From contig JACOST010000028.1 in assembly GCA_016178705.1 (NCBI GenBank), positions 68,951 to 132,950 of the forward strand: a stretch of DNA of 64,000 nt, read 5' to 3'. The notes beneath the pieces were generated by a model, which was not told the origin of the DNA, made no database searches, and was given only the letters and a program-made list of their open reading frames with translations. Both the position numbers and the translations under genes were made by a program. Origin of the DNA: Deltaproteobacteria bacterium (GTDB lineage: Bacteria > Desulfobacterota > Binatia > HRBIN30 > JACQVA1). This document shows, one piece after another, positions 1 to 64,000 of this stretch. The number at the start of each line of letters is the position of its first letter. Position 1 is the first letter of the stretch.

Positions 1-172
1 CGCCATCGGCGGCGACCAGCCAAATCGACGATCGATACTCGTCCTTGTTTGCGTCGATCTCTCGGAGGACGTACGCAACCAGCTTTCCATCGGGCGAAAG
101 CTGCACGTCATCGATAGTCTGCAGACGCAAGAGATCATCGGTTTCGAAGCCGCGGCGCGATGCGGTCGTCAT
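1..172 (-). CDS. S9-family peptidase (acylaminoacyl-peptidase type), N-terminal fragment
   Basis: Only the first 57 codons lie in the window; the gene runs off the left edge. Reading from the ATG at 172, an AGGAGG ribosome site sits four bases upstream. The peptide begins MTTASRRGFETDDLLRLQ and continues with QLSPDGKLVAYVLREID and SSIWLVAADG. The 'SPDGKxVAYV ... IWLV...DG' pattern is the first blade of the beta-propeller that precedes the alpha/beta-hydrolase domain in prolyl-oligopeptidase-family (S9) enzymes. There is no signal peptide, which suggests a cytoplasmic peptidase. The catalytic domain is not visible, so activity cannot be judged; a TolB-like propeller protein is the alternative. 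Confidence 0.6.
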   Translation of the reverse strand, partial: MTTASRRGFETDDLLRLQTIDDVQLSPDGKLVAYVLREIDANKDEYRSSIWLVAADG

Positions 173-202
173 GCTGCCTCCTGCCGAGCGTTCACTACAA
201 GT

Positions 203-312
203 GCCCCTCGATACGCAGCCCTTCGATACGACGAATCCGTCATACCGGCGAAAGCCGGTATCCAGGCGGAGCGTGAGGTGCGATCCTGGATTCCGGCTTC
301 CGCCGGAATGAC
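203..312. repeat. Dispersed intergenic repeats (CTCGATACG unit plus REP-like inverted repeat)
   Basis: Two repeat units fill the gap between the S9 peptidase and amidase genes. Bases 203-231 hold a CCCTCGATACGCAGCCC unit that recurs at 61154. Bases 239-312 form an inverted repeat starting GTCATACCGGCGAAAGCC and ending CCGGAATGAC; a near-identical copy lies at 11315-11388. No coding signal is apparent in the unit. Confidence 0.75.
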
Positions 313-365
313 GAGTGGGGTCGCTCCATCCGCGTGGCAAACCTCCTCCACGATTTCCAGCGGCA

Positions 366-1823
366 TCAAAACCCCGGCGGGATCTCGAAGCCGCCGATGA
401 CGTCCGCGAGGCGGCGCGCAAAGTCGATCGTCGTGCGGTCTTCGAGATACGGGCCGACGATCTGAATTCCAACCGGCAGACCGCTCGCCGTGCGCCCTAC
501 CGGCGCTATGGTCGCGGGCAAGTAGGCCATGGCGATCACGCCCGCCCAGGCGATCTGATCGAGGTACGGACGCGGCGCGCCGTTGACCTGTATGCTGCGC
601 GCGGCAATCGGCTCACTGTGGTCGTGGGGAATCGCCGCGGTCGGCGTTATCGGGCACAGCAGCACATCATAGTCTCGGAAAAGTTCCGCCCAGCGCAAGC
701 GCAGATGCTGGCGCGTTTCGTTGCAGGCCAACCAATCGCGGTGGCGTTGCGTGGTGTTGCGCGCGTAGCGCGTCAACCGGCTCTCGTCGTCGGGCGCGAG
801 TTGATTCGCCGTCTCTGTCAACTGTTGGAATCGGTCGGTGGGCACGCCGGGCGATGTCGCCGCGTGCACCAAGCTCAGATAGGTGCGCCGCGCATCGGCG
901 AAGTCGAACCCTGGCCGGGCCCGCTCGTTCACTGTCGCGCCGGCTTTGCGCAACGCATCGACCGTTACTTGGTAGCGTTGCGCCACGGCGCGATCGATGG
1001 GACAGGCCGGATCGTCGAGCCACGCGGCAACCTTGTAATCGCGCAGCGCGGCGCGACGTGGTGGCGGAAGGTCGAGCCGCCAAGCGAGGGCACGATCAGC
1101 GTCCGGCCCCGCCACTATGTCGAGGGCCAGTGCGAGATCGTCAGCGCTACGCGCGAGCGGGCCGATCACGCCAATGTCGGTTTCCGACAGCGTGCCCGGC
1201 GGTCCGGGGATGTGGCCGCGCAGCGGCACGATGCCGTATGTCGGCTTGTGGCCGTAGACGCCGCAGTAGTGTGCCGGGTTGCGGATCGAGCCGCCGATGT
1301 CGCTGCCCAGTTCGAGGCCCGTCAACCCCGCGGCCAACGCCGCGGCCGCGCCGCCGGAAGAACCGCCCGGCGCGCGGGTGATGTCCCACGGATTGTTGGT
1401 GGTGCCGAAGATCGGGTTGTACGACTGCGCATCCATCGCGAAGGTGGGGACATTGGTCTTGCCAACGACGACGGCTCCCGCGGCGAGGAGTCGAGCAACC
1501 GCCGGTGCATCGGCGCTCGGAACATGTTGCGCGAGCACTTCGGCGCCGGCGGTGGTGCGGATGCCGGCGGTTTCGATGGTGTCCTTGATCGTCATCGGTA
1601 CGCCGTGCAGCGGTCCCCAGGTGTCCCCGCGCGCGAGCGCCGCGTCAGCCTCATCCGCGCGCCGCCGGGCGCGCTCGAGGTCGAGGGTGACAACGGCGTT
1701 GATCGCGGGATTGAACCGCTCAATGCGCCGGACGTAATTGTCGAGCAGCTCGCGGCTGCTGATCTCCTTAGCGCGAATGGTGGCGGCGAGTTGGGTCGCC
1801 GATCGGAACGCGATGTCGGGCAT
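366..1823 (-). CDS. Amidase (amidase signature family)
   Basis: A 485-residue amidase-signature enzyme that hydrolyses an amide bond of unknown substrate, probably in the cytoplasm since no signal peptide is seen. The Ser-cisSer-Lys triad is visible: Lys80 in PMTIKDT, Ser155 in APGGSSGGAA and nucleophile Ser179 in GSDIGGSIRNPA. Length matches stand-alone amidases; GatA is similar, but no gatB or gatC neighbour is present, so glutamyl-tRNA amidation is unlikely. The ATG at 1823 was chosen over an upstream start because GGAGGA lies a proper distance before it and the family-typical N-terminus (SATQLAATIRAKEISSRELL) begins there. Confidence 0.9.
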   Translation of the reverse strand: MPDIAFRSATQLAATIRAKEISSRELLDNYVRRIERFNPAINAVVTLDLERARRRADEADAALARGDTWGPLHGVPMTIKDTIETAGIRTTAGAEVLAQHVPSADAPAVARLLAAGAVVVGKTNVPTFAMDAQSYNPIFGTTNNPWDITRAPGGSSGGAAAALAAGLTGLELGSDIGGSIRNPAHYCGVYGHKPTYGIVPLRGHIPGPPGTLSETDIGVIGPLARSADDLALALDIVAGPDADRALAWRLDLPPPRRAALRDYKVAAWLDDPACPIDRAVAQRYQVTVDALRKAGATVNERARPGFDFADARRTYLSLVHAATSPGVPTDRFQQLTETANQLAPDDESRLTRYARNTTQRHRDWLACNETRQHLRLRWAELFRDYDVLLCPITPTAAIPHDHSEPIAARSIQVNGAPRPYLDQIAWAGVIAMAYLPATIAPVGRTASGLPVGIQIVGPYLEDRTTIDFARRLADVIGGFEIPPGF

Positions 1824-1869
1824 GATATGAGTCCTCCGTTCGGCGCAGTATGCACGGCGGGGTAGTGTC

Positions 1870-2004
1870 TTAGTTTGAATTCGGCGAGCGTCGCCACCAG
1901 CCCACAAGCCTTCGCAGCACAATTGATGCGGTGCCCCAGACGACTATCCCTATGGTTGCAATGCCGATTGCAGCAACCAGGTAGTCGACCTGTTGCCATG
2001 TCAT
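1870..2004 (-). CDS. Small single-span membrane protein (44 aa), hypothetical
   Basis: A 44-codon gene beginning MTWQQVDYLVAAIG, with a hydrophobic stretch at about residues 8-30 followed by a basic, Trp-rich tail (RRLVGWWRRS). This looks like one membrane helix with a positive-inside C-terminus. Its ATG overlaps the TGA of the upstream 95-residue gene in an ATGA junction, which suggests translational coupling and is the main argument that it is real. I recognise no family. Function unknown. Confidence 0.45.
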   Translation of the reverse strand: MTWQQVDYLVAAIGIATIGIVVWGTASIVLRRLVGWWRRSPNSN

Positions 2005-2288
2005 TGGCGCTGCTTCCGTGTGTGCGCAGCCACGGCAGCTTTCACCGCGTCGGCCGCGCTATTGATGGGCGGCGCGCCCAGCACGGCCACGTGGTGTAGC
2101 CTGTCATCATCACCTCGACAGCTCCAAGCATGAGCGCACCGCGCTTTTGGGTACCCACGAGTCGCGAACACTTCCACCGTGCCTTGCCAAGCAGGCTCGC
2201 CGTTGACCGTCTTGTTCACGGGTATAGACCCGACGTGTTCGCTTTTCAGATCGTGGATCGCTTTCCGTAGGCGCTCAGCATCGTTCAT
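2001..2288 (-). CDS. Hypothetical protein (95 aa)
   Basis: A 95-residue protein starting MNDAERLRKAIHDLKSEH with a central segment GEPAWQGTVEVFATRGYPKA and a C-terminal HHVAVLGAPPINSAADAV. The pattern resembles small soluble alpha/beta proteins of unknown function found in many proteobacteria; I cannot name the family. The start was placed at 2288 because the longer reading frame upstream overlaps the acyl-CoA dehydrogenase gene on the other strand and has no protein-like character. The stop overlaps the start of the 44-aa membrane gene (ATGA), so the two probably act together. Confidence 0.6.
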   Translation of the reverse strand: MNDAERLRKAIHDLKSEHVGSIPVNKTVNGEPAWQGTVEVFATRGYPKARCAHAWSCRGDDDRLHHVAVLGAPPINSAADAVKAAVAAHTRKQRQ

Positions 2289-2423
2289 GCCGCTATGTCT
2301 ACCAGATCGTTCGCGCTGAGGGCACTCGGCAAATTGGGACAGCACCGACAGCGGTGGGTCACTCGACAACACGCTGGCGGTGCGCTTAATAGAACGGTCG
2401 CGTTTGGTCTTGAGGAGGTTCCG

Positions 2424-3605
2424 ATGAAGTTGTCCTACAGTCCGCAGCACGAAGCACTGCGCCAGGAGCTGCGGCAGTACTACAAGAAGTTGCTCACGCC
2501 CGAGATCACGGAAGAGATCGGCCGCAGCGAAGGCGTCGGGCCGGGGCCGCGCAAGGTCGTTCGCCAGATGGGCGCCGACGGCTGGCTCGGTATCGGCTGG
2601 CCGAAGGAATACGGCGGCCGCGGCATGACGCCGATCGAGCAGTTCATCTTCTTCGACGAGTCGATGCGCGCCGGCGCCCCGGTGCCGATGCTGACGGTGA
2701 ACTCGGTGGCGCCGACGATCATGCAGTTCGGATCGGACGAGCAAAAGAAATTTTACCTACCGAAGATTCTGAAGGGCGAAATCCATTTTGCCATCGGCTA
2801 CACCGAGCCCGATGCCGGCACCGACCTCGCCTCGCTGAAGACCCGCGCGGTGCGCGACGGCGATCATTGGGTCATCAACGGCCAGAAGGTGTTCACCAGC
2901 TTGGCGACCGACGCCGACTACATCTGGCTGGCCGTGCGCACGGATCCCGACGCCCCCAAGCACAAGGGCATCTCGATGATCATCGTGCCCCGCGAAACGC
3001 CGGGCGTCCGCATCGTGCCGCTCAAGAACATGGGCAACATGAACACCAACCAGACCTTCTACGACGACGTCCGCGTGCCGGTGGGCAATCTGGTCGGCAA
3101 GCTCAACGGCGGCTGGAAGTTGATCACCAACCAGCTCAATCACGAGCGGGTCACGCTGTGCAGCTCGGGGATGATCGAGGGGCGCGTCGAAGAGTGCGTC
3201 ACCTGGGCGAAGGAAACCACGCTCGCCGACGGCCGCCGCGTGATCGATCAAGAATGGGTGCAGATCAATCTCGCGCGCATTCATGCGCGGCTCGATTTCT
3301 TGCGGCTGATGAACTTCAAGGTGGCATGGGGCGCGGAGCAAGGGCAGCCGCTCAACCCGGCGCACGCGTCGAGCATCAAAGTGTTCGGCACGGAGTTCTA
3401 CCTCGAAGCCTGCCGCCTGATGCAGGAGATCCTCGGGCCGACGGCGACGTTGCGGCCGGGATCGCCGGCGGCGGCGCTCAACGGCCGCGTCGGCCAGTTC
3501 GTGCGCTCGATCCACATTCTGACCTTCGGCGGCGGCACCAACGAGATGCAGCGCGACCTGATCTGCCTCTTCGGCCTCGGCATGCCGGTGATGCCAAGAT
3601 TCTAG
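2424..3605 (+). CDS. Acyl-CoA dehydrogenase, first subunit of a pair
   Basis: A 393-residue flavoprotein that should introduce the alpha,beta double bond into an acyl-CoA thioester. The N-terminal helical domain, the FAD-contact motif GYTEPDAGTDLASLKTRA and the C-terminal helical bundle with GGGTNEMQRDLI are all present. The usual MCAD-type Glu before the C-terminal GT is Gly here (FGGGTNE), as in the FadE-type subunits that form mixed complexes. A second acyl-CoA dehydrogenase follows after a repeat-filled gap of about 105 bp, and then an SDR, suggesting a heteromeric enzyme for a bulky or steroid-like acyl chain (inference). GAGGAGG just before ATG 2424 fixes the start. Confidence 0.9.
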   Translation: MKLSYSPQHEALRQELRQYYKKLLTPEITEEIGRSEGVGPGPRKVVRQMGADGWLGIGWPKEYGGRGMTPIEQFIFFDESMRAGAPVPMLTVNSVAPTIMQFGSDEQKKFYLPKILKGEIHFAIGYTEPDAGTDLASLKTRAVRDGDHWVINGQKVFTSLATDADYIWLAVRTDPDAPKHKGISMIIVPRETPGVRIVPLKNMGNMNTNQTFYDDVRVPVGNLVGKLNGGWKLITNQLNHERVTLCSSGMIEGRVEECVTWAKETTLADGRRVIDQEWVQINLARIHARLDFLRLMNFKVAWGAEQGQPLNPAHASSIKVFGTEFYLEACRLMQEILGPTATLRPGSPAAALNGRVGQFVRSIHILTFGGGTNEMQRDLICLFGLGMPVMPRF

Positions 3606-3690
3606 TAGTAGGCAGTAGGCAGAGGGCAGTAGGCAGTTGTTCGGAGCCGGCCTCTTGAACTGCCTACTGCCTACTGCCCTCTGCCTACTA
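3606..3690. repeat. GTAGGCAG inverted repeat array
   Basis: The gap between the two acyl-CoA dehydrogenase genes is a large hairpin: the left arm is built from TAGTAGGCAGTAGGCAG plus an AGAGGGCAG unit, and the right arm is its near-perfect reverse complement ending CTGCCTACTA, with a loop around 3637-3653. No T-run follows, so it is not a typical intrinsic terminator. It may still act on mRNA stability between the two genes. Confidence 0.8.
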
Positions 3691-3710
3691 TGCACTGCGA
3701 GGTATGAACC

Positions 3711-4832
3711 ATGGACTTCTCTTTGACCGATGATCAACGCGCGCTGAGCAACTTGGCGGCTCAGATACTCACCGATCGCTGCACGCTTGAACGGTTGAAA
3801 GCGATCGAAGCGAGCGATGAGCGTTACGACCGCGAGCTGTGGGGCGAGTTGGCCAAGGCCGGGCTGCTCGGCGCGGCGCTGCCCGAAAGCGTGGGTGGCA
3901 GCGACGGCGGATTCTTTGCCGCTTGCCTGCTGCTCGAACAACAGGGCAAGCGCGTGGCCATGCTGCCGGTGCTCTCGACCATCGTATCAGCGGCGCTGCC
4001 GCTGGCGTGTTTCGGCTCGAAGGAACAGCAGCAGAGTTACCTGCCCGGCGTCGTTGCCGGCACCACACTGCTGAGCGCCGCATTGAGTGAACTCAACAGC
4101 GACAGCCGGTCGCCGGTTGCGACGGCGACGCCCGAGGGCAAGAACTGGCGCCTCAGCGGTGTGAAGGTCGCCGTGCCGATGGCGCACTCGGCCGCCGCGG
4201 TTCTGGTGCCGGCGCGGACAGCCGGCGGCGACATCGGCGTGTTTCTCGTCGACCCTAAAGCTCCCGGTGTGACCCTGGCGCGGCAGGAGACGATGAATTG
4301 GGAAGCGCACTTCCGTATGGACCTCTCGAACGTGACCGTTGGCGCGGACAGTGTGCTCGGTTCGATCGCCAAGGGTGCGGAGATTCTCGGCTGGATCGTT
4401 GATCGCACGACGGTTGGCGTCTGCGCGCTGGCGGCGGGCGCGTGTCAGGAGGCGGTGCGCTTGACCGCCGAGTACGCCTCGAATCGTAAACAGTTCGACA
4501 AACCGATCGCGATGTTTCAGGCAGTGGGTCAGCGCATGGCGGACTCGTTCATCGACAACGAAGCGGTCACCCTCACCATGTGGCAAGCCGCGAGCCGTCT
4601 CGCCGACGAGATGCCGTCGGACAAAGAAATTGCCAGCGCGAAGTATTGGGCGGCAGAAGGCGGCAGCCGCATTGGCCACGCCGGCCTGCACATCCACGGC
4701 GGCATCAGCATCGACATCGACTATCCGATCCACCGCTACTTTCTGTGGATCAAGCAAGCCGAGTACACGCTCGGTGCCGCCACGCCGCAGCTCGTCCGCT
4801 TGGGCGCGCTGATCGCCGCCGAGCCGGCGTGA
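3711..4832 (+). CDS. Acyl-CoA dehydrogenase, second subunit of a pair
   Basis: A 373-residue acyl-CoA dehydrogenase homologue starting MDFSLTDDQRALSN. It keeps the fold (FAD region ALSELNSDSRSP, C-terminal HIHGGISIDIDYPIHRYFLW) but is shorter and more divergent than the upstream copy, and lacks the usual TEPxxGSD wording in the FAD loop. The C-terminal GGISIDIDYPIHRYF is the form seen in partner subunits of alpha2beta2 acyl-CoA dehydrogenases, as in actinobacterial steroid degradation. It probably forms one enzyme with the gene before it (inference). The following SDR starts 31 bp later on the same strand. Confidence 0.87.
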   Translation: MDFSLTDDQRALSNLAAQILTDRCTLERLKAIEASDERYDRELWGELAKAGLLGAALPESVGGSDGGFFAACLLLEQQGKRVAMLPVLSTIVSAALPLACFGSKEQQQSYLPGVVAGTTLLSAALSELNSDSRSPVATATPEGKNWRLSGVKVAVPMAHSAAAVLVPARTAGGDIGVFLVDPKAPGVTLARQETMNWEAHFRMDLSNVTVGADSVLGSIAKGAEILGWIVDRTTVGVCALAAGACQEAVRLTAEYASNRKQFDKPIAMFQAVGQRMADSFIDNEAVTLTMWQAASRLADEMPSDKEIASAKYWAAEGGSRIGHAGLHIHGGISIDIDYPIHRYFLWIKQAEYTLGAATPQLVRLGALIAAEPA

Positions 4833-4863
4833 GTCAGCACAACGAAACGTAAAGGAGATGGCG

Positions 4864-5766
4864 ATGAGTAGACTGTGCGAAGGACGCGTGGCGATCATTA
4901 CCGGAGCAGGGCGCGGGATCGGGCGCGAGCATGCACTGATGTTGGCGACACACGGCGCGAAGGTCGTGGTTAACGATCTCGGCGGTTCGCGCGACGGCAT
5001 CGGTGCCTCACTCGGACCGGCTGACGAAGTGGTGAATGAAATCAAAGCCGCGGGCGGCGAGGCCGTCGCCAACGGCGACGACATCAGCGATTGGGGCGGC
5101 GCCGAACGCTTGATCCAGCAGGCGGTGACTTCGTTCGGACGACTCGATGTGTTGGTGAACAACGCCGGCATTCTTCGCGATCGCATGCTGGTCAACATGA
5201 CCGAGGCCGAGTGGGACGCGGTCATCAAAGTGCACCTCAACGGAACGTTCGCGCCGGCGCACTTCGCCGCCGCGTATTGGCGCGATCAAGCGAAGGCCGG
5301 CAAACCGGTCGACGCGCGGCTGATCAATACGACATCTGTCTCCGGCATCTACGGCAACGCGGGCCAGACCAACTACGGTGCAGCGAAGGCGGGCATCGCC
5401 GCGTTCACCATCATCGCGGCGCGCGAGCTGCGTCGCTACGGCATCACGGTCAATGCGGTCGCGCCCGGCGCGCTTACGCGGATGACCGAAGATCTCGGTA
5501 TGGGTCGCGCTACCGAAGCGGATCAGGCCGCGATGCATCCGCGCTGGATTGCGCCGATCGTCACCTGGCTCGCCAGCGCCGAGTCGTCGGGCGTCACCGG
5601 CCGCGTCTTCGAAGCCACCGGCCGCGTGCTCGCGATTGCCGAAGGTTGGCATCGCGGCCCGGTCGCGAAGCCGATTGAAGACCCGACTAAAATAGGCCCG
5701 GTGGTGGCCGAGTTGCTGCACACCGCCCGCAAAAACGCGGGTATGGATGGGAAGGATCTCGATTGA
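4864..5766 (+). CDS. SDR-family oxidoreductase (hydroxyacyl-CoA dehydrogenase-like)
   Basis: A 300-residue short-chain dehydrogenase. The NAD-binding TGAGRGIGREHA, the NNAG at the end of beta-4, the catalytic Ser in TTSVSGIYGN and the YGAAKAG Tyr-Lys pair are all present. The VVNDLGGSRDG loop is typical of the HSD17B4/FOX2-like branch that oxidises 3-hydroxyacyl-CoA. As the third gene of the acyl-CoA dehydrogenase operon it probably performs a later beta-oxidation step on the same substrate. AAAGGAG abuts an ATG at 4858, leaving no spacing, so the in-frame ATG at 4864 is the better start. Confidence 0.88.
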   Translation: MSRLCEGRVAIITGAGRGIGREHALMLATHGAKVVVNDLGGSRDGIGASLGPADEVVNEIKAAGGEAVANGDDISDWGGAERLIQQAVTSFGRLDVLVNNAGILRDRMLVNMTEAEWDAVIKVHLNGTFAPAHFAAAYWRDQAKAGKPVDARLINTTSVSGIYGNAGQTNYGAAKAGIAAFTIIAARELRRYGITVNAVAPGALTRMTEDLGMGRATEADQAAMHPRWIAPIVTWLASAESSGVTGRVFEATGRVLAIAEGWHRGPVAKPIEDPTKIGPVVAELLHTARKNAGMDGKDLD

Positions 5767-5777
5767 TGTCCTCCCCT

Positions 5778-5859
5778 GTAGGGGCGACGCATGCGTCGCC
5801 CGCGCACTGACGTGTCCACATGCCGAGAAGACGGAGGGCGATGCATGCATCGCCCCTAC
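5778..5859. repeat. GTAGGGGCG dispersed inverted repeat, full copy
   Basis: An 82-bp element with two palindromic ends: GGGCGACGCATGCGTCGCCC on the left and GGGCGATGCATGCATCGCCC on the right, each bounded by GTAGG or CCTAC, around a variable ACGTGTCCACATGCCGAGAAG core. Full copies lie at 17553 (inverted) and 62079; short forms at 15640 and 25732. It occupies the gap between the SDR and sirtuin genes. Confidence 0.9.
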
Positions 5860-5914
5860 GCTTCAGAAAAGATCGCAAGTCAATGAGGTTTGCGAGGCAC
5901 TGGTCTAGCCATCG

Positions 5915-6667
5915 ATGAACGCCGATCTCATCCGCACGGTGCGCGCATGGATTGAAGCGGCGCGCTACGTCACGGTGCTGACCGGTGCCGGGATCTCCAC
6001 TGAATCGGGGATTCCGGACTTCCGCGGGCCGCAGGGCGTGTGGACCAAGAATCCCGAGGCCGAGAAGATGGCCACGCTGCAGCACTACATGGCGAACCCG
6101 GAGGTTCGCAAACGTGCGTGGCAGAGCCGCATCGCAACTTTCGGCCGCGCGGTCGAGCCCAACGCCGGGCACCGGGCGCTGGTGGCGCTCGAACAGCGCG
6201 GCAAGCTGCAGACGCTGATCACGCAGAACGTTGACGGTCTGCATCAAGCGGCGGGTAGTTCGCCGGAGATCATGGTCGAGATTCACGGCACGGTGCGTGA
6301 GGTCGTGTGCATGGACTGCGGCGAACGTGCGCCTATGGAACGCGCGCTAGCGCGCGTGCAGCGCGGCGAAGACGATCCGCCGTGCCGCAGTTGCGGCGGC
6401 ATTCTGAAATCGGCGACGATCTCGTTTGGGCAAGGTTTGGTACAAGACGATCTCGTGCGCGCCGAGCTGGCCGCGCAACAATGCGATCTGCTGCTGGCGA
6501 TCGGCACGACGTTGGGCGTCTATCCCATCGCCGGAGTCGTGCCGGTTGCCAAAGACAGCGGCGCGCGCGTTGTCATCATCAACGCGGAACCGACCGCGAT
6601 GGATAACATCGCCGACGCCGTGATTCGCGGGCAGATTGGAAGCATCCTGCCGCAACTGATCGAGTGA
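5915..6667 (+). CDS. cobB: NAD-dependent protein deacylase (sirtuin)
   Basis: A 250-residue sirtuin that removes acyl groups from lysines using NAD+. Visible hallmarks are GAGISTESGIPDFRG (residues 24-38), QNVDGLH (104-110), the catalytic His124 in EIHGT and a zinc site formed by Cys132, Cys135, Cys157 and Cys160. The Tyr/Arg pair of SIRT5-type desuccinylases is not evident, so deacetylation is the better guess. In a genome rich in acyl-CoA chemistry it may reverse lysine acylation of metabolic enzymes such as acyl-CoA ligases (inference). It stands alone between repeats. The gene symbol is by family only. Confidence 0.9.
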   Translation: MNADLIRTVRAWIEAARYVTVLTGAGISTESGIPDFRGPQGVWTKNPEAEKMATLQHYMANPEVRKRAWQSRIATFGRAVEPNAGHRALVALEQRGKLQTLITQNVDGLHQAAGSSPEIMVEIHGTVREVVCMDCGERAPMERALARVQRGEDDPPCRSCGGILKSATISFGQGLVQDDLVRAELAAQQCDLLLAIGTTLGVYPIAGVVPVAKDSGARVVIINAEPTAMDNIADAVIRGQIGSILPQLIE

Positions 6668-6681
6668 ACGTCGGAGTTCTT

Positions 6682-6734
6682 GTAGGGGCGCTGCTTGCTG
6701 CGCCCCCTGCCGGGCCGGGCAAGCGCGGCCCCTA
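6682..6734. repeat. GTAGGGGCGCTGCTTGCTGCGCC inverted repeat
   Basis: A short hairpin-forming element beginning GTAGGGGCGCTGCTTGCTGC and ending GCAAGCGCGGCCCCTAC. It shares the GTAGGGGC/GCCCCTAC ends of the 5778-type element but has a different core, so it looks like a sister family. It lies between the convergent sirtuin and acyltransferase genes. Confidence 0.7.
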
Positions 6735-6778
6735 CGACCCCACCCCTGCGGGGATTCTCAAACAAGCGCGCCGGAACC

Positions 6779-8236
6779 TTAACCGACGCCGAGGATCTCG
6801 TCGAAGCCCGCGCGCAGGTCGGTCATCAGCCGGTCGGCATCGGGCACCGCGGCGGGATCGATACGGACGCCGACCTGAGCGGTGCCGTTGTAGCTGAACA
6901 GAGTGATGTTGACCGATGCCCCGGCGGGCGGGCCGAAGGGAAACATGCGCTCGATGCGTGCCCCGCTCATGTAAACGGGGAACGGCGGACCAGGCACGTT
7001 GCTGGTGACGAAGTCGACAGCCTTCATCATCCCGCCGGTGATCCGCGTCGCCGCGGCCTCGCCCAACAGATTGATCGCCACGGTGATCTCCTCGATCCAG
7101 CCGAGCGCCGGTTCGTTGCGTTGCCCACGCACCAGTGCGCCGATGGCTTGTACGCGCTTGCGCGGGTCGCCGATGTCCATCGGTACGGAGAAGCGCGCCG
7201 GCACGAACTGGTTACCGGCGACGGTGCCGTGGTCGTCTTTCCCCCTGATATTGATCGGCATGCTCATACGCAACGCTGCGATCTTGCGGCGCCGGGTTCG
7301 ATGATGGCGCGACAGACCGCCGGCAACGGCGGCGACGAACGCGTCGTTGAGCGTTCCACCAGCGGCCTGCGCACCGCGCTTCAGCGCGTCGAGAGGAACC
7401 TCCAGTACTTCGAAACGCACGCCGAGCGAGCGCGCGCGCCACAGCGGACTCAGCGGCTCGGACACCGGCCGCAGCAACTGCGACACCGATTCGAGCGTCT
7501 CGACCATTTCGCCGGCGCCGGAGATCGGGTGGCCGGCCAAATGCGTGATGCCGCGGCCAAGCGCCGCCGCACCTCGGCGCGCGCGCTCCAAGCTCACGCC
7601 GAGACGATGGCGCATCGCCTCGCCGAGGTGCGCGATCTCGCCGGGCGGCTCCGCGGTCCATTGAGCAGGAGTTACCGCGCGCTTCGATCGCGCCGATGAG
7701 GCCGCCGCGGAGTGCGCGTCGCGCGAGCGTTCGACGAGCCCCTCGGTCATCCGCACCATGCCGACGCCGTCGGTCATCGCGTGGTGGATCTTGAGAATCA
7801 CACCGAAACGTCCGGCTTCGAGACCCTCGGCCGCGTACAGTTCCCACAACGGCCGGTCCTTGTCGAAGGCTTGCATGGCAATCGGTGCCGCCATGTCGAG
7901 CAGATCGCGGATGGTGCCGTCGCCCGGCACTCGAACGCGGCGGACGTGATAAGCGAGATCGAAGTATGGATCGCGCTCCCAGCGCGGCGGTGCGACGCCG
8001 AGCGGGTCTTCGATCACGCGTTGGCGCAGTCGCGGCACGTGGTCCAAGGTCCGTTCGAGCGTGGCGGCGAAGCCGGTTTGGTTCGGCGCGCGATCCAACA
8101 CCCACACACTCAGCACCGTCGAGCGCAGCAACGGGTCGCGTTCGATGTGCCACATCAGCGCGTCGCTGCCGTTCATCCAATCGTCGTAGATGACGCGGCG
8201 GCGCGTAGGCTTGTGCGGAACGGATGGCTTCCTCAT
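6779..8236 (-). CDS. Wax ester synthase/diacylglycerol acyltransferase (WS/DGAT) family protein
   Basis: A 485-residue O-acyltransferase that esterifies a long-chain alcohol or diacylglycerol with acyl-CoA to make storage lipid. The catalytic HHxxxDG motif is intact as HHAMTDG (His151, His152, Asp156). The N-terminal MNGSDALMWHIE and the C-terminal NVPGPPFPVYMSGARIERMFPFGP are signature regions of the family. Length fits the usual 450-500 residues. No signal peptide; such enzymes work at the membrane or lipid-droplet surface. It suggests storage of neutral lipid alongside the acyl-CoA oxidation genes (inference). Confidence 0.9.
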   Translation of the reverse strand: MRKPSVPHKPTRRRVIYDDWMNGSDALMWHIERDPLLRSTVLSVWVLDRAPNQTGFAATLERTLDHVPRLRQRVIEDPLGVAPPRWERDPYFDLAYHVRRVRVPGDGTIRDLLDMAAPIAMQAFDKDRPLWELYAAEGLEAGRFGVILKIHHAMTDGVGMVRMTEGLVERSRDAHSAAASSARSKRAVTPAQWTAEPPGEIAHLGEAMRHRLGVSLERARRGAAALGRGITHLAGHPISGAGEMVETLESVSQLLRPVSEPLSPLWRARSLGVRFEVLEVPLDALKRGAQAAGGTLNDAFVAAVAGGLSRHHRTRRRKIAALRMSMPINIRGKDDHGTVAGNQFVPARFSVPMDIGDPRKRVQAIGALVRGQRNEPALGWIEEITVAINLLGEAAATRITGGMMKAVDFVTSNVPGPPFPVYMSGARIERMFPFGPPAGASVNITLFSYNGTAQVGVRIDPAAVPDADRLMTDLRAGFDEILGVG

Positions 8237-8290
8237 ACCGAGTCCCTCGTCGACGGTGGACGACTAGCTCCGACGCTCAAGGCGGGCAAC

Positions 8291-8770
8291 TTACGGACCC
8301 TTGAGTGCCGCCGCTCTGGCTTGGCGATATTCTTCGTCAGAAATCACGCCCCGGTCGTGCAATGACTTCAACTCGTTGAGACGGGCCTCAAGCGCCGTGG
8401 ACGCGGCGTGCGCTGTAGCACCAACGGGTTGTAGCGTAATCTCCACCGGTTCCCGGAACGTCTTGACTCCGCGAAACGCGCGAAGGATTCCAACGGTAAA
8501 CACGTATCCGACAATTCGGCCGGCCGACACGCGCTCTTTGAGTTCGCCTTCCGCAGGGACGTATCCGTCCGCTTCGACGCGATAGTGGAAGGTCGACCTC
8601 TCCAACGACTTAGTGGGGGTGGTGAACAATACCGGACTGGTACCAATGGCCACGTCGTTGATTCGGACCAACGCCCCCGGTGGTGACGTACGCACGACGA
8701 CACTCTCCGTGCAGGCAGCGAGCAACACCGTGGCCAAAGTCGCAAACCATAGAGGACCAACGCCGCGCAT
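8291..8770 (-). CDS. PEGA-domain lipoprotein with C-terminal SHOCT motif
   Basis: A 159-residue lipoprotein. The N-terminal hydrophobic stretch ends in the lipobox LLAAC (Cys about residue 19). Residues 22-75 (VVVRTSPPGALVRINDVAIGTSP) match a PEGA carbohydrate- or surface-binding-like fold. The last 30 residues, LNELKSLHDRGVISDEEYRQ, form the SHOCT short C-terminal domain. It probably sits on the inner or outer membrane facing the periplasm; its role is unknown. It lies 54 bp upstream of the acyltransferase gene on the same strand, so the two may be co-transcribed. Confidence 0.8.
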   Translation of the reverse strand: MRGVGPLWFATLATVLLAACTESVVVRTSPPGALVRINDVAIGTSPVLFTTPTKSLERSTFHYRVEADGYVPAEGELKERVSAGRIVGYVFTVGILRAFRGVKTFREPVEITLQPVGATAHAASTALEARLNELKSLHDRGVISDEEYRQARAAALKGP

Positions 8771-8865
8771 TCGTCTCCCCCTTCTCTTGTGCGGGGAGAA
8801 CTATCACGGCCATTCAAGTCGCGACAAGCAAACCGCGAAAACGTCCTGAGCGCGACAATCGCGCA

Positions 8866-9975
8866 CTACACACCGAGCGACAGCACCGTACGTATCCCGC
8901 GACCGGCCTTCAGGTCATCCATCGCGATGTTGATGTCGGCGAGTGGGCGGCGGGCTGTTATCAGGGCTTCGAGATCGAGTCGGCCGGTCTGCCAGAGTGC
9001 GACCAGTCGCGGAATCTCGCGCAGCGAATTCGAGCTGCCGAGCGCGCAGCCGACCAGTTTCTTTTCGCTGACGACGAACAGCGCCGGCATCGCGATGGTG
9101 ACGGCGTCGTCGATCGGCGGCGCGCCAACGCAAACGGTCGTGCCGCCAGCGCGTGTGGCGGCTAGTCCGGCTTGAATCAAGGCGCCGCGACCGACCGCGT
9201 CGAAGGCGTAGTCGACGCCGACTACGGTGAGCTGCATCGTGCGCGTCATCACGTCTTCCGCCTTCGGATCGATCAGGTCGGTGGCGCCGAAACGAACCGC
9301 CGTTGCGCGTCGCTCGGCTACCGGATCGGAGGCGATGATGCGCGCCGCGCCCGCCAGCCGCGCGCCTTGCACGATCGAGAGGCCAATGCCACCGAGTCCC
9401 ATGACCAGCACCGTGGCGCCTTCTTCGACGCGCGCCGTGTTGAGCACCGCGCCGACTCCCGTCTGCACGGCGCAGCCGATGACGCAGGCGACATCGAGCG
9501 GCACCTCGGCGGGAATTTTCACCGCGCCGGTGGCTTGTGTGACGACATACTCGGCAAAGGCGCCCAGGCCGACGCCGCGGTAGACCGTCTCGCCGTCGAG
9601 CGCGAGACCGGTCGAGCCATCGGGGAACGTGTTGGTCTGAATCGCGCTCGCGTTGACGCACACCGTCGGTTCGCCGCGCACGCACCAGTAACACGTCCCG
9701 CACGGCGGACACGGAGTGAGGACCACGTGATCGCCGACGCGGAGGTCGACGACACCGGGACCAACCGCATCGACCTCGCCCGCAGCTTCGTGCCCGAGCA
9801 CGATCGGCAACGGGCTTGGGAACGTGCCGTCGACGATGCTGAGATCGGAATGGCACACGCCGCAGTGGCGGACGCGCACGCGCACCTGGCCGACACCGGG
9901 ATCACCGATGGTGATGTCGCGCACGCGCAGCGGCTGGCCGGGCGCTTCGAGCAGAGCCGCCTTCATCGCGCTCAC
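8866..9975 (-). CDS. Zinc-dependent alcohol dehydrogenase (MDR superfamily)
   Basis: A 369-residue medium-chain dehydrogenase. Catalytic zinc ligands appear in HCGVCHSDL and GHEAAGEV; the four structural-zinc cysteines are in CPPCGTCYWCVRGEPTVC; the NAD site is GLGGIGLS. The sequence resembles class III-type and mycobacterial AdhD-like enzymes that oxidise fatty or hydroxymethyl alcohols. The first start is GTG at 9975, overlapping the upstream amidohydrolase stop (GTGA); ATG at 9966 (MKAALLEAPG) is equally typical of the family. The overlap suggests the two are translated together. Confidence 0.88.
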   Translation of the reverse strand: MSAMKAALLEAPGQPLRVRDITIGDPGVGQVRVRVRHCGVCHSDLSIVDGTFPSPLPIVLGHEAAGEVDAVGPGVVDLRVGDHVVLTPCPPCGTCYWCVRGEPTVCVNASAIQTNTFPDGSTGLALDGETVYRGVGLGAFAEYVVTQATGAVKIPAEVPLDVACVIGCAVQTGVGAVLNTARVEEGATVLVMGLGGIGLSIVQGARLAGAARIIASDPVAERRATAVRFGATDLIDPKAEDVMTRTMQLTVVGVDYAFDAVGRGALIQAGLAATRAGGTTVCVGAPPIDDAVTIAMPALFVVSEKKLVGCALGSSNSLREIPRLVALWQTGRLDLEALITARRPLADINIAMDDLKAGRGIRTVLSLGV

Positions 9976-11045
9976 GCGGCGAGGCCGTAGAAGCAGCGAG
10001 CGTTGGCGCCGGCGATTTTAGCGCGCACTGTTTCACTGAGGTCGCGGCGCTCGCGTAGTGACTTGGTGCTGTTGGGCCAGGCGCCGTCCCAGTGCGGATA
10101 GTCGCTGGCGTACATGATGAAGTCGGGACCGAGGATGTCGGCGACGGCCGGGAGAATCGGCTCCTCCGGTTCGCAGCTCACCCAGACGTTGCCGCGTTCG
10201 ATGTACTCGCGCGGCTCGCGGCGCCAGCCGTTCGGAATCCAGTCGGCGCGTTTTTCGTAGTGCTCGTGCAAGCGGTCGATGAAGTACGGCACCCAGCCGA
10301 CACCGGCTTCGAGAAACGCGACCCGCAGCTTCGGGTGACGATCGAACACGCCGCCGGAGATCAGCGCCGTCATCGCCGTCATCTGATCGAACGGAAAACT
10401 CACGCAGTGGACTTGGATGTAGTTGTCGAAGCGGTCGACGCCGATCTTCGGCAGATGGATGCCGGGGGCGCCGTGCACGCCGAGCGGCATGTCGCAATCG
10501 ACAGCGGCGGCGTAGAGCGGATTGAGGTCGGGGTGATCGAGGTTGCGCGTCTTGAGCGCCGGCGGAATCATCGCGCAGACCAGGCCGAGCTTCTTCGCTT
10601 GGTGCAGAATGCGAACCGCGTCGTCGACGTACTCCGCCGGCAGCACGGCCACGCCGTAGAAGCGTCCGTTGCCGCGCCGGCACCAATCCGCGATCCATTC
10701 GTTGTAGAGCTCCGCGAATCCGCTGGCGATGGCGGGCGACTCGATGCTGGGCGCGCGCAGGCCGAAGCTCGGAAAGAACACCATGCGGTCGATGCCGTCA
10801 CGATCGGCATCGGCGAGCGTGCCTTCGGGCGTGAACGGGTTGATGCCCTCGGCCTTGCTGAGGCCGTGCTCGGGTGGACAGCCGGCGCCTGGTCCCTTGT
10901 CTTCAGGGTAGCGGCGGCCCTCGGTGCGAATCTCCGGGATCACTCCTTGATGCAGCGTGAACGAGTCCGGCCACCGCCGCAGACATTCGCGGCCTAGCTC
11001 GACCTCGACCACGTGCGCATCGGCATCGACGAATTCAACGCTCAT
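9972..11045 (-). CDS. Amidohydrolase family 2 protein (ACMSD-like TIM barrel)
   Basis: A 357-residue metal-dependent hydrolase or decarboxylase. It begins with DADAHVVE, the family form of the first metal motif, and has HGAPGIH in the middle and YASDYPHWDG near the C-terminus, where the Asp is the usual catalytic base. Relatives act on aromatic-ring cleavage products or decarboxylate aromatic acids. The ATG at 11045, preceded by GGAGGA, was preferred to a further upstream start. It is translationally coupled to the alcohol dehydrogenase, so the pair may process one catabolic intermediate (inference). Confidence 0.85.
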   Translation of the reverse strand: MSVEFVDADAHVVEVELGRECLRRWPDSFTLHQGVIPEIRTEGRRYPEDKGPGAGCPPEHGLSKAEGINPFTPEGTLADADRDGIDRMVFFPSFGLRAPSIESPAIASGFAELYNEWIADWCRRGNGRFYGVAVLPAEYVDDAVRILHQAKKLGLVCAMIPPALKTRNLDHPDLNPLYAAAVDCDMPLGVHGAPGIHLPKIGVDRFDNYIQVHCVSFPFDQMTAMTALISGGVFDRHPKLRVAFLEAGVGWVPYFIDRLHEHYEKRADWIPNGWRREPREYIERGNVWVSCEPEEPILPAVADILGPDFIMYASDYPHWDGAWPNSTKSLRERRDLSETVRAKIAGANARCFYGLAA

Positions 11046-11149
11046 GCTCTCTGTCCTCCGTCGCAGGTGTGCGATGGCTGCGAGTAACAACCCCGATGAG
11101 CGAGCGCAACTGGCGGATGTGTGGTTGGCTTCGAGGTACGCCGAGAATT

Positions 11150-11228
11150 GTCATCCTGAGCCCAGCGAAGGATCTCTCTGTAGCCGCGCGGCAGGAAGAG
11201 AGATTCTTCGCTTTCGGCCCAGAATGAC
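11150..11228. repeat. GTCATCCTGAGC inverted repeat
   Basis: A 79-bp element opening with GTCATCCTGAGCCCAGCGAAGG and closing with a partly complementary TTCTTCGCTTTCGGCCCAGAATGAC. It is the kind of repeat found between genes in many environmental genomes. It sits in the 437-bp gap between the divergent amidohydrolase and acyl-CoA dehydrogenase genes; apart from this and the next repeat, I see nothing else in that gap. Confidence 0.75.
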
Positions 11229-11314
11229 CTGACTGGGTTGATTGGTCGTTCCCAAGCTGACCCATCACCAGGGCGGGGCAGGGGCTTTGCACAAAAACCC
11301 ACAACAGTGGGTCC

Positions 11315-11388
11315 GTCATACCGGCGAAAGCCGGTATCCAGGCGGGGCGTTGGGTGCGATCCTGGATTCCGGCTTTCGCCGGAATGAC
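11315..11388. repeat. REP-like inverted repeat (GTCATACCGGCGAAAGCC type)
   Basis: Second copy of the inverted repeat seen at 239-312. Its ends GTCATACCGGCGAAAGCCGG and CCGGCTTTCGCCGGAATGAC are complementary, and the core CCAGGCGGGGCGTTGGGTGCGAT is slightly different from the first copy. It lies just before the third acyl-CoA dehydrogenase gene. Confidence 0.85.
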
Positions 11389-11482
11389 GAGTGGGGAGGC
11401 CGCTCCACCCTTGCGCAAAGCCCGGGGCGCAGAAGACGCGGCGCCGCCCGTCGTGGTACATCTCTCCGCCACGGAGGTGGCG

Positions 11483-12727
11483 ATGGACTTCAACATTCCG
11501 GCGGACATTCAGAAGAAGCTGGCCGAACTCGACGACTTCATCGCGCGGGAGATCAAACCGCTCGAACGCGAGCACATGCAGTTCTTCGATCATCGCCGCG
11601 AGCACGCGCGCACGGACTGGGATCACGGTGGCCAGCCGCGCAAGGAATGGGAGGCGCTGCTCGCCGAGATGCGCCGGCGCGCCGACGCCGCGGGGCATCT
11701 GCGCTACGCGCTGCCACCGGAACTCGGCGGGCAGGGCGCGTCGAACTTGGCCATGGCGATCGTGCGCGAGCATCTCGCTGCAAAGGGCTTGGGGCTGCAC
11801 AACGACCTGCAGAACGAATCGTCGATCGTCGGTAACTTTCCGGTCGTTCACATGATGCGCGAGTTCGGTACGCCGGAACAGAAGAAGGAATTTCTTCCCG
11901 GCTTGATCACCGGTACCCATCGCTTGGGGTTTGGACTGACCGAACCGGATCACGGCAGCGACGCGACGTGGTTGGAGACCACGGCCGTACGCGACGGCAG
12001 CGACTGGATCATCAATGGCCAGAAGCGTTTCAATTCGGGCCTGCACAGCGCCAACTACGATATGATTTTCGCCCGCACTTCGGGAAAGCCCGGCGACGGC
12101 GACGGCATCACGTGCTTCATCGTCCCGACCAACACACCCGGCTTCAGCGTCGACTTCATGTGGTGGACCTTCAACATGCCGAGCGACCACGCCGAGGTCA
12201 CGCTGACCAACGTGCGGGTGCCGCAGCGCGCGATCTTCGGCGAAGAGGGCAAGGGACTCGCCCTCGCGCAGCACTTCGTGCACGAGAATCGTATCCGCCA
12301 AGCGGCGTCGGGTGTCGGCGCGGCGCAGTACTGCATCAACGAAAGCGTCGCCTACGCCAAGCAACGCATCGTCTTCGGCAAACCGCTGTGGCTGAACCAG
12401 GCGATTCAGTTCCCGCTCGCCGAGTTGCAGACCGAGTGCGAGATGGTCCGCACCCTCGTTTACAAGACCGCCTGGCAACTCGATCAGCAGCATCGCATGG
12501 ACGTCACCGACAAGGTCTCGATGTGCAACTATCGCGCGAACCGGCTCGTCTGCGACGCCGCCGACACCGCGATCCAAGTGCACGGCGGCATCGGCTACAC
12601 CCGCCACAAGCCGTTCGAGCACATCTATCGCCACCACCGCCGTTACCGCATCACTGAAGGTTCGGACGAAATTCAGATTCGTCGCGTCGCCGGTATCATG
12701 TTCGGCCGGCAAGCGAAGCGTGCGTGA
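11483..12727 (+). CDS. Acyl-CoA dehydrogenase (long form)
   Basis: A 414-residue acyl-CoA dehydrogenase. FAD/substrate motifs are GLTEPDHGSDATWLETTA and, at the C-terminus, QVHGGIGYTRHKPFEHIYRHHR followed by ITEGSDEIQIRRVAG, which keeps the TEG(S/T)xEIQ catalytic Glu. It resembles the ACAD10/11-like group that acts on 4-hydroxy or branched acyl chains. ATG 11483 is preceded by GGAGG; the longer frame upstream only reads through the REP element. The dienelactone-hydrolase-like gene follows 22 bp later, so they are likely co-transcribed. Confidence 0.92.
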   Translation: MDFNIPADIQKKLAELDDFIAREIKPLEREHMQFFDHRREHARTDWDHGGQPRKEWEALLAEMRRRADAAGHLRYALPPELGGQGASNLAMAIVREHLAAKGLGLHNDLQNESSIVGNFPVVHMMREFGTPEQKKEFLPGLITGTHRLGFGLTEPDHGSDATWLETTAVRDGSDWIINGQKRFNSGLHSANYDMIFARTSGKPGDGDGITCFIVPTNTPGFSVDFMWWTFNMPSDHAEVTLTNVRVPQRAIFGEEGKGLALAQHFVHENRIRQAASGVGAAQYCINESVAYAKQRIVFGKPLWLNQAIQFPLAELQTECEMVRTLVYKTAWQLDQQHRMDVTDKVSMCNYRANRLVCDAADTAIQVHGGIGYTRHKPFEHIYRHHRRYRITEGSDEIQIRRVAGIMFGRQAKRA

Positions 12728-12749
12728 CGCGCGGACGGAGAATGAAGCG

Positions 12750-13565
12750 ATGACTGAGAGACGACGAATCGGCGCACTGCCAACTGGCTATCCGCGAATG
12801 TTGCCGCCAGCGGATACCGCTATCCACACCGACGCGAGCGGTCTCGTCGCGGGTGCGGTTTGGATTCCTGTCGGCGACGGTGAACTACCGGCGTATCGCG
12901 CGATGTCGGCGGGCGGCGGACCGCATCCCATTCTCTTGGTCGTGCAGGAAGTGTTTGGCGTCGACGAGTACCTGCAGGACGTTTGTCGGCGCGCGGCGCG
13001 CGAAGGATTCCTCGCCATCGCGCCCGAATTGTATGCGCGTCAAGGGAAGCCGGGTGAGGTGACGAGCCGCGAGGATCTCTTCAGGATCGTGCTGTCGGTA
13101 GCCGACGCGCAGGTGCTCGCTGATCTTGATGCGTGCGTGGAATGGGCACAGCGGAGCGGCGACGGCGATGCCGCGCGAGTGGGGATTGCCGGCTTCTGCT
13201 GGGGCGGACGGATCGTGTGGTTGTACGCGACTCACGCTCGAACGTTGAAGGCGGGCGTTGCGTGGTACGGGCGCTTGGTCGGTGACACTGATCCGCTGCA
13301 CGCGAAACATCCGCTCGACGTGGCCGATGCGCTCCATGCGCCGGTGCTTGGCCTCTACGGCGGCGAAGACCAAGGCATCCCACTCGACACCGTCGATCAG
13401 ATGAAAGCGAAACTCGCCGTGGCGAACAGCGCGTCGGAATTCGTGGTCTACGAAGGTGCCCCGCACGCGTTTCACGCCGACTACCGGCCGAGCTACAAAC
13501 CGGACGCTGCGGCCGACGGCTGGTCGCGCATGCTCGCCTGGCTACGCCGCCACGGCGCAGCGTGA
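12750..13565 (+). CDS. Dienelactone hydrolase family protein
   Basis: A 271-residue alpha/beta hydrolase. The Cys-type nucleophile elbow GFCWGG, the acid region YGGEDQGIPLD and the catalytic His in PHAFHADYRPSY are those of dienelactone hydrolases, which open enol-lactones in aromatic degradation or hydrolyse other esters. An extended N-terminal segment of about 40 residues precedes the core. ATG 12750 with GGAG upstream is preferred to GTG 12720, which would overlap the preceding acyl-CoA dehydrogenase by 8 bp. The actual substrate is unknown. Confidence 0.85.
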   Translation: MTERRRIGALPTGYPRMLPPADTAIHTDASGLVAGAVWIPVGDGELPAYRAMSAGGGPHPILLVVQEVFGVDEYLQDVCRRAAREGFLAIAPELYARQGKPGEVTSREDLFRIVLSVADAQVLADLDACVEWAQRSGDGDAARVGIAGFCWGGRIVWLYATHARTLKAGVAWYGRLVGDTDPLHAKHPLDVADALHAPVLGLYGGEDQGIPLDTVDQMKAKLAVANSASEFVVYEGAPHAFHADYRPSYKPDAAADGWSRMLAWLRRHGAA

Positions 13566-13597
13566 CCGCCACGTTGGGCGCGTGCTAAGAGCCGCGT

Positions 13598-14461
13598 GTG
13601 GGGAGGAAGATCGTTTCTCTGACCGATCCGACAGATCGGACCGATCCGACCGATCTGTCCGATGACTACCCCGTGTCGCGCGAGCGAGTCGATGAATTTC
13701 AGCTCAAGGGACACACCATCTTGCGGGCGGTGGCGGCGCCGCACGAAGTGGCGGCGTACCGGCCGGCGATCGAGGCCGCCGCGTTGCAACACAAGCGGGA
13801 GACGCGGCCGATCGCAGAGCGCGACACTTACGGCAAGGCGTTTCTCCAAGTCACGAATCTGTGGCGCGTGGATGAATCGGTGCGCCGCTTCGTCCACGCC
13901 CGCCGCTTCGCCAAGATCGCGGCCGAGCTGCTGGGCGTCGACGGCGTCCGCCTGTATCACGACCAGGCGCTGTTCAAGGAGCCACACGGCGGACGGACTC
14001 CGTGGCATCAGGATCAGTACTACTGGCCGTTCGACACCGATCAGACCATCACGATGTGGATGCCGCTCGTCGATGTCCCGATCGAAATCGGCAGCATGAC
14101 CTTCGCGTCCGGCAGCTTTCGCTTCGGCTACCTCGGCAGCTACGCGATCTCGGATGAGTCGGAGGCCGCCTTCGAAAAAATGATCGCCGAGCACGCGCTG
14201 CCGATCGAGACGCACGGAGCCGCGGCCGCCGGCGATGCGACCTTCCATCGCGGATGGACGTTGCACAGCGCCGCGAGTAATCCCACCGACGTGATGCGCT
14301 CGGTCATGACGGTGATCTATTTCGCCGACGGCATGCGCGTGGCCGAACCGCAAACGCCGGGGCAGCAATTCGATCTGCACATCTGGCTGCCGGGCCTGAA
14401 ACCTGGAGACATCGCCGCCAGTCCGATCAATCCGCTGCTGTATCGATCAACCGGCCCGTAG
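13598..14461 (+). CDS. Phytanoyl-CoA dioxygenase (PhyH) family protein
   Basis: A Fe(II)/2-oxoglutarate-dependent oxygenase of up to 287 residues. The iron ligands are visible as the HxD in TPWHQDQYYWP and the distal His in FHRGWTLHSAASN. PhyH enzymes hydroxylate branched acyl-CoAs or small natural products. The start is uncertain: GTG 13598 forces translation through a GACCGATCC repeat (DPTDRTDPTDLSD), whereas GTG 13673 (SRERVDEFQLKG) begins where the conserved fold begins and is more plausible. No clear ribosome site supports either. It fits the lipid-catabolic neighbourhood. Confidence 0.82.
   Translation: MGRKIVSLTDPTDRTDPTDLSDDYPVSRERVDEFQLKGHTILRAVAAPHEVAAYRPAIEAAALQHKRETRPIAERDTYGKAFLQVTNLWRVDESVRRFVHARRFAKIAAELLGVDGVRLYHDQALFKEPHGGRTPWHQDQYYWPFDTDQTITMWMPLVDVPIEIGSMTFASGSFRFGYLGSYAISDESEAAFEKMIAEHALPIETHGAAAAGDATFHRGWTLHSAASNPTDVMRSVMTVIYFADGMRVAEPQTPGQQFDLHIWLPGLKPGDIAASPINPLLYRSTGP
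13617..13663. repeat. GACCGATCC/CAGATCGG low-complexity repeat
   Basis: A 47-bp run of GATCCGAC-type units (CCGATCCGACAGATCGGACC and its partial reverse complement) at the 5' end of the PhyH gene. It can fold on itself and, if translated, gives a D-P-T-D repeat. It looks like an intergenic repeat rather than part of the enzyme. Confidence 0.6.
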
Positions 14462-14487
14462 ATCGGGCGATTGCGCGTGGTTCTCGC

Positions 14488-15612
14488 ATGAGGGTGGCAA
14501 CCAATGGCCCGTTCCTGTCGGGCAGTGCGGATCGCTTTGATGAGTGGTTTCATCTTCCGATTGACTTCGTATCGCCTGATCCGCGCGTCGCCGTGCGCCG
14601 CGCCCGCCCTACGGAGTTCGAGCGCATCTATGATGCGGTCGACGAGGCGTTCGCCACGAAGCGCCCTCGAGCGTGGTACGATTGGCTGTACCGGCGCAAC
14701 CCGCATGGAGTGGCGCGCTGTTGGGTTGTGGTCGAAGAAGCCACGGGTCGGCTGGTCGCCACTCAGGCCGGTTGTCCCTGGCCGCTCGCGTCCGGATCCC
14801 GACCTGTCGCGGCGATCCTCAGTGCCGACTGGGTGATCGCCCCGGATTGGCGAGGGCGAGGAATCAACGAAGTGCGCCGCGAAGCGCGCAACGCGCATCC
14901 ATGGGACTACGCGAGTGTTCGCATCGGGTGGCCCAATGCGCGGTCGGGGACCGCGACGAGTCGCAGCAGCTTTGGAGACCAAGTACACGGTCCGATTCCG
15001 CGAGCGGTGTTCCTCCTCCGTCCGGCGGAGTATCTACGCCGCCGCGGCTGGCCGCGGCGGCTCTCGGCGGTGGCGGGTCGCATCACCGATGCGACGTTGG
15101 CTACCTGGACGGCGCTCCGTCTCGATCGCCAGTTCGACGGCACGATCGAGCCGATTCAACAATTCGATTCGGGATACGACGCGGTGACCGAGCGCTGCAT
15201 GCGTTGGGAAAAATACTGGTTGCCGCATGATGCGGCGTTCTTGAACTGGCGCTACTTCGCCCATCCCGTGTTCGAATACCGCGCGTGTGCTGCGATCGTC
15301 GATGGTGCAGTGGTCGGCTACTGCGTCGTGCAGGTCGGTGGCGAGCGGGCGTGGTTGGCGGAACTGGCCGCGCCGTCGGCGCGGGTCGCCGCTGCGTTCA
15401 TGCGTTGGGCCATTGCCATCGCGCGCGAGGCCGATTGCACGAATTTTGCGGTCTATGCCCCGCCACGTTGGCGGCATTGGCAAGTGCTCCGTCGCGCGGG
15501 GTTTGCGCGAGTGTCCTCGAATCTCTTCATGTCGTTGTTCGCAAGCCAGGAACCCGACTGCCAAGAACTCGATGGTTGGCAATTTCTCGCGGGCGACATC
15601 GATGGTTTGTAG
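14488..15612 (+). CDS. GNAT-family N-acetyltransferase-like protein
   Basis: A 374-residue protein with two GNAT-like halves. The first (about residues 35-170) holds an acetyl-CoA-site-like DWVIAPDWRGRGINEVRREAR; the second includes AAFLNWRYFAHPVFEYRACA and GFARVSSNLFMSLF, a layout seen in double-GNAT proteins of surface-glycan or peptide-modification loci. It probably transfers an acyl group to an amine, but the substrate cannot be read. It follows PhyH by 26 bp on the same strand and may be co-transcribed. Confidence 0.75.
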   Translation: MRVATNGPFLSGSADRFDEWFHLPIDFVSPDPRVAVRRARPTEFERIYDAVDEAFATKRPRAWYDWLYRRNPHGVARCWVVVEEATGRLVATQAGCPWPLASGSRPVAAILSADWVIAPDWRGRGINEVRREARNAHPWDYASVRIGWPNARSGTATSRSSFGDQVHGPIPRAVFLLRPAEYLRRRGWPRRLSAVAGRITDATLATWTALRLDRQFDGTIEPIQQFDSGYDAVTERCMRWEKYWLPHDAAFLNWRYFAHPVFEYRACAAIVDGAVVGYCVVQVGGERAWLAELAAPSARVAAAFMRWAIAIAREADCTNFAVYAPPRWRHWQVLRRAGFARVSSNLFMSLFASQEPDCQELDGWQFLAGDIDGL

Positions 15613-15639
15613 TGCAGGCCGTTGCAGAAGCGAAAAAAA

Positions 15640-15664
15640 GGGGCGACGCATGCGTCGCCCCTAC
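15640..15664. repeat. GGGGCGACGCATGCGTCGCCCC palindrome, short copy
   Basis: A 25-bp palindromic short form of the 5778-type element, ending CCTAC, in the gap between the convergent GNAT and aldehyde oxidoreductase genes. It could form a strong hairpin, but no T-run follows. Confidence 0.85.
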
Positions 15665-15690
15665 ACGAACCAAAGGATGTGAGAGGCGGG

Positions 15691-17394
15691 TTAACCCACC
15701 GCTCTCATCTGGCGCAGCTCGTCGGAGATCGGCATGCGCTCGAACACGCGCATGATCTCTTCCTTCGATGAGGCAAAGACGGCACCGTTCGATGGCACCG
15801 CTTCGGTGCGCATCCATGCGGGCAGATCGTTGTCCTCCGGGCCGAATCCCGCGCGGCGGTTGAACTCCCACTCGTCCTGCATACAGTGCCAACCGATGTC
15901 GGCCGTCTGTTCGAAGGTCAGCGAGCCGCCGTACATGCAATTGAATAGCGTCCGAATGTCCTCGATGGTTGGCTGCTGAAATTGGCAGAAGCCGCTCGAA
16001 TCGCACAACGCGTTGATGAGCTGCGACTCCTGCGAGGCCTTGGCGCCGTCTGCCACTGGCATGACAATCAGACCGGCGGTGTGATCCGCGCCCATCGCGC
16101 TAGTGGCGTAGGTGATACCGGTGGCGTTGAGCGTGCGCGGCTCCCACGCCGGGACGCCTTGCCCGCGAATCGCCGGGACGCGCGCGGCGTTGAAGCGCTT
16201 GCCAACGGCGACCACGCCGCGGCCGATGGTCTCGGCCAGCGGATCGCCCTTGTCGACTTTGTCGAGCAGCGCAATCGCCCCGTCGGCATCGCCGAACTTG
16301 AGCGCGCCGCAGTCCATTGCCAGGCCGATTGCGCCACCGGTCTCGATTGTGTCGAGGCCCAACTCGTCGCACAGGCGGTCCATTTGAGCGACCTTGTCGA
16401 TATCGCCGATGCCGCAGTTCGAGCCACAGAGGGCGAGGGTTTCGAATTCGAGTGCCGAGGTCACGTACTTGCCGTCGGCGTCGTGCACGATATTGGAGCA
16501 CTTGACGATGCAACCGGTCATGCAGTGATGCATGCTGCCGCCTCGGCTGGCGAAGTTGGCGACGATCTTCGCACCGTCAAGGGCGTCGGCGCCTTCGAAC
16601 TGCATCTCGCGCCGGTTGCGCGTGGGGAAGGTGCTCATCATGTTGGCGAGCGGCACGGTGGTCGAGGTGCCGAACTGGAACAACTGCGCGCCGGCTAGGT
16701 ATTCCTTGCTGAGGTTGGCGATGTAGGTCTTGAACGTTGCGGTATCCTGCGCGAGCCGCGCCTTGGTCCCCTCGTCGTCGACGGCAATGGCCTTCAACCC
16801 TTTGGCGCCCATCGCGGCACCGAGGCCGCCGCGCGCGGCATGACGTGCCGGATGGCGATGTCCTTCGTCGGTAAAGGCGACGCTGGCACCCGACAGACCG
16901 AGCTCGCCCGCCGGCCCGCACATGATGAAGGCGGCGCGGTTCGAAAACTGCGCGCCGAGCTTCTCCGACGCGGCGTAGGTGCGCAGCCCCTTCAACTCGG
17001 GGCACTCGCGCAGGGTGACGCCGTCTTTGTTGATCGCTACAAGATAGCGCTTCGATGCATCCTTCGCCTTGCCCTCGACGATGATCGCGCGATAGCCGAG
17101 ACGCATCAGCTTCTGGCCGGCCTGGCCGCCGGAGTTCGCTTCCTTGATGCCACCGGTCAGCGGGCTCTTCGCGCCCACGCTCATGCGGCCGGAGGTCGGA
17201 GCCACTGATCCGGACAATACGCCGGGCGCGATGATCACTTTGTTGGCTGGTCCGAGCGGATCACACTTCGGGTCGACTTCCTTGAGCAGGATCTTCGCCG
17301 ATAAGGCGCGACCACCAAGGAAGGTCCACTCGTCAGGGAAGGGCTCGTCCTTCGCGGTCAGGTCGGTCAGATTCACGCGCAGCATCTTGTCCAT
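15691..17394 (-). CDS. Aldehyde:ferredoxin oxidoreductase family (tungsten/tungstopterin) protein
   Basis: A 567-residue member of the AOR family, which oxidises aldehydes to acids (or runs in reverse) with a bis-tungstopterin and a [4Fe-4S] cluster. The N-terminal domain contains FLGGRALSAKILL and APTSGRMSVGAKSPLTGG, which wrap the cofactor. Cluster ligands are Cys291, Cys295 and Cys299 in HHCMTGCIVKCSN plus Cys470 in SSGFCQF; the spacing is CX3CX3C rather than the CX2CX3C of archaeal enzymes. The last ~70 residues are polar and lack a known motif. ATG 17394 has GGAGG upstream. No ferredoxin gene adjoins it. Confidence 0.88.
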   Translation of the reverse strand: MDKMLRVNLTDLTAKDEPFPDEWTFLGGRALSAKILLKEVDPKCDPLGPANKVIIAPGVLSGSVAPTSGRMSVGAKSPLTGGIKEANSGGQAGQKLMRLGYRAIIVEGKAKDASKRYLVAINKDGVTLRECPELKGLRTYAASEKLGAQFSNRAAFIMCGPAGELGLSGASVAFTDEGHRHPARHAARGGLGAAMGAKGLKAIAVDDEGTKARLAQDTATFKTYIANLSKEYLAGAQLFQFGTSTTVPLANMMSTFPTRNRREMQFEGADALDGAKIVANFASRGGSMHHCMTGCIVKCSNIVHDADGKYVTSALEFETLALCGSNCGIGDIDKVAQMDRLCDELGLDTIETGGAIGLAMDCGALKFGDADGAIALLDKVDKGDPLAETIGRGVVAVGKRFNAARVPAIRGQGVPAWEPRTLNATGITYATSAMGADHTAGLIVMPVADGAKASQESQLINALCDSSGFCQFQQPTIEDIRTLFNCMYGGSLTFEQTADIGWHCMQDEWEFNRRAGFGPEDNDLPAWMRTEAVPSNGAVFASSKEEIMRVFERMPISDELRQMRAVG

Positions 17395-17552
17395 GGGTTC
17401 AGCCTCCGTGACGACCATCGTTAGCATGGTGGTGCATCGAAAGGGAAGGCACTCGTTCGAGCGGTAGTGGGGTCAGTTTGAAATTGGAACTGCGGCCCAT
17501 TTTCTAGTGTCGTGTCTCGTCAATGTCAGTGATAAGCGGTCTTTTCTGAAGC

Positions 17553-17634
17553 GTAGGGGCGATGCATGCATCGCCCTCCGTGTTTCTCCGCGGTGGACAC
17601 GTCAATTCGCGGGCGACGCATGCGTCGCCCCTAC
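17553..17634. repeat. GTAGGGGCG dispersed inverted repeat, full copy (inverted)
   Basis: The 5778-type element in the opposite orientation: GGGCGATGCATGCATCGCCC is on the left and GGGCGACGCATGCGTCGCCC on the right, with a TCCGCGGTGGACACGTC core. It lies in the 505-bp gap between the divergent aldehyde oxidoreductase and glutaminase genes. A GGTCAGTTTG/CAAACTGACC pair (about 17470 and 17692) also brackets the element; beyond that I see no gene in the gap. Confidence 0.9.
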
Positions 17635-17899
17635 AGGGAACCGGGAGTTCTTAGTCACTCCGTTCCTACCAATGACGACTTCCGTTGGGTCCAAACTGAC
17701 CACTACCGTTCCACCAGACTGCTCGAAGAAGCGGCAGCGCTCGCCTGCGGATGCAGCAGCGCGGTGGGACTTACTCCAAGGGCGGTACTGCGGCTCGTCA
17801 GCGGAAGGCCGGCACGTAGTTTGTTGTATGGGCCGCGATCGGTGCGCAAGGCGCACGAGCGTTCGATCGAAGTTTCGATCGATGTAAGGGAGGTACTGC

Positions 17900-19759
17900 G
17901 TGTCGGATACAGCGCCGCGCCGCCTGGCCTCTCCGGTTCAGGCGTACCTGGAGCGCCTGTACGGCAAGTACGCCGGGCTGAACGAAGGGACCGTTGCCAC
18001 GTACATCCCTGAGTTGGCGAAGGCGGACCCGCAGTGGTTCGGAATCTGTCTGGCCACCATCGACGGCCAGATCTACGAAGTCGGCGACACTCGCCAGCCA
18101 TTCACGATTCAGTCGATCTCCAAACCCTTCGTATACGGCCTTGCGCTCGAAGACGTCGGACACGAAGCGGTGCGCAAGAAAATCGGCGTCGAACCCAGCG
18201 GCGATGCGTTCAATTCGATCAGCCTTGCCCCCAGCACCGGCCGCCCGCTCAATCCGATGATCAACGCCGGCGCCATCGTGGCCAGCTCGCTGGTGGCCGG
18301 CCGTAGCGCGCAAGACAAACTGGATCGGCTGTTGGCCATGCTCTCGACGTATGCCGGGCACCCGCTCACGATTGATCACGACGTGTACGCGTCGGAGAAG
18401 ACCACTGGCCATCGCAATCGCGCCATCGGGCACATGCTGCGCAACTTCGGCATTCTCGCCGATGATCCCGAAGCGGCATTGGATCTCTACTTCCAACAGT
18501 GTTCGGTTGCGGTCGATTGCCGCGATCTAAGTCTGATGGCGGCGACGCTCGCCAACGGTGGGATCAATCCGGTGACTGGCGAGCGCGCCGTTGGCGACGA
18601 AGTCGTCACCAGCATGCTGAGCGTGATGACGACCTGCGGCATGTACGACTACGCGGGCGAGTGGGTGTATGGCGTCGGCATGCCGGCCAAGAGCGGCGTG
18701 GCCGGCGGCATCGTGGCGGTCTTACCCGGGCAACTGGGGATCGGCGTGTTCTCGCCGCGCTTGGACGAACGCGGCAACAGCGTGCGCGGGCTCAAGGTGT
18801 GCAAGGACCTCTCGACGGACTTCTACCTCCACTGCCTGCGCGTGCCGCGCTCGGCGCGGTCCGCCCTGCGAGGGCAGTACCCGCTATCGGAGGTCAGCTC
18901 GAAGCGACGGCGCACTGAGGCGGATCGCGCGCGACTGGATACCGTCGGCCAGCGCGGGCGGGTCTACGATCTCCACGGCGACCTCGGCTTCGCGGCGATC
19001 GAGGCATTGATCCGCACGCTGGTGGAAGCCGGCGACGGGCTCGACTTCGCGATCATTGATCTCAAGAAGGTGACGCTGATCGAGGAATCGGACGCCGAGA
19101 TCTTGTGCGACCTCTTGCTCACCTTTGCGGCCAGCGGCAAGCGCGTGGTGTTCGCCCACGTCGATGACCATTCGCGGCTTATGCGACGCCTTGACGAACA
19201 ACTCAGCGCCCAGGGTCAGCACGCGATCCTGCTGACGTTTCCCGATCTCGATCTCGCCATCGAGTGGTGCGAGAATCGCCTGCTCGGCGCGTCCGGTCCC
19301 GATCGTGGTCAGGCGCCGGCACTCTCGCTGAGCGAACACCAAATTTGCCTGGGAATGTCCGCGGACGCCATCGCGCAGTTGGAAGCGTCCGTCGAACGCC
19401 GGCGCTACGACCGCGGCGCGCTTATCGTGCGCAAGGGTGACGCCGCCGACCAGATCTACTTGCTCATGAGCGGCGAGGTGAGCGTCACCATCGATTTGCC
19501 CAACGCTCGGGTCAAACGCCTCGCGACCATGTCACCAGGCATGACCTTCGGCGAAATGGCGGTCGTCGATCGCGCGCGTCGATCGGCGGACGTGCGGGCC
19601 GACACCGCGGTGGAATGTTGCGCGCTCTCCACCGCCGCCTTCGATCGATTGGGTGAAACGCACCCGGCGATCAAAGCGGCGGTGCTCGAAAATCTATTGC
19701 GCCATGTGTCGCGGATGGTCGTTCGCCTCAATCAGGAGGTCGCGACCCTGGCTCGCTAA
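17900..19759 (+). CDS. glsA: Glutaminase fused to STAS and cyclic-nucleotide-binding domains
   Basis: A 619-residue three-domain protein. Residues 1-310 are a beta-lactamase-fold glutaminase that converts glutamine to glutamate and ammonia, with the Ser72-x-x-Lys75 motif in QSISKPFVYG and the typical LNPMINAGAIV. Residues about 345-450 are a STAS domain (GDLGFAAIEALI ... FAIIDLKKVTLIEESDAEIL). Residues about 480-600 are a cNMP-binding domain (GDAADQIYLLMSGEV, MSPGMTFGEMAVVDRARRSADV). The tail suggests control of glutaminase by a cyclic nucleotide or by partner binding (inference). GTG 17900 follows GGGAGG closely. Confidence 0.9.
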   Translation: MSDTAPRRLASPVQAYLERLYGKYAGLNEGTVATYIPELAKADPQWFGICLATIDGQIYEVGDTRQPFTIQSISKPFVYGLALEDVGHEAVRKKIGVEPSGDAFNSISLAPSTGRPLNPMINAGAIVASSLVAGRSAQDKLDRLLAMLSTYAGHPLTIDHDVYASEKTTGHRNRAIGHMLRNFGILADDPEAALDLYFQQCSVAVDCRDLSLMAATLANGGINPVTGERAVGDEVVTSMLSVMTTCGMYDYAGEWVYGVGMPAKSGVAGGIVAVLPGQLGIGVFSPRLDERGNSVRGLKVCKDLSTDFYLHCLRVPRSARSALRGQYPLSEVSSKRRRTEADRARLDTVGQRGRVYDLHGDLGFAAIEALIRTLVEAGDGLDFAIIDLKKVTLIEESDAEILCDLLLTFAASGKRVVFAHVDDHSRLMRRLDEQLSAQGQHAILLTFPDLDLAIEWCENRLLGASGPDRGQAPALSLSEHQICLGMSADAIAQLEASVERRRYDRGALIVRKGDAADQIYLLMSGEVSVTIDLPNARVKRLATMSPGMTFGEMAVVDRARRSADVRADTAVECCALSTAAFDRLGETHPAIKAAVLENLLRHVSRMVVRLNQEVATLAR

Positions 19760-19809
19760 ACTCGGCCGCGCCTGTCAGCATTCCGCACTCCGCAATCCGC
19801 ATTCCAAAA

Positions 19810-21417
19810 TCAAGAAATTCCCAACGCTTCCATCGCGACTTGTTTGGTGCGCTTGAAATCCGCCTTGCCTGACGGCGAGCGGTACACCTCGTCGACGATC
19901 ACCACGTGCTTCGGCACCTTGTACCCGGCGAGTTGCGTCTTGACGAACTGTTTGAGCGCGTCGGCATCGATGCGCGCGCCGGTGCTCGACACCACCGCGG
20001 TGATGGCTTCGCCCCACCGTTCGTCGGGCACGCCGACGACGACGCTGTCTTTCACGCCGGCGAAGCGCTTGACGACTTCCTCCACTTCTTCGGGAAACAC
20101 TTTCTCGCCGCCGGTGTTGATGCACACTGAGCCGCGCCCGAGCAGCGTGAGCGTGACGCCGTCGTCATTCACCATGGCCCAGTCACCCGGGACCGAGAAG
20201 CGGCCGCCGTCCGTCTCGACGAACGTCCGCGCGCTCTTCTCCGGGTCCTTGTAGTAGCCGACCGGTTGCGCGCCGCCGACTCCGACGAGACCTTTCGCGC
20301 CGGGTTTGATCTCGACCACGTTGAGTTGCTCATCAAACAACTTGGTCCGAGGCGTGATCTGGAACTTTGCTGTCGACGACGAGCCGTCCTTGGTGGTGAT
20401 CGACATGCCCATGCCGACGGCCTCGGAGGAACTGAACGCGTCGATCAGCATCATGTTCGGGTTGTACTTGAGCAGGCCCTGCTTGGTTTCCTGGCTCCAC
20501 ATCACGCCCGATGAAGTCATCATCGCGACTGAAGAGATGTCGTAGGGGCGCGGCGCGGTCTCCAACGCGCGCAGCATCGGTTTGGCGAACGGATCGCCGA
20601 CGATGGTGAGAGCGGTCGGCTTGGTGCGGTCGACCACCTCCCAGAAGCGCGCCGCATCGAACGTCTTCGGGTCATCGACGATGATCACGGTGCCGCCGGT
20701 CATCCATGAGATCATCGCGGTGAACCAGCCGGTGCCGTGCATGAGTGGCGGCCCGATGAGCGTCCGCAAACGCAACGGCGGCGCCGTCACGTACGCGGCG
20801 AGCGCGGTCATGTCGGCGGGCGGTTGGCCGAGGCCGCCGGCGGCAAAGCGGTAGTAGAGATCGTCCTGCCGCCACATCACGCCCTTCGGCATGCCGGTGG
20901 TGCCGCCGGTGTAAAGGAACATCATGTCGTCGCCGCTGCGCGGTACGGTCGGCGCCGGCCGATCGCTTTCGACGACCGCTTCGTAGTCGTGCGCGCCTGG
21001 GTCCAACGGTGCGCCGCTTTCGCGCACGACCAGGACACCTTTGATGCGCGGCAACGTGTTCTGCACCTTGGCGAGCAGCGGCACGAAGTCTTCGTGTACG
21101 ACGACGATCTCCGCATCGGCGTTGTCGAGCAGATAGCGCAGCTCCTCCTCGCGGTAGCGGTAGTTGACGTTCACCGGTACGAGCGCGGACTTGAATGCGG
21201 CGTAGACCGCTTCCATGTAGGCCGGATGGTTGTAGGTGTAGATCGCCACTTTAGCTTGATGCGACGCGCCTTGTGCCAGCATCCAGGCGGCGAGGTTGCG
21301 GGCGCGACGCTCGGTTTGCCGCCACGAAACGCGGCGCGCGCCCTGCACGATGGCGTCTTCATCGCCCCGGATAGCAGCGATCTGGTCGAGGCAGTCGGCG
21401 ATGTTCCACGTCGGCAT
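19810..21417 (-). CDS. Acyl-CoA synthetase (AMP-forming, FadD-like)
   Basis: A 535-residue ANL-family ligase that activates a carboxylic acid to its CoA thioester with ATP. The P-loop-like YTGGTTGMPKGVMW, the middle region NTGGEKVFPEEVEEVVK and the C-terminal catalytic Lys in PSGKADFKRT are present. It closely resembles the second ligase at 28177 in layout (both have PVNVNYRYxEEELxYLLDNAD-type segments), suggesting paralogues for related long-chain or steroid-side-chain acids. AGGAGAG precedes ATG 21417. No immediate operon partner. Confidence 0.92.
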   Translation of the reverse strand: MPTWNIADCLDQIAAIRGDEDAIVQGARRVSWRQTERRARNLAAWMLAQGASHQAKVAIYTYNHPAYMEAVYAAFKSALVPVNVNYRYREEELRYLLDNADAEIVVVHEDFVPLLAKVQNTLPRIKGVLVVRESGAPLDPGAHDYEAVVESDRPAPTVPRSGDDMMFLYTGGTTGMPKGVMWRQDDLYYRFAAGGLGQPPADMTALAAYVTAPPLRLRTLIGPPLMHGTGWFTAMISWMTGGTVIIVDDPKTFDAARFWEVVDRTKPTALTIVGDPFAKPMLRALETAPRPYDISSVAMMTSSGVMWSQETKQGLLKYNPNMMLIDAFSSSEAVGMGMSITTKDGSSSTAKFQITPRTKLFDEQLNVVEIKPGAKGLVGVGGAQPVGYYKDPEKSARTFVETDGGRFSVPGDWAMVNDDGVTLTLLGRGSVCINTGGEKVFPEEVEEVVKRFAGVKDSVVVGVPDERWGEAITAVVSSTGARIDADALKQFVKTQLAGYKVPKHVVIVDEVYRSPSGKADFKRTKQVAMEALGIS

Positions 21418-21536
21418 ACGATTCTCTCCTGGGCTCGGTCCTCGCGAGCAAAACTCGGCGGTGATTGGGGCTAACACCGCATCGCCAGCGGATCAATGGT
21501 GATGGCGTGTGCCGAAATCGGCGCGGGCGCTGGCGG

Positions 21537-23018
21537 CTATGCTTCGGCGGCGAACTGCTCGGATTCGACCGATTCGTGCAGCGGGATACACACTCGCACC
21601 GTGGTCCCGCCGTGCGGGGCGCTGGAGATCTCCACTTCGCCATCCAGTAAGCGGGCGCGCTCACGAATCCCGAGCAGGCCGAGCGACTTCGAACTCCGCA
21701 ACTCGGCCGCGGTGATGCCGCGCCCATCGTCGTGAATCTCCAAGCGCGCCCCGTCCGCATCGGCGCGCAGCGTAATGGAGACGTTGCGCGCATCGGCGTG
21801 ACGCGCGACGTTGGTGAGGGTCTCCTGAACGATGCGAAAGAGCGCCGTCGATCGGGCTGTATCGACCGCAAACGTGCGCGGCTCGCAATTGAACGCGCAG
21901 CGCACGCCGCAGCGCTCTTGAAATTCTCGCGCTTGCCAGGCGATGGCCGCGGTCAGTCCCAAGTCGTCCAAGAGACTCGGTCGCAAGTCGCTGGCGATGC
22001 GCTTCACCGACTGCATCATCGTACTGGCCGCGTCGGACATGCTCTTCAGCTGCTCGCGGACGATCGGCACGACGTCGTCATCGTCAACCTTGGTGAGCCG
22101 AATCGACAGCAGCGCCAGCTCGATCTTGAACGCCGTCAACATCTGGCCGAGGTCGTCGTGGATCTCGCGGGCGATCCGCGTGCGCTCCGCCTCGCGCACC
22201 GACTCCAGCCGAGCAGACAGTGCTTGCAACCGTTCGTTGGCCTCCTGCAACGCCTCGGTGCGCTCGCTCACGCGCCGTTCGAGATCTGTGTTGAGGACGC
22301 GCAGGGCGAGTTCTGCGCGTTGCCGGGCGGCCAACTCGCGCAGCGAAGCCAGCCGATAGCGCTGCACCTCACGCGCAGTGACCAAGGAGATGCCCAGGCC
22401 GATGATGACCGCCGCTCCCGGGTCATCGAGTAGGACATGCAGATCCCCGTCTGCCCAATACACCGCGAAGCAGAGCAACGCGGCACCAACTAACGCGGTA
22501 GTGATCTGCGGGATGAGTCCCCACGGTAACAGCGTGGCCGTTGTCAGTGCCCCGCCGACGAACAGCACGGCCGTGGTTTCGTACTCTCGACTCGGGCTGA
22601 CGATGCCCGAGAGCGCGGTGAGCCCGTACGAGGCGACAATCACCGCGAAGGTTACTGCCAGGGCGTGGCGCGTAACCCATGCGCCGCGGACGAGCACCAG
22701 GGCCGCGGTGGTCAGCGACATCCCAATACACTTGACCACGAACGGCGCCGCCAATCGCGGGGCGAACGCTAGCTCCAGGGCGGTGAAACTGATCCCGGCG
22801 ACGAGCGCGATCCACAGGATCGAGCGCAGGCGTGAAACGAGCAGCGCGGCGGGTATGCCGTTGCGACCGTCGGTGGAGAGTGCGGCCGAGTCGATGCCTT
22901 CCATAGAACTTACGTGACTGACCAACCTACGCAGACTCGCTGATCGCACACCTGGTGCAAGCTCGTCAAGCGCAGTGCAGAGCGGTTGCCGGGTTGTGGC
23001 GGAAGAACCGCCTGCCAT
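21537..23018 (-). CDS. Membrane-bound sensor histidine kinase (HisKA_3/NarL type)
   Basis: A 493-residue kinase. An N-terminal block of roughly six hydrophobic spans (about residues 65-215) is followed by a coiled-coil linker (RVSERTEALQEANERLQALSARLESV), a HisKA_3 phosphoacceptor box (RIAREIHDDLGQML, His near residue 290) and an HATPase_c domain with TNVARHADA, DDGRGI and GLLGIRERARLLDGEV. No LuxR-type response regulator is adjacent, so it is an orphan. Its start touches the stop of the upstream flavoprotein gene (TAG-ATG); ATG 22904 is an alternative start that omits 38 poorly conserved residues. Confidence 0.88.
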   Translation of the reverse strand: MAGGSSATTRQPLCTALDELAPGVRSASLRRLVSHVSSMEGIDSAALSTDGRNGIPAALLVSRLRSILWIALVAGISFTALELAFAPRLAAPFVVKCIGMSLTTAALVLVRGAWVTRHALAVTFAVIVASYGLTALSGIVSPSREYETTAVLFVGGALTTATLLPWGLIPQITTALVGAALLCFAVYWADGDLHVLLDDPGAAVIIGLGISLVTAREVQRYRLASLRELAARQRAELALRVLNTDLERRVSERTEALQEANERLQALSARLESVREAERTRIAREIHDDLGQMLTAFKIELALLSIRLTKVDDDDVVPIVREQLKSMSDAASTMMQSVKRIASDLRPSLLDDLGLTAAIAWQAREFQERCGVRCAFNCEPRTFAVDTARSTALFRIVQETLTNVARHADARNVSITLRADADGARLEIHDDGRGITAAELRSSKSLGLLGIRERARLLDGEVEISSAPHGGTTVRVCIPLHESVESEQFAAEA

Positions 23019-24272
23019 CTACGAGGCAGAGAGTTGGAGCGTGATCGACTCGCCGTTAGGGTCGACCATGTCGAGCCAGTCGGCGGACACGTGCAGCGGC
23101 AGGGTTGGGACCAAGCGGCGGTAGCGCTGTCGCCAGAGTACCCGCGTCCCTTGCCGCACACTCAGATCCGCGTCGTCGCAGAATTCTCGCACTCGCGCGG
23201 TGAAACGATCGCGCGGCGGACGTTGATCGGCGCCGCCGATCGCGCTCGGTGAAATCCAGTACAGCGGTGGCGCGCAGATGAGCGGCAGAGGCGGTCGCTC
23301 GCACCAGCGTCCCGACTCGAGGAACGTGGTCACGGCGCGCGCAGCGTGGCGGCCACTCAGCGCAGCGATGTCGGCAGTCTCCGCTGCGTGCAGGAGGTTG
23401 CCGGCCGCGAACACGCCGCGGATCGATGTTCGCAAACTGCAATCGACCCGCGGCGCGCGAGTGGCCGGGTCCATGGCCAAGCCGCCGCGGCGCGCCAGTT
23501 CGTGATCCGGAAGCCAGTCGCCGGTGAAAATCACGGTGTCACACTCGATCCAGCGCGTGGCGCCGGTGCGTGTGTCCGTCACCTCGACGGCTTCGACTCG
23601 GTGCCGGCCGATGATTTGCGTTATCCGGTGCGAGACCAGAATCGGAACGCGTCGCCGCGTCGCGCTCAGCCACTTGTATGGCAGATAGGTCTGATGCCGT
23701 GGATGCTCGGTGAGCATCGCGACTGTGGTCGCGCCGCCGTGCGCGAGGGTCAGCACGGCGGAGAAGCTGACGTGCTCGGCGCCAACGACCACCGCGCGCC
23801 GCCCGACGGATTGCCGGTGGAGATAGACGGCCTGTTGCAACGCGCCGGTGGTCAGCACGCCGAGCGGGCGATCGCCGGGAATGAGCCGCGCGGCGCGCGG
23901 CCGCTCGCGACAGCCGGTGGCGAGCACGACCGCGCGCGCGGTCACGGTGTCGAGCCCCGCCGGACTGGTCAGGCGCACGGTGTCGTCGCTCGACCAGTCG
24001 GTCACCGTGGTCTGCGTCCGCAGCTCGACACCGGCTCGTTGGGCACGCGACACGTAATGCTGCGCGTAATGCGGCCCGGTGAACAGACGACGCAGATCGC
24101 GCAGGCCGAAGCCGATGTGATTTGCATGGCGCGGCACTCCTCCCGCGTCGCTTTCGCGCTCGACTACCAGCACGCGCGCTACGCCGAGCCGGCGCAGCTC
24201 GATCGCCGTTGCGAGGCCGGCGGGACCGCTGCCGACGATTAGCACGTCGACCTGGGGTGCGGGTGCGATCAT
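23019..24272 (-). CDS. FAD-dependent oxidoreductase, partner of the glycerol-3-phosphate dehydrogenase-like gene
   Basis: A 417-residue flavoprotein with VGSGPAGLATAIELRRLG for FAD, ATGCRERPRAARLIPG, and a second dinucleotide site around VVVGAEHVSFSAV. The order G3P-dehydrogenase-like then NAD(P)/FAD oxidoreductase matches GlpA/GlpB-like pairs, where this subunit passes electrons onward. The usual third small CxxC protein (DUF1667) is missing. ATG 24272 overlaps the TGA of the upstream gene (ATGA), so the two are coupled. The final ~100 residues (RDRFTARVREFCDDADLSV) are an unassigned extension. Confidence 0.85.
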   Translation of the reverse strand: MIAPAPQVDVLIVGSGPAGLATAIELRRLGVARVLVVERESDAGGVPRHANHIGFGLRDLRRLFTGPHYAQHYVSRAQRAGVELRTQTTVTDWSSDDTVRLTSPAGLDTVTARAVVLATGCRERPRAARLIPGDRPLGVLTTGALQQAVYLHRQSVGRRAVVVGAEHVSFSAVLTLAHGGATTVAMLTEHPRHQTYLPYKWLSATRRRVPILVSHRITQIIGRHRVEAVEVTDTRTGATRWIECDTVIFTGDWLPDHELARRGGLAMDPATRAPRVDCSLRTSIRGVFAAGNLLHAAETADIAALSGRHAARAVTTFLESGRWCERPPLPLICAPPLYWISPSAIGGADQRPPRDRFTARVREFCDDADLSVRQGTRVLWRQRYRRLVPTLPLHVSADWLDMVDPNGESITLQLSAS

Positions 24273-25690
24273 GGGTCGAGTCCGAGCAAGGCATCCACAG
24301 ACTGCCCGGTAGCTTCGGCCACAAAGCTGGTGATCGCCGCGCTGCAGTAAAATCCTTGGCAGCGGCCGAGCAGCGCGCGGGTGCGCCGCCGCACGCCGTC
24401 GAGGTTGCGCGCGGGAATCAATGCGCGCGTTGCGGCGAGGATTTCGCCGCGAGTGACGCGCTCGCAGTGGCACATGATGCAGCCGTAGTCGGGATTGGCG
24501 GCGATCATCTCGGCGCACTGGTACGGACGGGCGAAGGCTTCACCGATGTTTTGCATCGTCACGTTCTGGAAGTCGTCTCGTTCCTCCAGTTGAAGTCCGG
24601 CGTCAGCGAGTCCGGCGACGACATACTCGGCAATCGCCATCGACGCCGACAAGCCGGTGGAGCGAATGCCGCCAACGCACACGTAGTGCTGGTCTGGATA
24701 GAAGGCGATCTGGTAGTCGCTGTGCTCCGTTGCCGCGCGCAACCCGACGTAAATCGCCGTCACCTCTTCGTCGATCAACGCGGGCATGATCCGCTGGCCG
24801 CGCTCGCGGAGATGGGCGATGCCGGCGGCGGTGGAGGCGGTGGCGGTTTTGTCGGGGATGTCTTCTGCCGTCGGTCCGAGCATCACGTTCCCAAACACTG
24901 TTGGACTGATCAGCACACCCTTGCTCGTCTTGGTCGGGACTTGCAGCAGGATGTGACTCACTAGTGGTCGCGCCAACTTGTCGAAGACCAGCAACTCGCC
25001 GCGTCGCGGCGTGACGCTAAACGTCTCGTGGCCGAACCAGCGATCGATGCGATCGGCATACAACCCGGCGGCGTTGATGACGTACCGGCTCGCGAACGTG
25101 GCGCGGGGAGTCTGCAGCAAATGCACGCCAGTGTCGTTGCGCGTGATCGACTCGACCGGACTCGACAGTCGCAACGCGACGCCGCTGGCGACGGCTTGGG
25201 TGGCGAAGGCGAGCGGGGTCGTGAACGGGCAGATGATGTGTTCATCGGGAATGGCGAGCGCCCCGAGCGCGCCGGCGCCCAGGTGCGGTTCGGTCGCATA
25301 CAGCTCTGCGGTCGTGACTCGCCGAGTCGCCGCGTAGCCGTTGCGCGCGGCGGCTGCGGCGATCGCCGGCAACGCGGCGAGCTGTTCGGCGTCCCATGCA
25401 ATCAGCAGGGCGCCGGTGCGCTCGATCGGAATGCCGGCCGCGGTTCCGTATTCGCTCAACAACGCGTGGCCACGCCGCACCAGGCGGGCTTCGAGCGTGC
25501 CGGGCTTCGCGTCAAAGCCGGTATGCAGGATGGCGGTGTTGGCCTTGCTCGTCCCGGTGCCGACGTCGGCGGTGGCTTCGATCAGTACGACGCGCAACTG
25601 ATAGCGCGCCAGTTCGCGGGCAATCGCCGCGCCGATCACGCCGGCGCCGATCACCGCGACGTCGTAGCTCTCAGTTGGATCGTTCGGCAT
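24269..25690 (-). CDS. FAD-dependent glycerol-3-phosphate dehydrogenase-like protein with BFD [2Fe-2S] domain
   Basis: A 473-residue DAO-family flavoenzyme. The N-terminus has VIGAGVIGAAIARELARYQ for FAD; the middle contains CPFTTPLAFATQA and INAAGLYADRI. The C-terminal ~80 residues carry four cysteines in CIMCHCERVTRGEI and RCQGFYCSA, which is a bacterioferritin-associated-ferredoxin-like (Fer2_BFD) module as in GlpA. It should oxidise glycerol-3-phosphate or a similar hydroxy acid. The glycerol-kinase-like gene lies just upstream and the coupled flavoprotein downstream, supporting a glycerol catabolic operon; an L-2-hydroxyglutarate oxidase-like role is the alternative. Confidence 0.87.
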   Translation of the reverse strand: MPNDPTESYDVAVIGAGVIGAAIARELARYQLRVVLIEATADVGTGTSKANTAILHTGFDAKPGTLEARLVRRGHALLSEYGTAAGIPIERTGALLIAWDAEQLAALPAIAAAAARNGYAATRRVTTAELYATEPHLGAGALGALAIPDEHIICPFTTPLAFATQAVASGVALRLSSPVESITRNDTGVHLLQTPRATFASRYVINAAGLYADRIDRWFGHETFSVTPRRGELLVFDKLARPLVSHILLQVPTKTSKGVLISPTVFGNVMLGPTAEDIPDKTATASTAAGIAHLRERGQRIMPALIDEEVTAIYVGLRAATEHSDYQIAFYPDQHYVCVGGIRSTGLSASMAIAEYVVAGLADAGLQLEERDDFQNVTMQNIGEAFARPYQCAEMIAANPDYGCIMCHCERVTRGEILAATRALIPARNLDGVRRRTRALLGRCQGFYCSAAITSFVAEATGQSVDALLGLDP

Positions 25691-25731
25691 AGGCGATCAC
25701 TTTGAATTGCCCTCGTGTCATTCTCTGAGGC

Positions 25732-25759
25732 GTAGGGGCGACGCATGCGTCGCCCCTAC
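25732..25759. repeat. GTAGGGGCGACGCATGCGTCGCCCCTAC palindrome
   Basis: A 28-bp perfect palindrome, the short form of the 5778-type element, between the glycerol kinase and the glycerol-3-phosphate dehydrogenase-like genes. As a hairpin inside a probable operon it could modulate relative expression. Confidence 0.88.
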
Positions 25760-25795
25760 AAGGAACGGAAAATTCGCAGCCATGGGTGATGCCCA

Positions 25796-27220
25796 CTAGA
25801 GCACCATGGTCGCTGTGGCGACATCGTGCCATCGCCGCAGTCGAGCCGCTGCTTCGTCGCTGCTGAGATGGGGTTCGTAGGTGACGACAGCCGCGCGGCG
25901 ACCGACGGCTTCGGCCGGAGTCTTGGCGCCGCCGACTCCAAGGCGCGCGAGCGCAGCGACACCGAGGGCCGTCGCGTGGGGTGATGCGGACACCTCGATG
26001 GGGATTTGCAGTAGGTCAGCTTGCGTTTGCATCAACACGCGTGAGCGAGTCAGCCCGCCGTCAACACGCAAGCGACTCAGCGGCCGGCCGAGGTCGTCGC
26101 CCGCGGCGCGTGCCAGCCATGCCACCTGTGCGGCGATGCCGTCGATGACCGCGCGGATGAGATCACCGCGCTGGGTGGCGAGGGAGAGGCCGACGAATGA
26201 CCCGCGTGCGGCCGGTCGCCAGAACGGTGCGGCGAGTCCAGCGAGTGCCGGAACGAAGACCACATCGCTGCGGTGTGACGAGTCGCCTTCGCTTGAATCG
26301 AGATCGGACGGGTCGTTGATCACGCCAATCCGTTGCAGCCAATTGACTGCCGCGCCGACGGTGTAGACTTGGCCGTCCAAGCAGTACGTCGTCTCTCCTC
26401 CCAAACGCCACGCCACGCAGGTGGCGAGGCCGGCGCCCGACCGCGTCGGCTGCGCGCCGGTGGTGGCGAGCAGAAACGCGCCGGTGCCGTAGGTGCACTT
26501 CGCCTCGCCGCGGTCGAAGCACGCTTGCGCGAACAACGCCGCTTGTTGATCGACCGCGTGTCCGGCGACTGGCGCCGTGGCACCGAACGCGGACGTTTCA
26601 CCGATCGCCTCGGCGCAGCCCGTGATCGTTGGGAGCGACTCGGGATCGACGCCGAAGACGGAACAGGCTCGCGGAGACCAACGTCCGCTGCTCAAGTCCA
26701 TGAGTAACGTGCGCGACGCCGTCGCCGCGTCGGTGACGAACGCGCCGGTCAAGCGATGCAGCAGCCAGGTGTCGGTGGTGGTGCAAACGCCGTCGCGGGT
26801 GACGTGCGCGCGCAGCCACGCGATTTTTGGCGCAGCGAAATATGGATCGAGCGGGAGCCCCGTCAGTGCGCGGAGCGACTCGGCTTGCGGGCGCAACCGC
26901 TCACAGACTTCGGTTGCGCGGCGATCTTGCCACGAGAGTGCGGTCGAGAGCGGCGCGCCACTCGAACGATCCCATGCGAGGATGGTCTCGCCTTGATTTG
27001 CCAAGCCGACGGCGTTGATCGGCACTGCGGCGTGAGCCACCGCTTGCCGGCCCGCGGTCAGTATGGATGCCCACAACTCTTCGGGGTCTTGTTCCACGCC
27101 ACCGCCATCCACGATCTTGGGATGCACCGCCACCTCGGCCAACGCGAGGATGTCGCCTGCGGGCGCCACCACCAGCGCCTTGGTTGACGATGTCCCTTGA
27201 TCGATCGCGAGCACGTGCAC
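25796..27220 (-). CDS. glpK: Glycerol kinase-like FGGY carbohydrate kinase
   Basis: A kinase of about 474 residues that phosphorylates glycerol at the 3-position using ATP. It has the N-terminal AIDQGTSSTKALVV phosphate loop, TGLPLDPYFAAPKIAWL (glycerol-kinase hallmark), the AVDQQAALFAQ catalytic Asp segment and KCTYGTGAFLLATTG. Length is slightly below the usual 490-500. GTG near 27220 is chosen because the family N-terminus begins there; the open frame extends upstream to 27334 without conservation. It heads the minus-strand cluster with the G3P-dehydrogenase-like genes and is divergent from a crotonase gene. Confidence 0.85.
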   Translation of the reverse strand: MHVLAIDQGTSSTKALVVAPAGDILALAEVAVHPKIVDGGGVEQDPEELWASILTAGRQAVAHAAVPINAVGLANQGETILAWDRSSGAPLSTALSWQDRRATEVCERLRPQAESLRALTGLPLDPYFAAPKIAWLRAHVTRDGVCTTTDTWLLHRLTGAFVTDAATASRTLLMDLSSGRWSPRACSVFGVDPESLPTITGCAEAIGETSAFGATAPVAGHAVDQQAALFAQACFDRGEAKCTYGTGAFLLATTGAQPTRSGAGLATCVAWRLGGETTYCLDGQVYTVGAAVNWLQRIGVINDPSDLDSSEGDSSHRSDVVFVPALAGLAAPFWRPAARGSFVGLSLATQRGDLIRAVIDGIAAQVAWLARAAGDDLGRPLSRLRVDGGLTRSRVLMQTQADLLQIPIEVSASPHATALGVAALARLGVGGAKTPAEAVGRRAAVVTYEPHLSSDEAAARLRRWHDVATATMVL

Positions 27221-27335
27221 GGCGCGCAGATACGCCCGCTGCAATGCGGACGCAAACTGACGTGACGCAGGCACGGATTGTCGTCGCCCGCGCGGCCTTG
27301 TAGTGTGCGGCGCCATTTGCAAGGAGTGAAACAAG

Positions 27336-28130
27336 ATGTCCGATCTCCTCGTCGAACGCGATCACGCCGCGATGATCCTCACCATGAATCGGCCGAAGCG
27401 CATGAACGCGCTGTCGCCCGATATGATGGGTCGGATGTTCGAGGCGTGGCAGCAAGGTTCGGCTGATCCGGCCGTGCGCTGCTTCATCCTCACCGGCGCC
27501 GGCGGCAACTTTTGTTCCGGGATGGATCTGCGCGCGATGAGCGGCGACGTCGATGAAGAGCCGAGCGAGTACGTCCAGCGCGTGCGCCAAGACCCGACGG
27601 TTTTTCTCAAGGCACTGCTGCGCGATTACCGCCCGACCAAGCCGATCATCGCCGCGGTCGAAGGCGTCGCTATCGCCGGCGGTACGGAAATTCTGCAAGG
27701 CACCGACATCCGAGTCGCTGGGAGCAGCGCGCGCTTCGGAGTTTCCGAAGTCCGCTGGGGGTTGTACCCCGGCGCTGGTTCGGCCGTGCGCTTGCGCCGC
27801 CAAATTCCGTACACGGTTGCCGCGGAGATTCTCCTCACCGGCAAGCACATCACCGCCGCCGAGGCGAAGGAGTACGGGCTGATCGGTCACGTCGTGGCGG
27901 AGGGCGAGGCGTTGGCGAAGGCGAAGGAGATCGCCGCGACGATTGCCGAGAACGGACCGCTCGCGGTCGAGGCGATTCTCAAGACGCTGCACAAGACCGA
28001 TGGGATGAGCGAAGCCGAGGCGTTGGTGTTCGACTTCGAAGTCGGTATGCCGATCTTCCGCACCGAGGACGCCAAGGAAGGTCCACTCGCATTCACGCAG
28101 AAGCGCAAACCCAACTTCAAGCGACGCTAG
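27336..28130 (+). CDS. Enoyl-CoA hydratase/isomerase (crotonase family)
   Basis: A 264-residue crotonase. The oxyanion-hole segments [12 protein letters not shown] and [12 protein letters not shown] are clear, followed by [22 protein letters not shown]. The second catalytic Glu position is occupied by the VRWGLYPG form common in actinobacterial-type EchA paralogues. It would hydrate enoyl-CoA in beta-oxidation, downstream of the acyl-CoA dehydrogenases. AAGGAG sits before ATG 27336. The acyl-CoA ligase gene follows 46 bp later on the same strand, making a two-gene operon. Confidence 0.9.
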
Positions 28131-28176
28131 ACCTCGCCGCGGATTGTTCACGACGAAGGACACGAAGAGTAGAGAG

Positions 28177-29808
28177 ATGGAATTCAACGTTGCCGATCTC
28201 GTCGAAGCTGCCGCTGATAGAATTCCCGATCGGGAAATTCTCGTCTGTGGACCGAACCGGCTCACCTTCGCGCAGCTCGATGCGCGCGCCAATCGCCTGG
28301 CGCACTACTTCCAATCACTCGGGCTCGGCCGCGGCGACTTCATCGGTGTGTACGGCTTCAACAGTTCATACTGGGTCGAGGCCATGCTCGCCGCATACAA
28401 GATCCGTGCGGTGCCGATCAACGTGAACTATCGCTACGTCGAAGAGGAGTTGTTCTACCTGTTCGACAACGCCGACCTCGTCGCGCTGGTACACGATGCG
28501 CAGTTCGCGCCGCGCATCGCCAATGTGCGCGCGCGGCTTCCCAAGCTGCGGCACTGCATCGCGATGGAGGATGACAGCGGCGAGGACTGCGCGGCGATCG
28601 GTTCCGTCGCCTATGAACACGCACTGGCGCAGGGCTCGCCGGCGCGCGACTTCGCGCCGCGTTCGGGCGATGACTTGTACGTCCTCTACACCGGCGGCAC
28701 CACCGGCAAGCCGAAGGGCGTCATGTGGCGTCATCAGGATGTGATCTTCACCCTGGGCGGCGGCATCGACTACGTGACGCGTGAGCCCGCCGAGAATCCC
28801 GCGACGCTGACGAACAAGATCACCCCCGATGCGTATCTGACGATGGCGCCGTTAGCGCCGCTGATGCACGGCGCGGCGCAGTGGGCGGTGCTCGGTCCAA
28901 TGTTCATCGGCAACCGCATCGCGTTGTGGACGGGCCGCTTCGATCCGCACGCGGTGTGGCGCATGGTCGAACGCGAGCGCGTCAACAGCATCCAACTCAC
29001 CGGTGACGCGATGGGACGCCCGCTCATCGAGGCGCTCGATGAAGCGGGCGTCAGTTACGATCTCTCGTCGGTGATCGTGATTTCCAGCACGGCGGCCGTG
29101 TTCTCCCCGTCGGTGAAGCTGCAGTACCTGGAGCGGTTCCCCAACGCGATGCTGATGGACGCCACTGGTTCGTCGGAGCAAGGCTTCACGGGGATGAGCA
29201 TGGTGACGAAGGAGAACCTCGCACACGGCGGCACGAAGACGCGCGGCGTGCACGTGAACCCGGGCCGCGATGTGGCGGTGTTTGACGAGGACCTCAAGCG
29301 CATCGAGCCAGGATCCGGAGTGATCGGCAAACTCGCGCGCGGCGGCAACATCCCGATCGGCTACTACAAAGATGAGGCAAAGAGCGCGGAGACGTTTGTC
29401 GAAGTCGAGGGCCATCGATGGGCGATTCCGGGTGACTATGCCACCGTGGAAGCCGATGGGAGTGTCATGCTGCTCGGGCGCGGGTCGGTGAGTATCAACT
29501 CGGGCGGCGAGAAAATTTTTCCCGAAGAAGTCGAAGGGGCGCTGAAATCCCATCCAGGTGTGTTCGATGCGATCGTGGTTGGTGTGCCCGACGAACGCTG
29601 GGGCAGTCGTGTCGCCGCCGTCGTGCAAGCGCGGACCGGACAGCAGCCGACGCTGGGCGAACTCACCGAGCACTGCCGCACCCACATCGCCGGCTACAAG
29701 ATTCCGCGCGAGCTACACCTGGTCGAGCAGATGCGCCGCTCGCCGAGCGGCAAGCCCGACTATCCGTGGGCGCAAGAGCTGGCGCGCAGCGGGCGGCATC
29801 GCGTGTGA
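28177..29808 (+). CDS. Acyl-CoA synthetase (AMP-forming, FadD-like)
   Basis: A 543-residue ANL ligase. It has the adenylation motif YTGGTTGKPKGVMW, the hinge region NSGGEKIFPEEVEGALK and the C-terminal Lys in PSGKPDYPW. It is paralogous to the ligase at 19810. Placed right after a crotonase, it probably feeds acids into the same beta-oxidation route. The start at 28177 (MEFNVADLVEAAADRIPDRE) is where ligase homology begins; a start at 28144 would add only a TTKDTKSRE stretch that comes from a CACGAAGGACACGAAG repeat. Confidence 0.92.
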   Translation: MEFNVADLVEAAADRIPDREILVCGPNRLTFAQLDARANRLAHYFQSLGLGRGDFIGVYGFNSSYWVEAMLAAYKIRAVPINVNYRYVEEELFYLFDNADLVALVHDAQFAPRIANVRARLPKLRHCIAMEDDSGEDCAAIGSVAYEHALAQGSPARDFAPRSGDDLYVLYTGGTTGKPKGVMWRHQDVIFTLGGGIDYVTREPAENPATLTNKITPDAYLTMAPLAPLMHGAAQWAVLGPMFIGNRIALWTGRFDPHAVWRMVERERVNSIQLTGDAMGRPLIEALDEAGVSYDLSSVIVISSTAAVFSPSVKLQYLERFPNAMLMDATGSSEQGFTGMSMVTKENLAHGGTKTRGVHVNPGRDVAVFDEDLKRIEPGSGVIGKLARGGNIPIGYYKDEAKSAETFVEVEGHRWAIPGDYATVEADGSVMLLGRGSVSINSGGEKIFPEEVEGALKSHPGVFDAIVVGVPDERWGSRVAAVVQARTGQQPTLGELTEHCRTHIAGYKIPRELHLVEQMRRSPSGKPDYPWAQELARSGRHRV

Positions 29809-29812
29809 CGCA

Positions 29813-30283
29813 TCACGGTCGCGCGTGCCACTTGGTGTAAATCGGTGGCCAGTTATTGGGCTCACCGCGTTTCTTATAGGTAGCCAGCAGCGCGTGCTCG
29901 ATATCGAACTCGAATAGCATCTCGTCAGCGGAGGACGTACCGCCGCTGGCGAGAAATGAAGCGCGCACCTGGTCGGCGAGCGAACGATCCTCGCGGTGAA
30001 TCGCGCGGCCGCTGAGGTAGAACTCGTCGTCACGATCCGGCACCGGAAAAGTGTGCACCGCGAAGCGGCGGTCGCGGAGCAGATCGCCCTGCTTGGGTGA
30101 CGGTGCGATCAATCCAAAGAGACCGGAGCCGACGAGAATCGGGCAGAACGGATGGACGCGCGGCCCGCCGTCTTTGCGGACCGTCGCCAGATATCCGAGC
30201 CCAATGCCGTGCTGGTACAGCAGCGCGCGACCGCGTGCGGCCATTTCGGGGCTGACTTGTTCGAACTCGTTCCAGGTTGCCAT
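29813..30283 (-). CDS. Pyridoxamine 5'-phosphate oxidase-fold (FMN/F420-binding split barrel) protein
   Basis: A 156-residue split-barrel protein: GLGYLATVRKDGGPRVHPFCPIL, then GLIAPSPKQGDLLRDRRFAVHTF, typical of the general stress protein 26/PPOX-putative group rather than true PdxH. It probably binds FMN or haem-like cofactors; the substrate is unknown. GGGAGG precedes ATG 30283. The small Cys-containing gene ends two bases upstream of this start, so the two are an operon, divergent from a WYL regulator that may control them. Confidence 0.83.
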   Translation of the reverse strand: MATWNEFEQVSPEMAARGRALLYQHGIGLGYLATVRKDGGPRVHPFCPILVGSGLFGLIAPSPKQGDLLRDRRFAVHTFPVPDRDDEFYLSGRAIHREDRSLADQVRASFLASGGTSSADEMLFEFDIEHALLATYKKRGEPNNWPPIYTKWHARP

Positions 30284-30285
30284 GG

Positions 30286-30504
30286 TCAATCCTCCCTTGT
30301 TGGGTACGCGCACAGGACAGTGTCGAGCGCCTTGATCCCCCTGAAGTAGCGACAGATCGAGGTGTCCTTGACGGCGCACTTGTGTGTCGCGGCCTGGTCC
30401 GCGTCGTTCCAAGGGCACGCCTCTTGTTCCCACGCCAGACCCGGCTTGGGGATGAGATCGATGTCCATGTTTCCGCCACGCAGCTCGCGAATGGATTCAG
30501 TCAT
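30286..30504 (-). CDS. Small Cys-containing protein (72 aa), hypothetical
   Basis: A 72-residue soluble protein starting MTESIRELRGGNMDIDLIPKPG. Four cysteines are spread through EACPWNDAD, HKCAVKDTSICRYF and VLCAYP, which could bind a metal or form disulfides, although the spacing does not match a known zinc ribbon. AAGGAGGAGAG gives a very strong ribosome site. It is followed directly by the split-barrel gene and lies beside a perfect operator-like palindrome at 30540. I do not recognise the family. Confidence 0.72.
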   Translation of the reverse strand: MTESIRELRGGNMDIDLIPKPGLAWEQEACPWNDADQAATHKCAVKDTSICRYFRGIKALDTVLCAYPTRED

Positions 30505-30539
30505 CTCTCCTCCTTCTGCGCGCGAACATATCTTTCTAT

Positions 30540-30560
30540 TCCTGACACCCTCTGTCAGGA
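30540..30560. promoter_or_regulatory. Operator-like perfect inverted repeat TCCTGACA-n5-TGTCAGGA
   Basis: Between the divergent genes starting at 30504 and 30587 is an 8-bp inverted repeat with a 5-bp spacer (TCCTGACA CCCTC TGTCAGGA). Symmetry, spacing and position suggest the binding site of the adjacent HTH-WYL regulator, controlling itself and the two-gene operon on the other strand. This is inference from position and symmetry only. Confidence 0.65.
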
Positions 30561-30586
30561 TTGCGGAGATATAGGATCGCTCCAGA

Positions 30587-31576
30587 ATGCGCGCCGACCG
30601 ACTCCTCTCGATGCTTCTCCTGCTGCAACACCGTGGCCGCATGACGGCGCCGCAGTTGGCCGAGCAGTTGGAGGTGTCCGAGCGCACGATCTACCGCGAC
30701 CTCGACGCCCTGAGCGCTGCGGGGGTTCCGGTGTATGCGGAGCGTGGCCCGCGGGGCGGGTGCGTGCTGCGGCCGGGGTACCGCACCGACCTGACGGGCC
30801 TCAACCAATCGGAAGTGGCGTCGTTGTTTGCTGGCACCGCGCGCCGGGCGCTGGATGACGTCGGCCTTGGTACGGGATTGCGGAGCGCACTAGTCAAACT
30901 CGAAGCCGGGTTGCCGGAGGCGCGGCGAACCGATGCGGCGCGCGTTCGCCAACGGCTGCACGTTGACGCGGCGGCGTGGTTTGGCGCCGACGAGCGGTCG
31001 CCGCAACTCATGGCGTTGCGCGACGCGGTGTTCGCCGACCGCACGGTGCGGCTCACCTATCTGCGTGCCAACGGGGGCGCCGCGACACGGCGGGTCGATC
31101 CGCTCGGCTTGGTGGTGAAGGGTGGCATCTGGTACCTCGTCACGGTGACGGCTGGCGACACGCGCGTGCATCGCGTGTCGCGCATCCGGCGCGTCGTCGT
31201 CACGAAGGATCGGTTCGAACGGCCACGGCAATTCGACTTGGCGACATTCTGGTCCGCCTGGTCGCGCGATTTCATCGCCAGCATCCCGGACTATCGTGTC
31301 CGCTTGCGCGCGACGGCACGCGCCCTCGGGTTGCTACCGCAGATCTTCGGTGATCGCGTGCGCACCGCGATCGAGGCCGCCGGACCACCCCACGCGGATG
31401 GTGTGATGATCGAACTCACCTTCGATTCGCGCGAGGCCGCGTGCGGCCGCTTGCTGGGACTGGGTACGTTGGTTGAAGTGATCGAACCGCGCGACCTGCG
31501 CGATCGCTTACGCCAGACGGCGCAGGCGGTCAGCGAACTGTATGGCGGTGAAGGCCGGCGTCGCGCACGCCGCTGA
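30587..31576 (+). CDS. HTH-WYL transcriptional regulator (YafY-like)
   Basis: A 329-residue DNA-binding regulator. Residues 1-60 are an HTH_11 winged helix (RLLSMLLLLQHRGRMTAPQLAEQLEVSERTIYRDLDAL). Residues about 140-230 are a WYL domain (VRLTYLRANGGAATRRVDPLGLVVKGGIWYLV), a ligand- or nucleic-acid-sensing module; the WYL tripeptide appears as WYL in GIWYLVTV. A WCX-like C-terminal part follows. It is transcribed away from the Cys-rich/split-barrel operon, with a perfect palindrome in between. Signal unknown. Confidence 0.88.
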   Translation: MRADRLLSMLLLLQHRGRMTAPQLAEQLEVSERTIYRDLDALSAAGVPVYAERGPRGGCVLRPGYRTDLTGLNQSEVASLFAGTARRALDDVGLGTGLRSALVKLEAGLPEARRTDAARVRQRLHVDAAAWFGADERSPQLMALRDAVFADRTVRLTYLRANGGAATRRVDPLGLVVKGGIWYLVTVTAGDTRVHRVSRIRRVVVTKDRFERPRQFDLATFWSAWSRDFIASIPDYRVRLRATARALGLLPQIFGDRVRTAIEAAGPPHADGVMIELTFDSREAACGRLLGLGTLVEVIEPRDLRDRLRQTAQAVSELYGGEGRRRARR

Positions 31577-31582
31577 GCGCCG

Positions 31583-32266
31583 TTAGCCCGCCCTCTGAGT
31601 TGCGGGTTGCGCGGGCGCGATCAATCCGATCGGACAACTCACCCCGGTACCGCCGAGGCCGCAGTAGCCGCCGGGATTCTTGGCGAGATACTGCTGGTGA
31701 TACTCCTCGGCGTAGAAGAATTCCGGTGCCGGCAGCACTTCGGTCGTGATCGGACCGTGACCGGCTTCACTCAGCAGACGCTGGTAGGCCTCGTGCGAAG
31801 CCTCGGCGGCGCGTCGTTGCGCGTCGCCATAGTAGTAAATGCCGGAACGATACTGCGTGCCGACATCGTTACCCTGTTGCATCCCCTGCGTCGGGTCGTG
31901 ATTCTCCCAGAACACTTTCAACAGCGACTCGTACGTCACCGTCTGCGGATCGAACACCACGCGGACGACTTCGTTGTGGCCGGTGAGCCCGCTGCACACT
32001 TCGCGATACGTCGGATTGGGCGTAAAGCCCGCGGCGTAGCCGACCGCGGTGGTATAGACACCGGCGAGCGTCCAGAACTTGCGCTCCGCGCCCCAGAAGC
32101 AGCCCATACCGAACAGCGCGAGTTCCATGCCGGCAGGGAAGGGCGGCTCCAGCGGTGCACCGGTGACGAAGTGCTGCGCCGGCACCGGCATGCGGTCGGT
32201 GCGCCCAGGCAGGGCGGTTTCAGATGAAGGCAATCGCGATTTGTTTTCTTTGAGCCACATGTTCAT
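31583..32266 (-). CDS. msrA: Peptide-methionine (S)-S-oxide reductase
   Basis: A 227-residue MsrA that reduces methionine-S-sulfoxide in damaged proteins. The catalytic Cys56 lies in [29 protein letters not shown]-type sequence appears as [18 protein letters not shown], and [11 protein letters not shown] and the [11 protein letters not shown] region are conserved. Recycling cysteines may be those in [14 protein letters not shown] near the C-terminus. About 45 residues precede the usual fold start, with no signal peptide. ATG 32266 is used; ATG 32260 is equally possible. Confidence 0.93.
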
Positions 32267-32298
32267 GCCCTTCGAATGATGCCGCGCCGCGCGCCAAG

Positions 32299-32742
32299 TT
32301 ACTTCCAACCGATCGGCTCGTAGCCGCGTTCACGCAAGCAACGATCGACGAAGTTGGCGTACACCGGATCCGGGTCGTGCGACTGAAACGAACCCAGGAG
32401 ACCCGACAACAATCCCGCCGTCGCCCCGCTCGCGGCGCCGACTGCGGCGCCGGTGCCGGCATTGCCGACGATCGCGCCGCCGACCGCGCCACTCGCCGCA
32501 CCCACACCCGCGCCCACCGCTGTTTGGGTTCCGACCCGCCGCGCCGCCTCCGCATCCGCACCGCCCGATTTCACGTACTGTTCGGCGCGCTGCATGCAAT
32601 CCGTGATGTCACGCTGCGCCGCGGGCTCACCGACGCGGGTGTATTGCGCGTTGGGATACAACACCGGGCGCCGCGCGCCGCAACCGGCGACAACAACGAG
32701 ACCGCTGGCGAGCAAGAGTGAAGGCAGTTGATTCGCGCGCAC
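32299..32742 (-). CDS. Glycine-zipper lipoprotein
   Basis: A 147-residue lipoprotein with lipobox VVAGC (Cys about 21). The central part, roughly residues 70-112, is a Gly/Ala-rich glycine zipper ([20 protein letters not shown] ...) able to insert in membranes. The flanks contain two further cysteines ([26 protein letters not shown]) that could form a disulfide in the periplasm. The start is GTG 32742. Similar small lipoproteins are common in Gram-negative envelopes; role unknown. Confidence 0.8.
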
Positions 32743-32803
32743 GTCCGAAGCTAACCACAGGGGTGCGGGTCAGTCCAGTTGCACGAAGTCACGTGGCGCG
32801 AAG

Positions 32804-33712
32804 TCACGCCGCAGCGATCAGCCCGGCGCGTTGCAGCACGCCGTCGAGGCGCTGCTCCAGTTCGTATGTTGCCGGGACCATCGGCAGTCGATGCTCGTTG
32901 CTGTCGAGCAAGCCCATGCGGCGCATCATCCATTTGATCGGGATCGGGTTGGTGTCGAAGAACACGGCCTGGTTCAACTCGAACAAGTCGAAATGCAGTG
33001 TGCGGGCGGCGGCGAGATCGCCACCCGCAACTGCGTCGCACAGATCGACGAGTTTGCGTGGGGCGATGTTGCCGACGGCGTTCATCAGGCCGGCGGCGCC
33101 GATCGCCAGCAGCGGAAAACTCAACTCTTCGAGACCGACGAAGAGGCGGAAGTCAGTACCGAAGCGGACGAGCAATTTGGTGGCGAAGCCCAGATCATTG
33201 ACTGCGAGTTTGATGCCGACCAGCCGCGGAATCTTTTCGGCGATGCGTTCGATGGTGTCGAGTGGCAAGTCGACCGCGGTGCGGCCGGGGATGTGGTAGA
33301 GCAGCAGCGGTAGGCCGGTCCGCGTGCCGAGGTCGACGAAGTACTCGACCAGACCGCGCTGCGGCGGCTTGATGTAGTAGGGCGTGACAATCAGCGCGGC
33401 GGCCGCGCCGGCGTCGGCCGCGTGCTCCAGCAGTTCGGCGCTTTCGGCATGCGATTGCGCGCCGGTGGCGGCGACCACGGGGATGCGGCCATCCGCGGTG
33501 TTGATGGCGACCTGCAGCAATTGCATACGTTCGTCGATGGTCAATAGGCTCGGTTCGCCGGTGGTGCCGCACACCACGATCCCGTGCGAGCCGTGCTCGA
33601 TCTGAAATTCGACGAGTTCGGCAAACTTATCGTAGTCCACCTCGCCGGTGTTGAACGGCGTCACCAGCGGTGGGAACGATCCGCGCAAAAAATTCTCGTC
33701 CAGCGTGATCAT
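32804..33712 (-). CDS. dapA: Dihydrodipicolinate synthase-family lyase (DapA-like)
   Basis: A 302-residue class I aldolase of the DapA/NAL family. The Schiff-base Lys168 is in LVGIKLAVND, Tyr139 in LLYHIPGRT, and the pyruvate-binding GTTGE lies at 49-53. As DapA it would condense pyruvate with aspartate semialdehyde for lysine and peptidoglycan synthesis. However, it sits in a cluster with a bicupin dioxygenase-like gene, an ornithine-cyclodeaminase homologue and a CMD protein, so a catabolic aldolase role is possible. The symbol should be read as family level. Confidence 0.85.
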   Translation of the reverse strand: MITLDENFLRGSFPPLVTPFNTGEVDYDKFAELVEFQIEHGSHGIVVCGTTGEPSLLTIDERMQLLQVAINTADGRIPVVAATGAQSHAESAELLEHAADAGAAAALIVTPYYIKPPQRGLVEYFVDLGTRTGLPLLLYHIPGRTAVDLPLDTIERIAEKIPRLVGIKLAVNDLGFATKLLVRFGTDFRLFVGLEELSFPLLAIGAAGLMNAVGNIAPRKLVDLCDAVAGGDLAAARTLHFDLFELNQAVFFDTNPIPIKWMMRRMGLLDSNEHRLPMVPATYELEQRLDGVLQRAGLIAAA

Positions 33713-33739
33713 CGTGGGCTGCCTTCGTTCTGCGGCCCC

Positions 33740-34825
33740 CTACGTGCGGTTGGTCGCAAATCCTTCCTGGGCGCCGAGCACGCGAAGTGGACGGCGCAGG
33801 TCTTCTTGCCACAGCAGCGACTCCATCGCGATGTGCAGCGGGCTGTCTTGGATCGTCAGCTCGTACACCGGCTCGTCGTGCGAGGCGTGGTTGTGCACGC
33901 CCCAGCCCGGCGCGGAGAGCATGAGATCGCCGGCGCGCCATTCGTACCGCTGACCCTCGACCACGCTGTGGCCACTGCCGGCGAAGAAGTAGTTGATCGC
34001 CGCCGATGCGTGACGATGCGGCCGATCGACGATCTTCGGCGGTCGAATGGTGATCGTTGCAAAGAAGTTCTGCGTCGTGCCGTTGGTGCGGCCGGTCGCC
34101 TGGTTGAACATGAGATAGAGCCGGCGTCCCACATACGACTTGCCGAGCGCTTCCAGTTTATCGAGGTGCTGCTTCACCAGCGGCCACGGCCAGTGCAGCG
34201 GCGTCGACTCGACGGCGGCTGGATTGATGAGTTGCTCGTAGGGCATCAGATAGGCACCAGCGTCAGTGAGCTTGAAAGTGCCGTACGGGCTGTGGCCCGT
34301 CGGATCGTCGGACTGTTCGATGGTGGTGTCGGGCGGGCCGGACTCCGGTGGATGTTCGTCGACCACGTGCACGTTGAGCTTCTCGAGCAGTGCGGCGTTG
34401 CTGTAGGTGAGACGCACATGCACGTCGGCGCTTTCATTCACGTGCCAGTACGTGGCCATCGACGGCGTGTTCCAGACGTCGTACGGCGCAAATTCGATTG
34501 TGCGGCCTCCGATCGCCGAGGTGCCGCGCCCGCGAATGCAGAAGTTCACCTGCGTCGAGTTGTGCCGAATCGGTTGGGTGCGTTCGCCGGGTTTGAGGAC
34601 CTCGATGGCGACGCGAATGCCAGGGGCAAGGCCGAGTCCGGGCGCTTGCGCCCGCGGGTGAACGATGAGCGCCGTGCGCCGCCCGTTCGCCGGTGTGGGC
34701 AAGCTGGCGAGCCGGTTGATTTCCGCGTCGATCTCTTCTCTGCGGATGATGAGGGCGGGCCACAGATCGAGCGCGGGCGTCGCGGCACCGGTACAATCAA
34801 CAAAGCGTGCGTGCATGTCGCTCAT
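33740..34825 (-). CDS. Bicupin protein (gentisate 1,2-dioxygenase-like)
   Basis: A 361-residue two-cupin protein. The first cupin (about residues 85-150) has RHNSTQVNFCIRGRGTSAIGG and a WHVNESADVHVRL segment; the second (about 260-335) has DRPHRHASAAINYFFAGSGHSVVEG and PGWGVHNHASHDEPV, providing the HxH...H metal site. The layout matches gentisate or salicylate ring-cleaving dioxygenases, which use Fe(II). Substrate cannot be assigned. It lies between the DapA-like and ornithine-cyclodeaminase-like genes with short gaps, suggesting one operon. Confidence 0.78.
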   Translation of the reverse strand: MSDMHARFVDCTGAATPALDLWPALIIRREEIDAEINRLASLPTPANGRRTALIVHPRAQAPGLGLAPGIRVAIEVLKPGERTQPIRHNSTQVNFCIRGRGTSAIGGRTIEFAPYDVWNTPSMATYWHVNESADVHVRLTYSNAALLEKLNVHVVDEHPPESGPPDTTIEQSDDPTGHSPYGTFKLTDAGAYLMPYEQLINPAAVESTPLHWPWPLVKQHLDKLEALGKSYVGRRLYLMFNQATGRTNGTTQNFFATITIRPPKIVDRPHRHASAAINYFFAGSGHSVVEGQRYEWRAGDLMLSAPGWGVHNHASHDEPVYELTIQDSPLHIAMESLLWQEDLRRPLRVLGAQEGFATNRT

Positions 34826-34861
34826 GATTCAGCACCTCGAAGAAGACTGCAAACCGCGTTT

Positions 34862-35848
34862 CTAGTGCAGGCGCGGCTGAGCACGTCGCGGTTGGGCGAT
34901 GTGCCGGCCCACGTTGGCGCGGCGGGCGCGATCGTACACCTCGATGCCCAGCGCGAGATCGGCGATGCCCATGCCCATCGCCTTGAACAGCGTGAGGTCG
35001 GCGTCGCGTGGCCGCTTGCGCTGTTCGGCCACGATGGAGCTGAGCGGCGCGACGCGCCTCCAATCGCCAGCATTGAAGTAGTCCATGAACTCGCGCGACA
35101 ACTTCTGTGCAGCGGGCGGGCTGTCCACGGCAACCACGGTGCAACGGGGCAGGATGTCGCTCGCGAACTCGGCGCGTTCCGGTGTGATCGCGCCAACCGC
35201 GTTGAGATGGCAGCCGTCGGCGACCATCGCGGCGGTGAGAAACGGGGCGGTCGCGCGCGTGACCAACGTGATGATCGCTGCACCGGCAACGGCTTCAGCG
35301 ATCGACGCCGCCTCAATTGCCTCGAGGTTCAACTCGCTGTGAACACGCGCGACGAACTCGGCGCGATGCGCCGGATTGGGGCTGAAGACGCGCACGCGTC
35401 GCAGCGATCGCACCGCGGCGACCGCGGCGACCTGCGCGAGCGCTTGCTTGCCGGTGCCGATGATCGCCAACTCGTCGGCGTCGGCGCGCGCGAGCCAACG
35501 AGTCGCGACCCCCGAGATTCCACCAGTGCGCAGTTGCCCGAGCGCGAAGGCCTCGATGATGGCGCGCAGTGCCCCGGTCTGGCTATCGAACAGGATCAGC
35601 AGCGGCGTCGCGCCGCCGGCGGTGTGCGTCCAGGTCTTCGTGCCGGCGACGCCTGCGGTGGAGAACAGCGCACCGATTGCGTGGAGGGTGTGACCGCCGC
35701 CCCACGCGACGTGGGTCTTCGTCATGTTGCACGCTTCACCGCGGGCTTCGAGCCTGAGCCCGTGCTCGATCGCGTCGATGGCCTCGCGCAGATCGATGAG
35801 CGAGACGACGTCGGCTTCACTCAGCCACAGCGCGGAATCAGGGCTCAT
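34862..35848 (-). CDS. Ornithine cyclodeaminase/mu-crystallin family protein
   Basis: A 328-residue NAD(P)-dependent enzyme of the OCD family. The nucleotide site IIGTGKQALAQVAAV and the substrate-side KTWTHTAGG and GAITPERAEFASDIL are visible. Members deaminate ornithine to proline or reduce/oxidise imino acids such as alanine or pyrroline-2-carboxylate. It overlaps the stop of the upstream CMD gene by 11 bp. With the DapA-like aldolase and bicupin it could serve an amino-acid or heterocycle degradation route (inference). Confidence 0.87.
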   Translation of the reverse strand: MSPDSALWLSEADVVSLIDLREAIDAIEHGLRLEARGEACNMTKTHVAWGGGHTLHAIGALFSTAGVAGTKTWTHTAGGATPLLILFDSQTGALRAIIEAFALGQLRTGGISGVATRWLARADADELAIIGTGKQALAQVAAVAAVRSLRRVRVFSPNPAHRAEFVARVHSELNLEAIEAASIAEAVAGAAIITLVTRATAPFLTAAMVADGCHLNAVGAITPERAEFASDILPRCTVVAVDSPPAAQKLSREFMDYFNAGDWRRVAPLSSIVAEQRKRPRDADLTLFKAMGMGIADLALGIEVYDRARRANVGRHIAQPRRAQPRLH

Positions 35849-36407
35849 CGCAGATGTCCGCGGCTGCCCCTTTCTCGAAGATCGACGGCACCGGCGGCGC
35901 GAGTTGCAGAGCGTTCACGATCAGACTGTGCGTGACGTAGCGGCCGATCAGGAACAGCGCGGCCATGGCGCCCGCTGGGCCGATCGCCGCGACGACGGCA
36001 TTGAACTCATCGCTGACATGCTGACCGCGCTGCGCGATGACGGCGATGGTGAGACGCTGCACCAACCGTTCGGTGTCACGCAACGGACCGTCACGCAACG
36101 TCGCGGCGGCGCGAATCCATTCGTCGCTGAACCCGAGCGTGCGGCACAGGCGTTCATGTTGATGTCGCTCGTAGTCGTTCTGCATCACGCCGGCGACGGT
36201 GAACGCGACGACTTCGGTGAGGTTGTCGGGCAGCGCGGCCTTGAGATCGTCGGTGAGCGTCATGAACGTGCGCAGGGCGGCGGGCTGATGGGCGGCGCAC
36301 TTGAAAAATTCGCCGAGGTAGCCGAGCCGCGTCACCCGCGGCTGCAGCGCGTGGCTCAGCTCCGCTGGCATGTCGGACAGTTCGAGTCGCGGAATACCGC
36401 TGCTCAT
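35838..36407 (-). CDS. Carboxymuconolactone decarboxylase-like (AhpD-fold) protein
   Basis: A 189-residue all-helical protein. The central segment LTEVVAFTVAGVMQNDYERHQHERLCRTLGFSDEWI matches the CMD/AhpD core, but the peroxidatic CxxC is absent, with Gln-Asn-Asp-Tyr in its place, so alkylhydroperoxidase activity is unlikely. The YxxHxH-like ERHQHE resembles the decarboxylase-type members. It overlaps the ornithine-cyclodeaminase-like gene and heads the four-gene cluster to 32804. Confidence 0.72.
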   Translation of the reverse strand: MSSGIPRLELSDMPAELSHALQPRVTRLGYLGEFFKCAAHQPAALRTFMTLTDDLKAALPDNLTEVVAFTVAGVMQNDYERHQHERLCRTLGFSDEWIRAAATLRDGPLRDTERLVQRLTIAVIAQRGQHVSDEFNAVVAAIGPAGAMAALFLIGRYVTHSLIVNALQLAPPVPSIFEKGAAADICDEP

Positions 36408-36426
36408 CGCTCAGTCTCGGCGTCCG

Positions 36427-36849
36427 TCAGCCGTGCTTCCAATATTGCGGCTTGCGCATGAACTGGCGCTGTATTTCGAGCAAATCTGGATCCGCCGAGT
36501 CGATGGCTTTTCCCGTGTCGGGGAATTTCGCCGCCAACGCGGCGACCCAGTCCGGATCGGAGTCCGGTACCTTGAAGTTGAAGCCCGCCCGCTTCATGCA
36601 AATGTCGAGGCTAGCCATGTGAAGCGCCAAGACGCGAGAGCGCGCGCGTTTGTCGTCGGCGGATTCGGATGCCGCCGCGGGCGCATGATCGGTAGCCGTG
36701 GGTGGCGACACTGGGTTGGATTTGTCGACCTTCGCGAGGCACTCGGTCAGCGCGGACTCAGCCGTGGGTGGCGGCGCCGCCGGTTGCGTACAACCCATCA
36801 CCAGGATTCCCAACGCGGCGAAACCGATAAAGCAAATCGACCGGATCAT
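36427..36849 (-). CDS. Putative lipoprotein, hypothetical
   Basis: A 140-residue secreted protein with lipobox LVMGC after an N-terminal hydrophobic helix. A Pro/Ala/Ser-rich linker is followed by a mostly helical region with CLAKVDKSNP and DICMKRAGFNFKVPD. Two cysteines in the mature part might pair. Of two adjacent ATGs the second (36849) has correct spacing from GGGAGGA. It lies 19 bp upstream of the CMD gene on the same strand. No family recognised. Confidence 0.7.
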   Translation of the reverse strand: MIRSICFIGFAALGILVMGCTQPAAPPPTAESALTECLAKVDKSNPVSPPTATDHAPAAASESADDKRARSRVLALHMASLDICMKRAGFNFKVPDSDPDWVAALAAKFPDTGKAIDSADPDLLEIQRQFMRKPQYWKHG

Positions 36850-37070
36850 CATTCCTCCCAATCAAATGGATGTGGTGCCTCGGCTCATAGCGCGTTTCTC
36901 TATAGCTGACTCGCGCTGCTTGTGGGAGTCGGGCGCGGACTCGCGATGCGGGTGGAGTTAGCCCTGATGTGACAGAACATGGGCGGTGGGGTCACGGTTT
37001 GCCCGCACCGGTTGCGCGGTGGGGGAGGGTTCCAACGTGCCATTCTTACCGTCATTGAGAATGAGGTTTT

Positions 37071-37142
37071 GGGAGGGCGAGGCTCCCGCCGAGCCGCCGC
37101 ACCATCACCGAGCCAGCGGCTCGCCGGAAGGCTCGCCCTCCC
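37071..37142. repeat. GGGAGGGCGAGGCTCCCGCCGAGCC inverted repeat
   Basis: A 72-bp imperfect palindrome: the left arm GGGAGGGCGAGGCTCCCGCC is matched by a right arm ending GGCTCGCCCTCCC. It is in the 465-bp gap between the lipoprotein gene and the aroF leader. The rest of that gap (36850-37070, 37143-37314) shows no gene I can support. Confidence 0.8.
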
Positions 37143-37314
37143 GGATTCGCCCACGGATCCACTTGTCACATAGGGTTAGGTCGTTGAAAAGGTGCGGCGC
37201 CCCCAGGGTGGCGGAGTCTGATTGGAGGGCGCCGCGTCGTCGGCGCGGCCAGTTGCCAACTGTCGCCTGCATTTGACGACCACGCCCTCGCTGGGCTACA
37301 GAGTGCCCACGATT

Positions 37315-37389
37315 ATGTCTCGCGGCGCTTTTCGATTTGCGTATTTTACCTTCCCCTGGTGGGCACCGGGGCGACGGAGGACTACGTGA
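37315..37389 (+). CDS. Aromatic-amino-acid leader peptide of the DAHP synthase attenuator
   Basis: A 24-codon peptide whose residues 6-16 read FRFAYFTFPWW: four Phe, one Tyr and two adjacent Trp in a 24-residue frame, ending TGA at 37387. It lies 83 bp upstream of the aroF start and ends 35 bp before an intrinsic terminator. This is the layout of Phe/Trp attenuation leaders, where charged tRNA levels decide ribosome position. The ribosome site upstream is weak. The composition is very unlikely by chance in this GC-rich genome, whose peptides are mostly Arg/Ala/Gly rich. Confidence 0.75.
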   Translation: MSRGAFRFAYFTFPWWAPGRRRTT

Positions 37390-37454
37390 ACGGCTAGCGC
37401 CGCGTTCAACTAGTAGAATCCGAAGCCCTGAGAGCAATCTCGGGGCTTTTTTTT
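37321..37454 (+). promoter_or_regulatory. Transcription attenuator of the aroF-type DAHP synthase gene
   Basis: The leader can fold in competing ways. CGCGGCGCT (37321-37329) pairs perfectly with AGCGCCGCG (37396-37404). CGGGGC (37367-37372), just after the Trp codons, can pair with GCCCTG (37425-37430), the 5' arm of the terminator, giving a plausible antiterminator. A ribosome stalled at the Phe/Tyr/Trp codons would cover the first arm and free the antiterminator, raising aroF expression when aromatic amino acids are scarce. The pairings are read by eye, without energy calculation. Confidence 0.65.
37424..37454 (+). terminator. Intrinsic terminator in the aroF leader
   Basis: A 10-bp stem, AGCCCTGAGA pairing with TCTCGGGGCT (one G-U pair), closes a GCAA tetraloop and runs into eight Ts (37447-37454). 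It ends 17 bp before the aroF ATG, so it must be regulated or aroF would not be made. Confidence 0.88.
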
Positions 37455-37471
37455 GGCGAAAGGCAAACGAC

Positions 37472-38545
37472 ATGAGCGAGAGAATAGAAAACGCGAACCT
37501 GGTGGACGTGCTGCCATTGACGCCACCGACCGCGGCGAAGGCGAAGCTGCCGCGCACGGAGCGAGTGACCGAGGTCGTGCTGCACGCGCGCCGAGCGATC
37601 CGTGACATCATCCACGGACGTGATCGGCTGCGATTACTCGCCGTCGTCGGCCCGTGCTCCATTCACGATCCCGAGGCGGCGCTCGACTACGCGCGGCGCC
37701 TCGTGCGGGTGGCCGACGCCGTTGGCGATCACGTCGTGGTGGTGATGCGGACGTATTTCGAGAAACCACGCACGACGATCGGGTGGAAGGGGTTGATCAA
37801 CGACCCCCATCTCGATGGTTCGTGCGACATCGCCGTCGGCTTGGAGTTGGCGCGCCGGATTCTGCTGGAGATCAACGAACTCGGCCTGCCGTGCGGCTAC
37901 GAAGCGCTCGATCCGGTGACGCCACAGTACATCGCCGACTTGTTGAGTTGGGCGGCCATCGGGGCGCGCACGACCGAGAGCCAAACCCATCGCGAGCTCG
38001 CCAGCGGCTTGTCGATGCCGGTCGGATTCAAGAACGGCACCGATGGCGGTCTCGAGGTGGCGCTTAACGCGATGATCTCTGCTCGCGCGCCGCATGCGTT
38101 TCTCGGCATCAACCCCGACGGCGTGACGTCGGTGGTCCGTACGGGGGGCAATCCCGATCGCCATATCGTGTTGCGTGGCGGCAGCGGCAAGCCTAACTAC
38201 GCACCCGCCGATGTGGCGCGAGCAGCGGCGCTGGTGGTCGACGAGGCGATCACGCGCCCGATCATGGTGGATTGCTCGCACGACAACTCGATGAAGGACC
38301 ACACCCGTCAGCCGCAAGTGTGCCGCGACGTGTTGGCGCAGGTGCGCGCCGGGCAGGAGCGCATCATGGGCGTGTTGCTCGAAAGCAATCTGAAGCCCGG
38401 CAAGCAGACGTGGAAGCCGAACGTGCCGCTGGCATACGGGGTTTCCATCACCGACGCCTGCATCGGTTGGGACGACACCGAAGCGCTGCTGTACGAGATC
38501 GCCGATGCAGTGAAGCGAACGCCTGTGCTGGCTGCCTCGATGTAG
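37472..38545 (+). CDS. aroF: 3-deoxy-7-phosphoheptulonate synthase (DAHP synthase, class I)
   Basis: A 357-residue enzyme condensing phosphoenolpyruvate and erythrose-4-phosphate, the first step of aromatic amino acid synthesis. Class I AroF/G/H hallmarks are VVGPCSIHDPEAALDYA, MRTYFEKPRTTIGWKGL, GARTTESQTHRELASGLSMPVGFKNGT and VDCSHDNSMKDH (metal site). Length equals the E. coli paralogues. ATG 37472 has AAAGG upstream. The leader with aromatic codons and a terminator argues for attenuation control. AroF, AroG and AroH cannot be told apart here, so the symbol stands for the class. Confidence 0.93.
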   Translation: MSERIENANLVDVLPLTPPTAAKAKLPRTERVTEVVLHARRAIRDIIHGRDRLRLLAVVGPCSIHDPEAALDYARRLVRVADAVGDHVVVVMRTYFEKPRTTIGWKGLINDPHLDGSCDIAVGLELARRILLEINELGLPCGYEALDPVTPQYIADLLSWAAIGARTTESQTHRELASGLSMPVGFKNGTDGGLEVALNAMISARAPHAFLGINPDGVTSVVRTGGNPDRHIVLRGGSGKPNYAPADVARAAALVVDEAITRPIMVDCSHDNSMKDHTRQPQVCRDVLAQVRAGQERIMGVLLESNLKPGKQTWKPNVPLAYGVSITDACIGWDDTEALLYEIADAVKRTPVLAASM

Positions 38546-38567
38546 GGACGGCTCGGTAGCCGCGCAC

Positions 38568-40475
38568 CTACTTGACGTACCCGAGCGCCCGCAGTTTCTC
38601 CGTCGTCTCGTCGGTGAGTTCTGGCGCGTCGGTGCCGCGCAATCGCGTCGGTGGGGAATAGGGCCCATAGCTGGCGAGTGATGTGGGCGGGATCGACGCG
38701 ACCACCTCGGGCTGCAGCGCCTCGGTGAGCACGCGCCCCGGCATGTCGGTGGCGCGCGGCAGCCCGAGCAACGCGAGCAGCGTCGGTGTCACGTCGAGCA
38801 GCGTGGGTGCGGGCGCCAACTGCGCGCCCGCTCGGATGCTATAGCCACTCATCAGCAGGATGCCGTCGGGGGCGTGCTCGTGGCCCGACAGGCCGCCGCG
38901 CTCGTAATCCCAGCCGTGATCCGACACCAGGACCACTGTCGTGTGGTCGTCCGCTTGCGCAACATACTCAGCTAGCCAGCGATCGACGCGTTCGTAGTAG
39001 TGATCGACCACACCGCGGGCAAAGGGAAACAAATGGCTCACGTTGTCGATGCCGGGAAGATAGACAGCGAGGAAGTCGACGTGATCCTTGCGCAGCAGTT
39101 GTAGACCGGCGGCCGCGCTGAACGCGTCCGCGCCGTCAATCAAGCGGAAGGCGACCTGGTTTTTCGGCTTCGATTCCAAGTCCGCCCGCTCCGTCGCGCT
39201 GAGATCCGCGAAGAACGGTGACGCCAGGATGTCCCCCGATTCCAATTCTCCCGCGCCGATTCCCTCGGCCAACTCCGCCATCAACGAGTTCGGATACGTG
39301 ACCCCGAACGTGAGCGGATTGGTGTGGCCGAACCGCTTTTCCATGCGCGCGGCACGGTTCGGGTTGTTGTCGGACACCAGGAAGCCGTTCACCGGTTCGC
39401 TCGGCCAGGTTCCCCACCAGTTCACGACCGCCACGCGTCGCCCGCGCTCTGACAGGATGTTCCACAATGCTTTGACCCGCCGATGGCACGAGCTGATTGG
39501 AACTTGGACCAGCCATTCGCGGCGCAGCGCCTCCCTGACCAATGGGCGCATGCCGACGTACTGTGGAAGCAGGTTGAAGTTACTCAGTTGTTGGACGCCA
39601 CAGGAGAGCCCAGGGACCGACACCTCCATGAATCCATTAACCCCGTGTTGGTTTTCGCTCATGCCGGTGGCAATCGTGGTCCACAAGATCGGCGATAGCG
39701 TCGGCTTCATGCTGACGAGGGGCGCGGCGACGCCGTTACGCATCAGCGCAGCGAACGCCGGCAGCCGACCCTGCGCGACCAACGGGCGGATGCGTCGCCA
39801 GTCCGCGCCATCGAGCCCGATCACGAACACGCGCGCGCCCGCGGCGGATGCGGCGACGGGTGGGACGACCGCGACCGGTTCCGGCCGCGACGCTGGGCGC
39901 AGCGCCGCCACCAGCGCGACACCTGACAGCGCCAGCGCGACCGGCAGAATCCGGCTCACCGACGCGCGCCGCAGTCCCGTGGCGATGCGGCTTGTCATAG
40001 GTGCGGTTGCGAGCAGTGCCGCGAGCAGGGTTGCGATCTGAAATGGCAACTCGACGGTCTTCAACGGCGGTTGGCCGGCGAGATGAAAGCCGATCGCCAG
40101 GATTGCACCGCAGGTTGCGGCGGTGATGATCTCTGCGCTGGCACGGGCTGCAAGCGACGCCGCTGGCGCCGCTCGGCGATGCGAGGCATTGCGCCACGGC
40201 CCCACGCGGCCAACCACCCGGCTGGCGAGAGCGCCGAATGCGAAGAGCGCCGCATACACGGTGGCCACGGCGCCGGCGAAACGCAGACCGTTGCCCTCGA
40301 GAGCAATCGACTGATTGCGTTGCACGGTAAGATAGCCCGCCAGCAACCCGACCGTGGCCCCGACCCATGCCCACGCGGAGACGGCGAGCAGCCAGGCGTG
40401 AAGCGGGCGTGGCGAGGAGTGCACCGACCGCGTCACCGTTCGAAGCCAATGTGTGGACGTGTGCGGCGATTGCAT
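38568..40475 (-). CDS. Membrane-anchored alkaline-phosphatase-superfamily phosphodiesterase-like protein
   Basis: About 635 residues. Three to five membrane spans occupy roughly residues 25-190. The remainder is a type I phosphodiesterase/nucleotide pyrophosphatase fold: VIGLDGADWRRIRPLV carries the first metal Asp, TLSPILWTTIATG the nucleophile region (Thr/Ser), YLPGIDNVSHLF and VSDHGWDYERGGLSGHEHAPDG the remaining metal Asp/His ligands. It probably cleaves a phosphodiester or phosphonate in the periplasm. The C-terminus EKLRALGYV is common in such proteins. Start uncertain; an open frame extends to 40580. Confidence 0.83.
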   Translation of the reverse strand: MQSPHTSTHWLRTVTRSVHSSPRPLHAWLLAVSAWAWVGATVGLLAGYLTVQRNQSIALEGNGLRFAGAVATVYAALFAFGALASRVVGRVGPWRNASHRRAAPAASLAARASAEIITAATCGAILAIGFHLAGQPPLKTVELPFQIATLLAALLATAPMTSRIATGLRRASVSRILPVALALSGVALVAALRPASRPEPVAVVPPVAASAAGARVFVIGLDGADWRRIRPLVAQGRLPAFAALMRNGVAAPLVSMKPTLSPILWTTIATGMSENQHGVNGFMEVSVPGLSCGVQQLSNFNLLPQYVGMRPLVREALRREWLVQVPISSCHRRVKALWNILSERGRRVAVVNWWGTWPSEPVNGFLVSDNNPNRAARMEKRFGHTNPLTFGVTYPNSLMAELAEGIGAGELESGDILASPFFADLSATERADLESKPKNQVAFRLIDGADAFSAAAGLQLLRKDHVDFLAVYLPGIDNVSHLFPFARGVVDHYYERVDRWLAEYVAQADDHTTVVLVSDHGWDYERGGLSGHEHAPDGILLMSGYSIRAGAQLAPAPTLLDVTPTLLALLGLPRATDMPGRVLTEALQPEVVASIPPTSLASYGPYSPPTRLRGTDAPELTDETTEKLRALGYVK

Positions 40476-40622
40476 CCCGATCTCGGCGGCGCCGTCATAT
40501 AGAGTCACCGACGCCCGCGCAAACACTGCGGGGGGGAAAGAGTGGGTGCGACGGATGCGTGGCAGAGCAATGCCGAGCAAGGTCCCTTCTCCCCGAGGAG
40601 AGTGTCGACAAACGCGAAGACA

Positions 40623-40705
40623 CCCTTCGACAGGCTCAGGGTGAGCGGATCAAGCTCTTTCAAATTGTTTGATCATCCGTTCGTGCTGAGCTTGTCGAAG
40701 CACGC
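40623..40705. repeat. CCCTTCGACAGGCTCAGGGTGAGC inverted repeat
   Basis: Two complementary arms, CCCTTCGACAGGCTCAGGGTGAGC and GTGCTGAGCTTGTCGAAGCACG, form a widespread kind of intergenic repeat. Partial relatives flank island 2 at about 55811-55840 and 57408-57433. It occupies the 412-bp gap between the divergent phosphodiesterase-like and pdxH genes; nothing else is evident there. Confidence 0.8.
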
Positions 40706-40887
40706 CTTGGAAGAAAATCGGCAGTCTCAGGGAGAGGACCTTTGAGCAACCCTCGGTGCCTTGTCGTGGTTCGCGTGCCGAAGGAAAACTTGCGCCGGCC
40801 ATGCGTCGGAAGCGATCTCACTTTCCTGTCGCGCAAACCCAGCGTCACGGCTTGGGCCGCTCGGCGCTCTCGGATAGACTCGCGGCG

Positions 40888-41466
40888 ATGACGACGAATC
40901 CAATTGCTCGCTTCCGTCGCTGGTTCACGCTCGCGCAGCGCGACGGCAGTCCGCTGCCCGAAGCCATGGCGTTGGCGACCGCCGACGCCGGCGGGCGACC
41001 GTCGGTTCGTTACGTGTTGCTCAAAGGCGTCGATGCGCGCGGCATCGTGTTCTTTACCAACGCCGCGAGCCGCAAAGGCCGCGAGCTGCGCGCCAACCCG
41101 CGCGCATCGGCGGTGTTCGTCTGGGATCGCCTGCGCAAGCAGGTGCGGATCGACGGCGTGATTGAAGGGGTCAGCGCGGCCGAGGTCGACGCCTACTGGG
41201 CGACCCGTCCGCGCGCCAGTCAACTCGCGGCGCTGGCGTCGGATCAGAGCGCGCCGATGGCGAACCGCGCGACCCTGCTCGCGCATTGGCGCGCGCTGCG
41301 CCGGCGCTACCGCGGCCGCTCCGTCCCGCGACCGCCGCAGTGGACCGGCTATCGGCTGGTCCCCGACACGATCGAGTTCTGGACGCATCGCGCGCACCGC
41401 CTGCACGAGCGCGAGCAGTTCGTCCGCACGCGCCGTGGTTGGCGGCGCCGCCTCTTGCAGCCGTGA
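40888..41466 (+). CDS. pdxH: Pyridoxamine/pyridoxine 5'-phosphate oxidase
   Basis: A 192-residue FMN enzyme that makes pyridoxal phosphate. PdxH hallmarks in order: PEAMALATADAGGRPSVRYVLLKG, FFTNAASRKGRELRANPRAS, ASDQSAPM, PPQWTGYRLVPDTIEFW and the C-terminal RLHEREQFVR...GWRRRLLQP. Slightly shorter than the 215-residue average because the N-terminus is trimmed. ATG 40888 was chosen because homology begins at NPIARFRRW; an earlier in-frame start at 40756 adds unconserved residues. It stands alone, 87 bp before a MATE gene. Confidence 0.93.
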   Translation: MTTNPIARFRRWFTLAQRDGSPLPEAMALATADAGGRPSVRYVLLKGVDARGIVFFTNAASRKGRELRANPRASAVFVWDRLRKQVRIDGVIEGVSAAEVDAYWATRPRASQLAALASDQSAPMANRATLLAHWRALRRRYRGRSVPRPPQWTGYRLVPDTIEFWTHRAHRLHEREQFVRTRRGWRRRLLQP

Positions 41467-41552
41467 TTCCGGCGCCGACACTGTCGCTGAACTCCGACGT
41501 TCGTTGAGAGTCCGGACTCCACCGCTGCGAACTTTGTGGTACGGTAGCGAGC

Positions 41553-42965
41553 ATGGCGCGTGAGCAGGCGGCGGCGGTCAGAGTGGCGGATGCACTGCCG
41601 CTCGAAATGGATCCCATCACTTATCGACGGATCTGGGCGCTCGCCTGGCCGGTGAGCATCTCGACGTCGACGGTCACGCTGCTCACGCTCGCGAATCTGT
41701 TTTGGATCGGTCATCTCGGCACGATTGCCGTCGCGGCGGTCTCGCTCAGCGGCAACATTCTCTTCATCGTCTTCGGCATCTCCAACGTCGTGTACACCGG
41801 CGCGTTGGCGATCGTGGCGCGGCGGATCGGCGAGGGAAATCACGCGCAAGCCTTCAACGCGGCGCTGCACGCGATGTGTCTGGGGGCGATCCTCGGCGTC
41901 GTGGTGGCGGTGCTCGGCTACGCCGGCGCGCCCAGCATCGTGCGATTCTTCAATGCCGGCGACGCTGTCGAGTCGGCGGCGATCTCGTACCTGCGCATCT
42001 CGTTTGCGGGGCAGATTCCGCTCTTCGTGTCGATCGCGCTGAGCGCGAGCTACCAGGCCGCGGGCGACACGCGCACGCCCATGTTGATAAACGTGGGCGT
42101 CGTGCTGGTCAACGGCCTGCTCGATCCGTTCTTTATCTTCGCGCCGGGTGAGTTGCGGCTCGGCGGCGTGTCGCTGGGCTGGCTCGGGTGGGGCGTGAAC
42201 GGCGGCGCCATCGCTGGGTTACTGGCCGGGGCCGGGGGGTTCATCGTATTCCTCACCACCTCGCTGCGACGCGGCAAGCCGTTCAAGCGCCCGGCGCATC
42301 AACCGTTGGCGCTGAGCCTCAGCGAATTCTGGCGCATGTTGCGCATCGGCACGCCGGCGAGTCTATCGATGATGGCACGACCGCTGTCGACGTTTCTGTT
42401 GCTGAAAGTCGTCGCCTCGTTCGGCACCGCGGCGATCGCCGCGTTTGGCATCTCGCTGCGTTCGTTCTCGGTGAACTGGATTCCGTACTCGGGGATCAAT
42501 ACCGCGGTGTCGAGTTTGGTCGGCCGCAGCCTCGGCCGGCGCGACGTCGATGCGGCGGCGCGCGCGGTGCGGCACGGCCTAGCGGTGGACACGGCGGTCG
42601 GCGTAGTGTTCTGCATCCTTTACTACGCGTTCGCCCAAGACATCATTCTGGCGTTCGATCGCGAACCGGCGGTGGTGGCGGCGGGCGCGCCGTTCTTGCA
42701 ACTGATGGCCCTGGGCTTCCTGGTCAGCGCCCCGATGTTCGCGCTCACCAGCGCGATGAACGGCGCCGGCGACACTAAGCCGCCGATGGTCGCCGCGTTC
42801 CTGGCCAATTGGCCGATCAAGCTGCCGCTGTCGTACGCGCTGGCGCTGCCGTTCGGCTACGGCATCAACGGTGTATGGATCGGCATGCTGGTCTCGATCG
42901 TCTTCGAAGCGATTGTGATCTTTATCTGGTACCAACGCGGCACGTGGAAGACGAAGAAGGTCTGA
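41553..42965 (+). CDS. MATE-family multidrug/toxin efflux transporter
   Basis: A 470-residue integral membrane protein with about 12 spans in two homologous halves, each opening with an ALAWPVSIS/LRIGTPASLSM-type segment. It exchanges Na+ or H+ for organic cations or other drugs across the inner membrane. SASYQAAGDTRTPM and TSAMNGAGDTKPPM are the repeated MATE signature in the two halves. The substrate cannot be inferred. Its stop at 42965 is followed at once by a degraded RHS-like sequence. Confidence 0.92.
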   Translation: MAREQAAAVRVADALPLEMDPITYRRIWALAWPVSISTSTVTLLTLANLFWIGHLGTIAVAAVSLSGNILFIVFGISNVVYTGALAIVARRIGEGNHAQAFNAALHAMCLGAILGVVVAVLGYAGAPSIVRFFNAGDAVESAAISYLRISFAGQIPLFVSIALSASYQAAGDTRTPMLINVGVVLVNGLLDPFFIFAPGELRLGGVSLGWLGWGVNGGAIAGLLAGAGGFIVFLTTSLRRGKPFKRPAHQPLALSLSEFWRMLRIGTPASLSMMARPLSTFLLLKVVASFGTAAIAAFGISLRSFSVNWIPYSGINTAVSSLVGRSLGRRDVDAAARAVRHGLAVDTAVGVVFCILYYAFAQDIILAFDREPAVVAAGAPFLQLMALGFLVSAPMFALTSAMNGAGDTKPPMVAAFLANWPIKLPLSYALALPFGYGINGVWIGMLVSIVFEAIVIFIWYQRGTWKTKKV

Positions 42966-42968
42966 GCG

Positions 42969-43252
42969 GTGATCGGAGCCTTCAACTGCGACGCCGGTCG
43001 CGTGAAACAGCCAACATTGCCCGATGGCCGGGTGATCGGATTCATCACCGGCACCACGGTGCAGTCGGTGAGCGACACCTACACTCGCAACGCCTTCGGC
43101 GAGCCGTTGATCCACAGCGCAAGCGGCGCGAGCGGTGCGCTCTTCAAGGTCCAGTACACCCGCGACACCGGCGGCCGGACCGCATCGAAGACCGATACCG
43201 TCAAATGGTGTCGCCACGACCTTCGCATACACCCTACGACGCCGACCGGCAG
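42969..43252 (+). pseudogene. RHS/YD-repeat protein remnant with two frameshifts
   Basis: Three consecutive frames spell YD-repeat sequence: LPDGRVIGF and YTRNAFGEPLIHSASG then YTRDTGGRTASKTDTV, a shift of one base to NGVATTFAYT, and another shift to YDADRQF. The run 'YTRDxxGRTxSKTDTVNGVATTFAYTYDADRQ' is the usual RHS/YD pattern. No intact start or end exists, so it is a decayed fragment of a larger surface or toxin protein. It lies between the MATE gene and the 3' boundary of island 1. Confidence 0.7.
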
Positions 43253-43294
43253 TTCGGCAGCTCCCTTCTCTGACAAGGGCCAGAGGGTTTTTCT

Positions 43295-43362
43295 GCAGCC
43301 TCAACGCCATGGCGCTGAGGCGCGGCGCGCTCTTCGCCGTCGCCTGGAGCGGCTTGGGCTGC
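43295..43362 (-). repeat. attC-like hairpin at the 3' end of island 1 (element L1)
   Basis: A 68-bp imperfect palindrome starting 21 bp after the stop of the 43384 gene, read on the minus strand. Outer arms are GCAGCC and GGCTGC; the inner stem is AGGCG-A-CGGCG with CGCCG-CGCCT, leaving one unpaired A, and GCGTTGAGGC stands near the 3' side where attC sites carry GTTRRRY. This order resembles integron attC sites, but both core boxes deviate from consensus. A related copy (32 of 37 core bases equal) lies after the toxin gene at 55934. Confidence 0.5.
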
Positions 43363-43383
43363 GATCCCTCCGGTTTGAAGGGT

Positions 43384-44814
43384 CTAGTACACTTCGTGCC
43401 AATTGTTCCAGAATGCCTCCGTCAGCAACTTGTTCTCCGTGACGATCCGGACCGTGGTCCCTGTAAGGCGCTCGCGAAGAAGATAGTACGCGTCAGTACC
43501 CTCTTTGCGGGCAAGATCATATTCCATCATGTTCGTGAAGATTCGGTCCAATAGGGTGGCTACCTCATCCACCTTGTAGGTGATCATTGCCCCGTTGACG
43601 ATCCCACTCTTGAACTCCACCAATCTGGTGAGCGGATGGCTATCCCGGTAAAAGTCGTAAATCTCACGGCCTTGAGGATCGTCCGGACAAAGGATGATCA
43701 CCGGCTTCCCGAGGCTCAGGGCCATGGCGTATTCGCTCACTTTGCCCAGGCTCTCCTTGTGCTGAGCAAAATAGAGTACCACTTTGGCCGTCTTCACCAT
43801 GAGGCACTCTATGATCCCTTTATCCTCGTGGTGCTCGGCGGCACTGAGCGTTGGATCGAAATAGCGAACATTATACTTGCTCAGCGTTGGAGAATCGAAG
43901 ATCTGCTCACAGGTGCTCGCCATGTCGCGAAAGTCCTGGCGCGTGCGCATAGACGTCGCGACGTAAACGTCGAGGTCGTTACAGAGCGACAGATAAATTC
44001 TGGTGTTCTGTAGGGCATCGACTCTGGCCTTCTGGAACGCGTCCCACTGACCCGTGTACAGCGCTACGACCTCTTCTTCGCTCTGGAGGACTCGTGATGC
44101 ATCCTTGAACAGCAGCTCAAATAGCTGTAGCTGATTCTTGCCCTCGGCGAGGGCCTTGGTCCTATCTCGCAGCAGGTCAGGCGTAACCTGTGCGCCTTCT
44201 GCTCGGAGCGCTCGAAATCCCTCAAGCGCCAGCGTGACGTGGTCTGTGTCTTGAAGCGATCCTTTGGCTTCGTAGGTCTTACACGCCATCTCGGAGATCA
44301 GGTAGCGGCTATTGCGGGGAATCGGGGTTGGTCCCGCCACCTTTCCACGAGTTGCGATGCGCTGTTCGTTGATGCGCCTCTCTGAAAAGAAGGTGCTGAT
44401 TGCCTTGAAGGAAAGTAGCCGTAGGTCGCGATAGGCTTGGCGAAAATTGCCCCAATACAACATGGCGTCGTATATGAAGCGACGGAGGCCCCACTGAGCT
44501 TGCTGAAGAGAGGTGATTTCAGTGACCTCATTGGGAGGCCTATAGCCGGTTGGTGAATGGACCCTTTCGACAGGGTAGGGATGGGTGAGCGGAACTTCCA
44601 GAAAATGGTAGCGAAAGCATCCTTCGCTCATCCCGGCCTGGGAGCAGCGGTGCATAAGTTGATTTAGTCGGGCCCACGACAGGGAGCCGTCGTTCAGTGC
44701 CTCAAGTCCGGTAGCAATTGCATCGTAGATATCGCTGCCCTGATCGAGGCCTCGAAGCAGGGATGGAAAATACTCGCCGAAGGCAGCTTTGATTTCCACT
44801 AGCGTGGTTGGCAT
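43384..44814 (-). CDS. Island 1 protein with C-terminal nucleoside-2-deoxyribosyltransferase-like domain
   Basis: A 476-residue protein. The N-terminal ~265 residues are helical and unfamiliar. The C-terminal domain (about 272-400) has YLSLCNDLDVYVATSMRTR, a YFDPTLSA loop, VVLYFAQ and KVSEYAMALSLGKPVIILCP; the last contains Glu361 in the place of the catalytic Glu of nucleoside deoxyribosyltransferases, a fold close to TIR and SLOG domains. It probably processes a nucleotide. GGAGGAACGC precedes ATG 44814. It follows the SIR2 gene on the same strand in a lower-GC island, consistent with a two-gene defence operon (inference). Confidence 0.65.
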   Translation of the reverse strand: MPTTLVEIKAAFGEYFPSLLRGLDQGSDIYDAIATGLEALNDGSLSWARLNQLMHRCSQAGMSEGCFRYHFLEVPLTHPYPVERVHSPTGYRPPNEVTEITSLQQAQWGLRRFIYDAMLYWGNFRQAYRDLRLLSFKAISTFFSERRINEQRIATRGKVAGPTPIPRNSRYLISEMACKTYEAKGSLQDTDHVTLALEGFRALRAEGAQVTPDLLRDRTKALAEGKNQLQLFELLFKDASRVLQSEEEVVALYTGQWDAFQKARVDALQNTRIYLSLCNDLDVYVATSMRTRQDFRDMASTCEQIFDSPTLSKYNVRYFDPTLSAAEHHEDKGIIECLMVKTAKVVLYFAQHKESLGKVSEYAMALSLGKPVIILCPDDPQGREIYDFYRDSHPLTRLVEFKSGIVNGAMITYKVDEVATLLDRIFTNMMEYDLARKEGTDAYYLLRERLTGTTVRIVTENKLLTEAFWNNWHEVY

Positions 44815-45008
44815 GCGTTCCTCCGTTTACGGGCCCGTTTTTCCCATTCTGTCGCCGCCCAACGGTCAGGCATCACCTGCGCGTGTCTTTCCGCCGCGTC
44901 AGGTGGACCCCTCTTGTTCGGCTTTGCCCGATTGACACTGTCGTACTCTCGTCTTTGCGATTCGCTGGACCCTGTCGGACGCTGCTCCCTGCCGTCTCGC
45001 TACAAGCA

Positions 45009-47081
45009 TCAAGTCGGCAGCTCCGACAATCTATCTGGAATCGCAGACGATGGAACACCGGGAGGGCTTACCGATGGGTCGGCTTGCAACCAATACCTCA
45101 TGAACGTCCGCGAAAGAATCGTTGTGTCAACTGAGTCAGCGACGTATACAGGGGTGATGGATGGTGTGCGAAGTCTTCTGGCGAAGTAGATTCCCGACGT
45201 TGGTATGTCATGAAAGTAGGCGACGGTCATGTGCCGGTTGTGTCGCCACCAATCCAGCCTGCGAACCTTGAGGTGGGCACCAAATTTGGCGTTTAGAGCC
45301 TCCTCATGCTGACGAAATGCGATGATGAGATAGACATCTAGCCCCCTAGAGAGTTTGTCGGAGAATGATTGGGTGTAGGCAGGGTCGAGCAGCCACTCTC
45401 CTGTCTCTGCAATGACGGCGAGTTGTGTGAACTCACCCTTGAGCAGAATATGGGTCTGTGCACGCAACGCGGTAATCGTCCCCAGCGTAGTTGGTGCCGA
45501 GAATATCTTCGCGCAGACCTGATCATCACGAGCGTGAATCTCGACCTCGCTGCTGCGCTCGAGATCCTGAAGAGTCGTCGTGATAGTGGACACGCGAGAA
45601 TCATCCGGAACAACTGAGTCGTCCAGAATCAGTCGCTCTGTCAATCGATTCGCCAGCTTGTCCAGATCAATACTGCGATTTGTGGGAGCCACGTCCGACT
45701 CGACGGTCTCTGGCCGACATATCAGCGGGTCCGCAAAGTAGGTTTCATGGGCAACGTCATCAGGCAACAATCCTCCGCTCGCGCAAATCCTCTCCCAACT
45801 CTCGCGATGCTGATCAGGGGATGTTGCCGCATACTGATCAAAATAGAATGCGCAGCGCCCACGGACGAGCGACTCGATCGACACCAATCCTCGGCCCTTC
45901 ACCGCACACATGGCGACCTCCAATATGGCACGCGCTCGGGAATACTCCGCGTGCTCGATCGTTCGAAGATGAAGGTCCCGCTGCCATGGAAGTAGCTCCG
46001 ATACGAGCACGTGCCTGCTTATGGAGGGAACCTGTACGACTCCGTTTGATTCCTTGTCCGCTACCTGACGCAAGACGTCTGCGAACCCGCGAAGGATCAG
46101 GTCGTGCCCCTGGTAGCCTCTGCGGGACGCTGAGACAGACCATTTGGACGACATGAGGTCTTCGAAGGAAGTCGCCTTTCCCGGCCGTTCCGCCAGCACC
46201 TCTTTGGTTGGATCGTTGGGGCCCTTTACAAGGCCACCGCGCGAAAGAGTGAATATCGCCAACCTGGTAGGGGCTGCCAACATTGCGTTCAACTCAAAAC
46301 TGCCAAGAGATGAACCCACGTTGAGCAGTGTACAGTCTGTTCCATCGAGCAGTTTCTGGATACCTCCCTCGATCCGGTCGCGTTTGGAGTAGTATGCGTC
46401 CCGAGTGAAGCGGAGGGTTTCGGGATCGCTCGCGGTACCGTGCAGCTTGATGTAGAGAGGAAGAAAATCGCTAGCATCTGCGTCGAACTGCACGTGCCTG
46501 CAATCTCGCTCGGATACTATTCTGACGAACTCTCCGGCGGTCAGCTCATCGTAGAGAGACTGATCGAGCAACTCATCAAAGTTCAGGTTTACGAGGGCAT
46601 CGATGAACCGATGTTTGAGCAGATGCGCAAGAATTTCATAAGTCAGTAGAGTGGGATGACGGATGTCGTACTTGTCCTTCAGATGAGCCCGTACGTTCTG
46701 CGCGAGACTCGCCGAGCGGCTTAGGGCCGCGAGCTGTGTTTCGAAGGCTTCCTCTTGGAGTCGAAACACTCGGGTCAACCAGTGAAGATATTCCTTGCGG
46801 CCTCGAGGGTTTGGATCCTCCCCAACCAGGGCGTCAATGAGCTCTGCAGACGAACCGACTGCGGGGACGCTGGGGCCTGCTCCGACCACAGCAATCACCC
46901 GGCAACGCCTCCGAGTGCCCTCGAGAAGCTGCGGCTGAAGCAGTTGCACGCGAAACCGGTCAGAGAGGGACACCTTCAAATGGCGAGTAAGCAGTCGCCG
47001 TGCGAGCAATGCGAGTGTTTGCATCTGATCTTCAGGAACATTTGTGACTACGGAATCCGAAATCGCAAACATCGATGCCAT
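45009..47081 (-). CDS. SIR2-domain protein (putative NADase defence effector)
   Basis: A 690-residue protein. Residues about 60-340 form a SIR2-like domain: VIAVVGAGPSVPAVG, LVNLNFDELLDQSL (Asn167/Asp169), YIKLHGTASDPETL (His214) and LLNVGSSLGS. These are the NAD-pocket and catalytic positions of SIR2 NADases from anti-phage systems such as ThsA or DSR. The C-terminal ~340 residues have no clear assignment; GLDVYLIIAFRQHEEALNAKFGAHLKV loosely recalls a PLD-like or nuclease fold. No signal peptide or membrane span. It is first in a two-gene unit, with codon and base composition less GC-rich than its neighbours. Confidence 0.75.
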   Translation of the reverse strand: MASMFAISDSVVTNVPEDQMQTLALLARRLLTRHLKVSLSDRFRVQLLQPQLLEGTRRRCRVIAVVGAGPSVPAVGSSAELIDALVGEDPNPRGRKEYLHWLTRVFRLQEEAFETQLAALSRSASLAQNVRAHLKDKYDIRHPTLLTYEILAHLLKHRFIDALVNLNFDELLDQSLYDELTAGEFVRIVSERDCRHVQFDADASDFLPLYIKLHGTASDPETLRFTRDAYYSKRDRIEGGIQKLLDGTDCTLLNVGSSLGSFELNAMLAAPTRLAIFTLSRGGLVKGPNDPTKEVLAERPGKATSFEDLMSSKWSVSASRRGYQGHDLILRGFADVLRQVADKESNGVVQVPSISRHVLVSELLPWQRDLHLRTIEHAEYSRARAILEVAMCAVKGRGLVSIESLVRGRCAFYFDQYAATSPDQHRESWERICASGGLLPDDVAHETYFADPLICRPETVESDVAPTNRSIDLDKLANRLTERLILDDSVVPDDSRVSTITTTLQDLERSSEVEIHARDDQVCAKIFSAPTTLGTITALRAQTHILLKGEFTQLAVIAETGEWLLDPAYTQSFSDKLSRGLDVYLIIAFRQHEEALNAKFGAHLKVRRLDWWRHNRHMTVAYFHDIPTSGIYFARRLRTPSITPVYVADSVDTTILSRTFMRYWLQADPSVSPPGVPSSAIPDRLSELPT

Positions 47082-47124
47082 CGCACACCCCCTGGTAAGA
47101 CTTTACAGCTATCCTGCCGAACAT

Positions 47125-47300
47125 GTATTCGGCCGGTCTGCGTAACGCGGCCAACGTTGGATGGCTCGCAACGTAACACGGGCGGTGCGCGAGCCACAAA
47201 CGCGGTGATGAGGCTCCCCATTCGCCACTTGGCGGTCTGGAGCGACGATGGTCTCCCCAGCACACGCCGGTCAGTCTAAGATCCGACGGGGCCGTGATGA
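47125..47300. repeat. Shared 5' flank of island 1 (element R1)
   Basis: A 176-bp sequence homologous to 57154-57341. Shared blocks include GTATTCGGCCGGTCT, AACGCGGCCAACGTTG, CACTTGGCGGTC and GCCGGTCAGTC, ending GGGGCCGTGATGA. It starts 44 bp upstream of the SIR2 gene start and ends exactly where the interrupted + strand gene begins. It may be a promoter region or the end of a mobile unit; its nature is unknown. Confidence 0.8.
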
Positions 47301-47887
47301 CAGCGACGGGTGGCACGCTCATCGCACCAGCCGATCCAGCGGGCCGGGTGCCGATCCCGGTCGACGTGGCCTTCCCGAAGCCCGGCTTGCCCGACATCGG
47401 CGGCGAGATGACGCTGCCGCCGCTAGTGCCCGGCCTCGATGTGCCGAGCTTCGATGTCCACGGCTTCTTCTTCAAAGCGCCGTTCGATGTCGACGGCGTC
47501 CAGATTCCGCCGATTCCCGGCGTCATCGTGATTCCTGGCAACATTGCCTAGCTGCACTAGTTCTTCCAGGTGGTGGTGCTGGTCTCCAACGTCGCACCCG
47601 CGGGCAGCGAGCTGGTGATCACCACGGCCGACGCGAAGTTGACGCTGCCGCTCGGCAACAACGGGGTGAAGCAGTTCTTCACGACACCGTCGGACGATCG
47701 GTTGTGGCCGGCCAAGACGGCGCAGCCGCCGCTCAATCCGTCGCCGTGCACTCTGCCGCTGCAGGACCCGCGCTTGTGCTCGTTGGTGACCGGCCACAGC
47801 AGCGACGGCTCGTTCGGCCCGGGCGGCGACGCGCAAGGCGACTTCTCGGTGGAAGGGCGGCAAGTCGGCACGCTGTCGAAGGCGTAA
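47294..47887 (+). pseudogene. Large secreted/repeat-protein fragment with two in-frame stops
   Basis: One reading frame runs from GTG 47294 to TAA 47887 (197 codons) apart from two TAG codons at 47549 and 47558 (GNIA-stop-LH-stop-FFQVVVLVSN). TGG-to-TAG and CAG-to-TAG single transitions would explain both. The product has DPAGRVPIPVDVAFPKPG, VAPAGSELVITTADAKLTLP and SDGSFGPGGDAQGDFSVEG, typical of extracellular beta-rich repeat proteins that carry RHS domains. It begins at the outer edge of element R1, so the 5' part of the gene appears lost. Confidence 0.7.
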
Positions 47888-47968
47888 CCGGCGCGGTCGT
47901 AGTCGCCGCTGGACCTCCTTGCCGCGATCGGTTAAGAATTAGCCAACTCGCTAAGTAAGGAGGCTGCT

Positions 47969-48313
47969 ATGGGCGGGCAGGAGACGGTGATCTGTCTGTA
48001 TCGAGTGCGCAAGGGCAACGAACGGAAGTTCGTGAAGCTGTTGCAGCGACATTGGCCGACGCTGCGGCGGTTCGGGTTGGTGACGGCGGCGCGGCCGAAA
48101 CACTTTCGCGGCGTTGAGCAAGGCGGCCGCGCATATCCGATCTTCGTCGAGATCTTCGACTGGAAGAACGCGAGGGCTGCACAGATGGCCCACGAGCATC
48201 CGGAGGTGATGGCGATCTGGGAGCCGATGGACAAGCTGTGCGAAGCGCGCGACGGGCGTCCGAACATGGAATTCCCGCACGTGCGGCCGTTGAAGATTCG
48301 TGTCCAAGCGTGA
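47969..48313 (+). CDS. Hypothetical protein, dimeric alpha/beta-barrel-like (114 aa)
   Basis: A 114-residue soluble protein starting MGGQETVICLYRVRKGNERKFVKLLQRHW. The early strand-helix pattern (ICLYRVRKGNERKFVKLL) and the later FVEIFDWKNARAAQMAHEHPEVMAIWEPMDKLCE resemble ABM/EthD-like ferredoxin-fold proteins. AAGGAGG gives a strong ribosome site. It overlaps by 14 bp the ArsR-like regulator that follows, and this pairing of a small barrel protein with an ArsR-type regulator suggests common control. Confidence 0.78.
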   Translation: MGGQETVICLYRVRKGNERKFVKLLQRHWPTLRRFGLVTAARPKHFRGVEQGGRAYPIFVEIFDWKNARAAQMAHEHPEVMAIWEPMDKLCEARDGRPNMEFPHVRPLKIRVQA

Positions 48314-48599
48314 TCCGTATCGCGAACTCGAGCACGTCGACCAGGTGTTTGCGGCGTTGGCGCACGCCTCGCGACGGCACATCTTGTTGGCGCTCAAGTT
48401 TCACGGCGGCCAGATGACCGCCGGCGAGATCGCCGACCGCTTCGCCTGCAGTTGGCCGACGACGACCCGGCATTTGCGGCAACTCGAAGCGGCCGGCCTC
48501 GTCGTCGTCGAGAAGGTCGGGCGCGGGCGTGTCTATCGTCTCAACCGGAAGCGCCTGCAAGCGGTCGTCGGCGACTGGGCAAAGTGGTTTCGGCGCTGA
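48300..48599 (+). CDS. ArsR-family winged-helix transcriptional regulator
   Basis: A 99-residue regulator with the ArsR/HTH_20 fold: VFAALAHASRRHILLALKFHGGQMTAGEIADRF, recognition helix CSWPTTTRHLRQLEAAGLV and wing KVGRGRVYRLNRKRL. The metal-binding ELCVCDL box is absent, so it is not a metal sensor of the classic kind; it resembles the SdpR/YxaD-like group that is often beside SRPBCC or small-barrel genes. GTG 48300 is used, within the end of the upstream gene. Confidence 0.85.
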   Translation: MSKRDPYRELEHVDQVFAALAHASRRHILLALKFHGGQMTAGEIADRFACSWPTTTRHLRQLEAAGLVVVEKVGRGRVYRLNRKRLQAVVGDWAKWFRR

Positions 48600-48760
48600 G
48601 TCGCGATCTGCAGCGGCGCACGGCGTCCTGTGCAGCTATGCAGCGCCGCGTATGCGGGTACGCCACGCGCCTCCTTCAATATCAATCACTCCCGCGCGCC
48701 GAGTCAGGGTGCTCGACGTTGGCACAGCGTCTGCTCTCCCAGCGAGCAGGAGGTGCGCTG

Positions 48761-48991
48761 ATGTTTCCATCCACGTTTGTGATCTCTGGGGCAGTCGCGG
48801 CGCCGTTGGATGTGACGGCCGTGCTGGCGCCGATGGCGTTGGCGATCCTCGCTGTGGGTATTCTTGCCGGCGGGATCACACTCCTGCGCGCGGTGGTGGC
48901 GGCTCGTGTCGCACCGGCTCGGCGAGGGGTGCGGATCGCACCGCGCCGCCCACGCCCTTTGCCGCCGTCGCCGGCGCCCCACGCAGTGTGA
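48761..48991 (+). CDS. Small membrane protein (76 aa), hypothetical
   Basis: A 76-residue protein starting MFPSTFVISGAVAAPLDV with a hydrophobic helix at about residues 22-46 (LAPMALAILAVGILAGGITLLRAVV) and a basic Pro/Arg-rich C-terminus ending PLPPSPAPHAV. AGGAGGTG lies correctly before the ATG. It ends 25 bp before the P450 start, so it may be co-expressed. Function unknown; no homologue recognised. Confidence 0.55.
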   Translation: MFPSTFVISGAVAAPLDVTAVLAPMALAILAVGILAGGITLLRAVVAARVAPARRGVRIAPRRPRPLPPSPAPHAV

Positions 48992-49016
48992 CGCAAGTCG
49001 ACGCGGAGCCGTCTGT

Positions 49017-50213
49017 ATGGATGAGATCTTCGGCGTTCCGGCCGCAGAGTTTCGTGCGGACCCGTACGGGCACTATCGCCGGATGCGCACGCTCGACCCC
49101 GTCCATTTCATTGCTGATCCCGGACTGTGGGCGCTGACGCGCTACACGGATGTGGTCGCGGCGCTGCGCGACGAGCGGCTATCGGCCGAACGCTTTCAAC
49201 TGACGTTTCCCGAGATGCAGGCCTCGGCGCTGATCAGCAGCTTCGCGGGCATGATGTTGCTGCGCGATCCTCCGGATCACACACGCTTGCGGCTCTTGGT
49301 CAGCAAGGCCTTCACGCCGCGCGTAGTCGAGCGGCTGCAGCCACGCGTGCAGAGCATTGTCGATGGGCTGATCGATGCGGTGGAGCGCCGCGGCGAGACC
49401 GATCTCATGCAGAGCATCGCCGGGCCGCTGCCGGTGATGGTGATCGCCGAGTTGCTCGGCTTGCCATGGAGCGATCGCGAACAGCTCAAGCGTTGGTCGG
49501 ACGCGTTGGTGATCCTCGCTGACGGCAGCCTCGCCCTCGCCGGTTTCCCGCAAGCAGAACAGAGTGCGGCCGAGTTCAAGGAATACCTCGGCGGCATTCT
49601 CGCCGAGCGGCGTGCGCGTCCCGGCAACGATCTTCGCGACGATCTGATTAGCGGGTTGCTCGCTGCTCACGAACGCGACGATCGGCTGACGGAAGACGAA
49701 CTGTTCGCGACCTGCGTGCTGCTGTTGATCGCCGGCCACGAGACGACCACCAATCTCATCGGCAACGGCATGCTGGCGCTGCTGCGCCATCCGGATCAGT
49801 CGACGCGGTTACGCAGTGACCCGTCGTTGATCCGCAGCGCGATCGAAGAGCTGCTGCGCTATGAGAGCCCAGTGCAACTGACGTCGCGGGTCGCGAAGGT
49901 CGACCTGGAAATCGGCGGCAAGCCGGTCCGCACCGGGCAGGAGGTGTGCTTAGTGTTGGGCGCCGCCAACCGCGACCCGGCGCAATTCGCCGATCCTGAT
50001 CGGCTCGACCTCGCCCGCGTGGACAACCATCACCTCGCGTTCGGTTTGGGGTTACACTTCTGTCTCGGTGCGCCGCTGGCGCGGTTGGAAGGACAGATCG
50101 CTGTCGCCAGCTTGCTGCGTCGCTTGCCAGAGCTTCGGCTGGCGAGCGACGCGGTCGAGTGGCGCGAGGGGATCATGATGCGCGCGCTCACCGCATTGCC
50201 GATCACGTGGTAG
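49017..50213 (+). CDS. Cytochrome P450
   Basis: A 398-residue soluble bacterial P450 that hydroxylates an organic substrate using O2 and electrons from a ferredoxin. The I-helix oxygen motif LLIAGHETTTNLIG, the K-helix EELLRYESPVQ and the haem loop AFGLGLHFCLGAPLAR (Cys349) are intact. Its style is close to CYP107/CYP105-like or lipid-hydroxylating families; substrate unknown. No ferredoxin or reductase gene adjoins it. ATG 49017 has GGAG upstream and matches the family N-terminus; the longer frame upstream overlaps the membrane gene. Confidence 0.93.
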   Translation: MDEIFGVPAAEFRADPYGHYRRMRTLDPVHFIADPGLWALTRYTDVVAALRDERLSAERFQLTFPEMQASALISSFAGMMLLRDPPDHTRLRLLVSKAFTPRVVERLQPRVQSIVDGLIDAVERRGETDLMQSIAGPLPVMVIAELLGLPWSDREQLKRWSDALVILADGSLALAGFPQAEQSAAEFKEYLGGILAERRARPGNDLRDDLISGLLAAHERDDRLTEDELFATCVLLLIAGHETTTNLIGNGMLALLRHPDQSTRLRSDPSLIRSAIEELLRYESPVQLTSRVAKVDLEIGGKPVRTGQEVCLVLGAANRDPAQFADPDRLDLARVDNHHLAFGLGLHFCLGAPLARLEGQIAVASLLRRLPELRLASDAVEWREGIMMRALTALPITW

Positions 50214-50341
50214 CAAGATTGAGGAGGACAACCGGGGGGAATAGCCTTGACGATCTGCTGAACGGCGTGCATAGAGTTCGCCGTGATGCGCGTGCAACGG
50301 GAATGGTCTAACGGATTAGGGGAGACGGGCGTAGGGGGGGC

Positions 50342-52432
50342 ATGCATCGCCTGACCCTGGCGGTGCTGATCGTCGCGGTGGCCCTGCTGCGCGGGCCGGT
50401 GCGAGCGGATGATGGCGGCCTCAGTGTCGGAGCCGTTTGGCCGCCGTCGCACGGTGGGCGTTCCGCTCACGCGAGTGCGGCCAGCGCGAGCGGCGGCGCC
50501 GCTGCGCTACCTTCGGCGGTGCGCACGGTGCGCATTGTGTTTGAATCACCGGCGCTGCAGTGCTGCGTTGCGATCGACCCCGCTCGCGTACCGGTTGATC
50601 CGGCAAGTGGTCGGCGCCGCGTGGAGTTGGATCATCTGCCGCCCGGGCCAGCCGTGTACACGCTCAGCGGCTTCCCGACCGCCTTTGCACCGATACCGAA
50701 CGGAATCACTGAAGCGTGCGTGACAATTCCAAGCGAGATTGGCGAGGCGTGTACGAGTTCGCAGTCGGCGACGCCGAGTTTCGAGAGTGGCGCGGTCGCG
50801 GTGGAGATTATCTCCGGTGAGCGTTTCGATGCGCCGGCGGTGCAACTGGCCTCGGTGCCGTTCATCGTTGAAGGATCACTGAGCCCGGCGGCGAACGAGA
50901 CGATCTTGAGTCCGGTACCGCTACGATTCACCGTCGTCGACGGCGGCAGCGGCATCGCGCAAGCGTCGGTGACGGTCCAGCTCAAGCCTAGTGGCGGCAG
51001 TGTGGGAGTCCTCCCGCTGACGCTGACGGCGTGTGACGACGCGACGAGCACGCCGTGCAGCGCCGGGAGCAGCCTGGGTGTCACTGGCTTCCGGGTCGAG
51101 CGAGCCGCGCAGGTGTTGCCGGCGGGCCTCACCACCGCCCGCATCCGGGCGAGTAACCGTGCCCTGCCGCCGAGTGCGCTCGACTTCTCTTCCTCGTTCA
51201 ACGTGCGGCTCGCGACGCCGACCATTACCCCCACGCAGACCCCGACGGCCACGCCGACCGCGACGCCCACCGCAACGCCAACCCGCACCTTCACCGCCAC
51301 CGCGACGCCAACCCTGACACCGACGGCCACGCCAACGGTGACCCCGACCGCGACTCCGACCGCCACGCCGACGGCCACCCCGACCGCAACAATCACCCGC
51401 CACGCGACCCGCACGCGTCGCGCCACCTTCACGCGCACGTCGACGCCGACCGCGACGCCGACGCCGACGCCGACCGCGACGCCGACGCCCACGCTCACGC
51501 CCACGCGAGGGGCGCGGGTGCTCGCCTACGTCACCAACAACGGGGACAATACGGTCTCGGTTATCGACACGTACACGCGCAGCGTGATCGCCACGGTGCC
51601 GGTGCAGATCCGTCCCGAGGGCATCACGCTGACGGCCAACGGCCGGTCGGTGTACGTGACCAATACGCTCTCGAACACGGTGGTGGTCATCGACACCGCG
51701 ACCAATCAACTCACGACGGCGATCCCGATTCTCGGCTTCCATCCCGAGAGCATCGAGTTTGCACCCAACCGAGCCTTCGCCTACGTCCCGAGCGAGTTCT
51801 CCAACACGGTATCGGTGATCGACACGACGACCAACACCTTGACCACGGTCATTCAGGTCGGACCGACGCCGGTGCATGACACGCCGGCGAGTGCGCGCGA
51901 AGATGTCGCGTTTTCGCGTGACGGCCGGCGGGCGTACGTGACCAACGAGACCGCCAATGCGGTGCTCGTCATTGACACTGCGACCAACAAGGTAGTCGAC
52001 CGCATTCCCGTCGGCCTCAACCCGGACCCCATCAAGGCGCTGCCCAACGGGTCGGCGCTCTACGTGGGAAACGTCCTTGCCGACTCGGTGTCGGTGATCG
52101 ATCCCGTTCGCAACGTCGTCACCGCTACGATCGCGGTTGGGGGCCAGCCGGAGGACATTGCGATCGCGCCGAATGGCGCGACCGGTTACGTCGCCAATGC
52201 GCGGTCCAACAGCGTCACCGTCATCAACCTCATTACCAATAGTATCTTGGCCACCATCCCGGTCGGACCGGGGCCGTCGGGAATCGCGCTGACTCCCGAC
52301 GGCGCCACCGCGTACGTGACCAGCTTCGTGGGGAACTCGGTGTCGGTGATCGACATCGACTCGCTCAGCGTGGTGGCTACCGTTGCGGTCGGCAAACTTC
52401 CCGTCGACGTCGCCATAGGTGTCGTTCCATGA
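50342..52432 (+). CDS. Secreted YncE/YVTN-type beta-propeller protein with Thr-Pro linker
   Basis: A 696-residue exported protein. The signal peptide is [16 protein letters not shown]...VRA. Residues about 25-295 are a beta-rich domain. Residues about 297-390 are a low-complexity TPTATPT linker. The rest is a seven-bladed propeller of YVTN-type repeats: [48 protein letters not shown] and four more. Such proteins bind partners or polymers in the envelope. Its TGA overlaps the start of the next gene (ATGA), so it opens a three-gene envelope operon with a TPR/barrel protein and a FecR protein. Confidence 0.88.
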
Positions 52433-53961
52433 TTCGTTCGATGAAGAGATCGCTCTCGCTGGTTACGGTGATCAGCCTGGTGTTCGGCGTTGGTGCGGTG
52501 CACGCGTCGGAGAAATCCAATCGCCTGCAGTCGCGTGGCCTGGTTGAATTTCATGCCGGGCGCTACAGCGAAGCGATGACCCTGTTCGATGAGGCGGTGG
52601 CCAGCGATCCCGACGACGTCTACGCGCGCTACTACCGTGGTGTCACGCGCGCCCGACTGGGCGACACCGCCACCGCGATCAGCGATCTGCGGGCGGTGCT
52701 GGCGGCCCAGCCGCAACTCGATCAGGCCGCGGTCGATCTCGGTGTCGTGCTGGTACAAACCGGCCAATCGGCCGAGGCCGTGCCGTACCTCGAACAAGCG
52801 CAGCGTAATCCGGAACTGGCCGGGCAAGCGTCGCTGTTCTTGGGCATCGCGCAGCTCCGACAGGACCAAGTCGAGCCGGCGGAGGCCAGCTTTACGCGCG
52901 CGGAGAAGGACCCAGAATGGGCCAACTCGGCGCGCTACTACCTCGGTGTCGTGAACTTCCGTGAAGGCAACTGGTCGCTCGCCGAGCGTCAGTTTTCATC
53001 CATCGTCGCCGACAGCCCCGACTCCGAGATGGGTCGCGAAGCCGCGGCGTTCATCGAGCGGCTGCGGGTGACCGGCACCAAGGTGTTTCATATCTATGGT
53101 GGCGCCAACTTTCAGTTCGACAGCAACGTCATCTTGGCGCCGGCGAATGCCGCGCTCAAGGGCACGCAACAGCAGCAGGCCGACGGCCGCGCCACGTTTC
53201 AAGTCGGCGGCCGCTATACCCTCTGGCATTCGCGACAGCTATTTGCGGCGGTCGGCTACGAAGCCTACCAGGATGCGCACGTCAATCTGAGCCAGTTCAA
53301 CGTCGAAGACCACCGCGGTAGCGTGCAACTGGGGTGGAACCCGGGCCCGTTTCGGATTGGTTTGATCGGGCGCTACGATTACTACCTGCTGCAAACAAAT
53401 AGTTTCCTCCAGGCGGGTTCCGCGTTAACATGGGCTGAAATAGCGGAGGCGAATCTGGGTCGAATGGAAGTTTCCTTTGGTGTGCACCGGAACGACTTCA
53501 AGAATTCCGCGTTCTTTGTGCGCGATGCCTTCAACTATGCGCCCGGCGCCAGGCAGTACGTCTATCTGGGATCGCCCGACCGATATGTGGCGGTGGGATA
53601 CCAGTGGGATCGCGAGGATCCGGTGGTGTCGAACGACATCCCGCCCAAGCAGGGCCAGACCGCCGCGTCGCAAGCCAACTCCTTCGCCTACGACGGCAAC
53701 GAGGTCAACGCCGGCTTCGGTTGGGATTTCCCGGAGTCCATCATCTTCGGGCTGAACTTCTCGTATCGCCACGAGCGCTACGCTCCGCCGAGCAACGGCC
53801 GGCGTGACGACGAGTACGGACTGGTTGCGGACTGGCGTCGGCCGATCGACGAACATATCGATTTCGTCCTGGCCTACATCGGCGACTTCAACAATTCCAA
53901 TCAGGGGCAATTCACTTACGATCGCAACATTGGTTCCATTGGCTTCGAAGCGAGGTTCTAA
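52429..53961 (+). CDS. TPR protein with C-terminal outer-membrane beta-barrel
   Basis: A 510-residue exported protein. After a signal peptide ([12 protein letters not shown]) there are about five TPR units (residues 30-205; [48 protein letters not shown]). The remaining ~290 residues are alternating strands ending in Phe ([10 protein letters not shown]), the signature of an outer-membrane barrel. The layout recalls surface-lipoprotein or exopolysaccharide secretion partners that pair TPR and barrel. ATG 52429 overlaps the propeller stop; ATG 52441 is also possible. The FecR gene follows 2 bp after the stop. Confidence 0.83.
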
Positions 53962-53963
53962 CT

Positions 53964-54803
53964 ATGAATCGTAAACGAACCATCACGATCCTAACCGGCT
54001 TGCTCCTTTCACTGACGGTTGTTGCGCACGCACAGGAGGTCGGCACGGTGGCGGCCGCCGACGGCAGTGGCGAGATCGGCCGCGACGGCGGGTGGACGCC
54101 AGCGGCGATTGGCGCCGCCATCTACAGCGGCGACCACCTGCGGACCGGCCAGCCCGGCCGGCTCCGCGTCGTCTTTCAGGATGACAGCGTCCTGACGGTC
54201 AGCGCCAGTTCGGAGGTGACGGTCGACCGCAACGTCTTCGATCCCAAGCAAGGCAAGGTGGAGTCGTCCTTCGATCTGCTCAAAGGCAAAGTCAGTTCGC
54301 TCGTCAGCGAGTACTACCACAACACCGGCGCCGTCTATCAAGTGAAGTCGCCGACCGCCGTCGCGGGCGTGCGCGGTACGGAGTTCACCATCGCGTACAA
54401 CGCGGATTCCGACAGCACGGAAGTGGTCGGGATCAGCGGTCACGTGGAGGTGCGGGGTCTGGCCGATCCGTCCGCGCCGGGCGTGCTGATCACGGCGGAG
54501 GAGACGACGATGGTGCGACGCGGCGAATTGCCCAGCTCACCCCGTCGGCTCGACGACGCCTTCATGCGCCAGCAACTCAGCGACATCAGTTTCGTCGGCG
54601 GCGGCCGGGCCGAGAGTTTGGGAAGCGATCATCCCCTCCGCGTCGGGGCGAGCGTGCCGGCATCCGATCGCGCCGGTGTGACGGCGGGACCGCCGCCGGT
54701 CGTCGACCTGTCGACGCAGACCTTCAGTCGGCGCGATGCCAGCGACCTGATCGGCAAACCGGGCCTGTCGGGCCTGCGTGGCCAACTCGGCATCTCGTTC
54801 TGA
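53964..54803 (+). CDS. Secreted FecR-domain protein
   Basis: A 279-residue exported protein: signal peptide LTGLLLSLTVVAHAQ, then a FecR domain at about residues 45-165 (YSGDHLRTGQPGRLRVVFQDDSVLTVSASSEVTVDR ... SPTAVAGVRGTEF). No transmembrane anti-sigma part, so it is not the classical FecR signal transducer but the stand-alone periplasmic form often found with TPR and CHASE2-like or adhesin genes. The C-terminal ~90 residues are unassigned. Third gene of the propeller/TPR-barrel operon, two bases downstream of it. Confidence 0.85.
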   Translation: MNRKRTITILTGLLLSLTVVAHAQEVGTVAAADGSGEIGRDGGWTPAAIGAAIYSGDHLRTGQPGRLRVVFQDDSVLTVSASSEVTVDRNVFDPKQGKVESSFDLLKGKVSSLVSEYYHNTGAVYQVKSPTAVAGVRGTEFTIAYNADSDSTEVVGISGHVEVRGLADPSAPGVLITAEETTMVRRGELPSSPRRLDDAFMRQQLSDISFVGGGRAESLGSDHPLRVGASVPASDRAGVTAGPPPVVDLSTQTFSRRDASDLIGKPGLSGLRGQLGISF

Positions 54804-54900
54804 GTGTCACGAGCACGCGTCACGAATTTCTGATCGTTGCATCACGAGTGCGCGATCGGCTGGCGCGGCTGTGCGCCGAGTTTAACGGAAGCCAAAAAGG

Positions 54901-55794
54901 ATGAGCCACTCGCTGCGCGGTTTCGCGCTCGCGGTGCTGGCCGCGGCCTTGTGGGGCTTGGCGCCGGTGGCGACCAAGGGCGCGCTGGCCGGCTACGCGC
55001 CCGAACTGATCAGCGTCGTGCGCTTGGGGTTGGCCGCGTTGCTCTTCCGCGTCCTGGGCGGTACCGGCACGCGCTGGTGGTCCGGTAACGGCTGGTCGTG
55101 GATCAGCGGCATCGCGCTCGGCGCTGACTTCATCATGTACAACTACGGCCTGCGTCTGACCGACGCCGGTGTGTCGGGACTGGTAATCAATATCGAGTTG
55201 GTCACCACCATCGGACTTGCCGTGTGGCTGCTCGATGAACGGTTGACCCGCCGCCGCACGCTGGGATCCGCTGTGACATTGCTCGGCGCGATTTACGTTG
55301 GCCTCAACGGCGCGGCGCTCGGCGATCTCGTCGCGCGCGATCGTCTCATTGGCAACGGGTTGGTGATGCTGGCGGGCGTCGCGTGGTCCGTGTTCGCGGT
55401 GGCGCAACGCAAGGTGCCGCGGCAGGGCAATCTGTTTCAGCTGCTGGCGCCGATCTTCTTCGTTGCCGCGTTGACCGCGGTGCCGCCGCTGTTGCTCCCG
55501 TCGGCGTGGCACAATCCAACCGGAGTGGCGCCGACACTGATGCTGCTCGTGCTCGTCCTCGCGTGCACCATAGGTGTCTATGCGGCGTACGCGCGCAGCC
55601 AGGAGTTGGTGGACGTGAGCGTGTTGGCGATCGTGTTAGCGTCGATCCCGGTGTTCGCGATCGCGTTCGCCTGGCTGTTGTTGGGTGAGCCCGTAACCAT
55701 GCGAGTGATCGTTGGCGGTGCGATCATTCTCGCCGGCGTATTGCTGATCACCATCGAACGGCCAGCGACGACAGCCGTGGAGCGGGCGCAGTGA
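54901..55794 (+). CDS. EamA/DMT-family transporter
   Basis: A 297-residue inner-membrane protein with about ten hydrophobic spans in two EamA halves (ALWGLAPVATKGALAGYAPEL ... LLDERLTRRRTLGSAVTLLG; second half VLASIPVFAIAFAWLLLGEPVTMRVIVGGAIILAG). Members export amino acids, nucleobases or other metabolites. AAGGATGAG overlaps the start. The final ~40 codons and about 15 bp beyond the stop reappear, diverged, at 57470-57606 on the far side of island 2. Confidence 0.9.
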   Translation: MSHSLRGFALAVLAAALWGLAPVATKGALAGYAPELISVVRLGLAALLFRVLGGTGTRWWSGNGWSWISGIALGADFIMYNYGLRLTDAGVSGLVINIELVTTIGLAVWLLDERLTRRRTLGSAVTLLGAIYVGLNGAALGDLVARDRLIGNGLVMLAGVAWSVFAVAQRKVPRQGNLFQLLAPIFFVAALTAVPPLLLPSAWHNPTGVAPTLMLLVLVLACTIGVYAAYARSQELVDVSVLAIVLASIPVFAIAFAWLLLGEPVTMRVIVGGAIILAGVLLITIERPATTAVERAQ

Positions 55795-55915
55795 AAATGA
55801 AGTGCGGGACCGCTCAGGCTGAGCCCATCGAAGCACGGGGCTGGGCTTTCAGCCGTCCGCTCGCGTCGCCAGCGATCGCGTTCGAAGGGAAGCGGTGTGC
55901 ACTCGCTCGATTGGG

Positions 55916-55980
55916 CTGAGCGTCGTGCCGGTCAGGCGCGGCATCTTCTTCGCCGTCGCGTGGAGCGGCTGGTTCGGCCA
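55916..55980 (-). repeat. attC-like hairpin at the 3' end of island 2 (element L2)
   Basis: Related to element L1: the 37-bp core 55934-55970 matches 43318-43354 at 32 positions. Read on the minus strand it opens GGCCGAACCAGCC, where GCCGAAC resembles the RYYYAAC box of attC sites, and its stem GCG-A-CGGC pairs with GCCG-CGC leaving one extra A. The 3' core box is not recognisable. It begins 7 bp after the stop of the DUF5615 toxin gene, the position expected for a cassette recombination site. Confidence 0.5.
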
Positions 55981-55987
55981 GGTGTGG

Positions 55988-56321
55988 TCACGACAATACC
56001 AAGAAGGAGGCATCGGAGTCCTGCTCGAAAGCGCGGAGATCGGCCTCATGCTGCCGGAGCAGCGACTCGATCTCGTCCGTGGAGCAGTTGCCCCGACGTA
56101 TCCACACCACCTTCGGCGGGTGCCCGCGCAGAAAGCTGAGTTGATGAAAATCGGAATCCTTAGGAGACGATCGTGAAGCCTTGGGTCCCCGCGTGCTGCC
56201 AGACGGCATCGTCATCGGCGCGGCCAAGCCCGACATTACGAACGTGATCGCTGTTCGGGAATACATCTGCCAGCGACCCTACGAGCCGGTGCGAGAGATT
56301 CTGGTCGAAGAGCAAGTTCAC
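55988..56321 (-). pseudogene. DUF5615 PIN-like toxin, disrupted by a one-base frameshift
   Basis: From GTG 56321 the frame reads NLLFDQNLSHRLVGSLADVFP and continues to GTQGFTIVS, then hits TAA. Dropping one T at about 56161 restores KDSDFHQLSFLRGHPPKVVW and the rest to the stop at 55988. Together this is a DUF5615 PIN-like protein (about 110 residues), with the early Asp and the SKDSDF Asp of the RNase-like site on either side of the break. GTG overlaps the DUF433 stop (GTGA), the normal antitoxin-toxin arrangement. The break may be real decay or a sequencing error. Confidence 0.78.
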
Positions 56322-56545
56322 GTCGGGGGAACTTCAAGGAGTCGTCGCTCTCGATCGGCTGCAAATGCCAAGCAGGCGCGGATATCCTCGCGGGTGAGAT
56401 CCGGGAAGTCACTGAGAATCTGCGTCTCAGACATCCCCGAGGCGAGATACTCGAGCACATCGTACACGGTGATCCGCAGCCCGCGAATACACGGCTTCCC
56501 TCCACGCTTCCCCGGTTCAATCGTGATCAAAGCACGATAGTCCAT
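56318..56545 (-). CDS. DUF433-family antitoxin
   Basis: A 75-residue protein: DYRALITIEPGKRGGKPCIRGLRITVYDVLEYLASGMSETQILSDFPDLTREDI is the full DUF433 winged-helix pattern. Such proteins neutralise DUF5615 PIN-like toxins and probably repress their own promoter. It is intact while the toxin next to it is frameshifted. ATG 56545 was preferred to the upstream start because DUF433 proteins begin at this point. Confidence 0.85.
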   Translation of the reverse strand: MDYRALITIEPGKRGGKPCIRGLRITVYDVLEYLASGMSETQILSDFPDLTREDIRACLAFAADRERRLLEVPPT

Positions 56546-56694
56546 GTGCGCACCGTATGCCTGTCTTTGCCCTGCCGTCAACCGTCACTGCTGCGCAAGC
56601 CGAACGTTGGCGCGTATGCGCGGCGCGCTCGCAAGTTCAGAATACGCCCCCACGGCGCGTCCGCTCGACACGCTGGTTCTACGCACGGCAGCGG

Positions 56695-57126
56695 CTACGA
56701 CGGAAGCTTGTCCCACCTGCCTAGATGCGATTTGACGTCGCGCCATCCGAGCCCCTCGAACCCGGGCTTGTATGGCTTGCCGTCCCGCTTCGTTTTGCGC
56801 TGGCCGAGCCAAGCCTCGTGAACCTCAGCGCTCGAAAGGACGTAGTACTCGAATGGCAAGTCGAGGTCAGCCGGGATGAACGCGACCACGTAGAACAGGT
56901 CGTTCTGTGGGTTCCGTTCGAGAGCCACCTTGCTGACCGGCACCCAGGTCTTGGTGGACGCCGTCTTAACCTGGACCGTGAAGCGCGTTCCCCCGGGTGA
57001 CGAGCAAATGAGATCGAGCGCAGGTGTGTTGCCGAGAGTGATCGCCGCGTCGTGACTGCGCCTCGACAGCTCAGACGCTACGCCTAGCGCTCCGGCCCAA
57101 CCGGTGTGGTGCCTCGAACGTGGCAT
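56695..57126 (-). CDS. Small possible PD-(D/E)XK-fold protein, island 2
   Basis: A 143-residue protein. The segment GVASELSRRSHDAAITLGNTPALDLICSSPGGTRFTVQVKTAS has a helix, then Asp...Q-V-K spacing like the D-(D/E/Q)XK core of restriction-endonuclease-like folds; the Glu after SELSRR could complete it. The C-terminus FYVVAFIPADLDLPFEYYVLSSAEV fits the remaining strands. GGGGGAG precedes ATG 57126. It lies between element R2 and the DUF433 gene on the same strand, so it is the first gene of island 2. Nuclease activity is inference. Confidence 0.65.
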   Translation of the reverse strand: MPRSRHHTGWAGALGVASELSRRSHDAAITLGNTPALDLICSSPGGTRFTVQVKTASTKTWVPVSKVALERNPQNDLFYVVAFIPADLDLPFEYYVLSSAEVHEAWLGQRKTKRDGKPYKPGFEGLGWRDVKSHLGRWDKLPS

Positions 57127-57153
57127 GGCTCCCCCTCTTGTTGCGTAGAACAA

Positions 57154-57341
57154 GTATTCGGCCGGTCTCTAGTAACGCGGCCAACGTTGCATGGTTCGGA
57201 ACGCAACACGGGTGGTTCGCGCTTCGCAACGGCGGTGATCGGGCTCTCGATTCGCGCACTTGGCGGTCCGGCGTGACGGCGGTCTCTCCTTACTTACGCT
57301 GCGTGCGCCGGTCAGTCGAAGATCGCACGGGGCCGTGATGA
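57154..57341. repeat. Shared 5' flank of island 2 (element R2)
   Basis: A 188-bp sequence homologous to 47125-47300 with the same block order (GTATTCGGCCGGTCT, AACGCGGCCAACGTTG, CACTTGGCGGTC, GCCGGTCAGTC, GGGGCCGTGATGA). It begins 28 bp upstream of the first island 2 gene, as R1 does upstream of the SIR2 gene. The remaining DNA to 57470 holds a GGCTGCGCAGCC-type palindrome and part of a GCTCAGG repeat but no gene. Confidence 0.8.
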
Positions 57342-57469
57342 GCGCGGACGCTCACCACCCCAGCAGTCGGTCCACTGGGCTGCGCAGCCCGCCCGGTCCC
57401 CGATTAGGACCCTTCGACCCGCTCAGGACAGGCGTGGGTATAGATCACGGTGGTACTGACATCGCGATG

Positions 57470-57606
57470 CTCTTGTTGGGCGAGCCGATCACCCCGCGAG
57501 TTATCGGTGGCGGTGCGATCATTCTTGGCTGCGTATTGCTGATCACCATCGAACGGCCGGTAACGACGGCTGTGGAGCGGGCGCAATGAAAATGGAGTGT
57601 GGGTTA
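57470..57606 (+). pseudogene. Duplicated 3' end of an eamA transporter gene
   Basis: About 137 bp strongly similar to 55675-55812: the encoded LLLGEPITPRVIGGGAIILG and CVLLITIERPVTTAVERAQ match the last ~40 residues of the intact EamA protein, and similarity continues past the stop (TGAAAATGGAGTG). There is no 5' part, so this is a remnant. It lies outside element R2, giving the arrangement eamA - island 2 - eamA tail. Confidence 0.85.
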
Positions 57607-57670
57607 TGAACAGCACGCTGAACCGATGCCAGGTGTTTGTGACACTCGCGGAGCGTGGTACCAATAAGGC

Positions 57671-59293
57671 ATGACGATACTGCGCCGGGCGTTGATCGTC
57701 TTGGTAGTCTATCGAACGATGCTGTCGGCGCTCGCGTGCGCTCAGACGATCGATGAGTTCCCGCTGCCAACGCCCAACAGTCAACCGGCTTTCATCGTCG
57801 TTGGCGGAGACAACAAGTTGTGGTTCACCGAGCTCCGCGGCGCGATTGGGCGCGTCAGTCCGAGTAGTACGGACGTGATCACGGAGTTTCCCGTGCGCCC
57901 GATCGATAGCCCGTCGGCTCCCGCTGTTATCGCGCATGGCAAGGGCTTGGAACTCTGGTTCACCGACTATACCCACAGCACCTTCGGGCACGTCGCATTT
58001 GACGGCAACGCCATTGAGTACTCACCACTGACTGGTGCCCCGGGTGGGATCACGTTGGGGTCCGATGGCAACATCTGGATCGCAGAGACGCGCACGCACT
58101 TACTCGCCCGCGTGCGGGTGAGGAGTTTTCTCGATGTGGAGGAGTTTCAAGTCAACGCCGTCTCGCCGGCGAGCATCACGTCGGGCCCCGACGGCAATCT
58201 GTGGTTCACCGACAGCGCGGATCTGATCGGGCGAGTGCCGCCGACGAACGTGGCTGCGAGCGTCGTGTTCCCGGTTCTAACGGACCACAGTCGTCCGCTG
58301 GGAATCGCCTCTGGCCCCGACGGCAACCTGTGGTTTACTGAATCAGAAGGCAACAAGATCGGACGCATCACGATCACCGGCACCGTCAGCGAGTATCCCG
58401 TACCGACGGCGAACAGTCGTCCCTACTTCATCACCGCGGGCGCCGACGGCAACTTGTGGTTTACCGAGAACGGCGCAAACAAGATCGGCCGGATTTCGCC
58501 GAGCGGCACCATCGAGGAGTTCACGATCCCAACCGCCGCCAGCGACCCGCGTGGCATCGCTTGGGGTCCAGACGATCAGATCTGGTTCTGCGAAACGGCC
58601 GTAAACAAAATTGCGCGGGTCAACATCGGCGTGCCCACACCCACGCTCATCAACACGCCGACTCGGACGCCGACCTGGACGGTCTCGCCGACGCTCACGC
58701 CGCTGCCGACCACGACCCCAACGGCAACGCGGACGGAAACCGTCCCATCAACCGCGACGACGACTGCCCTCGGTGCGGCGACCGCGACGGCGAGCGCGTC
58801 GCCGACCGCCAGCGCGACGGCCACGCCCACGTTGATAACAGTGCCGCTCGTCACACCGGTGACTGTGACGGACACGACGATCGCAGTCAGTGACGTGAGC
58901 GTGCTTCCCAACAGCGGGACGGTGATGATCGACAACGAACAGATGACCTACGACGGCAAGCAGCCCTTCGCTAGTGCCAGCGCAATTGGAAGTGCGGCCG
59001 CCGCGCAGCCGGGAGTGCTGTTGAACGTCCGACGCGGCGTAAACGGAACGATGCCGGCCGCTCATCAGGCGGGAGCGATCGTCGTGTTGATTCGGACCAC
59101 GCGATGTGTCGGCGACTGCGATGGCGGCCATACGGTCACCGTCGAAGAGTTGGTCAAGGGAGTCAACATCGCGCTTGGCATCGCGCCACTTACCGACTGC
59201 GACGCGTTCGATGCCAACAACGATAGCGAGGTGACGGTCGAGGAGTTGGTTACGGCGGTGAGTAGCGCGTTGAACGAATGCCCCTCGGCATGA
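57671..59293 (+). CDS. Secreted Vgb-like propeller protein with dockerin-like C-terminus
   Basis: A 540-residue exported protein. After a signal peptide (YRTMLSALACAQ) come NHL/streptogramin-lyase-like blades with the repeated GPDGNLWFTE motif (residues about 30-315). A Thr-rich linker (TPTRTPTWTVSPTLTPLPTTTPT) leads to a small beta domain and a C-terminal pair of EF-hand-like repeats: CVGDCDGGHTVTVEELVKGVN and DANNDSEVTVEELVTAVSSALNEC. These dockerin-like repeats with CVGDC are a recurring C-terminal module in proteins of some uncultured lineages; lyase activity is not implied. Confidence 0.85.
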   Translation: MTILRRALIVLVVYRTMLSALACAQTIDEFPLPTPNSQPAFIVVGGDNKLWFTELRGAIGRVSPSSTDVITEFPVRPIDSPSAPAVIAHGKGLELWFTDYTHSTFGHVAFDGNAIEYSPLTGAPGGITLGSDGNIWIAETRTHLLARVRVRSFLDVEEFQVNAVSPASITSGPDGNLWFTDSADLIGRVPPTNVAASVVFPVLTDHSRPLGIASGPDGNLWFTESEGNKIGRITITGTVSEYPVPTANSRPYFITAGADGNLWFTENGANKIGRISPSGTIEEFTIPTAASDPRGIAWGPDDQIWFCETAVNKIARVNIGVPTPTLINTPTRTPTWTVSPTLTPLPTTTPTATRTETVPSTATTTALGAATATASASPTASATATPTLITVPLVTPVTVTDTTIAVSDVSVLPNSGTVMIDNEQMTYDGKQPFASASAIGSAAAAQPGVLLNVRRGVNGTMPAAHQAGAIVVLIRTTRCVGDCDGGHTVTVEELVKGVNIALGIAPLTDCDAFDANNDSEVTVEELVTAVSSALNECPSA

Positions 59294-59308
59294 ATCTGGC
59301 CGTCTCGC

Positions 59309-59875
59309 TCAGTCCTCTGTTTCGGTGTCCATCTCCGCCGAGCCCGCTTGACCCTCAGGCTCAACCGCTGCCTCTGCCGGCGCCTTCGCCTTGAGTGCGC
59401 GGTGCGCGCGCAGCAACTCCTCGCGACTCGACTCGTCGCGAAGGATGGCCAGGCCGCGCCTTGCGATGGCCTCGGCACGCCCGCGGTCGTGGAGGTTTAC
59501 CGCCGCGATCTCCATCATCGCGATGTAGGGAAGCGCTTCCGCCGGAAACTGTTCGGCGATTGTCTGGTACGCGTCGATGGCTTCCTCGTAGCGCCCCCGC
59601 TTACGTTTCGCCTCGGCGATGCTGTAAGCGGGCTCGTTTCGGCCCGCATGACGAGGAAAAAACAGAGAGCCCGTGGGCTGTGCGGCGAGGGCCGCGAGTG
59701 GTGCCGCAATGATGATCGCGGCCACGATCGCACACGCGAGACCCAGGAGTCGCTTCAACGCGCCGTCCGAATCCCCGATCGTCGTTGCAAAGAGAAGCCA
59801 GGCGATCACGCCGAGCGGAATGGCGAACAGGATGCGCCAACCCAGCGCGATCAGAATCTCTCGGCGATCATCCAT
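59309..59875 (-). CDS. Membrane protein with TPR-like C-terminal region
   Basis: A 188-residue protein with two membrane spans at about residues 10-32 and 42-66, then TPR-like helices (RKRGRYEEAIDAYQTIAEQFPAEALPYIAMMEIAAVNLHDRGRAEAIARRG) and an acidic tail. The N-in, C-in topology with a helical domain suggests a scaffold for partner proteins. ATG 59875 (DDRREILIALGWR) was preferred to an earlier start. It is convergent with the propeller gene; partner unknown. Confidence 0.72.
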   Translation of the reverse strand: MDDRREILIALGWRILFAIPLGVIAWLLFATTIGDSDGALKRLLGLACAIVAAIIIAAPLAALAAQPTGSLFFPRHAGRNEPAYSIAEAKRKRGRYEEAIDAYQTIAEQFPAEALPYIAMMEIAAVNLHDRGRAEAIARRGLAILRDESSREELLRAHRALKAKAPAEAAVEPEGQAGSAEMDTETED

Positions 59876-59956
59876 GCAGCGAGGTGCAGTCAGGTGCTGC
59901 CCGACTCGTACCACCCGCAATCCCGTGGCGCCACTCGCGCGAAGGACGGGCGTTGC

Positions 59957-60337
59957 TCAATGGTCTCGCAGTCGGTCGAGTTGCCGGCGGTCGCGCTTGG
60001 TCGGCCGGCCGCTGCCGGGCTCGCGCTGCAACGGCGGGGGTTCACGCCGGGCGCGCGGCGGTGGCGGCGGAGTGAAGTCTTCGTAGAGCAGACGCGCTTG
60101 CTCGGCTGGTCCGCGGCGCTCCGACAGCAGGCGCACCTCGAGTTCGCGTGCGCCTCCTTCGGTGGTGACGGTCAGACGATCGCCGACGCGCAGCGCTTTG
60201 TGTGGCTTGGCGCTGGCGCCGTTGACGTGGACCTTGCCGCCATCGCAGGCAGTGGCCGCGAGTGTACGGCTGCGAAACATGCGCGCTGCCCACAGCCAGC
60301 GATCGAGGCGGACGGACTCGGTGGCGCTGTCGATCAT
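59957..60337 (-). CDS. hslR: S4-domain RNA-binding protein (heat shock protein 15-like)
   Basis: A 126-residue protein with an S4 RNA-binding domain: VRLDRWLWAARMFRSRTLAATACDGGKVHVNGASAKPHKALRVGDRL. The DRWLW and RT...A..A...G.V.VNG pattern is that of Hsp15/HslR, which rescues stalled 50S subunits with nascent chains. The C-terminal tail is basic and Pro-rich (PPPPPRARREPPPLQ). Its start lies 2 bp after the SDR stop on the same strand, so they are co-transcribed. Symbol by family. Confidence 0.87.
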   Translation of the reverse strand: MIDSATESVRLDRWLWAARMFRSRTLAATACDGGKVHVNGASAKPHKALRVGDRLTVTTEGGARELEVRLLSERRGPAEQARLLYEDFTPPPPPRARREPPPLQREPGSGRPTKRDRRQLDRLRDH

Positions 60338-60339
60338 CG

Positions 60340-61119
60340 TCACCACGCGGTCCACCCGCCGTCGACGTAGACCACCGAGCCGGTGACGTAGCTCGACTGC
60401 GGCGAGGCGAGGAACACGACAGCGGTGCGGACTTCGTCGGGCCGTCCGAGTCGGCCGAGCGGCGTGAGTCGCTCCATTCGCTCTCGATTGTCGCCCTTGG
60501 CGAGTCCACCTTCGGTCATTTCGGTGGGGAACCACGCTGGCGCGATCGCGTTGACGGTGATCTTGTGCGGCGCCCACTCGATGGCCAGCTGCCGCGTGAA
60601 ATTTTCCGCCGCGGCCTTACTGGCTGCGTAACCGGCGCTCCGGTAGATGCCGTTGGCGAGCGCGGCCACCACCGACGTGACGTTGATGATTCGCCCGCCG
60701 ACGCCGCGAGCGATCATGCGCCGGCCGACTTGCTGACAGAAGTGAAAAACGGCGTGGACGTTGACGTCAAAGGCGTGCTGCCACTTCTCGATCGAGTAGT
60801 GTTCAACCCGACCGGTCGGGGCGACGCCGGCATTGTTGACGAGCACGTCAATTTCGCCGAACTGCTGACTGACCTCCGCGACCGCGCGGGCGATGTCGCC
60901 GGGTTGCCGCAGGTCGGCAGTGGCGACGACGGCGCGCCGGCCGAGCGTCCGCAGTTCGTCGGCGAGATCGTCGAGCCGTTCACGCCGGCGCGCCACCAGC
61001 GCGACATCCGCACCGGCGATGGCCAGCGCCCGCGCGAACTCCACGCCGAGTCCCGCCGATGCCCCGGTGACCAACGCGACCTTGCCGTTCAATCCGAAGA
61101 GGTCCTGCAGTGTATCCAT
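60340..61119 (-). CDS. SDR-family oxidoreductase (3-oxoacyl reductase-like)
   Basis: A 259-residue classical SDR. VTGASAGLGVEFA binds the nucleotide, NNAG follows, the catalytic Ser is in NVTSVVAAL and the Tyr/Lys pair in GYAASKAAAENF; the C-terminus has SSYVTGSVVYVDGGWTAW. The ARRRERL after beta-2 suggests NADP preference. It might act on acyl, sugar or steroid ketones. ATG 61119 has GGAG upstream. It precedes the hslR-like gene by two bases. Confidence 0.9.
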   Translation of the reverse strand: MDTLQDLFGLNGKVALVTGASAGLGVEFARALAIAGADVALVARRRERLDDLADELRTLGRRAVVATADLRQPGDIARAVAEVSQQFGEIDVLVNNAGVAPTGRVEHYSIEKWQHAFDVNVHAVFHFCQQVGRRMIARGVGGRIINVTSVVAALANGIYRSAGYAASKAAAENFTRQLAIEWAPHKITVNAIAPAWFPTEMTEGGLAKGDNRERMERLTPLGRLGRPDEVRTAVVFLASPQSSYVTGSVVYVDGGWTAW

Positions 61120-61153
61120 CGTCTTCTCCGCCTGGTTTCGCACCAGAAGCGGC

Positions 61154-61283
61154 CCCTCGATACGCAGCCCTTCGATACGAAGGCTTCGCCTTCTACTCAG
61201 TGCCGCTACTCGGGGAAGCGGTTGTTCTTACGGAATCCAATTCCCGTTTGCCCGAGTAGATCGCGAAGCGATCGTATCGAGGG
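61154..61283. repeat. CCCTCGATACG ... CGTATCGAGGG inverted repeat
   Basis: A 130-bp element bounded by CCCTCGATACG and CGTATCGAGGG, with an inner TTCGATACGAAGGCTTCGCC hairpin and GCGAAGCGATCG near the right end. The left unit is also found at 203-231. It occupies the divergent gap between the SDR and isochorismatase-fold genes. Confidence 0.8.
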
Positions 61284-61393
61284 CCTTCTTGTGCGGGCCC
61301 CTCCGATTCCGCCGTTGCGACTAGCGAGTTGCGCCGGGACTCACAAGCCGTGTTAAACTCGGAATGCCATGGTGATGGATGGAGAGAGCAGAC

Positions 61394-62029
61394 ATGAGTG
61401 ATCTCGTACTCGATCGCGGGCGCTGTGCCGTGGTCGTGATCGAATGTCAGAACGATCTGATCCACGAATCGAAGATCGGCGTCAAAGGCATCGGCGGGGC
61501 GTTGGCCACCGCGGTGCGTGATCGAGGTGTGCTACCTCGCATCAGTCAGGTGTTACAGGCCGCCCGCGCCGCGGGCGTGCCGGTGTTGTATGCGAACAAG
61601 GAAAGTCGTCCCGGTATGCCCACGACCGACGCGCCGATATTCCGTTGGAGTCAGAAACATCCGATGCTGATCGAAGGCACCTGGGGCGCGGCCGTCCACG
61701 ACGCGATCGCGCCGCAGCCCGGTGATCATGTGTTGCGGCGCGTGCTCAGTATCGATGCGTCGTACGGCTCCGGACTGTATGGCACGTTGCGCGCACTGCA
61801 GCGCGATACGCTGATCGCGCTCGGGGTCTCGACCAACTTCGCGGTCGAAGGCACGGTGCGCGGCGCGGTGAATCGCCTGTTCCGGACCGTCGTGGTGGGA
61901 GACTGCTGCGCCAGCGTGCCCGAGGAGATGCACCGCTTCTCGGTCGAACGGATCCTGTCGTTACTCGGAACCGTGACGACGAGCGATGCGGTGATTGCGG
62001 CGCTGCGGCAAACGTTTCCGTCTCCCTGA
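61394..62029 (+). CDS. Isochorismatase-fold protein lacking the catalytic Cys
   Basis: A 211-residue protein of the isochorismatase/nicotinamidase-like fold. Asp21 in VIECQNDLIH is the conserved catalytic acid. The usual Lys position reads VLRRVLSIDASYGSG (Arg) and the nucleophile position in GVSTNFAVEGTVRGA is Ala150 rather than Cys. It therefore should not work as a nicotinamidase-type cysteine hydrolase; PhzD-like enzymes do without Cys, so hydrolysis of a vinyl ether remains possible. GGAGAG precedes ATG 61394. Stands alone. Confidence 0.83.
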   Translation: MSDLVLDRGRCAVVVIECQNDLIHESKIGVKGIGGALATAVRDRGVLPRISQVLQAARAAGVPVLYANKESRPGMPTTDAPIFRWSQKHPMLIEGTWGAAVHDAIAPQPGDHVLRRVLSIDASYGSGLYGTLRALQRDTLIALGVSTNFAVEGTVRGAVNRLFRTVVVGDCCASVPEEMHRFSVERILSLLGTVTTSDAVIAALRQTFPSP

Positions 62030-62078
62030 GGGGCTGTCCACAAGCGCGCGCTGGTTCCAACCAGATTTCCCTCTCCTT

Positions 62079-62159
62079 GTAGGGGCGACGCATGCGTCGC
62101 CCGCGACGTGACATGTTCGCGGCGGAGAAGCCGGAGGGCGATGCATGCATCGCCCCTAC
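62079..62159. repeat. GTAGGGGCG dispersed inverted repeat, full copy
   Basis: Third full copy of the 5778-type element, same orientation: GGGCGACGCATGCGTCGCCC left, GGGCGATGCATGCATCGCCC right, with a diverged core GACATGTTCGCGGCGGAGAAG. It lies between convergent genes. Confidence 0.9.
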
Positions 62160-62182
62160 GCTCAGAGAAAGTCGAAAGTCTC

Positions 62183-62260
62183 TGAGGGAGAGGGTCAGGG
62201 TGAGGAGGGCAGCGGCGTGCGCGATTGCCCTCACCCCAGCCCTCTCCCAGAGGGAGAGGG
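62183..62260. repeat. GAGGGAGAGGGTCAGGGTGAGG inverted repeat
   Basis: Two complementary arms, GAGGGAGAGGGTCAGGGTGAGG and CCTCACCCCAGCCCTCTCCC, just before the end of the peroxiredoxin gene, with a further GAGGGAGAGGG after the right arm. It might serve as a bidirectional hairpin between convergent genes, though no T-run is present. Confidence 0.75.
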
Positions 62261-62273
62261 AGCGAGCGTCGAC

Positions 62274-62759
62274 CTACAGTTTGCCCAGAACCGACTCGGC
62301 GCTCGATACGTTGAGCCCCGGACCGGGCTCGACGAGCAAGTCTTGCACGACGCCGTCGTTGACGATCATCGCGTAGCGTTGCGAACGCAGGCCCATGCCA
62401 AACCCGCTGGCGTCGAGCGTGAGACCGAGCGCCTTGGTCAGATCGCCGTTACCGTCGGCGATCATGCGCACCTTGCCGGCCGCGTTGTTGGCCTTGCCCC
62501 ACGCGCCCATGACGAAGGCGTCGTTGACCGACAGGCAGACGATGTCCTTCACGCCCTTGGCCTTGATCGCGTTGGTCTGCTCCAGGAATCCGGGCAGGTG
62601 CTTCATCGAACACGTCGGGGTGAACGCGCCCGGCACGGCGAACACGACGACCTTCTTACCCTTGAAGATTTCATCGACCGTGACCGGCTTGGGGCCGCTG
62701 TCCCCCATCTCCGCCAACTTCACATCGGTCGGCAAACGATCGCCCGCTTTGATGGCCAT
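62274..62759 (-). CDS. Peroxiredoxin (Prx5/redoxin type)
   Basis: A 161-residue thiol peroxidase that reduces peroxides. The peroxidatic Cys lies in VPGAFTPTCSMKHLPGF (near residue 50), the Prx5 signature; SVNDAFVMGAWGK and GLGMRSQRYAMI-like GMGLRSQRYAMIVNDG are conserved. A resolving Cys may be the one in KDIVCLSVND. It uses glutathione, glutaredoxin or thioredoxin. AGGAGG precedes the ATG at 62759. No adjoining reductase gene. Confidence 0.93.
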   Translation of the reverse strand: MAIKAGDRLPTDVKLAEMGDSGPKPVTVDEIFKGKKVVVFAVPGAFTPTCSMKHLPGFLEQTNAIKAKGVKDIVCLSVNDAFVMGAWGKANNAAGKVRMIADGNGDLTKALGLTLDASGFGMGLRSQRYAMIVNDGVVQDLLVEPGPGLNVSSAESVLGKL

Positions 62760-62897
62760 GTAGTCCTCCTCAGCTTTGAATGTAGATCCTTCCTTTATCT
62801 GGGCCCCCGCAGCGGATCAACCCGCGGTCGCATGCGAGTTTCGCAGCATGCGAATTCGCGGTTGCCCGATGCGGTTGCGTCGCGTAAACTCCGCATC

Positions 62898-64000
62898 GTG
62901 AAAACATCGAGTCAATCGCAGCGGGTAGTAGGATCGGCGTTGATCGTTGCAGCCTTGCTGCTGGCAGGCTGCGCCGGTAGCGGCGAACCGGCGTCGACGG
63001 GCTCGGTCTCCGGCTCGACCTTCGCGCGGATTCAGACTGAAGTCTTCAACGTCAGTTGCTCGTCCGACTCGTGCCACAGCAGCGTGGGACGCGCCGGCAA
63101 CTTGGTGCTTGAGGAGGGTCAGTCTTGGGACAGCTTGGTCAACGTTTCCCCAAGCAACCCGGTCGCCGCAGCCGACGGGTGGATGCGGGTGATGCCCAGC
63201 CGGCCGGACTCAAGTTTCTTGCTCGCCAAAGTGGCGGACAACCTCGCGGCGGGCCAAGGGCAATCGATGCCGTGGGGTGCGGCGCTGCTGACCACCGAGA
63301 CGGTCGACGTCATCCGCGCGTGGATCGTTGCCGGCGCGCCGCACGACGGCATCGTTCCGGGTGACGATGGCCGCCCGCTCGGCGGTGGCGGCGAGAAGCC
63401 GGGCGACATCGTGCTGCCGCCGCCAGCCAAAGGCGTGCAGTTGCAAGTGACGGCTGCGGCAATTCCAAAAGGCAAAGAGGAAACCAGTTGTCACTACTTG
63501 AAGCTCCCTTCCGACGTCGATTTCGACGTGAACCGATTCCAGATCGCTGTGACCGGCGGCAGTCATCACGTTCATTTGTATCGGCCGTATGATTCGACGC
63601 TGAACCTCGCCGACGGCGTCGAGGTATGCAACACTGCAGTGGACTTCGACAAGTGGGAGCTGGTGGTCGCCACGCAATTGCGCCACAGCGATTGGGAGCT
63701 GCCCGAGGGCGTCGCGTATCACTTCCACGCCGGCGAGCAGTTGCTGATGCAGACCCACTTCGTCAACGTTGGTTCACTGGAGACCGACGGCGACGGCAAG
63801 GTGCTGATGAATCTCAACGCGGCCGCAGCCGGCAGCGTCACCGCTCACGCCGGCGCCATCTTTGGCCAGGACAAGGATGTATTCGTCGCTGCACATTCCA
63901 CTCCTACGTTAAGCGCCGAGTGCGTCTTTCCCAAGCCAATCGTCCTGATGGCGGAGACAGGGCACTACCATTTCCGCGGTCGACACTTCTGGGCGTATCG
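62898..64000 (+). CDS. Lipoprotein with cytochrome-like CxxxxCH and copper-monooxygenase-like domain, 3' end missing
   Basis: Only the first 367 codons are present; the frame is open at the right edge. GTG 62898 gives an N-terminus with lipobox LLAGC (Cys about 25). A segment FNVSCSSDSCHSSVGRAGNLVL looks like the haem-attachment region of planctomycete-type cytochromes but with CX4CH, and NPVAAADGWMRVMPSRPDSSFLLAKV fits that fold. Further on, GGSHHVHLYRPYD, HSDWELPEGVAYHFHAG and LLMQTHFVN resemble the His/Met copper ligands of type II ascorbate-dependent monooxygenases. Probably an extracytoplasmic oxidative enzyme or electron carrier. Confidence 0.75.
   Translation, partial: MKTSSQSQRVVGSALIVAALLLAGCAGSGEPASTGSVSGSTFARIQTEVFNVSCSSDSCHSSVGRAGNLVLEEGQSWDSLVNVSPSNPVAAADGWMRVMPSRPDSSFLLAKVADNLAAGQGQSMPWGAALLTTETVDVIRAWIVAGAPHDGIVPGDDGRPLGGGGEKPGDIVLPPPAKGVQLQVTAAAIPKGKEETSCHYLKLPSDVDFDVNRFQIAVTGGSHHVHLYRPYDSTLNLADGVEVCNTAVDFDKWELVVATQLRHSDWELPEGVAYHFHAGEQLLMQTHFVNVGSLETDGDGKVLMNLNAAAAGSVTAHAGAIFGQDKDVFVAAHSTPTLSAECVFPKPIVLMAETGHYHFRGRHFWAY

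Follow-up and report, generated by a model that had tools for sequence, protein, structure and literature searches.

The region upstream of aroF in a 6.1-Mb genome of the uncultured class Binatia carries what is very probably (our rough probability is 0.9) a classical ribosome-mediated transcription attenuator, which would sense charged tRNA-Phe, tRNA-Tyr, and tRNA-Trp and control aroF. The leader and aroF lie on contig C28 of this genome, within the window, i.e., the whole stretch of 64,000 nucleotides that was analysed. Three features of attenuators of the leader-peptide type were found: a short frame bearing a run of codons for the pathway's end products, an intrinsic terminator located after this frame and ahead of the structural gene, and a strand that can compete for the terminator's 5' arm; the dependence of the outcome on the position of the stalled ribosome was obtained by simulation only.

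The leader reading frame (37315–37389, forward strand, as are all elements of the leader) starts with ATG at 37315, ends with the stop codon at 37387–37389, and encodes a peptide of 24 amino acids, MSRGAFRFAYFTFPWWAPGRRRTT, which bears out the aromatic-rich frame of 24 codons proposed upstream of aroF in the earlier note. Its aromatic control codons (Phe6, Phe8, Tyr10, Phe11, Phe13, Trp15, and Trp16) occupy positions 37330–37362. Segment 2, the antiterminator strand CGGGGC (37367–37372), is also located within the frame. It pairs with GCCCTG (37425–37430) of segment 3 (37422–37433), the 5' arm of the terminator, and so the antiterminator pairing suspected just after the Trp codons does exist. 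The intrinsic terminator with its run of eight Ts spans 37422–37454; the stem (37422–37449) has 12 pairs and a 4-nt loop. It had been described as a 10-bp GC stem followed by eight Ts; the T run (37447–37454), ending 17 bp before aroF, was confirmed, but 6 of the 12 pairs of the stem are G-C. The leader RNA as a whole is far more stable than its shuffled versions (z = −5.84), as found in the folding-energy check which the earlier note had suggested.

The proposed regulated gene, aroF (37472–38545, forward strand, ATG at 37472), encodes a class-I DAHP synthase. Its product scored above the cut-offs of both TIGR00034 and NF009395, in agreement with the initial call. The probable neighbour genes at 36427–36861 and 38568–40580 are on the opposite strand, and aroF is therefore probably the sole gene of its transcript. 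No class-II DAHP synthase was found in this genome. Two other PF00793 genes are present: a second DAHP-synthase-like gene (L003, G000:C13), which is below the NCBIfam family cut-offs, and a KDO-8-phosphate synthase gene (L002, G000:C14). The detector described below found no leader in the stretch searched before L003, nor, in the same genome, before trpE, a pabB-like gene, or the prephenate dehydratase gene.

Conservation was analysed in two sets of loci. The class set contained 116 aroF-like loci (114 distinct and two repeats; 116 of the 148 class genomes had a match), and the collection set contained 80 aroF loci from a genome-collection scan, among which L037 and L038 also belong to Binatia. 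Less than 180 nt of upstream sequence was present at one locus (L195). A strict detector, requiring a terminator, a short aromatic-bearing frame, and a strand with complementarity to the arm of the terminator, was positive at 11/116 class loci and 3/80 collection loci. One match, L063 (Pseudanabaena), was judged to be due to chance; its 42-aa frame ends 197 nt before aroF. L011, with a weak T tract, and L120 were added by eye in the class, as were L061 and L079, both missed by the strict detector, outside it. Overall, an aromatic leader with a terminator precedes aroF in 13 of the 114 distinct class loci and in four of the 80 collection loci. According to the record labels, the latter belong to MAGs of Myxococcales (L047), Latescibacterota (L050), Polyangiaceae (L061), and a betaproteobacterium (L079), one genome each. 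These 13 Binatia and four other-labelled loci keep aromatic codons, an antiterminator strand, and a terminator, which is the conservation in relatives that the earlier note had asked about. The other 101 distinct class loci, including 10 within the same aroF clade, have no such leader.

Shuffling of the 196 upstream regions gave no detector matches among 19,600 sequences at a threshold of at least five aromatic residues and six at a threshold of at least four. With a control residue set (Gly/Ala/Pro, at least five residues), 10 class loci passed the detector, nine of them leader loci, because the codons of segment 2 and of the tail are GC-rich. Searched against the 148 class genomes, an RNA model of 11 Binatia leaders plus L047 recovered 13 leaders of aroF. 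Eleven of these were members of the model, and the remaining two were L121 (E 7.2e-17) and L120 (E 2.2e-9). At E <= 0.1, 77 of the 148 genomes had a match, mostly to the terminator part alone. Elsewhere in the phylum, matches at E <= 1e-4 occurred in 38 of 297 genomes, and 31 of the 42 matches covered only part of the model. Of 12 such stretches retrieved, 11 were inspected.

A FastTree reconstruction of 191 aroF proteins placed most of the leader rows (14 of 17) together in a clade that has 40 rows and a local support of 99. On this tree, the leader label required seven changes, compared to a mean of 16.5 in 500 shuffles, none of which was that low. The 26 leader-less rows of the clade are 13 Nitrospira-type records, 12 Binatia (two repeats), and L098. 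A single origin of the leader with later losses is likely, though not proved, since the inner nodes of the clade have support of only 68–73. The Nitrospira-type aroF genes (L034–L036, L039–L046, L056, L097) are placed inside the Binatia clade, and no such leader was detected at these loci; the genes were possibly transferred and the leader lost.

Sixteen of the 17 leaders are complete; the contig of L120 begins inside the leader. Because L006, L008, and L011 are almost copies of one another, counts over these leaders are not fully independent. Of the 216 residues between codon 4 and segment 2, 96 are aromatic, and from segment 2 to the end of the peptide only 1 of 122. Phe, Tyr, and Trp are all present in 15 of the 16 complete leaders, with L050, which has no Trp, as the exception. 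Synonymous codons are both in use (TTT 26, TTC 16, TAC 13, and TAT 11 in 14 leaders). The leader peptide of the nearest relative (L005, aroF 79% identical) is MISTSRYAFAYFSFPWWVPGPLESA, and that of the betaproteobacterial MAG is MNRAYAFWFGFYHFPQPLAEGLS. Besides aromatic residues, Thr/Ser and Pro are recurrent in the Binatia leaders, and the peptide tails beyond the aromatic run vary from leader to leader.

The position of the antiterminator strand is almost fixed relative to the control codons. The last aromatic codon starts 6–10 nt before segment 2 in 13 of the 16 leaders, and from the end of segment 2 to the stop codon there are 6–22 nt in all 16 (14 nt in the window). The strand itself varies in sequence, e.g., CAGGGCT, CTCCCGGG, or CGCTGGCGG, each variant being complementary to the terminator arm of its own leader. 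The lone duplex of segments 2 and 3 is weak evidence because the strands are short and GC-rich: compared with chance, its p values ranged from 0.003 to 0.58 (0.19 in the window) and were below 0.05 in 4 of 14 leaders. Segments 2 and 3 co-vary across the leaders. Own segment 3 outpaired swapped ones, and the observed mean was reached by 2 of 20,000 permutations for 14 leaders, by 46 of 20,000 when L061 and L079 were left out, and by 274 of 20,000 for the 10 Binatia leaders alone; the best site was re-chosen at every swap.

Two further pairings were considered as conserved parts of the leader. The first, a 9-bp pairing of 37321–37329 with 37396–37404 reported previously, was rejected as such: it is present in the minimum-energy fold, but pairings this long are common in shuffled sequences (p = 0.199), and it is probably not conserved. 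The nearest relative has at most 5 bp there, and only 2 of 16 leaders reached p <= 0.05, using other strands. The second is a possible protector (1:2) hairpin. In the window, segment 1 (CCCCTGGTG, 37353–37361) is tentatively its 5' arm, with the partner CACCGGGG at 37364–37371, and the hairpin would cover the Pro-Trp-Trp codons; the local fold has −12.4 kcal/mol, and the sequestering of segment 2 has p = 0.33 compared with shuffles. Such hairpins were seen in many local folds, with p <= 0.05 for the sequestering of segment 2 in only 2 of 16 leaders.

We propose the following mechanism. Transcription would start at the leader ATG or immediately upstream of it, and a ribosome would trail the RNA polymerase. 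With ample charged tRNAs, the ribosome would clear the aromatic run and cover segment 2, a position covered by a ribosome on the tail of the frame because segment 2 lies inside the frame. Segment 3 would then pair with segment 4, and transcription would terminate at the T run. When an aromatic aminoacyl-tRNA is scarce in the cell, the ribosome would stall upstream of segment 2, segment 2 would pair with segment 3, no terminator would form, and aroF would be transcribed. The 3'-most Trp codons would weigh less, since they lie at the margin of the ribosome footprint.

This scheme was simulated by folding the transcript as far as segment 3 with the ribosome-covered bases held unpaired, under six settings (three leading edges, +8, +11, and +13, by two masking modes). 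Since the folds are equilibrium ones and real transcription is a race, the results are to be read as predictions. In all 16 leaders and all six settings, the mean expected number of pairs between segments 2 and 3 was more than twice as high for a ribosome at the aromatic codons as at later codons. In the window, with the edge at +11, about six pairs were predicted at the Phe/Tyr codons (6 at Phe13), 4.0 at Trp15, 0.1–0.5 at Trp16, and 0.0 beyond. The E. coli trpL and pheL leaders, used as positive controls, showed textbook switching with the same script. If every upstream partner of segment 3 was included in the count, its pairing past the run returned in many leaders to 5–7 of 9, and in L079 to 9/9; at the stop codon (edge +11) it was 0.07–0.80 vs. 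0 in E. coli. The pairings regained downstream of the run involve bases other than segment 2. With footprint-only masking, pairs between segments 2 and 3 reappeared near the stop codon in L007 and L013. In the ribosome-free fold, the number of these pairs was 0.0 in the window, L005, L011, L061, and both E. coli leaders, about 1.5 in L008 and L121, and 4.3–9.8 in 10 of the 16 leaders.

The drop at the Trp codons leaves room for a narrower reading, possible although on balance unlikely, in which attenuation is real and only Phe and Tyr matter, the 3'-most Trp codons being retained through descent or because the hairpin needs them. In 11 of the 16 leaders, the last Trp codon begins 6–10 nt upstream of segment 2, where the modelled pairs drop, and in Corynebacterium glutamicum the aroR leader has Tyr codons, yet Tyr supply had no effect according to the accessible text of PMC11802643. 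Against this reading, Trp is kept in all but one of the complete leaders, and in L007, L013, L018, L121, L061, and L079 a Trp codon is located 18–30 nt before segment 2, well inside the responsive stretch. A more elaborate version of the attenuator, which we consider doubtful, is that one leader reads three aromatic tRNAs graded by codon position, is closed mainly by a ribosome on the in-frame antiterminator strand, and fails open in many cases when untranslated. In this version, full switching would come from the Phe/Tyr codons, mostly 14–31 nt before the antiterminator strand, and partial switching from the 3'-most Trp codons. The model predicts the open state without translation for 10 of 16 leaders, the opposite of E. 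coli trp/phe; the leader of the window is predicted to stay closed, and failing open does not apply there, because its ribosome-free fold gives no pairs between segments 2 and 3.

The recurrence of Thr/Ser and Pro in the Binatia leaders would also suit nascent-chain arrest, of which TnaC is an example: a peptide motif YFT-[F/W]-P-W would stall the ribosome with a free aromatic amino acid or metabolite, and the same hairpins would relay the signal. We find this very improbable, since the distant leaders L050 (YRYFYFYFYYAF), L061 (RRFFWFGYW), and L079 (YAFWFGFYHFP) retain aromatic content without the motif, and since aromatic codons fill, and then stop at, the stretch where a stall frees segment 2, as expected for tRNA sensing. 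Least credible is a small functional protein followed by an ordinary terminator, with aroF on its own promoter in a non-regulatory arrangement: it is common for a terminator to follow a small gene ahead of the next one, and the looser detector did fire in a few shuffles, but the fall in aromatic residues at segment 2, the tails that differ between leaders, and the co-variation of segments 2 and 3 argue against it.

The start of the leader transcript was estimated from promoter-like sites. In the window, such a site (TTGACG, 18 nt, TACAGA; 37273–37302) ends 12 nt upstream of the leader start codon, with p = 0.023 compared with shuffles; a stricter generic promoter scan of the window gave no promoter-like site. 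The best site ends 7–12 nt before the leader start in all but one (L013, 18 nt) of the 12 complete leaders that precede aroF in Binatia. These sites consist of TTGAC or TTGCC, a spacer of 16–18 nt, and mostly TAnnnn, and p was at or below 0.023 in nine of the 12, the exceptions being L011 (0.06), L012 (0.39), and L009 (0.52). L009, like L050, has a better match to a ribosome-binding site instead (5 of 6). The short distance between these sites and the leader start suggests that the leader mRNAs are leaderless, and the transcript in the window probably begins a few nucleotides before the leader ATG, i.e., is leaderless or nearly so.

Other leaders were observed in the same genome and in its relatives. 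In the genome of the window, a Leu-rich leader, MNARSHNALGLLLLGLLLPCPPAASGGA, with two terminator-like hairpins precedes a leuA-type gene (L246, G000:C8), and a promoter-like TTGACA-17-TACGAA is located 9 nt before the leader ATG. This leuA-type gene is below the TIGR00973 cut-off and is followed by a leuA over it. The Leu-rich leader is a probable second attenuator of this genome. In Binatia genus g17, leuA is preceded by a Leu-rich leader, e.g., MKFNLHLGLLLILALMGAHAAGVEVQA, and a terminator (L213–L218; weak matches of the aroF leader RNA model in six genomes, three of which were inspected). In another Binatia genome (L243, G102:C123), a Trp-containing frame, MNCRRISVGWMTWRWHADASACAPVL, with a promoter-like site and a terminator is located before trpE (TIGR00564, 565.8 bits vs. 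a cut-off of 517.7). Short Leu-rich frames with terminators were also found at weak leader-model matches in other classes of the phylum (L234 and L236), before frames which resemble isopropylmalate synthase by eye; L236 has, in addition, an overlapping frame with five aromatic residues.

At the gathering thresholds, the leader was not assigned to an Rfam 15 family. The scores for Rfam Phe_leader (RF01859) and Trp_leader (RF00513) were 21 bits vs. a gathering threshold of 55 and 12.8 bits vs. 41, respectively, and neither a T-box nor any other Rfam 15 family reached its gathering threshold in the window and 15 related loci. Attenuation by leader peptides is a classic mechanism, and the E. coli leaders are among the systems most like this one. 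pheL-pheA has a Phe-rich leader, an antiterminator, a terminator, and the same ribosome-position behaviour; it differs in having Phe only and pheA as its target. trpL-trpE shares Trp codons and competing hairpins, with Trp as the sole control. In both, the antiterminator strand begins just past the stop codon (from frame nt 50, with the stop ending at 48, in pheL; from 47, with the stop ending at 45, in trpL), whereas in the aroF leaders studied here segment 2 is within the frame. Sensing of three amino acids of a shared pathway by a single leader is known from E. coli ilvGMEDA, for Ile, Val, and Leu, i.e., branched-chain and not aromatic amino acids.

The earlier note had considered a leader mixing all three aromatic residues outside enterobacteria to be a notable case. 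The mixture holds, but attenuation of aroF has a reported precedent in Corynebacterium and a proposed one in Acholeplasma. The aroR-aroF attenuator of C. glutamicum was reportedly described by Neshat et al. in 2014. According to the accessible text of two sources, it has a Phe-Tyr-Phe leader with attenuation before the DAHP synthase gene, and aroF expression is enhanced under Phe limitation, Tyr being without effect (PMC11802643, PMC4046766). Compared by these descriptions only, the two systems share an aromatic-codon leader peptide and attenuation ahead of the DAHP synthase gene; the difference is in the Phe-Tyr-Phe content, with Trp not mentioned in the text accessible, and in the phylum. 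The Acholeplasma uORFC-13-1 motif, as far as the accessible part of its source describes it, is a frame upstream of aroF that encodes Phe, with an intrinsic terminator adjoining it and with proposed Phe sensing; unlike the leaders studied here, it has at least one Phe and a ribosome binding site, with no Tyr/Trp sensing proposed there (PMC8632094). Leader frames at the 5' end of the transcript, which we only infer here, are described in the accessible text for Sinorhizobium meliloti trpL (PMC7298713) and several Streptomyces lividans leaders (PMC8079986), for other amino acids and in other lineages. For Actinobacteria, according to the available part of their paper, Seliverstov et al. (2005) saw no RNA structure conserved upstream of operons for Phe or Tyr (PMC1262725). 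Among the matches listed, in a search that covered the subscription literature thinly, we recognised neither a Phe/Tyr/Trp leader before aroF nor attenuation in Binatia. Relative to the literature examined, in part as excerpts, three features are apparently new: the triple aromatic content, the presence of such a leader in Binatia, and the in-frame location of the antiterminator strand.

For genomes rich in GC, these leaders provide a search rule, namely that aromatic codons end where the antiterminator strand starts, and the weighting of codons by position becomes testable by reporter. E. coli pools the signals of the aromatic end products through several feedback-inhibited DAHP synthases and repressors. 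Our data suggest that members of the uncultured class Binatia may control the first reaction of aromatic biosynthesis by translation-coupled attenuation, and that one leader may pool the signals of all three aromatic end products.
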